From a virus, in IMG/VR virus record IMGVR_UViG_3300033429_000021, positions 1-20,352 of that record: a DNA stretch of 20,352 nt; one strand, written 5' to 3'. Both the position numbers and the translations under genes were made by a program. The notes beneath the pieces were generated by a model, which worked only from the letters and a program-made list of their open reading frames with translations, ran no database searches and was not told the DNA's origin. The first letter of the stretch is position 1. Each line of letters starts with the position of its first letter. Below, piece after piece: positions 1 to 20,352 of the stretch.

Positions 1-1566
1 TCTAAGGATGATTTGACCTCTTAACATCATTTCTGCTTTTTGTCTATCACCTTTTTTCATCATTGAGCCTGCATAAGCAAAAACACTTGACCCTTTTTTC
101 ATAAATTGGTCATAGACTGCTGTGCTTTTATCAGGTGCAAATTCTTCTACTTGACTAATGAAATCTAGTTTTTCAGAAATAGAAGTTTCTGGATTCTCTA
201 ACCATGATGTGAATTGTTGAGCTTCTGCGTCTGTGAATAATTTTGGTGCTGTTCCATATGCTGCTTCTGTCATATCTGCTTGTTGTGACCTAATTGCAAG
301 ATTCTCTATTCCTTCAAAAGGCGTAATCGGTGCTGTTTGTTCATATAAGCCTTCTTGCGCTCCAAGACTATATGGGTCTTTCTCTGCTAGTGCCATTTTA
401 TCACTTAAATCTTTTTTTGCTTGGTTTAAAGCTTCAATGTCAACACGGCTTGCATTTGGGTCAGCTTCTATTGCATTTATTATTGTTCTTTGTTCAGGTA
501 AAGTTTTATCTCCAACTGTCTGAATAATATTATATGCTTGTTCTGATACTCTTAATTCGTGAACTTGTGCAGGAGATACAAGTGCTGCAGCTTCATACGC
601 TTCCTCTATATTCTCAGGTTTCTTTCCTGCTTTGTAAACTTTTATAGCGTCTTTTACTACAATTGCGCCTTGTGCTTTAGCTGCTTTATTCGTAACCGTA
701 TCTTGTTTAATCTGTCTGTTTAAGTCCGTTTGCATTTCATCTGCTAGACTTTCTCTTTGCTCATCTGAATAACCTGGTACATCTGAAGTTCTAAAGCTTT
801 CTATAAAGTCTTGACTCCCTTGCAAATCTCCACTACCGACATGCTTATCATTTACACCTTTAAATAATGCTTTTGATGAAGAGTGTTTAATATCTGCTAT
901 GCCTTTCCTGTGTTGTTCTGCTGAGATTGTTCTATTCTCTAATGCTGAATCTAAAGCTTTTGTCCCTTTGTTAATTTCATATAAAGCTAAATCGTGATTT
1001 CCATCTCTAGAAGCTCTTGAAGCATTCTGTGATGATTGTGTAAATAGTTCATTTGTTAATGCTAAATCTTTTTCTTTATCTAGCTTGATTCTATTAGAAT
1101 TAACTTGTCCTGAATAATGAGCCTTGTTAGCTTCAAAGTCTATTGCGTACTCTGCTCTAAGATTCTCAGGAAGAAGCTCTACTGTTGATTTATATGCTTC
1201 GTCTGTAGCTTTTTGGAATGCTACGGGATTAGTTTTATTGTTCTCATAAATATCTTTGAAGTTCTCGCCGGTATCAATAGCTAATCTTTTTTTGTGCATA
1301 TTAGTCAAAGCATTAGAATATGTCTGTCCGTAAACTGTCATATCATTATTAACTTCTGCTTGCATACCTCTTTGGGAGAAAGCTTCTTGTGCGTCTTGTT
1401 TAGCTTCAACTTCTGTTGCTTGTGCTAATTCTTGAACCGCTGCACCTCTAAACCCTTCGATTCTATCAGCTAGAGTTCCAAACATTTGTGATGTTGCTCT
1501 TTGGGCTACTCCACCCCCGCCTTGTGGTGCTATCTGCTTGCTTCGGTATCTTGGTAATTCTGCCAT
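1..1566 (-). CDS. Large internal virion (ejection) protein, N-terminal part
   Basis: This reading frame stays open from ATG at 1566 to the window edge, giving 522 codons with no stop, so the gene is cut here. The protein is hydrophilic, rich in Ala, Glu, Lys and Gln, and mostly helical in look, with no membrane segment or signal peptide seen. It starts one base after the stop of the gp14-like gene. In T7-type phages the gene after gp14 is gp15, a large internal core protein ejected with the DNA, so position, size and composition suggest that role. No catalytic motif is visible in the part present. A tail-associated protein is the main alternative. The open frame is certain; the function is inferred from gene order. 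Confidence 0.75.
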   Translation of the reverse strand, partial: MAELPRYRSKQIAPQGGGGVAQRATSQMFGTLADRIEGFRGAAVQELAQATEVEAKQDAQEAFSQRGMQAEVNNDMTVYGQTYSNALTNMHKKRLAIDTGENFKDIYENNKTNPVAFQKATDEAYKSTVELLPENLRAEYAIDFEANKAHYSGQVNSNRIKLDKEKDLALTNELFTQSSQNASRASRDGNHDLALYEINKGTKALDSALENRTISAEQHRKGIADIKHSSSKALFKGVNDKHVGSGDLQGSQDFIESFRTSDVPGYSDEQRESLADEMQTDLNRQIKQDTVTNKAAKAQGAIVVKDAIKVYKAGKKPENIEEAYEAAALVSPAQVHELRVSEQAYNIIQTVGDKTLPEQRTIINAIEADPNASRVDIEALNQAKKDLSDKMALAEKDPYSLGAQEGLYEQTAPITPFEGIENLAIRSQQADMTEAAYGTAPKLFTDAEAQQFTSWLENPETSISEKLDFISQVEEFAPDKSTAVYDQFMKKGSSVFAYAGSMMKKGDRQKAEMMLRGQIILR

Positions 1567-1567
1567 A

Positions 1568-1993
1568 TTATTTTACCTGCTTCTTTTCAGATTTTCCTAT
1601 TTTTGCAACATCAGAGATTGTCTTAGAAGCTGACAATAACCCACTTGTAATAGAGCTAGTTTTAGCCATTCTTCCTGCTCCACGCAATGAAGCTTTTTTG
1701 GCTTCTGCGCCTGCTTTTATCATCCCAATATCTCTGCCTGCTCGTCTTTTATCTTCTTGGATAATTTGTTGAACTGAACCTTCCCCGCCTGCACGTCCAC
1801 TTGCTCCAACGATTACAGCTTGCATTGCTAAAGCGTCTTGAAGTTCTTGTCTTCTTGCTAGTTCAGAAGCTTTCGCCTGAAGTCCAACTTCTTCAGCTTC
1901 TAATTTATATAGGTCTGATTTTGCTTTTCCTTCAAGAAGTCCTAATCCTATTTGAAGTCCTGATAGTCCGTATGTTAATGATGAGTTTGCCAT
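1568..1993 (-). CDS. gp14-like internal virion protein
   Basis: A 141-residue protein with a Gly/Leu-rich hydrophobic N-terminus (about residues 7-21). A long charged helical middle follows, then a Gly-rich stretch with GASGRAGGEGS near residue 63. This order, and the motif followed by QQIIQEDKRRA, is typical of short T7 gp14-type internal virion proteins. Those proteins enter the host outer membrane and help form the DNA ejection channel. It lies between the tail tubular B gene and the long partial internal protein, which matches T7 order. The start has AGGAGAA upstream, in the 8-base gap after the previous gene. The family call rests on pattern and position only. Confidence 0.7.
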   Translation of the reverse strand: MANSSLTYGLSGLQIGLGLLEGKAKSDLYKLEAEEVGLQAKASELARRQELQDALAMQAVIVGASGRAGGEGSVQQIIQEDKRRAGRDIGMIKAGAEAKKASLRGAGRMAKTSSITSGLLSASKTISDVAKIGKSEKKQVK

Positions 1994-2001
1994 AATTTCT
2001 C

Positions 2002-3990
2002 CTAATGCTCTATTTCGCTATCTATTCCCAATAGTACAAATGGAAGCGGATTTTGTTGCGTTACTGTGACTTCAACTAATCTGTCTGTGTAACCAAATAG
2101 ATAAATCTCATGTATTCCTGTAAATGGAACGGGTGCGTCATCTAATACAACCGTAAACTGTCTATCACTTAAGTAATTTTGCATTACAAAAACGCCTAAA
2201 CTTTCATATAGGTTAAGTATAACACGATTCACTCTTTTACGCAAATTAACAATAGGCCCATTCTCTGAGCTGTCAACATTTAAAGGTAGTGTTTTGACTA
2301 CTACATCATAGTTTAATCCAACCTCTAAACTATAAGCGTCTCTTGTTATGTCTACATGATTTAAATCTGTTCCATCTATAGTAAATGTTGCGTCATCTTG
2401 CATAGAGTTGTCAGCAATTACTTTAAATGTATTATCTAATAAAACATCTTTGTAATTAGTTGTTACGCTTGTTACTGGAGTCCCTAGTGCTGAATTAGTG
2501 AATACTATATTATCTCCATCGAATACTATATTATCAACTCCATAAGTGATATTGTATGTCTCAGGGAGTATTCCTTCTATCTTAACATTATGGTCCGTAT
2601 AAGTACCTTCTGCAACACGCTCAATAAATACTTCTGAATTCCTTTTAACTAGAAAGTAAGTTTCTTTATCTACAACTGCAACATCTTCAAAAGTTCCTTG
2701 AGTTGTCCATTGTGTAAAGCCTCTTATTTCTTCGTGTCTCATTGAATTCATTACGGCGACTGTTCCATCAGTATTTACTACATAAACGAAGTCTGATAAG
2801 TCGTTAGAAGTTCCTTTGATTGTTGCAATAGAACGAACAGTTTTAACAATATGAGATGATATTAAAGAAGCATTAATTGATACATAACTATCTTCATTAA
2901 AGCTCCATGAGAATTGTCTTAAGTTTCTTCCTGACCTATCAATATATAGAGTTGCACCATCAATAGAAATAGGTCTTTCTTTAATTGCTCCGTAGCTTGT
3001 TTGTTTCAACCAACTAGAGTCTGAAGGAGTTATTAGCTTTGAAGAGTTGTAGAATTCTCCACCTGTTGTAAATACTTGCAAATGCCTACCTGAGAAAATA
3101 CCGTTAATTGCGTTATATTGGTCAGTATTCAATGTATCAAATATTGCTTCGTCTGGCTGTGCTGATAAAGATTTAAAATTAAAAAAGTCATTTACTACTG
3201 ATCCCCACATTGAACTTACTTTGTCTCGTGAACCTGCAAACCATAAGCGACCTTGATGAAAAGTAACTGTTCTTGGCCATCCTCTTGTTGCCGACCATGC
3301 GTCAGTTTGGCTTCCAATTACTTGATAAGAAGGAAAGCCTGATGAAATACTATAGTCTATCGTACTTAAATCTAATGTTTGCGCCACAAAACTTGTGAAC
3401 TTATAATATGTATAGTCTGCTCCATCGACATCATTATTATCATTATTGTATATTATGTCATTTGGCGATATAGTAACAGTTTGAGTTGCTCCCGTGTTTA
3501 CATGTTTTGGAGAAATATTATCCCAATTAAACTTAGGTATAAAGTCAAAGTCAATTAAAGATAATGCCCACGCTATATCACTTCCTTGTCTTTGTAGTTG
3601 CATAGGGGCATAATCTTCATGCACTAATATCATTGTATCTGCTGATTGGACTAAGTCAATATCCCTTATCACTTCAATCGTTGCATATGGAGAAGTTAGA
3701 GTTGCTTGAAGCACTCCATCTTTATATATCTTAACTATAGAAGGAGAAAATAATATTAAATAGCTTTGTGTAGAAGAAAAGACAAATGCTTCTATTCTTG
3801 AATCTACACCAACATAAGAGTCTTCTACTTTTTCAAGTCCTGGTCTTCTTCTTACTCCACCATGCGGAAGGATAACAACATTCTCTGCTTCTGCTAGTCC
3901 ATTGTAATACTTATTAATATCAATACGACCTTTAAGCGTAGGAGCTAATGCCCCCGCGGTCATATTAGATTGTATAAGTCTTGTTTTCAT
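2002..3990 (-). CDS. Tail tubular protein B-like (T7 gp12 type)
   Basis: A 662-residue protein that opens with a block common to podovirus tail nozzle or stabilisation proteins: an early NMTAGALAPTLKGR, then YYNGLAEAENV and HGGVRRRPGLE near residues 28-52. These proteins form the lower tail tube, contact the tail fibres and release DNA. The rest is rich in beta-type sequence with many Asp/Asn and Thr residues, as expected for a beta-propeller-like nozzle. No signal peptide or transmembrane segment is seen. Its ATG overlaps the stop of the tail tubular A gene by one base (TAATG), so translation is probably coupled. The length is somewhat under that of T7 gp12. Confidence 0.85.
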   Translation of the reverse strand: MKTRLIQSNMTAGALAPTLKGRIDINKYYNGLAEAENVVILPHGGVRRRPGLEKVEDSYVGVDSRIEAFVFSSTQSYLILFSPSIVKIYKDGVLQATLTSPYATIEVIRDIDLVQSADTMILVHEDYAPMQLQRQGSDIAWALSLIDFDFIPKFNWDNISPKHVNTGATQTVTISPNDIIYNNDNNDVDGADYTYYKFTSFVAQTLDLSTIDYSISSGFPSYQVIGSQTDAWSATRGWPRTVTFHQGRLWFAGSRDKVSSMWGSVVNDFFNFKSLSAQPDEAIFDTLNTDQYNAINGIFSGRHLQVFTTGGEFYNSSKLITPSDSSWLKQTSYGAIKERPISIDGATLYIDRSGRNLRQFSWSFNEDSYVSINASLISSHIVKTVRSIATIKGTSNDLSDFVYVVNTDGTVAVMNSMRHEEIRGFTQWTTQGTFEDVAVVDKETYFLVKRNSEVFIERVAEGTYTDHNVKIEGILPETYNITYGVDNIVFDGDNIVFTNSALGTPVTSVTTNYKDVLLDNTFKVIADNSMQDDATFTIDGTDLNHVDITRDAYSLEVGLNYDVVVKTLPLNVDSSENGPIVNLRKRVNRVILNLYESLGVFVMQNYLSDRQFTVVLDDAPVPFTGIHEIYLFGYTDRLVEVTVTQQNPLPFVLLGIDSEIEH

Positions 3991-4550
3991 TAGAATCTCG
4001 CTTGTGTGTATGGAGACTGAGTAAACGTATCTTGTGGTCTTTGCGTACTATCTGCAAACTTTGCCCTTTTTAATTGCATTTCATACTTTCTTTCATAGAA
4101 GTCAGCTCTTGATGTGTTACCAACAACGGGGATTGCTAATTGTGAAGCCATAAAAAACTCAAAAGCTTTTGCAAAGTAAGGGGGGAGCATATCTTCATTT
4201 ACTCTATATATATAATCAATTTCTTCCGTAGTGTTATTACTATGTAGTCTATCTCCATAGATTTCATAATCAAAACCACTATTCTTCTTAATCAAGTATA
4301 TTAAATCACTTGGAAGTTGGAATTGGTATGTATATCCATTTAGTGGTGCTTCTGATAGTCTTGATAACTGAATTTTTTTAGTTGCAAATCTCCATCTGTG
4401 AATAGTTAATAAACTAAGATACGATTGTTCGTAAAGATTTCCTGCTGCTTGTGGTCCTGCTCCTGGTTCATCATATGAAGCTATTGGAGGATGACCTAAT
4501 AAGATAAGAGCGTTTGAACTCATTTGAATTGCTGAAGTAGAGCCTGCCAT
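3990..4550 (-). CDS. Tail tubular protein A-like (T7 gp11 type)
   Basis: A 186-residue protein. An N-terminal helix pair (NALILLGHPPIASYDEP, residues 13-29) precedes a YLSLLTIHRWRFATKK segment and a late FEFFMASQLAIPVVGN segment. This pattern is widely shared by T7 gp11-like tail adaptor proteins, which sit between portal and nozzle. The gene is followed with a 1-base overlap by the tail tubular B gene, as in T7-like genomes. The ATG at 4550 follows AAGGAGAC. A CUUCGG hairpin lies just upstream, between this gene and the previous one. Confidence 0.85.
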   Translation of the reverse strand: MAGSTSAIQMSSNALILLGHPPIASYDEPGAGPQAAGNLYEQSYLSLLTIHRWRFATKKIQLSRLSEAPLNGYTYQFQLPSDLIYLIKKNSGFDYEIYGDRLHSNNTTEEIDYIYRVNEDMLPPYFAKAFEFFMASQLAIPVVGNTSRADFYERKYEMQLKRAKFADSTQRPQDTFTQSPYTQARF

Positions 4551-4572
4551 TTAGTCTCCTTGTAGATTAAAG

Positions 4573-4594
4573 AATATTCCCCGAAGGGAACACT
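4573..4594 (-). other. Intergenic hairpin with UUCG tetraloop
   Basis: In the minus-strand RNA the arms AGUGUUCCC and GGGAAUAUU form nine pairs, two of them G-U, closing a UUCG loop by a C-G pair. It begins two bases after the stop of the small surface protein gene. The following bases (CUUUAAUC) are not a strong U-tract, so a full intrinsic terminator is unlikely. An mRNA end-stabiliser, pause or processing element between coat-region and tail genes is more likely. The G-U pairs would be A-C mismatches on the other strand, so minus-strand RNA is the likely functional form. Confidence 0.7.
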
Positions 4595-4595
4595 A

Positions 4596-4847
4596 TTAAG
4601 CTATTGCTACATAGCCTGTAACTACTGCGCCTGCTGTGATTGAAACCACATACAAAGCAACATTTACTGTTGTTGATGAAGAGAATATCATATCTCCGAC
4701 TGCTAACTGTTTATATATAGGATTGAAGTAGTTATCTGCGATTACTGCTGCTTTTGTGTCAGCCGAACCGTTGTAACTAAATATCTTAGGAGCAGAGTTA
4801 CCCGCCCCCATTCCTGAATATGCAAAATTTTCTATAACAAATGCCAT
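4596..4847 (-). CDS. Small virion surface or head protein
   Basis: An 83-residue protein with no charged core and much beta-prone sequence. The pattern is APKIFSYNGSADTKAAVIADNYF, here split: APKIFSYNG near residue 19, then DTKAAVIADNYF near 30, then LAVGDMIF near 48. That arrangement is common in short proteins and domains beside podovirus coat genes. I recognise the pattern but cannot name a tested function. Decoration or capsid-stabilising roles are the usual guess. It follows the coat gene by 10 bases and has GGGAGTAAATT before the ATG. The UUCG hairpin starts just after its stop. Confidence 0.65.
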   Translation of the reverse strand: MAFVIENFAYSGMGAGNSAPKIFSYNGSADTKAAVIADNYFNPIYKQLAVGDMIFSSSTTVNVALYVVSITAGAVVTGYVAIA

Positions 4848-4857
4848 AATTTACTCC

Positions 4858-5685
4858 CTATGAATTTAAGTATTTAACTTCGACAACACCCTCGCCGTCA
4901 ATAACAACTGAACCTGCTTGCCAAGAACCTACTGATAACCATGAAGACTTGTGCGCTACATAATCAACACGAGTTTGCATGTCAATACTTACTGCGTGAC
5001 CTATTGCGCCTTTATGGAATGCGAAACCTGAACGAACAGTTGTTGTAAGTGGAAGACCGCCTTCAGAACGACCTGAACCAATCATTTTCCATTTAAATCC
5101 CATGAATGAGTCAATTTCTCCTGCCATTAATAGACGTACACTATTGTAATCTTGACTTGTGATTGTTGAATCATTTAATAGTTGGTTTAATCCACCCTCG
5201 TGAATAACAAAGTATCTGTCTTCCATTGGTGCTTCTACTGCATTTAACTTTTTCGAAGCTGCTGTAATTGTTGCTAAATCTAGTGCTTGTGTTCCTGCAC
5301 CTACTGTATTTGTTGTTGTTGCCATTGCGTCAATGATTGACTGATCGTCACGTCTACCCATTGCTTTAGCAATAGTTTCTGCTAATTCACGAACCTCGTC
5401 AAAGTTAACCTCTGCTTGATTGTAAATATCTGTATACTCTGGTGCTTCATAACCAACTAGTGTTGCTTGTGGTAAAGTGTGTGCGATATCCATTGGAACA
5501 ACATCTGCTGATGGCCCCGTTCTTTGAGTTGCCTCACCTTTACCCATTAGACGGAAATCATACTTATCTCCGACAACTCCACCTCTAAACTTCACACATT
5601 CTCTAAGCTTCATTGAGCCTTGGTATGCGTGCTTTACTTCCGAGTCAAACTGCTCTGCAGCGACTGAACTTAAACTAACTGACAT
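4858..5685 (-). CDS. Major capsid protein
   Basis: A 275-residue protein that fits the coat protein family found with Bbp17-type and marine podovirus heads, which is expected to adopt the HK97 fold. Visible marks are FDSEVKHAYQGSMKLR near the start, VGDKYDFRLMGKG near residue 38, PQATLVGYEAPEYTDIYNQ near 72, and a long helix with ETIAKAMGRRDDQ. It lacks a clear cleaved N-terminal delta domain, and a separate scaffold gene lies upstream, which agrees. The ATG follows AAAGGAACTGAA. The gene has its own promoter-like site at 5845-5853 and a leader of about 150 bases, so it does not depend on read-through from the scaffold operon. Confidence 0.88.
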   Translation of the reverse strand: MSVSLSSVAAEQFDSEVKHAYQGSMKLRECVKFRGGVVGDKYDFRLMGKGEATQRTGPSADVVPMDIAHTLPQATLVGYEAPEYTDIYNQAEVNFDEVRELAETIAKAMGRRDDQSIIDAMATTTNTVGAGTQALDLATITAASKKLNAVEAPMEDRYFVIHEGGLNQLLNDSTITSQDYNSVRLLMAGEIDSFMGFKWKMIGSGRSEGGLPLTTTVRSGFAFHKGAIGHAVSIDMQTRVDYVAHKSSWLSVGSWQAGSVVIDGEGVVEVKYLNS

Positions 5686-5738
5686 TTCAGTTCCTTTATT
5701 TTAATTTAATTTCAATATTCGCTGTTGGCTTTGGGTAT

Positions 5739-5795
5739 CCCTGAACAATTTCAGGGGTCGCAGCATTTAGCTACAAACTCTAAAAACTGTTCAGG
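5739..5795 (-). promoter_or_regulatory. Coat-gene leader with competing hairpins
   Basis: In the minus-strand leader three segments share complementarity. Segment A (5788-5795) reads CCTGAACA, segment B (5750-5756) reads CCCTGAA, and segment C (5739-5747) reads TGTTCAGGG. B and C form a 7-bp hairpin with a 4-base loop. A and C can instead pair over 8 bases. Only one pairing can form at a time, which is the layout of an attenuator or translational switch ahead of the coat gene. No U-tract follows, so translation or RNA stability is a better guess than termination. Confidence 0.45.
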
Positions 5796-5844
5796 CTCGT
5801 GAGAGGTATCTGAAAATGTTTTATGTGTTTTAATATCTATAAGA

Positions 5845-5853
5845 AGTATATCA
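5845..5853 (-). promoter_or_regulatory. Extended -10 promoter for the coat operon
   Basis: The minus strand reads TGATATACT, matching the TGnTATAMT form of the other candidate promoters in the window. No clear -35 box is seen upstream. Predicted transcripts would start near 5838 and carry a leader of about 150 bases before the coat ATG at 5685. A separate promoter makes sense here, because the reverse-strand cassette cuts the coat operon off from the scaffold operon. Confidence 0.5.
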
Positions 5854-5877
5854 TAAATGAATTAAATTTGCAAATTC

Positions 5878-6038
5878 GTTATTCACATTCCTTTCACATG
5901 TGAATAACTACCTTTTGAAAATTGATATATTTTTATATTAACACATTATAGGGGTTTAGATATTCACATTAAGCTAACTTTTATGTGAAAAACATGTGAT
6001 TATCTTTTAATATATTTTTATATGAATGTTAATCACAT
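5878..6038. repeat. Cluster of TTCACAT half-sites (operator array or DnaA-box-like)
   Basis: Five exact copies of TTCACAT or its complement lie at 5882-5888, 5893-5899, 5898-5904, 5963-5969 and 5983-5989. Two one-mismatch copies (ATGTGAT 5994-6000 and ATCACAT 6032-6038) complete the cluster. The first part is a perfect inverted repeat with 11-base arms (5878-5888 and 5898-5908) and a 9-base spacer. Several copies lie 11 or 20 bases apart, that is on one face of the helix. TTATTCACA at 5879-5887 and its complement at 5899-5907 fit the general DnaA-box consensus TTATNCACA. The last copy touches the -35 box of the plus-strand promoter. The repeats are seen; the binding protein is unknown. Confidence 0.7.
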
Positions 6039-6066
6039 TGACACGCTTTAAAATTGCCGTTATTAT
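6038..6066 (+). promoter_or_regulatory. Near-consensus sigma-70 promoter for plus-strand cassette
   Basis: TTGACA at 6038-6043 is followed by a 17-base spacer and TATTAT at 6061-6066. This is the only full -35/-10 promoter I see in the window. Transcription would start near 6073 and reach the ATG at 6107 after about 34 bases. The -35 box touches a TTCACAT-like half-site at 6032-6038, so a protein bound there could block RNA polymerase. Confidence 0.75.
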
Positions 6067-6106
6067 ATGGGTATCTGAAAAGAAAAAACAAGCTAAAGGA
6101 TTGAAG

Positions 6107-6361
6107 ATGGAAATAGAATACACAATAAAGACTAAGATTCTAGATAAGGACAAATTAGTATATGTTGACGTACCCCTAGAGCATTTAGAAAATGAAGACC
6201 AAACAATTAGTGCTTTTATTATTGACTTTATGGAGCGTTATATGTTTGACCATTATTGTAGCTGTAGTTTCAATGAGTCTCAAAATCATTGCGATTGCGA
6301 TTGTGGAGATTGGGATTATGATTACGTAGTTGTAAAAAGGGAGTGCTTGGATGAACAATAA
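6107..6361 (+). CDS. Acidic Cys-rich protein, function unknown
   Basis: An 84-residue protein, first gene of the plus-strand cassette. I chose ATG at 6107 because AAAGGATTGAAG precedes it and because an upstream in-frame ATG at 6026 lies before the promoter. Residues 51-66 hold a Cys cluster (CSCS, then CDCDC), and the C-terminus is rich in Asp, Tyr and Val. The Cys cluster suggests metal binding, but no known finger spacing fits. The stop overlaps the next gene by 11 bases, so the two are co-expressed. I do not recognise a family. A reverse-strand gene within a virion operon suggests an accessory cargo gene. Confidence 0.75.
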   Translation: MEIEYTIKTKILDKDKLVYVDVPLEHLENEDQTISAFIIDFMERYMFDHYCSCSFNESQNHCDCDCGDWDYDYVVVKRECLDEQ

Positions 6362-6746
6362 ATACTCCCTAAACGCTGAAAGCTACGGCATATCAAAAGT
6401 GCAATGGAATATTATTAAAAAAGAAGCCGTTGACAATCAAAGAAATTCAGAGTGGATGAAAGATGTATATGACCTTGACCCTAAACAAACATGGTTCTTA
6501 TACGACATACTACTACAAGAGAAATATAACCACCTATACAAAAGGGAGAAGTTGGTTAATCCTAAAGTAGGTGATTTTGTTTATGCAAATTACGATGGTT
6601 TTGGACGTGGAGAGATTGTCAATATTTGCGAGACTGAAAACATTATGGCTGTGAAGTTTAAAGAAAGAAACTTTCCTACTTTATGCAGTAGTGTTGATGT
6701 GGTAACGATACATGATAATATTAAAAGAAAGATAACTAAACTATAA
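6351..6746 (+). CDS. Unknown protein with SH3-like C-terminal domain
   Basis: A 131-residue protein, second gene of the plus-strand cassette. Residues 1-68 are charged and probably helical (WNIIKKEAVDNQ, KQTWFLYDILLQEKY). From about residue 69 the pattern VGDFVYANYDGFGRGEI then MAVKFKERNF looks like a small SH3-type or Tudor-like beta barrel, a fold often used to bind nucleic acid or protein. That fold call is by pattern only. AGGGAGTG precedes the start, inside the end of the upstream gene. No enzyme motif or membrane segment is seen. Confidence 0.75.
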   Translation: MNNKYSLNAESYGISKVQWNIIKKEAVDNQRNSEWMKDVYDLDPKQTWFLYDILLQEKYNHLYKREKLVNPKVGDFVYANYDGFGRGEIVNICETENIMAVKFKERNFPTLCSSVDVVTIHDNIKRKITKL

Positions 6747-6755
6747 GGATTTAAA

Positions 6756-6923
6756 ATGAGAAAAGAATACACATTAGATAAAATGATACTAGAAGAGAAA
6801 AAACTTTCTGACTTGACACCAAAAGAGTTAGTTGAGTTGATTCATGATGATAGATTGACTGCTGAAATGTTTATGGAAGTTCAAAGAGAGTATTTAAGTA
6901 GACTTAGAAAGGAAGAGGAATAA
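6756..6923 (+). CDS. Small charged helical protein, unknown
   Basis: A 55-residue protein, last of the plus-strand cassette, with AAGGATTTAAA before its ATG. It is rich in Glu, Lys and Leu and probably all helix, with LSDLTPKELVELIHDD in the middle. No family is recognised. It starts 9 bases after the previous stop. It ends only four bases before the end of the scaffold gene coming from the other direction, so the two transcripts run tail to tail with almost no room for a terminator. Confidence 0.7.
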   Translation: MRKEYTLDKMILEEKKLSDLTPKELVELIHDDRLTAEMFMEVQREYLSRLRKEEE

Positions 6924-6927
6924 CCCT

Positions 6928-7635
6928 CTACCTTTGATTTAGTAACTTAGCACTATAATCTTCAACTATCTTTCTATATGATTTGTCGTTCATTTTTCTA
7001 TTACCATATTGGTCTTCTGCAAACTGTAAGTTATGCAACTCATCTTTGCTGTAAGTCTTTGTAGGTGCTGCAACTTGTTCACTCGCAGGTGGAGTTTTCT
7101 TACTCATCCCGATAAATGCTTCAAGAAGTTCAACGCCCCCTGGCTGATCCTTTGCTAAATCAATCAATTCTTTCATGCTGTCGTTTACTTCTAAATTAGC
7201 ACTTAAGAAATCATCTACGTTTTGTAGTCTCTCGTTAGCGTTAGGGCCTAAATCTTTTTTAACTTGTAGAGCCTGTGCTTCTTGTGCTTCAATGTTTGCT
7301 TTCTCATTGTCTAAAAGTGTAGTAACTAAGCTCTGATAACCTTCATTAGATAAGTTATTCTCTTTACCGAATGACTGAATTTGAGCAAGTAGCGGATGTT
7401 CGCTATTGTATTCAACGTCTGCTGACATACTGTATTCATCTGGACTCCCTGAAAAACTTCCGAATTTTGAATGTAGTTCTGTATAACCTTTTTCTAATTC
7501 TGAGATTGTCTTGTATTTTCCATTTGCAAAACTTGTTGCTATGTCTGGCTCTAGGGTAGGGTTTGCCTCTGGGTTAGCAGGCGCAGGTGTTGGAGTTGGT
7601 TCTGGTGTAGGGGCAGGTGTGATATTCTCACTCAT
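6928..7635 (-). CDS. Capsid scaffolding protein
   Basis: A 235-residue protein with a Pro/Thr/Glu/Ala-rich disordered N-terminus (about residues 6-30). Then comes FANGKYKTISELEKGYTELHSKFG (given in parts: FANGKYKTISELEKGY at 36-51, TELHSKFG after it), a block typical of T7-like scaffolds. The middle is long, acidic and helical, and the C-terminus is basic, which is where scaffolds usually touch coat protein. It should guide coat assembly inside the procapsid and then leave. AAGGACACGCA precedes the ATG. In most relatives the coat gene follows directly; here three opposite-strand genes lie between. Confidence 0.8.
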   Translation of the reverse strand: MSENITPAPTPEPTPTPAPANPEANPTLEPDIATSFANGKYKTISELEKGYTELHSKFGSFSGSPDEYSMSADVEYNSEHPLLAQIQSFGKENNLSNEGYQSLVTTLLDNEKANIEAQEAQALQVKKDLGPNANERLQNVDDFLSANLEVNDSMKELIDLAKDQPGGVELLEAFIGMSKKTPPASEQVAAPTKTYSKDELHNLQFAEDQYGNRKMNDKSYRKIVEDYSAKLLNQR

Positions 7636-7657
7636 TGCGTGTCCTTAAGTTAATTTA

Positions 7658-7673
7658 TTGTACATAAGTACAA
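7658..7673. other. Short perfect hairpin before the scaffold gene
   Basis: TTGTAC and GTACAA form a perfect 6-bp inverted repeat around a 4-base loop. In the minus-strand RNA it lies about 22 bases before the scaffold ATG and just after a UUCG hairpin. It could be part of a leader structure or an operator half-site pair. The repeat is seen; its role is not known. Confidence 0.4.
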
Positions 7674-7678
7674 AATGA

Positions 7679-7696
7679 AGCCCTCCGAAGAGAACT
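7679..7696 (-). other. Intergenic hairpin with UUCG tetraloop
   Basis: In minus-strand RNA AGUUCUC and GAGGGCU form seven pairs (two G-U) around a UUCG loop closed by C-G. It begins five bases after the stop of the 358-residue virion gene and is followed by UCAUUUUG, a weak U-run. It matches the hairpin at 4573-4594 in type and placement. A weak terminator, or an RNA end-stabiliser that sets scaffold levels, is likely. Confidence 0.6.
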
Positions 7697-7700
7697 CTAT

Positions 7701-8777
7701 TTATACTATACTTACTGATTGAATGTCGAACGATATTTCTGTGAATGTAACTGTGATGGCAACACTTGACCTTATTCTTATCTTATGCACATTTCCCGTG
7801 ATCTCTTCAATTGGCCAACTAAAACTCAATGAATCTTCAGTAGCGTCTCTTGGTATATTCTTAGCGTAAGTAAAATGCACTGTTGCCCCTGTAGCGTCAT
7901 ATAGTTCTATATATACTGTTCTTGTTGAGGTAGCAGTTGGGAAAGTAATTGCACCTGTAAAATGAACACGATATTCTCCATCATTAGGAATAGTTATTAA
8001 TCCGTTAACTATGTCTGTAACTACGACAACTGAGTTTTCTGTATCATACCCAATTATGTCTTGCGCTGTTGTCGTTACAGAATATACTCCTGTCCCTGAT
8101 TGTCCTTGCATGCCTCCAAATACTACAGGTGTATTCTTATTGTTAATTATGTAAACAAAAAGTCTCCCCGATACTGCAGAAGTTAAAGCCCCTCCAATTC
8201 TAGTAATAATGTCAGGAGCTACCGCCGTAAATGTTCCTGGAATTGTTGCACTTAGATATAATGGTATTCCTGTTGCATATGCCGTAGTGTCAACGTCTGG
8301 AATCTCTCCAAATGTTGTTGCAGCACCTTCTTCTCCGTTAAGCATTTCTTCAGAAGCAATCCCTATGATTCTTGCATTGTCAAAAGTATCTGCTAGTGCT
8401 TTTACAATCTGAACAATTCCTCCAACTGTTACACCGCTTTGTCTAACTGCCATTCCCTTCTCTATAGTTCCGCCAGAGTTGTTTATGACATGCATGTGCA
8501 TATTGTGACCAACTGCTACTTCTACTCCTGTGAATGGTCCCTGTATTCTCATTTCTTTAGAGTTATCATCATAATACATTTGCCCCTCTACTGGAACGGG
8601 AGGTGTTGCTTGTGGATCATACTTTGTTTTAGTTATCGCACTTGCGCCTGCTAAGTCTTGATAGCCAGCGTCAATTTCACTCTTTTTTAACACTTTATCA
8701 TCTGTTGTTGTACCACCGAAATTAATCCCTGTTACATCTCCAGAACTTAGTGCAACTTGTAAGTCTCTATCAGCCAT
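7701..8777 (-). CDS. Virion protein with C-terminal jelly-roll-like domain
   Basis: A 358-residue protein between the Bbp19-like and scaffold genes. It opens with MADRDLQVALSSGDVTG. Residues about 50-80 (VPVEGQMYYDDNSKEMRIQG) are typical of phage surface or fibre proteins, and the middle has GEIPDVDTTAYATGIPLYL. The last 110 residues (from NDGEYRVHFTGAI to FTEISFDIQSV) look like a TNF/C1q-type beta sandwich, often seen at head-fibre and tail-fibre tips. A head fibre or decoration role fits the position best, but a tail-fibre role is possible. The start overlaps the previous stop by 8 bases. No signal peptide or enzyme motif is seen. Confidence 0.65.
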   Translation of the reverse strand: MADRDLQVALSSGDVTGINFGGTTTDDKVLKKSEIDAGYQDLAGASAITKTKYDPQATPPVPVEGQMYYDDNSKEMRIQGPFTGVEVAVGHNMHMHVINNSGGTIEKGMAVRQSGVTVGGIVQIVKALADTFDNARIIGIASEEMLNGEEGAATTFGEIPDVDTTAYATGIPLYLSATIPGTFTAVAPDIITRIGGALTSAVSGRLFVYIINNKNTPVVFGGMQGQSGTGVYSVTTTAQDIIGYDTENSVVVVTDIVNGLITIPNDGEYRVHFTGAITFPTATSTRTVYIELYDATGATVHFTYAKNIPRDATEDSLSFSWPIEEITGNVHKIRIRSSVAITVTFTEISFDIQSVSIV

Positions 8778-9063
8778 TGTTTACTCCTTTTTCTATTTGT
8801 TTTAGTCTGTTCTTAATATCCATTACAAAGTTTGCTTGTCCTTGTTTGATACCTACTCCGATTTGTGTTGCGTTTGGTTGAGCTATCCATGTGTGAACGT
8901 ACTCTTCTAACCATTTATCTAGTAGTTTTTTACCTGCTTCTGTGTTAAACACTACTGCATATAGAGAGTTTTCTGATTCTCTCTCTAATAGTGCTTGCTT
9001 GTGCGCTTGTGCGTGTATGTTTTCAATAGCTTCCGAGTCTCTAGGGTCTATATTATCATGCAT
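8770..9063 (-). CDS. Bbp19-like phage protein
   Basis: A 97-residue protein. The stretch from YAVVFNTEAGKKLLDKW to VGIKQGQANFVMDIKNRL (residues 36-86) fits the small Bbp19 family named from Bordetella phage BPP-1, which is commonly coded right after the portal gene. The tested role is not known to me. The start overlaps the portal stop by 8 bases and has GAAGGAGAGG-like purines upstream (GGAGAGGGAA). The next gene overlaps its own stop in the same way, so all three are translationally coupled. Confidence 0.65.
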   Translation of the reverse strand: MHDNIDPRDSEAIENIHAQAHKQALLERESENSLYAVVFNTEAGKKLLDKWLEEYVHTWIAQPNATQIGVGIKQGQANFVMDIKNRLKQIEKGVNNG

Positions 9064-10588
9064 TTCCCTCTCCTTGTGCTGCCGCCATCGCTGCCATTTG
9101 CGCTTGTTGTTCTGTTTGAAGTTTCTTTTTCTCTAAGTCGCTACGCTTAAATGTCTTAGGCACTCCCATCTTGTCGATTAGATAATGAGGTAATGCTTCA
9201 ATGTTAACTTCTTGTTGCACTATTTCAGGAGGTAATCCTGCTAATAATTCCATAGTCTTCATTACTTGCATGATTTCGTCAGCGTCTTGCGCTCTAGCCA
9301 TTGGAGAAGTAAACTTAATAGTTATCTCTTTGCCATCTATTTTCATAGGCGCTAATTTACCAAGTCTTATTAAAACTTTCACTACTTGATTTAATAGTCT
9401 CTCTAGTAGTTCTGTTTGAAGTTTCCCTGTAGCACTTCCGCTTGTTGCTTGTGTATCTGCGTCACGAATAGACATTTCAGTTGCAGTTCTTACGGGTGTA
9501 TCTTGAATTGAACCAAATGGCTTACTAATCATTACAGTTCTAATTGATTCCTGTAAACGACTAATGTCATATTGAAGGACGTTATAATCTCCACCACTCA
9601 TTAACGGCGCAAGTGAAGGGTTACCTCTATCATTAGAACCAACGGGCATAACTGTTCCTGGCTGAAGCGTAACTGTGTAAGGATTGATTATTCCATCGTC
9701 TGTTGCTGTGAAGATTGGGTTAGCCGTAAATGCTGCGGCTCTTAAGTGATCTTCCACCATCTTATTTAAAGTTTTAATATCTGGTAATGCTCTCATTATG
9801 CGACCACGACCATAAACTTCGCCCGGTATTGTTGACTCTCTAAACACTACCCATTCGCTAGAGTCATCTTCTTCTTCAAGCAATACGTCTTTATTGTTCT
9901 CATCTAGTAACATAGTGATGTATTTACCTGTTTTCTCTTCTTTTACTACGCCTTCAACTAAGTTAACTTCTGGATTCTCTGCTAATTGTTGCGTAAGCTT
10001 ATCGTTAAGTTCAGCATTAGGCCATATATACTTAATATCTTGAACATTTACTTTTATCTCTCTCCATACTGTTTCAACTATTCCAAGTGCTGACTTCTCA
10101 ATAATAACTTCTGATAGAGAAACCGAACGGAAATTAAGAGCCGATTGAATACCGTCTCCTTCTTCAACGATGATTGAGCCTGTTGAGATTCCTAAGTCTA
10201 AGAAAGTCTCTTTAATTTGTCCATTGAAGTTCGAATGATTAATGTTGTGAAAGATTATGTCTGTAGCTTCTTCTAAATACTCTTCAACTGCTGTTACTTT
10301 TTCTTCTGGTATTTCACTACCTGCTTCAAGCATAAACCATTTACGCCATGCAGGAACTAACTGTGACTCCATTCTACTAGCATAGTCTTCAAGTGCATAC
10401 TCTGCTGTTGAATCATACACATACTCACGTTTCTTTTGTCCTGGGGAGAAGTGGTCAAATGTTTGTGACTCTGGAAGGGCATATCTGTAGCACTCTCTTA
10501 GATGTGATTCCCATTGAGCCTTTTTGTTTTGTCTAGCTTTGTTGATACGCTTGACCATTCTCTCATAATCAAATAATTTAGGTTGCAT
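9056..10588 (-). CDS. Portal (head-to-tail connector), T7 type
   Basis: A 510-residue protein that fits the T7-type head-to-tail connector family. Marks are WESHLRECYRYALPE near residue 26, EYVYDSTAEYALEDYASRMES near 54 (shown in parts: YDSTAEYALEDYAS), PAWRKWFMLEAG near 78, and FRESTIPGEVYGRGR near 248. The Gln/Ala-rich C-terminus is usual for the family. As a dodecamer it forms the vertex through which the terminase packs DNA. Length is close to T7 gp8. The ATG lies immediately before the stop of a 55-residue zinc-ribbon gene, with GTAAAG nearby. Confidence 0.88.
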   Translation of the reverse strand: MQPKLFDYERMVKRINKARQNKKAQWESHLRECYRYALPESQTFDHFSPGQKKREYVYDSTAEYALEDYASRMESQLVPAWRKWFMLEAGSEIPEEKVTAVEEYLEEATDIIFHNINHSNFNGQIKETFLDLGISTGSIIVEEGDGIQSALNFRSVSLSEVIIEKSALGIVETVWREIKVNVQDIKYIWPNAELNDKLTQQLAENPEVNLVEGVVKEEKTGKYITMLLDENNKDVLLEEEDDSSEWVVFRESTIPGEVYGRGRIMRALPDIKTLNKMVEDHLRAAAFTANPIFTATDDGIINPYTVTLQPGTVMPVGSNDRGNPSLAPLMSGGDYNVLQYDISRLQESIRTVMISKPFGSIQDTPVRTATEMSIRDADTQATSGSATGKLQTELLERLLNQVVKVLIRLGKLAPMKIDGKEITIKFTSPMARAQDADEIMQVMKTMELLAGLPPEIVQQEVNIEALPHYLIDKMGVPKTFKRSDLEKKKLQTEQQAQMAAMAAAQGEGNA

Positions 10589-10756
10589 TTACTTTACCTT
10601 TTGAGTATGCTTTTGTTTCTGTGCTACTATTGAACATTCACACTTAAACTTATTAGCTAACTCTTCAGCATTCTTAAACTTTTCTCCAGGAAGGAATTTA
10701 ACAATATCCCCACATTCTAAACATTTTAACCAAGTATAATTTGCATTAACTCTCAT
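10589..10756 (-). CDS. Small zinc-ribbon-like protein
   Basis: A 55-residue gene that is easy to miss because of its size. A strong AGGAGG lies 6 bases before the ATG at 10756, inside the end of the upstream gene. The protein has CLEC (residues 12-15) and CEC (39-41), a pattern able to hold one zinc ion, and a Lys-rich tail. Its stop TAA directly abuts the portal ATG. Such small ribbon proteins near packaging genes may bind nucleic acid or a virion partner, but no family is recognised. The coupling and the ribosome-binding site make it a real gene. Confidence 0.7.
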   Translation of the reverse strand: MRVNANYTWLKCLECGDIVKFLPGEKFKNAEELANKFKCECSIVAQKQKHTQKVK

Positions 10757-10757
10757 A

Positions 10758-11027
10758 TCATCCTCCTAATGTATCGGAAACGCCTTGTTCCCCTGTGCCT
10801 GAATATAAGAGTGAGCGTCTACCTTGCATTCCTCTTTGTACTCTCTTCAATCTCTCTTGCTCTTCAGTTGTTACTCTAGCTTCTTCTTTAGATAAGAGTG
10901 CTTTCTCTGCTTTTAAAGCTTTCTTTTGCTTACTTTTCTGCTTTTCTGCTTCAGATACGCTATAAGCTGTCCCTGCTACTGCTGCTCCTGCACTAAGATA
11001 TGCTGCTGTTGCTGCTCCTGTTGCCAT
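10758..11027 (-). CDS. Small Ala/Gly-rich N-terminus, charged C-terminus phage protein
   Basis: An 89-residue protein. I chose ATG at 11027 because CAGGGGGACACG precedes it, rather than an upstream in-frame ATG at 11063. Residues 2-22 are Ala/Gly-rich and weakly hydrophobic. A Lys/Glu/Gln coiled-coil-like stretch follows (about 24-63), then GRRSLLYSGTGEQGVSDTLGG, here split as GRRSLLYSG and GVSDTLGG. The GRRSLL...LGG ending recurs in short proteins near podovirus portal genes. The role is unknown; an internal virion or membrane-contact role is a guess. The first 35 bases overlap the previous gene. Confidence 0.65.
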   Translation of the reverse strand: MATGAATAAYLSAGAAVAGTAYSVSEAEKQKSKQKKALKAEKALLSKEEARVTTEEQERLKRVQRGMQGRRSLLYSGTGEQGVSDTLGG

Positions 11028-11484
11028 CGTGTCCCCCTGTTGAGTATAATATACCGTCCACATATTTAAAAGTGAAGTTGTAACGGCTTAGAACCCTTCG
11101 AATCAGTCCTTGTTTGCTCTCAACATCAGTAATTAAACATATCTTTCTGACTTTGTATAACATAATTATATCTTTAATCATGTTTTTTGTAAAGGTTGCA
11201 CTAGGATGTATAACTGTTGAAGCAATATATAGTACTCCATCAACTCCTTCTATAGTTCCAATTAGTCCATAAAGTTCATCATTCATATAATATTCTTTAG
11301 GTTTCAGTTTGACCCAATTCATTACATCAATTGCTTTCGTATGTCTCATTCCTGCTAATTGTTCCTGCACTCTAAACAACTCTAATTGATATTTCTTTGC
11401 TCTACCTCTCCACTCTATTAACTCGTTTACTATTTGTTCTAATGAGATATTAGGGTTTTGTTCTATCCATTCTTTACTAGTCAT
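10993..11484 (-). CDS. Unknown protein, possible acetyltransferase-like fold
   Basis: A 163-residue protein lying downstream of the large terminase. The N-terminal 45 residues are helical and charged (NELIEWRGRAKKYQLELF). The middle alternates beta and helix (DGVLYIASTVIHP then MIKDIIMLYKVRKICLIT), which recalls a GNAT-type fold such as that proposed for T7 gp13-like proteins, but no clear CoA-binding R/Q-x-x-G-x-G/A motif is present. If it is GNAT-like it may be inactive and structural. Its start overlaps the previous stop by 8 bases (ATGACTAG). Confidence 0.6.
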   Translation of the reverse strand: MTSKEWIEQNPNISLEQIVNELIEWRGRAKKYQLELFRVQEQLAGMRHTKAIDVMNWVKLKPKEYYMNDELYGLIGTIEGVDGVLYIASTVIHPSATFTKNMIKDIIMLYKVRKICLITDVESKQGLIRRVLSRYNFTFKYVDGILYSTGGHDGNRSSNSSIS

Positions 11485-11653
11485 CTTTAGCTTCCATCTC
11501 TTTCATTAGCAATATTAAATCTTTTGTTTCTTGCTCTCCAAGCACTAACATTGCTGCTAACACTTCTAATACAGAGGGCATTTTCATATGCACTTCACAT
11601 AGATACTCGAATACTAAGCTATATTTTTTTATGTTTTTTTCTTCATTAGTCAT
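11477..11653 (-). CDS. Small helical protein after terminase, unknown
   Basis: A 58-residue protein. I chose ATG at 11653, which overlaps the terminase stop by 8 bases (ATGACTAA) and has TTGGAGTCC upstream. A longer frame upstream would read through the terminase gene in another frame. The protein is Glu/Met/Leu-rich and probably two helices (SVLEVLAAMLVLGEQETKD in the middle, split here as SVLEVLAAML and VLGEQETKD). No family is recognised. It is coupled on both sides. Confidence 0.6.
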   Translation of the reverse strand: MTNEEKNIKKYSLVFEYLCEVHMKMPSVLEVLAAMLVLGEQETKDLILLMKEMEAKDD

Positions 11654-13067
11654 ATGGACTCCAATTATTTGATTTACCTTGTGAAGCACCACCATTAAGA
11701 CGAAGATACTCTTTTGCTTTGTTACTACTCTTAAGCTCTCTACTTGCTCCCGTTCCATCTACTAAGAACTCAAAAGCATTACAAACATGAGAATATTTAC
11801 CTTTGTCTGGCTTATCCGCATATTTCTCCCCACTTACGTTTACCCTTTTGTATTGATAACCACCGTTCAATCCTTTTCTAAGAGTAATACATTTATCGCT
11901 TATAATTATTGAAGGTTGACCAACCAATATTTGACCAAACTTTGTCTTAACTGCTTCAACCATTGTTACAGGGGAGCCTGTATTTGAAGTTCTTGGCATT
12001 AAATTAGCATTATTATAGACTTTAAACATCGTGTCATCTGTTACTTGGCCTCTTGTGTTTGCTGCCCAAGGATCAAGCCATGACTCAAACTTATAGCCTG
12101 CATAGTGTAATTTCATATGAGCTTCTATTATTTTACTAAAAGAGGTTAAGTTTACATCATCTGTTACAAGTTCATCAAAAACAACTAATCTTCCAAGAGG
12201 GTCCATTTGACCTATTAAGAAACCACTCCATCTTCCATTATCTCCCCCACATATCAGAGGTCTATTTCTGCTTGGCTCTCCAAGTTCTTCATGTCTTATG
12301 CAATGTAGTTGATCATTGTATTCAGGATATACAGGCTTTCCTGTTTGAAGAGGAATAAATTTAACTTTATACATTACATCAACATAGTCTTTTGTTTTTC
12401 CTAATGTTTGCGCTCTATAGTATTCATATGGTAAGTTCTTTAAGTTTTCTGCTTCTGGGTTTACACTGTTGTCTTCAAGTAGTGCGGGAGGTTGAATAAA
12501 AAGACTCCATGTTTCAGGTCTATTCTCTATAAATAGTTTGTATATCCATGTCTCATTATCAAAAGCATTCGTATCTGCAACACATTGTTGTTTAGTTGCC
12601 CCTGGTCCTGTTATTAATGTTGGGTATCTCCCTAATCTTGATGTCACGTTCTCTAAGGCTTCGCTTGGTAACTCTCTCAACTCATTAAGATATGCGTATG
12701 TAATCTCTAATGATAACAGTTTTTTCATATCCCCTGGCTTATCTAAGGCTCTAAAAAGAAATTCACATCTTATGTCATCATGCTCATAAAGTGCGGTTAA
12801 GTTGCCCCAATTAAACTTTAGCAAATCTCCATAATAACCCTCGAAAGATTTGATTGTTGTGTCTTTTAGCTCTATAGTAGTGTTGCGAATTACTGCTATC
12901 CTTGTGCGTCTAATACCATCATTGTCAGGTTCTTGGTCATACATGAGTCTGTCTAGCTTTAAAATACTCCCTAGTGTTTTACCTGAGCCTATTGGTCCTA
13001 TTATTAAAGATACAAAACTTTCATCTAAATAATAGTCTGAAGCAATTGGGTATAAGTCTATTTCCAT
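11646..13067 (-). CDS. terL: Terminase large subunit
   Basis: A 473-residue packaging ATPase and nuclease. Walker A is GPIGSGKT at 24-31. The Walker B-like ITYAYLNE is at 122-129, with Asn-Glu where many have Asp-Glu, as in T7-like terminases. GRYPT and VADTNAFDNETW follow near 146-175. The nuclease half starts with LICGGDNGR (D276) and FDE at 298-299, then WLDPWAANTRGQ. It packs DNA through the portal and cuts concatemers. The Asn-Glu form and length fit the T7/BPP-1 side of the family. It starts one base after the small terminase stop. The strong identity anchors the late region. Confidence 0.93.
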   Translation of the reverse strand: MEIDLYPIASDYYLDESFVSLIIGPIGSGKTLGSILKLDRLMYDQEPDNDGIRRTRIAVIRNTTIELKDTTIKSFEGYYGDLLKFNWGNLTALYEHDDIRCEFLFRALDKPGDMKKLLSLEITYAYLNELRELPSEALENVTSRLGRYPTLITGPGATKQQCVADTNAFDNETWIYKLFIENRPETWSLFIQPPALLEDNSVNPEAENLKNLPYEYYRAQTLGKTKDYVDVMYKVKFIPLQTGKPVYPEYNDQLHCIRHEELGEPSRNRPLICGGDNGRWSGFLIGQMDPLGRLVVFDELVTDDVNLTSFSKIIEAHMKLHYAGYKFESWLDPWAANTRGQVTDDTMFKVYNNANLMPRTSNTGSPVTMVEAVKTKFGQILVGQPSIIISDKCITLRKGLNGGYQYKRVNVSGEKYADKPDKGKYSHVCNAFEFLVDGTGASRELKSSNKAKEYLRLNGGASQGKSNNWSPYD

Positions 13068-13068
13068 T

Positions 13069-13467
13069 TTATTTCTTTGTAGGGTTTACGTTGATTGTTC
13101 TTTGGACTACTTGCCCTGAATGTTCTATTTGAGACTTTTCAACATAAACGCCTTCCATTTTGTTTAGTAAGTCTAAGGCTTTATTATCTCCATCCATTGC
13201 TCTTTCAGATAGAAGTTGTTTTCTTTCTTTAATGGTTAATATCTTAGAGGTCATTGTTTTTAACCTTAGTTCATGTATCCTTGTTGATACCTTGTCATGG
13301 TGTCTTGCTTCGTGTGCGTTTCTCCATAATGTGCTTGGTTTCATATTTTCGTGTGCGTAGTTTTCTCTGTAAGCTGCGGTAGCGTCGCCCCCATTCATAA
13401 CGAATGAAACGGCAAAGCCTTCTTGTTTATCTGTTAAAGTCTGTTTTTTAGGAGTATCTTTTTTCAA
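13069..13467 (-). CDS. terS: Terminase small subunit
   Basis: A 132-residue protein that fits the small terminase family: LTDKQEGFAVSFVMNGGDATAAY (split as LTDKQEGFAVSF at 11-22 and NGGDATAAY at 25-33). A basic helical centre with WRNAHEARHHDKV follows. It should bind the packaging site and load the large subunit. The best start is TTG at 13467, since no in-frame ATG exists nearby; an upstream in-frame ATT at 13482 is possible. An overlapping 8-codon ATG frame (ATGGACCTTG) ends within the gene. A promoter-like site lies about 27 bases upstream of the TTG. The start is therefore the least certain part. Confidence 0.85.
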   Translation of the reverse strand: MKKDTPKKQTLTDKQEGFAVSFVMNGGDATAAYRENYAHENMKPSTLWRNAHEARHHDKVSTRIHELRLKTMTSKILTIKERKQLLSERAMDGDNKALDLLNKMEGVYVEKSQIEHSGQVVQRTINVNPTKK

Positions 13468-13493
13468 GGTCCATTCTTTAATTGGTTTTCTGT

Positions 13494-13502
13494 ATTATAC
13501 CA
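13494..13502 (-). promoter_or_regulatory. Extended -10 promoter before the terminase genes
   Basis: The minus strand reads TGGTATAAT, a perfect TGn plus TATAAT extended -10 box. No consensus -35 is visible. Predicted start is near 13487, about 20 bases before the TTG start of the small terminase. It lies 11 bases downstream of an inverted repeat that covers the -35 position, which fits control by a repressor. Confidence 0.6.
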
Positions 13503-13512
13503 TTTGTTTTAC

Positions 13513-13543
13513 TATAGGGTACTTTGGCATTTATAGCCCTATA
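13513..13543. repeat. Inverted repeat upstream of terminase promoter
   Basis: TATAGGG (13513-13519) and CCCTATA (13537-13543) are perfect 7-base arms with a 17-base spacer. The proximal arm covers where a -35 box would sit for the promoter at 13494-13502. An operator is likely; a weak terminator for the upstream genes is the alternative, but no U-tract follows. Confidence 0.45.
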
Positions 13544-13554
13544 TTGTGTGATCT

Positions 13555-13683
13555 TCATCCCTCAACCTCAAAGCCACTAATGTGAACGTCTAATTTACAC
13601 TTAGTACAAATATTATCTTTTTTGTTTGCTACTATCATTGGCTTACCACACTTTACACATTTTGTTTTTATTATATCACTCAT
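13555..13683 (-). CDS. Mini zinc-ribbon protein
   Basis: A 42-residue gene, not found by longer-ORF searches. CVKC (9-12) and CTKC (26-29) are two CxxC knuckles spaced as in a classic zinc ribbon. The start overlaps the previous stop by 8 bases (ATGAGTGA), supporting coupled translation. It is the last gene before the terminase promoter. Small ribbons of this kind often bind nucleic acid or act as adaptors; no specific role can be given. Confidence 0.65.
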   Translation of the reverse strand: MSDIIKTKCVKCGKPMIVANKKDNICTKCKLDVHISGFEVEG

Positions 13684-13870
13684 TGTTGCTATCCAAAGGG
13701 GATTCTTTTGTTTTATAAAAACACCAATAGCATTTTACTTCCATGTACTCTTCACTCTTCTTATCTCCTAAGTATGACTTGTCTAAATCGCTTAGTGCTT
13801 TAGCTAAGTATATGTCACACTCTTTTGCTAGTAGTAGTGTTGATAGTGTTAGTATTATGATTGCTTTCAT
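13676..13870 (-). CDS. Small exported Cys-containing protein
   Basis: A 64-residue protein with a clear signal-peptide look: MKAIIILTLSTLLLA, then the charged mature part from residue 16. The mature part has three Cys (C18, C47, C50, the last two as CYWC). The signal plus cysteines suggest a periplasmic protein with a disulphide or metal. It forms a chain with the two genes upstream, joined by 4-base overlaps. A lysis-associated role (spanin-like) is possible, but no lipobox or transmembrane anchor is clear. Confidence 0.65.
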   Translation of the reverse strand: MKAIIILTLSTLLLAKECDIYLAKALSDLDKSYLGDKKSEEYMEVKCYWCFYKTKESPLDSNNE

Positions 13871-13983
13871 TTAGTCTCTCCCATTTTCTCAAAAGTCCAC
13901 ATATGTCCAAATGCTCTTATCGCCATAGGTACATATAAGCTTAATGGTAACGCTATTATATAAACTGTTATTAGTCTGTTCAT
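13867..13983 (-). CDS. Mini membrane protein
   Basis: A 38-residue gene with a single hydrophobic stretch near its N-terminus (LITVYIIALPLSLYVPMAI, residues 4-22) and a short charged tail. Start and stop each overlap their neighbours by four bases (ATGA), so it is very likely translated. A holin-like or membrane-targeting role would be guesswork. It sits between two exported Cys-containing genes. Confidence 0.6.
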   Translation of the reverse strand: MNRLITVYIIALPLSLYVPMAIRAFGHMWTFEKMGETK

Positions 13984-14159
13984 TTAGTTCTCCTTATCTC
14001 GCAATATTCTATCACACTAGCCTTATAGCACTCCATGAAGTGTTTTTCGCCTTGACATGGTATAAACACTTCACTTGCTTTCTCTAGCTGTTGTGGAGTA
14101 CATACTATGTTGTTTAGTTGTGGTTCTCCTAGTAGTAGGATTAGGAATGTGTTAAGCAT
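13980..14159 (-). CDS. Small exported Cys-rich protein
   Basis: A 59-residue protein. I chose ATG at 14159, with GAGGTATAAA before it, over an in-frame ATG 12 bases upstream that would overlap the previous gene. The N-terminus (MLNTFLILLLG) is a short signal-like stretch. Four Cys at 20, 35, 44 and 53 could form two disulphides. It starts one base after the stop of the previous gene and overlaps the next by four. Secretion is inferred from the N-terminus, not proven. No family is recognised. Confidence 0.55.
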   Translation of the reverse strand: MLNTFLILLLGEPQLNNIVCTPQQLEKASEVFIPCQGEKHFMECYKASVIEYCEIRRTK

Positions 14160-14160
14160 T

Positions 14161-14370
14161 TTATACCTCATTAAATGCTAGTACGTGAGCATTTACAACT
14201 TCTGAATTATTACTCTTTGCTATGTTTATAATATTTTCACTATAATTTTCTTTAAATTTATTTACTTCGTCGTCTTCTAATACTATAATCGTACTTCCAT
14301 AACTTATTAATAGTGAGTCTTTATTATATCCTTGGTATGATATAAAATAGTTTGTTATTGCTTTCTTCAT
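14161..14370 (-). CDS. Unknown small protein (ISYQ-type phage protein)
   Basis: A 69-residue protein with beta-strand pairs (NYFISYQGYN, then SYGSTIIVLED) followed by a helix and a final strand (SEVVNAHVLAFNEV). The layout resembles short uncharacterised proteins found in many phages with a YFVSYQ-like opening and a late strand, but I cannot name a family with confidence. GGGGATAAG precedes the ATG, the same ribosome-binding pattern used at other early genes. No membrane segment is seen. Confidence 0.65.
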   Translation of the reverse strand: MKKAITNYFISYQGYNKDSLLISYGSTIIVLEDDEVNKFKENYSENIINIAKSNNSEVVNAHVLAFNEV

Positions 14371-14403
14371 CTTATCCCCTTTAAAATACCTCTATTAAGA
14401 TAT

Positions 14404-14568
14404 TTATAAAACTGATATTTGCTTGTTTAGTAGTTCTATATGCTCTCTATGTTCTGTTTGTAAGTTCTGTTTATATAGCTCTAGGGCTTCTTTTTCTGTG
14501 TATCTTATTAGCTCTCTGTCGAAGTATCCACACATCCCTTCCATCATTACAGCTTCTTTCCTAACCAT
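14404..14568 (-). CDS. Small helical protein with uncertain start
   Basis: A 54-residue protein if started at ATG 14568; an in-frame ATG at 14547 or 14544 has a better AGGAAAG upstream. The C-terminal half is a clear charged helix (LYKQNLQTEHREHIELLNKQ). The frame stays open upstream to 14670 with protein-like codons (FIATPVDETN, then VLPVKIKEY) but has no ATG, GTG or TTG there. The true gene may begin at a rare start or have suffered a frameshift. No family is recognised. Confidence 0.45.
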   Translation of the reverse strand: MVRKEAVMMEGMCGYFDRELIRYTEKEALELYKQNLQTEHREHIELLNKQISVL

Positions 14569-14657
14569 AAAGATAGTGTATTCTTTTATCTTTACAGGTA
14601 GGACGTTTGTTTCATCAACTGGTGTAGCGATGAAACACTTTTGATATCTTTTGATAC

Positions 14658-14909
14658 TTAGTCGATACTGTTAAACTCTGAACACCAAAAAGTATCTTCT
14701 ATTGGTGGGTTTTCTTTCATTATTGCAAACGCATTTCTTGCTTTATAAGTTCCACATACATACTGAACTCCATCTTTTACAGGCTTATGCAAAGTACACA
14801 TTGAGCATGCCTTTAGTGCCTCTTCTACATCTTCAACTAGAAAATGCTCTATCTCTGGAACTTGCTCCTCTTCCAACTCTGTAACTGTTATCCCGAAATC
14901 ATCTTCCAT
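14658..14909 (-). CDS. Small acidic Cys-containing protein, unknown
   Basis: An 83-residue protein with AAGGAGAGATA before the ATG, one of the best ribosome-binding sites in the window. The first 32 residues are very acidic (EEEQVPEIEHFLVEDVEE, given in part). Then come CSMC (35-38) and single Cys near 53 and 77, which may hold zinc. No known domain is recognised. It ends beside a 9-base direct repeat (CTTTTGATA twice, 14638-14646 and 14648-14656). Confidence 0.7.
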   Translation of the reverse strand: MEDDFGITVTELEEEQVPEIEHFLVEDVEEALKACSMCTLHKPVKDGVQYVCGTYKARNAFAIMKENPPIEDTFWCSEFNSID

Positions 14910-14918
14910 TATCTCTCC

Positions 14919-15020
14919 TTAATTTGTTTTTACTACTATGTAAGCGTCAAAGAATAGAAAGCCTATTCCTATCAGCACCAACACTTTCTTAAACGTGCTT
15001 ATTCTGTTCCAAAGCTTCAT
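14919..15020 (-). CDS. Mini membrane protein overlapping upstream gene
   Basis: A 33-residue gene that starts 32 bases inside the end of the previous gene, in another frame. It has a basic start (MKLWNRISTFKK) and one hydrophobic helix (VLVLIGIGFLFFDAYIVV, residues 13-30), which is a single-span inner-membrane layout with the N-terminus inside. A GAAGAAG purine run precedes the ATG. It fills an otherwise empty gap before the next ribosome-binding site. Its size limits certainty. Confidence 0.5.
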   Translation of the reverse strand: MKLWNRISTFKKVLVLIGIGFLFFDAYIVVKTN

Positions 15021-15279
15021 ATACTTCTTCAGGGGTGTACCCTTCCATCATTATTTTAGCTCCAATCATAATAGCTTCGACTCTGTTAAGTAAGCCGTTT
15101 CTTATATCGTCTGAAAGCTTTATTTTCTTGTTCTTAGCTCTTTTAGTCCAATTCTTTATGGTCTGAAAGTTGTTATGAGGGTGTTTTTCATCTCCCCAAC
15201 CTAAGAACGCTCCGATTTCTTCTTCTTTTTTCCGCTCAATCTCACGGGCTTTCTTTTTTTCCTCTTTGTTTGGCTTCAT
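14989..15279 (-). CDS. Basic helical protein, unknown
   Basis: A 96-residue protein with a Lys/Glu/Arg-rich first 23 residues that could form a coiled coil. The centre is basic (NFQTIKNWTKRAKNKKIKL, residues 37-55) and the C-terminus a helix pair (EAIMIGAKIMMEGYTPEEV). The centre could be DNA-binding, but no standard helix-turn-helix spacing is convincing. AAAGGGGGT lies before the ATG, and it is the first gene after the promoter at 15301. The function is unknown. Confidence 0.7.
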   Translation of the reverse strand: MKPNKEEKKKAREIERKKEEEIGAFLGWGDEKHPHNNFQTIKNWTKRAKNKKIKLSDDIRNGLLNRVEAIMIGAKIMMEGYTPEEVYEALEQNKHV

Positions 15280-15300
15280 TTAACCCCCTTTATTATTTAT

Positions 15301-15321
15301 ATTATAGCATAAATTATTAAT
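15301..15321 (-). promoter_or_regulatory. Extended -10 promoter with ATTAATA element
   Basis: The minus strand has TGCTATAAT (15301-15309) preceded five bases upstream by ATTAATA. A predicted start near 15294 leaves a 15-base leader to the ATG at 15279. The -10 is also one arm of an 8-base inverted repeat, TATAGCAT (15303-15310) and ATGCTATA (15324-15331). It shares its layout with the sites at 16942 and 18297. Confidence 0.65.
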
Positions 15322-15331
15322 AAATGCTATA

Positions 15332-15403
15332 CTATTTACTATGAAATGCGAACATTGCAGCTATAATTAATAAAGTTAATAAGCCGTATTCTATTAGTGG
15401 CAT
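15332..15403 (-). CDS. Possible 23-residue membrane peptide
   Basis: A 24-codon frame with AGGAAAACAACA before the ATG. It codes almost only one hydrophobic segment (LLTLLIIAAMFAF). The start overlaps the YopX-like stop by 10 bases. It lies just before the 15301 promoter. The ribosome-binding site and the membrane pattern shared with neighbours support it, but a frame this short could occur by chance. Confidence 0.4.
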   Translation of the reverse strand: MPLIEYGLLTLLIIAAMFAFHSK

Positions 15404-15687
15404 TGTTGTTTTCCTATTACTTTTAATTCGGGCAAGTATTCTCTACAAATATCATCAACACTTTCAAAATCTGAATACCAAGTTTTTCCGTTGTTAAATG
15501 AAATTGCTAGTGTTGATGGGTCTATTAAATCAGCATAGCCATTTCCAAAACCCATGTAATGATTTTCTGCTTCTTGATATACATCTTTAAATTCATGTTT
15601 CACTACTTCTATATTTTCATAGAAATAATACCCCTCAACATACTCATCACTATCTATCTTCTTAGCTCTATATATTGGTAAATTCAT
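15394..15687 (-). CDS. YopX-like phage protein
   Basis: A 97-residue protein. The N-terminal IYRAKKIDSDEYVEGYYFYE (residues 5-24) and the later ADLIDPSTLAISF (53-65) fit the YopX family of small phage proteins. That family is common in phages and prophages and has no firm tested role. It starts in a 4-base overlap with the previous stop (ATGA), with AAAAGGAATTG upstream. The family call is from pattern; a different small fold with the same opening is possible. Confidence 0.6.
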   Translation of the reverse strand: MNLPIYRAKKIDSDEYVEGYYFYENIEVVKHEFKDVYQEAENHYMGFGNGYADLIDPSTLAISFNNGKTWYSDFESVDDICREYLPELKVIGKQQCH

Positions 15688-15926
15688 TTCAATTCCTTTT
15701 CTTTAAAATAATCAGCTATTCTCTCAGATACTGTTTTAGCTAACTTCTTAGGCTCTATTCTGTCAAGAAATTTAGAGCGTCCTTTGCTTTCGGTATATTT
15801 ACACTCATTGCTACAAAAGTGATTTGTTCTTAGCTTATATACACTTTTAAAAATGGTTCTTTCTTCTTCACAGTCTTTAGCGTCACAGATGTATGTGATT
15901 TTGTTTTTTGGGTTTCCCTCTCTCAC
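15684..15926 (-). CDS. Zinc-finger-like protein, GTG start
   Basis: An 80-residue protein starting at GTG 15926. Cys pairs near 14 and 19 (CDAKDC) and at 38 and 42 (CSNEC, preceded by HF) look like a small treble-clef or MYM-type zinc site. The C-terminus is basic and helical. It lies in the same frame as the previous gene, separated only by that gene's TAA and one codon. The ribosome-binding site is weak, so coupled re-initiation after the TAA is likely. DNA or RNA binding is a reasonable guess. Confidence 0.65.
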   Translation of the reverse strand: MREGNPKNKITYICDAKDCEEERTIFKSVYKLRTNHFCSNECKYTESKGRSKFLDRIEPKKLAKTVSERIADYFKEKELK

Positions 15927-15929
15927 TGC

Positions 15930-16262
15930 TTAGCCATTATCTAGTATCCATTGACAAGCTTTGAAACAATCAGAAGGTTCGTACTTATTGGTATGTATAG
16001 CGTGTAATGGTTTTGTATCATAAAGTTCTTTGTATGCTCGTATACCACAATAATCTTTTGAATACTGAATGTCAAGTACAAACCCTTGTTGGTTAGCCCA
16101 CTCTTTACACTTGTAATCTAGTTCGTGGATGTTTATATCTTCCCAAACATTAAAAGAGTATCTTTTTTCATTGTACTCTATATTGTTATATTTAATAGAT
16201 ATTTCGCTATTCGCAACAACTTCTATGCCTAAAACCTCACTTAACAATTCTTCGCTTATCAT
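15930..16262 (-). CDS. Unknown early protein
   Basis: A 110-residue protein with mixed helix and strand: a helical start (MISEELLSEVLGIEVV), beta-rich middle (IKYNNIEYNEKRYSFNVW) and a late region with two Cys (C99 and C103 in DCFKACQWILDNG). I do not recognise the family. AGGGGATAAG precedes its ATG, and it begins one base after the stop of the mini membrane gene. It probably shares the hairpin-led transcript from the 16485 promoter. Confidence 0.7.
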   Translation of the reverse strand: MISEELLSEVLGIEVVANSEISIKYNNIEYNEKRYSFNVWEDINIHELDYKCKEWANQQGFVLDIQYSKDYCGIRAYKELYDTKPLHAIHTNKYEPSDCFKACQWILDNG

Positions 16263-16263
16263 C

Positions 16264-16410
16264 TTATCCCCTTTTCCATTTTGTCTCTAACTCTTTGATT
16301 AGTTCATTCTCTTTATGGTGCATAAGATACGCTCCGTAAATTAATATTGCTATTGCTGAGATACCGCTTGCTATTAAATAGTAGTCTGCTTGTTGAAGTA
16401 CTTCACTCAT
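16264..16410 (-). CDS. Mini membrane protein led by a structured leader
   Basis: A 48-residue gene with AAAAAGGATTTGAA before the ATG. It has one membrane segment (YYLIASGISAIAILIYGAYL, residues 10-29) and a charged C-terminal tail (ENELIKELETKWKRG). It is the first gene after the 20-bp hairpin at 16426-16471. Likely topology is N-out/C-in or the reverse; the basic tail favours C-in. The function is unknown. Phage proteins of this type sometimes act in exclusion or membrane tuning, but that is only a possibility. Confidence 0.65.
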   Translation of the reverse strand: MSEVLQQADYYLIASGISAIAILIYGAYLMHHKENELIKELETKWKRG

Positions 16411-16425
16411 TTCAAATCCTTTTTT

Positions 16426-16471
16426 GTATTATTACCAAGAGAGAGTAACAGCTCCCCCTCAGTAATAATAC
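16426..16471 (-). ncRNA. 20-bp 5' leader hairpin
   Basis: In the minus-strand RNA two 20-base arms (16452-16471 and 16426-16445) pair over their full length around the 6-base loop CUGUUA. Sixteen pairs are Watson-Crick and four are G-U. The outer ten pairs (GTATTATTAC with GTAATAATAC) are perfect. On the plus strand the G-U pairs become A-C mismatches, so minus-strand RNA is the likely form. It lies about seven bases from the predicted transcript start and just before the ribosome-binding site of the 48-residue gene. Confidence 0.75.
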
Positions 16472-16484
16472 TTTTTTAAATAAT

Positions 16485-16493
16485 ATTATAACA
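16485..16493 (-). promoter_or_regulatory. Extended -10 promoter for hairpin-led transcript
   Basis: The minus strand reads TGTTATAAT, a perfect extended -10. The predicted start near 16478 places the 20-bp hairpin at the 5' end of the RNA. Unlike three other early promoters it has no ATTAATA element just upstream. The region 16494-16555 between this site and the upstream gene holds no gene I can support. Confidence 0.6.
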
Positions 16494-16555
16494 ATTCATC
16501 TCCATACTTTCAGGAGTCCTTTAATCAAGTTGTGGGCTTATTTGTGTGCCACTTC

Positions 16556-16753
16556 TTACTGTTCGTCAACCCACTCTGAAAGTTTACTCTCAAAGCGATA
16601 CTTCTTAGCTATGTTATCGTGTAGTTGTTTCATCTCTTCATAGAGTGGCATTAAAGCGTCATCTAGTTCGTCAATCATACTTGCATGCTCTCGTTCTGCT
16701 TTTTCCTCAGCTTCTAGGTGTTTATATAATGCTGTTTCGTTTGCGTCTATCAT
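16556..16753 (-). CDS. Small acidic coiled-coil protein
   Basis: A 65-residue protein rich in Glu, Lys and Leu, probably one long helix or helical hairpin (LYKHLEAEEKAEREHASM, then LDDALMPLYEEMKQLHDNIAKK, here cut into parts). It overlaps the previous stop by four bases (ATGA) and ends its operon. No family is recognised. The heptad-like spacing suggests self-association or partner binding. Confidence 0.65.
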   Translation of the reverse strand: MIDANETALYKHLEAEEKAEREHASMIDELDDALMPLYEEMKQLHDNIAKKYRFESKLSEWVDEQ

Positions 16754-16911
16754 TTTTCGTCCTTTGCTTTATTGCTATCAAAATAAATTTTCTCTATCAA
16801 GTCATGAAGTTCATTTCGTCTCTCAAATCTAATTCCCAAGACTTCATCAAGAATCCTATGTGCTTCTTTCTCGCTAAGTGGACTATTTAGTTTAATTAGT
16901 TCTTTATACAT
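16750..16911 (-). CDS. Small charged protein, unknown
   Basis: A 53-residue protein. I chose ATG at 16911, with AAGGATAAGAAG before it, because the in-frame ATG at 16941 lies upstream of the predicted transcript start from the 16942 promoter. The 18262 gene has the same leader (TATAAAAGACAAAA, then AAAGGATAAGAAG), which supports this start. The protein is helical (LSEKEAHRILDEVLG, then RRNELHDLIEKIYF). No family is recognised. Confidence 0.65.
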   Translation of the reverse strand: MYKELIKLNSPLSEKEAHRILDEVLGIRFERRNELHDLIEKIYFDSNKAKDEK

Positions 16912-16941
16912 CTTCTTATCCTTTTTGTCTTTTATAACCAT

Positions 16942-16964
16942 AGTATAACATAATAGTATTAATA
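16942..16964 (-). promoter_or_regulatory. Extended -10 promoter with ATTAATA element
   Basis: TGTTATACT (16942-16950) is preceded six bases upstream by ATTAATA. The predicted start near 16935 gives a 24-base leader to the ATG at 16911. The leader is nearly the same as that after the 18297 promoter. Confidence 0.6.
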
Positions 16965-16999
16965 GTTAATATAATTAGAGTAAGTTTATACTAATGTGT

Positions 17000-17539
17000 T
17001 TAGTTTTGTAACACTTTTATCTTATTCTTATAGTATTCTATGATATTTTCTAGTTCTGGCTTAGTCCATTTCTTAATCGTGTTTGTATTTTCTAACTCTT
17101 CTACTATCTCAATTCCAACTTTTGATATAAGATTTTCTCTATAAGGCACAAGATTCCCAGATAGATGATTATTACATATAGAACATTGCTTGTGTATATT
17201 TCTTTCGTCATATCTCCATAGACTGTTTCCGCCTTGAGGTCTATAGTGTCCAGCGTGAGCTTGTCTACCTTGATTAAAGTCATGGTTACATGATATACAA
17301 GGCAAGTTTTTATCTCTTAACCTTATATACTTATTGCATATCTCTTGTGCTTTACGCTTCAATACATTTACATCACTATTGTTAAAGCTCTTTAGTGCTT
17401 TACGGGCTTTCTGCTTAGTTGCTTTTTCTTTTTTAAGTGAACTTTTCTTTGCATATTCGATTGAACATTCATAGCTACATACTAAGTGAGATATATTTCT
17501 TTTATCATACTCACTTTTGCATATTTTGCATTTAGCCAT
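17000..17539 (-). CDS. ninG: NinG-like recombination endonuclease
   Basis: A 179-residue protein starting at the Met that opens AKCKICK; the upstream in-frame ATG is unlikely. It matches lambda NinG (Rap). There is an N-terminal zinc site (C4, C7, C21, C25), a basic helix, YIRLRD at 71-76, PCISC at 80-84, HAGHY at 95-99 and HKQCSICNNHLSGN at 116-129. NinG/Rap cuts branched DNA such as Holliday junctions and D-loops in phage recombination. All the family's Cys and His marks are present, so it is probably active. The start overlaps the previous stop by 8 bases (ATGGCTAA). Confidence 0.88.
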   Translation of the reverse strand: MAKCKICKSEYDKRNISHLVCSYECSIEYAKKSSLKKEKATKQKARKALKSFNNSDVNVLKRKAQEICNKYIRLRDKNLPCISCNHDFNQGRQAHAGHYRPQGGNSLWRYDERNIHKQCSICNNHLSGNLVPYRENLISKVGIEIVEELENTNTIKKWTKPELENIIEYYKNKIKVLQN

Positions 17540-17777
17540 TATCTGGCTCAACCTCTCTACAATAAACAACCCCGTCAATCGCTTCGTAAAAGTTAGTTAA
17601 CACTTTGCCGTTTAACACCCAAATCGAATGCAATGTGGACTCTATATCAAAGAATCCCTTTGTAATTGTCTGACCATCTTTATACGCTTCGTACGGTGCT
17701 GTTTTGCTTATCGTGTATTCTGTTTCATCTAAACCCTTGAAAGCTTCGATTGAATCATTTAGTGCTTTTTCATACAT
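17532..17777 (-). CDS. Unknown early protein
   Basis: An 81-residue protein with AAAGGAAATAAA before the ATG. A helical start (YEKALNDSIEAFKGL) is followed by beta-rich sequence with KTAPYEAYKDGQTI and SIWVLNGKVLTNFYEA. It is mildly acidic with one Cys near the end. No family is recognised. It is directly coupled to the NinG-like gene, so it may share a DNA-metabolism operon by position only. Confidence 0.65.
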   Translation of the reverse strand: MYEKALNDSIEAFKGLDETEYTISKTAPYEAYKDGQTITKGFFDIESTLHSIWVLNGKVLTNFYEAIDGVVYCREVEPDNG

Positions 17778-17787
17778 TTTATTTCCT

Positions 17788-18030
17788 TTAATTAAAAGCT
17801 TGTGCTTCCGTTGAATCTATCTCTGAGCATATAGCCATTACATCGTAACTTTTTATGTCATTGAATTTCGCCCATTTAAGAGTTAATGCTCTGTTTAAAA
17901 ATCCATACCCTTTAGAGTTTGGGTCAAATCCTATCATCCTATCACGTCTGAACTCGTGGAGTTGTATTCCAGTTGTCATGCTGTCTATCTCTTTTATAAG
18001 TTTGATTAAATTAGCTTTTTCTTGGCTCAT
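17788..18030 (-). CDS. Unknown early protein
   Basis: An 80-residue protein whose ATG lies 20 bases inside the previous gene, with AGGATAGCAG upstream. It looks like two or three helices (KANLIKLIKEIDSM, FLNRALTLKWAKF) with a basic loop (HEFRRDRMIGFDP). No family is recognised and no membrane segment or Cys cluster is present. It ends ten bases before the next gene. Confidence 0.65.
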   Translation of the reverse strand: MSQEKANLIKLIKEIDSMTTGIQLHEFRRDRMIGFDPNSKGYGFLNRALTLKWAKFNDIKSYDVMAICSEIDSTEAQAFN

Positions 18031-18262
18031 CTGCTATCCTTTTATCTTCTTCTCTTAAATACTCTTCATTACTTTTAATGTTTTCTACCTCTGCATAAGG
18101 AAGAATATCAACATATCCGTACTGTTTATTCTCTATGCAAAAGTAAAATGCTCTACCATCTTTAAAACTTTCTACTTGGTCTTTAGTAGCAAAATGAACA
18201 TATCCTAGTCTATTTAATATGTCTAACAACTCTTGGTTTATAAAAATATAACTATACTTCAT
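18011..18262 (-). CDS. Unknown early protein
   Basis: An 83-residue protein, first after the 18297 promoter. AAAGGATAAGAAG precedes its ATG, the same leader as at 16911. The N-terminus mixes strand and helix (YSYIFINQELLDILNRLGY), the middle is beta-rich with YFCIENKQYGYVDILP, and the tail is charged. It could be a small alpha/beta fold. No family is recognised. Confidence 0.65.
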   Translation of the reverse strand: MKYSYIFINQELLDILNRLGYVHFATKDQVESFKDGRAFYFCIENKQYGYVDILPYAEVENIKSNEEYLREEDKRIADEPRKS

Positions 18263-18296
18263 CTTCTTATCCTTTAATTTTGTCTTTTATAGTAAT

Positions 18297-18319
18297 AGTA
18301 TAGCACAAACATATTAATT
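18297..18319 (-). promoter_or_regulatory. Extended -10 promoter with ATTAATA element
   Basis: TGCTATACT (18297-18305) is preceded six bases upstream by ATTAATA, itself part of a 15-base palindrome (TATTAAT-A-ATTAATA, 18312-18326). The predicted start near 18290 gives a leader of about 28 bases to the ATG at 18262. Confidence 0.6.
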
Positions 18320-18349
18320 ATTAATACTATACACTACATTTCTTTTCAT

Positions 18350-18541
18350 TTAGTTACAATCGGTAACACTTTCACTATATTTTATTGTCTCTCTTATGTA
18401 TTCGACTCTGATAATCTCTTTTAAATCGTTTAGCTCCATAAGCTCTTTGACGTTCATATCTGTCTTTCCTATGTTAAAATCTTCTAAATCTGATTCTAGA
18501 TAGTTAAGTATCTTTTTTAGTTGTAGTCTTGTTAAAGTCAT
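18350..18541 (-). CDS. Small helical protein, unknown
   Basis: A 63-residue acidic, Leu-rich protein, probably helical (RLQLKKILNYLESDLEDF, then KELMELNDLKEII). It starts one base after the stop of the mini membrane gene upstream and ends its operon before the 18297 promoter region. No family is recognised. Confidence 0.6.
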   Translation of the reverse strand: MTLTRLQLKKILNYLESDLEDFNIGKTDMNVKELMELNDLKEIIRVEYIRETIKYSESVTDCN

Positions 18542-18542
18542 C

Positions 18543-18656
18543 TTACATCCCTATAAATTTATTTGCATATTTGAAAAGGTGTGTGCCGAACTCATAGCCT
18601 AAGCCTAAGAAAATCCCTATGATTGTAAATTTTACATATAGTGTGAAGTTTTCCAT
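18543..18656 (-). CDS. Mini membrane protein
   Basis: A 37-residue gene that starts one base after the previous stop, with GAAAGGCATAAC before it. It has one hydrophobic segment (VKFTIIGIFLGLGYEF, residues 8-23) rich in Gly, then a mostly basic tail. It follows another membrane protein gene, so the two may act together. No family is recognised. Confidence 0.55.
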   Translation of the reverse strand: MENFTLYVKFTIIGIFLGLGYEFGTHLFKYANKFIGM

Positions 18657-18657
18657 G

Positions 18658-18864
18658 TTATGCCTTTCTATTAAAAAATCTTCTTACAGCATAGCTTCTA
18701 ATTAGGCTTATTGCTGTAAAGTATGCACCTATTAATAAGTTATCGCTTAGAGGTACTACAATGTCAAAAAGTGGAAATACGAGTAATTGGCTTAGTATTG
18801 CTACGATATAGCCTATAAGTATGTTTATTGTGCTTTCTATTAGTGATTGTGTTTTAGTTTGCAT
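18658..18864 (-). CDS. DUF7220-like phage membrane protein
   Basis: A 68-residue protein. I chose ATG at 18864, which lies one base after the methyltransferase stop and has GAAGGAATG upstream; a longer in-frame version would run through the methyltransferase gene. The pattern is QSLIESTINILIGYIVAIL, then LVFPLFDI, then LIGAYFTAISLIRSYAVRR, shown here in parts. It is a two-span membrane protein of a family (DUF7220 as I recall it) that is widespread in phages and prophages with no known role. The C-terminus is basic. Confidence 0.75.
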   Translation of the reverse strand: MQTKTQSLIESTINILIGYIVAILSQLLVFPLFDIVVPLSDNLLIGAYFTAISLIRSYAVRRFFNRKA

Positions 18865-18865
18865 T

Positions 18866-19582
18866 TCACATTCCTTCAAATAAGCCAAAGTTTCCCTTGG
18901 CTCTCTCAACTCTCTCACAAGCCATTTTATGATACTTCTCATTTAGCTCATAGCCTACAAATTGTCTATCTAATTGGATACAAGCATTTGCAGTTGTACC
19001 ACTTCCCATGAAAGGGTCAAGAATTATATCGTTTTCATTACTACCTACTAAGATATGCTTTTTAATAAGTTCTAATGGCTTAACGGTTGGGTGGTCAAAT
19101 TCACTTCTTACTATACTCTCTCTATGTACTTTACTTTTAACGTCTGAAGCACCTTGAAACGTAGCACCTTTTTGTCTTATGTGTATGCAGTATTCTATAT
19201 TACTTATCCAGTTACCATTACATAATGGTGGAGCATTATTTTTCCACCACACTAAGCAAGTTGTAACATGACCTCTTGACTCTCCCCACTTCATTAAATC
19301 AGATATTTGTTTATTGCTACAAAAGACAAAAGCGTTAAATTTCTTCATTACTCGCTCCCATTCTGCAAAGTGAGCTTCTATATCAAAGCCACTTCCTATT
19401 GCTTCTATATCACTTCCGCAAAGCTTACTTAATGAAAATGACATACTTGACTTAGGGTCTGGATTTGTTGTATCAACTATATATGGAGGGTCTGTTACTA
19501 TTAAATCTATTGAGTTATCTGGGAGTTTTTTTATCAACTCTAAACTATCTCCTAAGTGAACTTTATTCAGAAACTCTTTCAC
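18866..19582 (-). CDS. Solitary DNA methyltransferase (beta type)
   Basis: A 238-residue enzyme that should transfer a methyl group from S-adenosyl-methionine to adenine N6 or cytosine N4. The catalytic DPPY is at 31-34, well before the SAM-binding FMGSGTT (191-197, in LDPFMGSGTT). This order is the beta class. HPTVKPLELIKKHI lies between them at 164-177. The start is GTG at 19582, with AAAGGAAGTTAA upstream. There is no restriction gene beside it, so it may protect phage DNA from host enzymes or act in regulation. The target site cannot be read from the sequence. Both key motifs are intact. Confidence 0.9.
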   Translation of the reverse strand: MKEFLNKVHLGDSLELIKKLPDNSIDLIVTDPPYIVDTTNPDPKSSMSFSLSKLCGSDIEAIGSGFDIEAHFAEWERVMKKFNAFVFCSNKQISDLMKWGESRGHVTTCLVWWKNNAPPLCNGNWISNIEYCIHIRQKGATFQGASDVKSKVHRESIVRSEFDHPTVKPLELIKKHILVGSNENDIILDPFMGSGTTANACIQLDRQFVGYELNEKYHKMACERVERAKGNFGLFEGM

Positions 19583-19734
19583 TTAACTTCCTTTACTCTA
19601 TTAAACATTTTATTGCTTACATGATACTCATTGTTTGCATTATGAGTATATTCATTGTATCTTAAAAAATCTATCTGTTTGTCGATAAGCTTTATTTCTT
19701 CTTTTGTATCTTGATTTATTAATATATATTTCAT
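19579..19734 (-). CDS. Small charged protein, unknown
   Basis: A 51-residue gene with GGGGTAGAGG before its ATG, inside the end of the previous gene. It is charged, with one helix (TKEEIKLIDKQIDFLRY, residues 10-26) and an Asn/His-rich middle. Its stop overlaps the methyltransferase GTG by four bases, so translation of the two is coupled. No family is recognised. Confidence 0.6.
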   Translation of the reverse strand: MKYILINQDTKEEIKLIDKQIDFLRYNEYTHNANNEYHVSNKMFNRVKEVK

Positions 19735-19737
19735 CCT

Positions 19738-19872
19738 CTACCCCTTCACTACAAATTTATGAAGTATATTAATTACTTCTGCTACATTAAGCTGGTACTT
19801 TTGAGCTATTAGGTATAGTGGTGTGTTCATGTTATAGAGTCTTGCTATTTGCATTGGTTTTGATTCTATCAT
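19738..19872 (-). CDS. Small helix-turn-helix candidate
   Basis: A 44-residue gene with AAAGGATAACAC before the ATG. Residues 8-37 (IARLYNMNTPLYLIAQKYQ, then LNVAEVINIL) fit two helix-turn-helix-like helices of the kind seen in small phage DNA-binding proteins. It has no room for a separate dimer domain. It stands just ahead of the 51-residue gene and methyltransferase. Binding DNA is inferred from the pattern alone. Confidence 0.55.
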   Translation of the reverse strand: MIESKPMQIARLYNMNTPLYLIAQKYQLNVAEVINILHKFVVKG

Positions 19873-19882
19873 GTGTTATCCT

Positions 19883-20128
19883 TTATGTCCACGAGCATAC
19901 TAAATTAAAAGCACTCTCTGCAGTTTCTTCTAAAGATTCAAACATTTCATCTCCACCATACATAGGAATTGACCAACATTCAAAACCATTTTCTTTTTTA
20001 TAAATACTTCCGTGTCCATAATCTGACTCAGGATAAAAACAATGTTCGCCATTTTTAAGACCTTCCAAATCTTTAACAGCTTTTTCTTCATCTAGTGACC
20101 AAATGCTTTCTGTGTATTCTATGTTCAT
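19883..20128 (-). CDS. Very acidic protein, unknown
   Basis: An 81-residue protein with about 18 Asp/Glu against five Lys and no Arg. AGGGAGATAAG precedes the ATG. The second half has ECWSIPMYGGDEMFES (residues 50-65), a Trp/Gly/acid pattern seen in uncharacterised phage proteins. The strong negative charge would suit a DNA-mimic inhibitor, but that is only a thought. It overlaps the stop of the HTH gene by four bases. Confidence 0.65.
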   Translation of the reverse strand: MNIEYTESIWSLDEEKAVKDLEGLKNGEHCFYPESDYGHGSIYKKENGFECWSIPMYGGDEMFESLEETAESAFNLVCSWT

Positions 20129-20286
20129 CTTATCTCCCTATCATTGTTTTTACTCTCTAAAGTAAATCTTAATGCTTCATAAACAAGTCTTTTTTTGTCA
20201 GTAGCATTTTTATAGTTGCTTATAGTGTTTTGTGTTAAGCCGTAGTGTTGAGCTATTGTTTTGTCTGTTATTTTTGTTGGTTTCAT
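20125..20286 (-). CDS. Small HTH regulator candidate
   Basis: A 53-residue protein. Residues 6-31 (ITDKTIAQHYGLTQNTISNY then KNATDKK) fit a helix-turn-helix with a recognition helix around QNTISNYK. This is the layout of short phage regulators. It overlaps both neighbours by four bases. It may control the early promoters here, though no link can be shown. AAAAGAAG lies upstream as a weak ribosome-binding site. Confidence 0.65.
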   Translation of the reverse strand: MKPTKITDKTIAQHYGLTQNTISNYKNATDKKRLVYEALRFTLESKNNDREIR

Positions 20287-20352
20287 TTAGTATCTTCTTT
20301 TAATCTGTGAGCTTTGTAACTTTTTGAATCTAATGTATCAATTAGCATAGCT
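20283..20352 (-). CDS. C-terminal end of a cut-off gene
   Basis: An open frame runs from the window edge to TGA at 20283-20285, coding at least 23 codons ending in HRLKEDTK. Its stop overlaps the next ATG by four bases, the same coupling used throughout the region. An ATG at 20348 could be the start, giving 21 residues, but it is more likely the tail of a longer gene outside the window. No function can be given. Confidence 0.5.
   Translation of the reverse strand, partial: AMLIDTLDSKSYKAHRLKEDTK

Follow-up and report, generated by a model that had tools for sequence, protein, structure and literature searches.

Seven half-sites of the TTCACAT type are clustered between two divergent promoters in the DNA analysed here, an incomplete IMG/VR virus record of 20,352 bp (hereafter the window) in which the phage's own replication genes are not in view. 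We read this cluster as a control region that responds to host DnaA and serves both the capsid promoter and a divergent cassette of small genes, not as the phage origin, and give this reading a probability of about 0.58. Host DnaA probably helps to control the timing of phage shell production. The identity of the boxes, their clustering and geometry, their abutment on a promoter and their recurrence upstream of the head genes of unrelated phages are features of the sequence itself; DnaA binding, the direction of its effect and the host are what we infer.

Exact copies of TTCACAT lie at 5882 (+), 5893 (+), 5898 (-), 5963 (+) and 5983 (-), and copies of ATCACAT at 5994 (-) and 6032 (+). The initial annotation, which had counted five exact and two one-mismatch copies of a 7-base word within 160 bases, located them correctly. 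Comparison of the word count with shuffled sequence also bore it out: shuffles predict 4.5 exact copies for the whole window, which has 10, half of them within about 110 bp. Seven copies of [A/T]TCACAT fall within 160 bp, a density unmatched in 1000 first-order random windows (best, 5), while the best clustering in 5000 random 400-bp intergenic regions was 3. The cluster is real and far beyond chance, and the shuffles rule out chance or base composition as the source of the array. The inverted repeat with 11-base arms is present and perfect (5878-5888 and 5898-5908), and two copies do extend to TTATTCACA. The claimed spacing of 11 or 20 bases held in part: start-to-start distances between the seven boxes are 11, 9, 61, 24, 11 and 34 bp, so distances near 11 occur, but a regular 20-bp period is absent.

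The minus strand of the window carries a podovirus-like virion block that includes tail proteins. A plus-strand cassette of three small ORFs lies between the capsid gene and the scaffold-position gene, and the half-sites sit in the non-coding DNA separating the cassette from the capsid gene (Table 1). The description of the region as non-coding is sound, apart from an ATG at 6026 that was listed mechanically and falls inside it. Because that ATG lies upstream of the promoter -10, the first cassette gene probably starts at the in-frame ATG at 6107. Pfam and PHROG searches with the product of the second cassette gene gave no match. One half-site had been said to touch the plus-strand -35 box, and box 7 does directly abut the TTGACA hexamer. 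Relatives show an extended -10 like that on the capsid side whether or not they have an array. Box 6, although degenerate, has a counterpart at a similar position in the arrays of other phages.

Table 1. Features in and around the box array of the window (promoters are matches to the consensus).
Feature	Position	Strand	Sequence or evidence
Major capsid protein gene	4858..5685	-	phrog_3437, E 9e-51
Capsid mRNA 5' leader	5686..5845	-	conserved, covarying predicted secondary structure
Capsid-side promoter	5845..5853	-	extended -10 TGATATACT, poor -35; consensus only
DnaA-type box 1	5879..5887	+	TTATTCACA; oriC matrix score 16.1
DnaA-type box 2 (weaker)	5890..5898	+	CCTTTCACA
DnaA-type box 3 (best match in the window)	5899..5907	-	TTATTCACA in AGTTATTCACAT; oriC matrix score 19.7
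AT-rich repeat, copy 1	5922..5941	+	TTGATATATTTTTATATTAA
DnaA-type box 4	5960..5968	+	ATATTCACA; oriC matrix score 15.2
DnaA-type box 5	5984..5992	-	TTTTTCACA; oriC matrix score 16.4
DnaA-type box 6 (degenerate)	5995..6003	-	ATAATCACA; oriC matrix score 10.7
AT-rich repeat, copy 2	6007..6026	+	TTAATATATTTTTATATGAA
DnaA-type box 7 (abuts plus-strand -35)	6029..6037	+	TTAATCACA; oriC matrix score 10.1
Cassette-side promoter	6038..6066	+	TTGACA 6038-6043, N17, TATTAT 6061-6066; consensus only
First divergent-cassette gene (probable start)	6107..6361	+	ORF listed from 6026; short match to the corresponding gene of L253
Second divergent-cassette gene	6351..6746	+	no Pfam or PHROG match; about 51-58% identical to homologs in L062, L253 and L269
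Scaffold-position gene	6928-7635	-	
Head-tail adaptor gene	9056-10588	-	

The boxes were compared with those of bacterial chromosomal origins. Published DnaA boxes read HTWTTCACW in Arcobacter butzleri, HHATTCACA in Sulfurimonas denitrificans and TTWTTCACN in Wolinella succinogenes (PMC5043019). The TTCAC core (positions 4-8) is present in 5 of the 7 window boxes, three of which are NNATTCACA, and the other two have ATCAC. A scan of one genome per species across 84,980 species for three copies of TTATTCACA with gaps of at most 30 bp returned 102 stretches in many phyla. Those opened within the Campylobacterota (Sulfurimonas, Sulfurovum, Nitratiruptor, Nautiliaceae and Campylobacteraceae) were mostly the chromosomal origin, beside dnaA and ruvC or dnaN. 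Within seven Campylobacterota genomes, close pairs of TTATTCACA lie on the contig that carries dnaA, with one exception overall. In one such origin, that of a Campylobacteraceae member beside dnaA (L158:1500-1900), more than 10 DnaA boxes run at a spacing of 21 bp.

A matrix built from 52 oriC boxes of seven chromosomal origins is almost equal to one built from 71 phage boxes of ten arrays. Since the origins were gathered with the same word, the oriC matrix is biased toward it, whereas dnaA adjacency and the positions outside the 9-base search word are free of that bias; at those positions the two sets agree as well (G before, 0.65 in oriC and 0.58 in phages; T after, 0.83 and 0.87). When the oriC matrix was run over the 20-kb window the four best sites all fell within the array, and at a score of at least 6 the array gave 7 sites in 160 bp, where 200 shuffles gave at most 4. 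In blastn searches against 397 Campylobacterota genomes, part of the complete relative G033 (35,947 bp long, carrying an end repeat of 114 bp) matched oriC through its array (E 5e-8 and 2e-5), and part of the window array likewise matches an oriC (E 3e-4). The array is denser than chance and equal in sequence to the boxes at Campylobacterota oriC. The DnaA-box identity and the link to this phylum suggested in the initial annotation are strongly supported, both by the chromosomal origins of the phylum and by the consensus in PMC5043019. The seven half-sites form a DnaA-box cluster of the Campylobacterota oriC type.

Like the oriC clusters of Arcobacter butzleri, Sulfurimonas denitrificans, Wolinella succinogenes and Helicobacter pylori (PMC5043019), the phage arrays are dense and AT-rich, are of the TTCAC core/TTATTCACA type and have neighbours 11-12 bp apart. 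Unlike them, they are located at virion-gene promoters and not at dnaA, and they come and go among relatives.

Arrays of this kind were found in three relatives by capsid (L023, L039 and L107) and in phages with other capsids (L062, L253, L120, L096, L123 and L103); most of them lie immediately in front of head genes, with a divergent promoter on either side. The operator-like place between divergent promoters, already pointed out for the window, is supported as well and recurs in other phages. The genes downstream encode scaffold and capsid, portal or terminase, and the capsids belong to phrog_3437, phrog_212 (L062/L094, L120) and phrog_283 (L253, L096, L231, L257); the array of L123 precedes a portal gene and that of L234 a terminase block. 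The flank letters differ in L231, L257 and L234, which may infect other hosts. Upstream of the capsid promoter L023 has seven copies of TTCACAT, L039 has six and L107 a small cluster, many of them reading AGTTATTCACAT, which fits both TTATNCACA, the DnaA box in its general form, and the published boxes of Arcobacter butzleri, Sulfurimonas denitrificans and Wolinella succinogenes. Nine array phages have TTATTCACA within the array and at most one copy elsewhere. It should be kept in mind that the array phages were largely collected by word search and are a small fraction of the capsid relatives examined: 44 related-capsid loci were found in IMG/VR, most without an array. The array is lacking in L002, L003, L005, L016 and other relatives, and relatives of about 34 kb have at most one TTMTTCACAT.

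A box abutting a TTGACA-like -35, followed after N16-18 by a -10-like hexamer, is present in 8 of the 10 phage arrays (window included) and in 0 of the 7 Campylobacterota oriCs. Over all boxes this abutment has P of about 2e-8 if the cases are independent, although several promoters share descent; because some array phages have inherited the same promoter sequence, eight abutments do not equal eight independent events. An exact search of IMG/VR for the pattern TATTCACATTGACA-N16-18-TATNAT gave only four matches, two of which are known array phages. L062 and L253, whose capsids differ, share all eight box orientations and all seven spacings (24, 11, 24, 44, 25, 11, 15), and their boxes are 94% identical against 49% for the linkers (P 1e-10). 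In L120 and L096 the first five boxes follow a common pattern, with boxes 98% and linkers 68% identical. Read from the cassette side, the window array runs - + + - with distances of 34, 11 and 24, which on informal comparison resembles L062/L253 (24, 11, 24) and L120/L096 (25, 12, 23); on that comparison the two degenerate copies of the window take up places in the pattern. The eight boxes of L023 all run in one direction. The virion-gene side of the arrays carries an extended -10 of the TATGNTATAAT type. A box at a fixed position relative to the promoter is found on the cassette side (8/10 arrays). Toward the capsid gene, phages differ in how far the nearest box lies from the -10, unlike what a classical activator site would show.

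L253 has counterparts of the first two cassette genes of the window and L062 of the second, each preceding different head genes. L269 has the second cassette gene and the head genes with zero boxes, and several array phages lack the gene, so a cassette protein was rejected as the general reader of the array. The AT-rich word TATATTTTTATAT, present in each of the two AT-rich repeats of the window array, occurs once in L269 at the corresponding place (3851-3863).

No phage DnaA or DnaA domain IV was found in the array phages with models from five host DnaA proteins, which did find the controls. Likewise, the six array phages examined, among which the window and some others are incomplete records, have no protein in common. 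A host protein is therefore the simplest reader of the array. That spacing is under selection and that a promoter is abutted both suggest a protein complex with an effect on transcription. Close relatives do without the array, so capsid expression in general does not depend on it. Under the preferred reading, control of the two promoters by host DnaA, the protein would bind the seven-box cluster as an oligomer and set the activity of both. The box abutting TTGACA would place DnaA against RNA polymerase at the cassette promoter, with activation or occlusion as the outcome, and the boxes upstream of the capsid promoter, with its poor -35, would recruit or exclude polymerase. Shell production would then follow the level or nucleotide state of host DnaA.

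DnaA is known as an activator or repressor of transcription, including at ori-lambda, where it acts through RpoB (PMC8203912). As at ori-lambda and the nrdAB and dnaA promoters of E. coli, where DnaA activates or represses (PMC8203912), the boxes of the arrays are near promoters. In lambda, DnaA acts on replication-linked transcription (PMC8203912), whereas here seven or eight boxes lie between divergent capsid and small-gene promoters. For the broader proposition, that Campylobacterota phages with unrelated capsids share a mobile control region whose oriC-like box array of fixed geometry, bound by host DnaA, switches capsid genes and cassette and so ties assembly to the host initiation state, we would put the odds at about even.

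Several other readings were weighed. The arrays might be a sink, in which the phage copies, multiplied by seven or eight boxes, titrate host DnaA and the place in the genome matters little; under titration, initiation of the host chromosome would slow down and replication proteins would become available to the phage. The boxes are of consensus type and probably of high affinity, the array is gained and lost as an accessory, and there is a precedent in E. coli, in which multicopy DnaA boxes titrate DnaA (Hansen 1987, cited in PMC8203912). The array resembles datA-like and multicopy titration sites in being a cluster of consensus boxes. It differs from them in that spacing, orientation and promoter contact are conserved; a sink needs neither conserved spacings and orientation nor a box abutting a -35, and it does not need a place upstream of head genes. 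We regard a sink as unlikely in itself; titration could possibly act together with regulation.

The DnaA-dependent replication start proposed in the initial annotation, at which host DnaA would open the phage DNA and load the replisome of the host, is quite unlikely for the array. The boxes are the same as in chromosomal oriC and similarly dense, the window array contains AT-rich repeats, and duplex stability is low near several arrays. However, the array does not persist in close relatives as an oriC-type element would, being absent from L002, whose capsid protein is 93% identical, and L269 is without boxes. In the complete relative G033, the gene for a lambda-O-like initiator contains four iteron-like copies at intervals of 22-33 bp (L047:1558-1652), 16 kb from the array, and this site is the probable phage origin; iterons were found in G033 only. 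GC skew in G033 shows no lasting sign change at the array, which says little because its long ORFs lie almost all on one strand. The DnaA-trio is absent in the ten phage arrays, a weak argument given that a trio was seen in only 1 of 6 oriCs scanned.

An operator array for a phage-encoded regulator that uses the recognition word of DnaA is very unlikely. Some phage operators are multiple, and the array is flanked by divergent promoters as such an operator would be. Against this, the word and its flanks equal those of oriC boxes, the direct repeats and their variable spacing fit a protein that binds as a monomer, as DnaA does, better than they fit a dimeric repressor, and a shared DNA-binding protein was not found among the six array phages (some of them incomplete records), which also makes the dense repressor array first suggested, as a site for a phage protein, less likely. 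A site for a CRP/FNR-type host regulator is extremely improbable: TGTGA/TCACA are the letters of CRP half-sites, but no TGTGA-N6-TCACA palindrome was seen when the array was searched for CRP/FNR-type palindromes, the boxes of L023 are unidirectional, and the match extends to GTTATTCACAT.

The host is likely a member of the Campylobacterota, to judge by the box type and by blastn matches. With blastn at E of at most 1e-4, matches were obtained in 28 of 397 Campylobacterota genomes and in 9 of 536 genomes from the phyla of Clostridium and Bacteroidales (P 5e-5), an excess that comes partly from the methyltransferase gene and from AT content and base composition. About 400 Campylobacterota genomes gave no convincing CRISPR spacer or prophage match; they returned only short DNA matches, the match to oriC, a single weak match to the portal and homologs of the methyltransferase. 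The region 18658-19582 contains a small gene and a DNA methyltransferase, and the neighbouring DNA matches Campylobacterota genome G186 with the order kept. No relatives were found at the DNA level among named phages, and the named relatives of the virion proteins are distant.

Action of DnaA on transcription, also at ori-lambda, is already known (PMC8203912). The papers searched contained no oriC-like DnaA-box arrays at phage late promoters or before the capsid genes of several phage types. If the reading is true, phages would read the host replication state to time their late genes, or draw DnaA off oriC. The array may also serve as a simple signature in sequence data for linking uncultured phages with hosts in the Campylobacterota. 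The re-used arrays with conserved spacing form a natural set for the study of DnaA oligomers on promoters.

Arrays are not confined to this position. In the T7-like L073, L075, L089 and L124 and the N4-like L121 they are not directly before capsid genes, and those on the T7-like contigs may serve another role. The TTATTCACA arrays of L073, L075, L089 and L124 are set in long stretches of non-coding DNA; a gene of about 190 aa recurs nearby, and its L074 copy gave no PHROG match.

The capsid leader of the window is conserved in L002-L039. Over 25 relatives, compensatory changes were present in 10 of 11 predicted pairs, and a search of Rfam with the leader gave no match; this phage group probably has here a structured RNA that has not been described before. 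The cassette leader GGTATCTGAAAA (6070-6081, plus strand) is the exact reverse complement of TTTTCAGATACC (5805-5816) in the conserved stem of the capsid leader, a possible 12-nt antisense contact between the two leaders, or chance. The same cassette leader occurs in L253, beside a different capsid gene.
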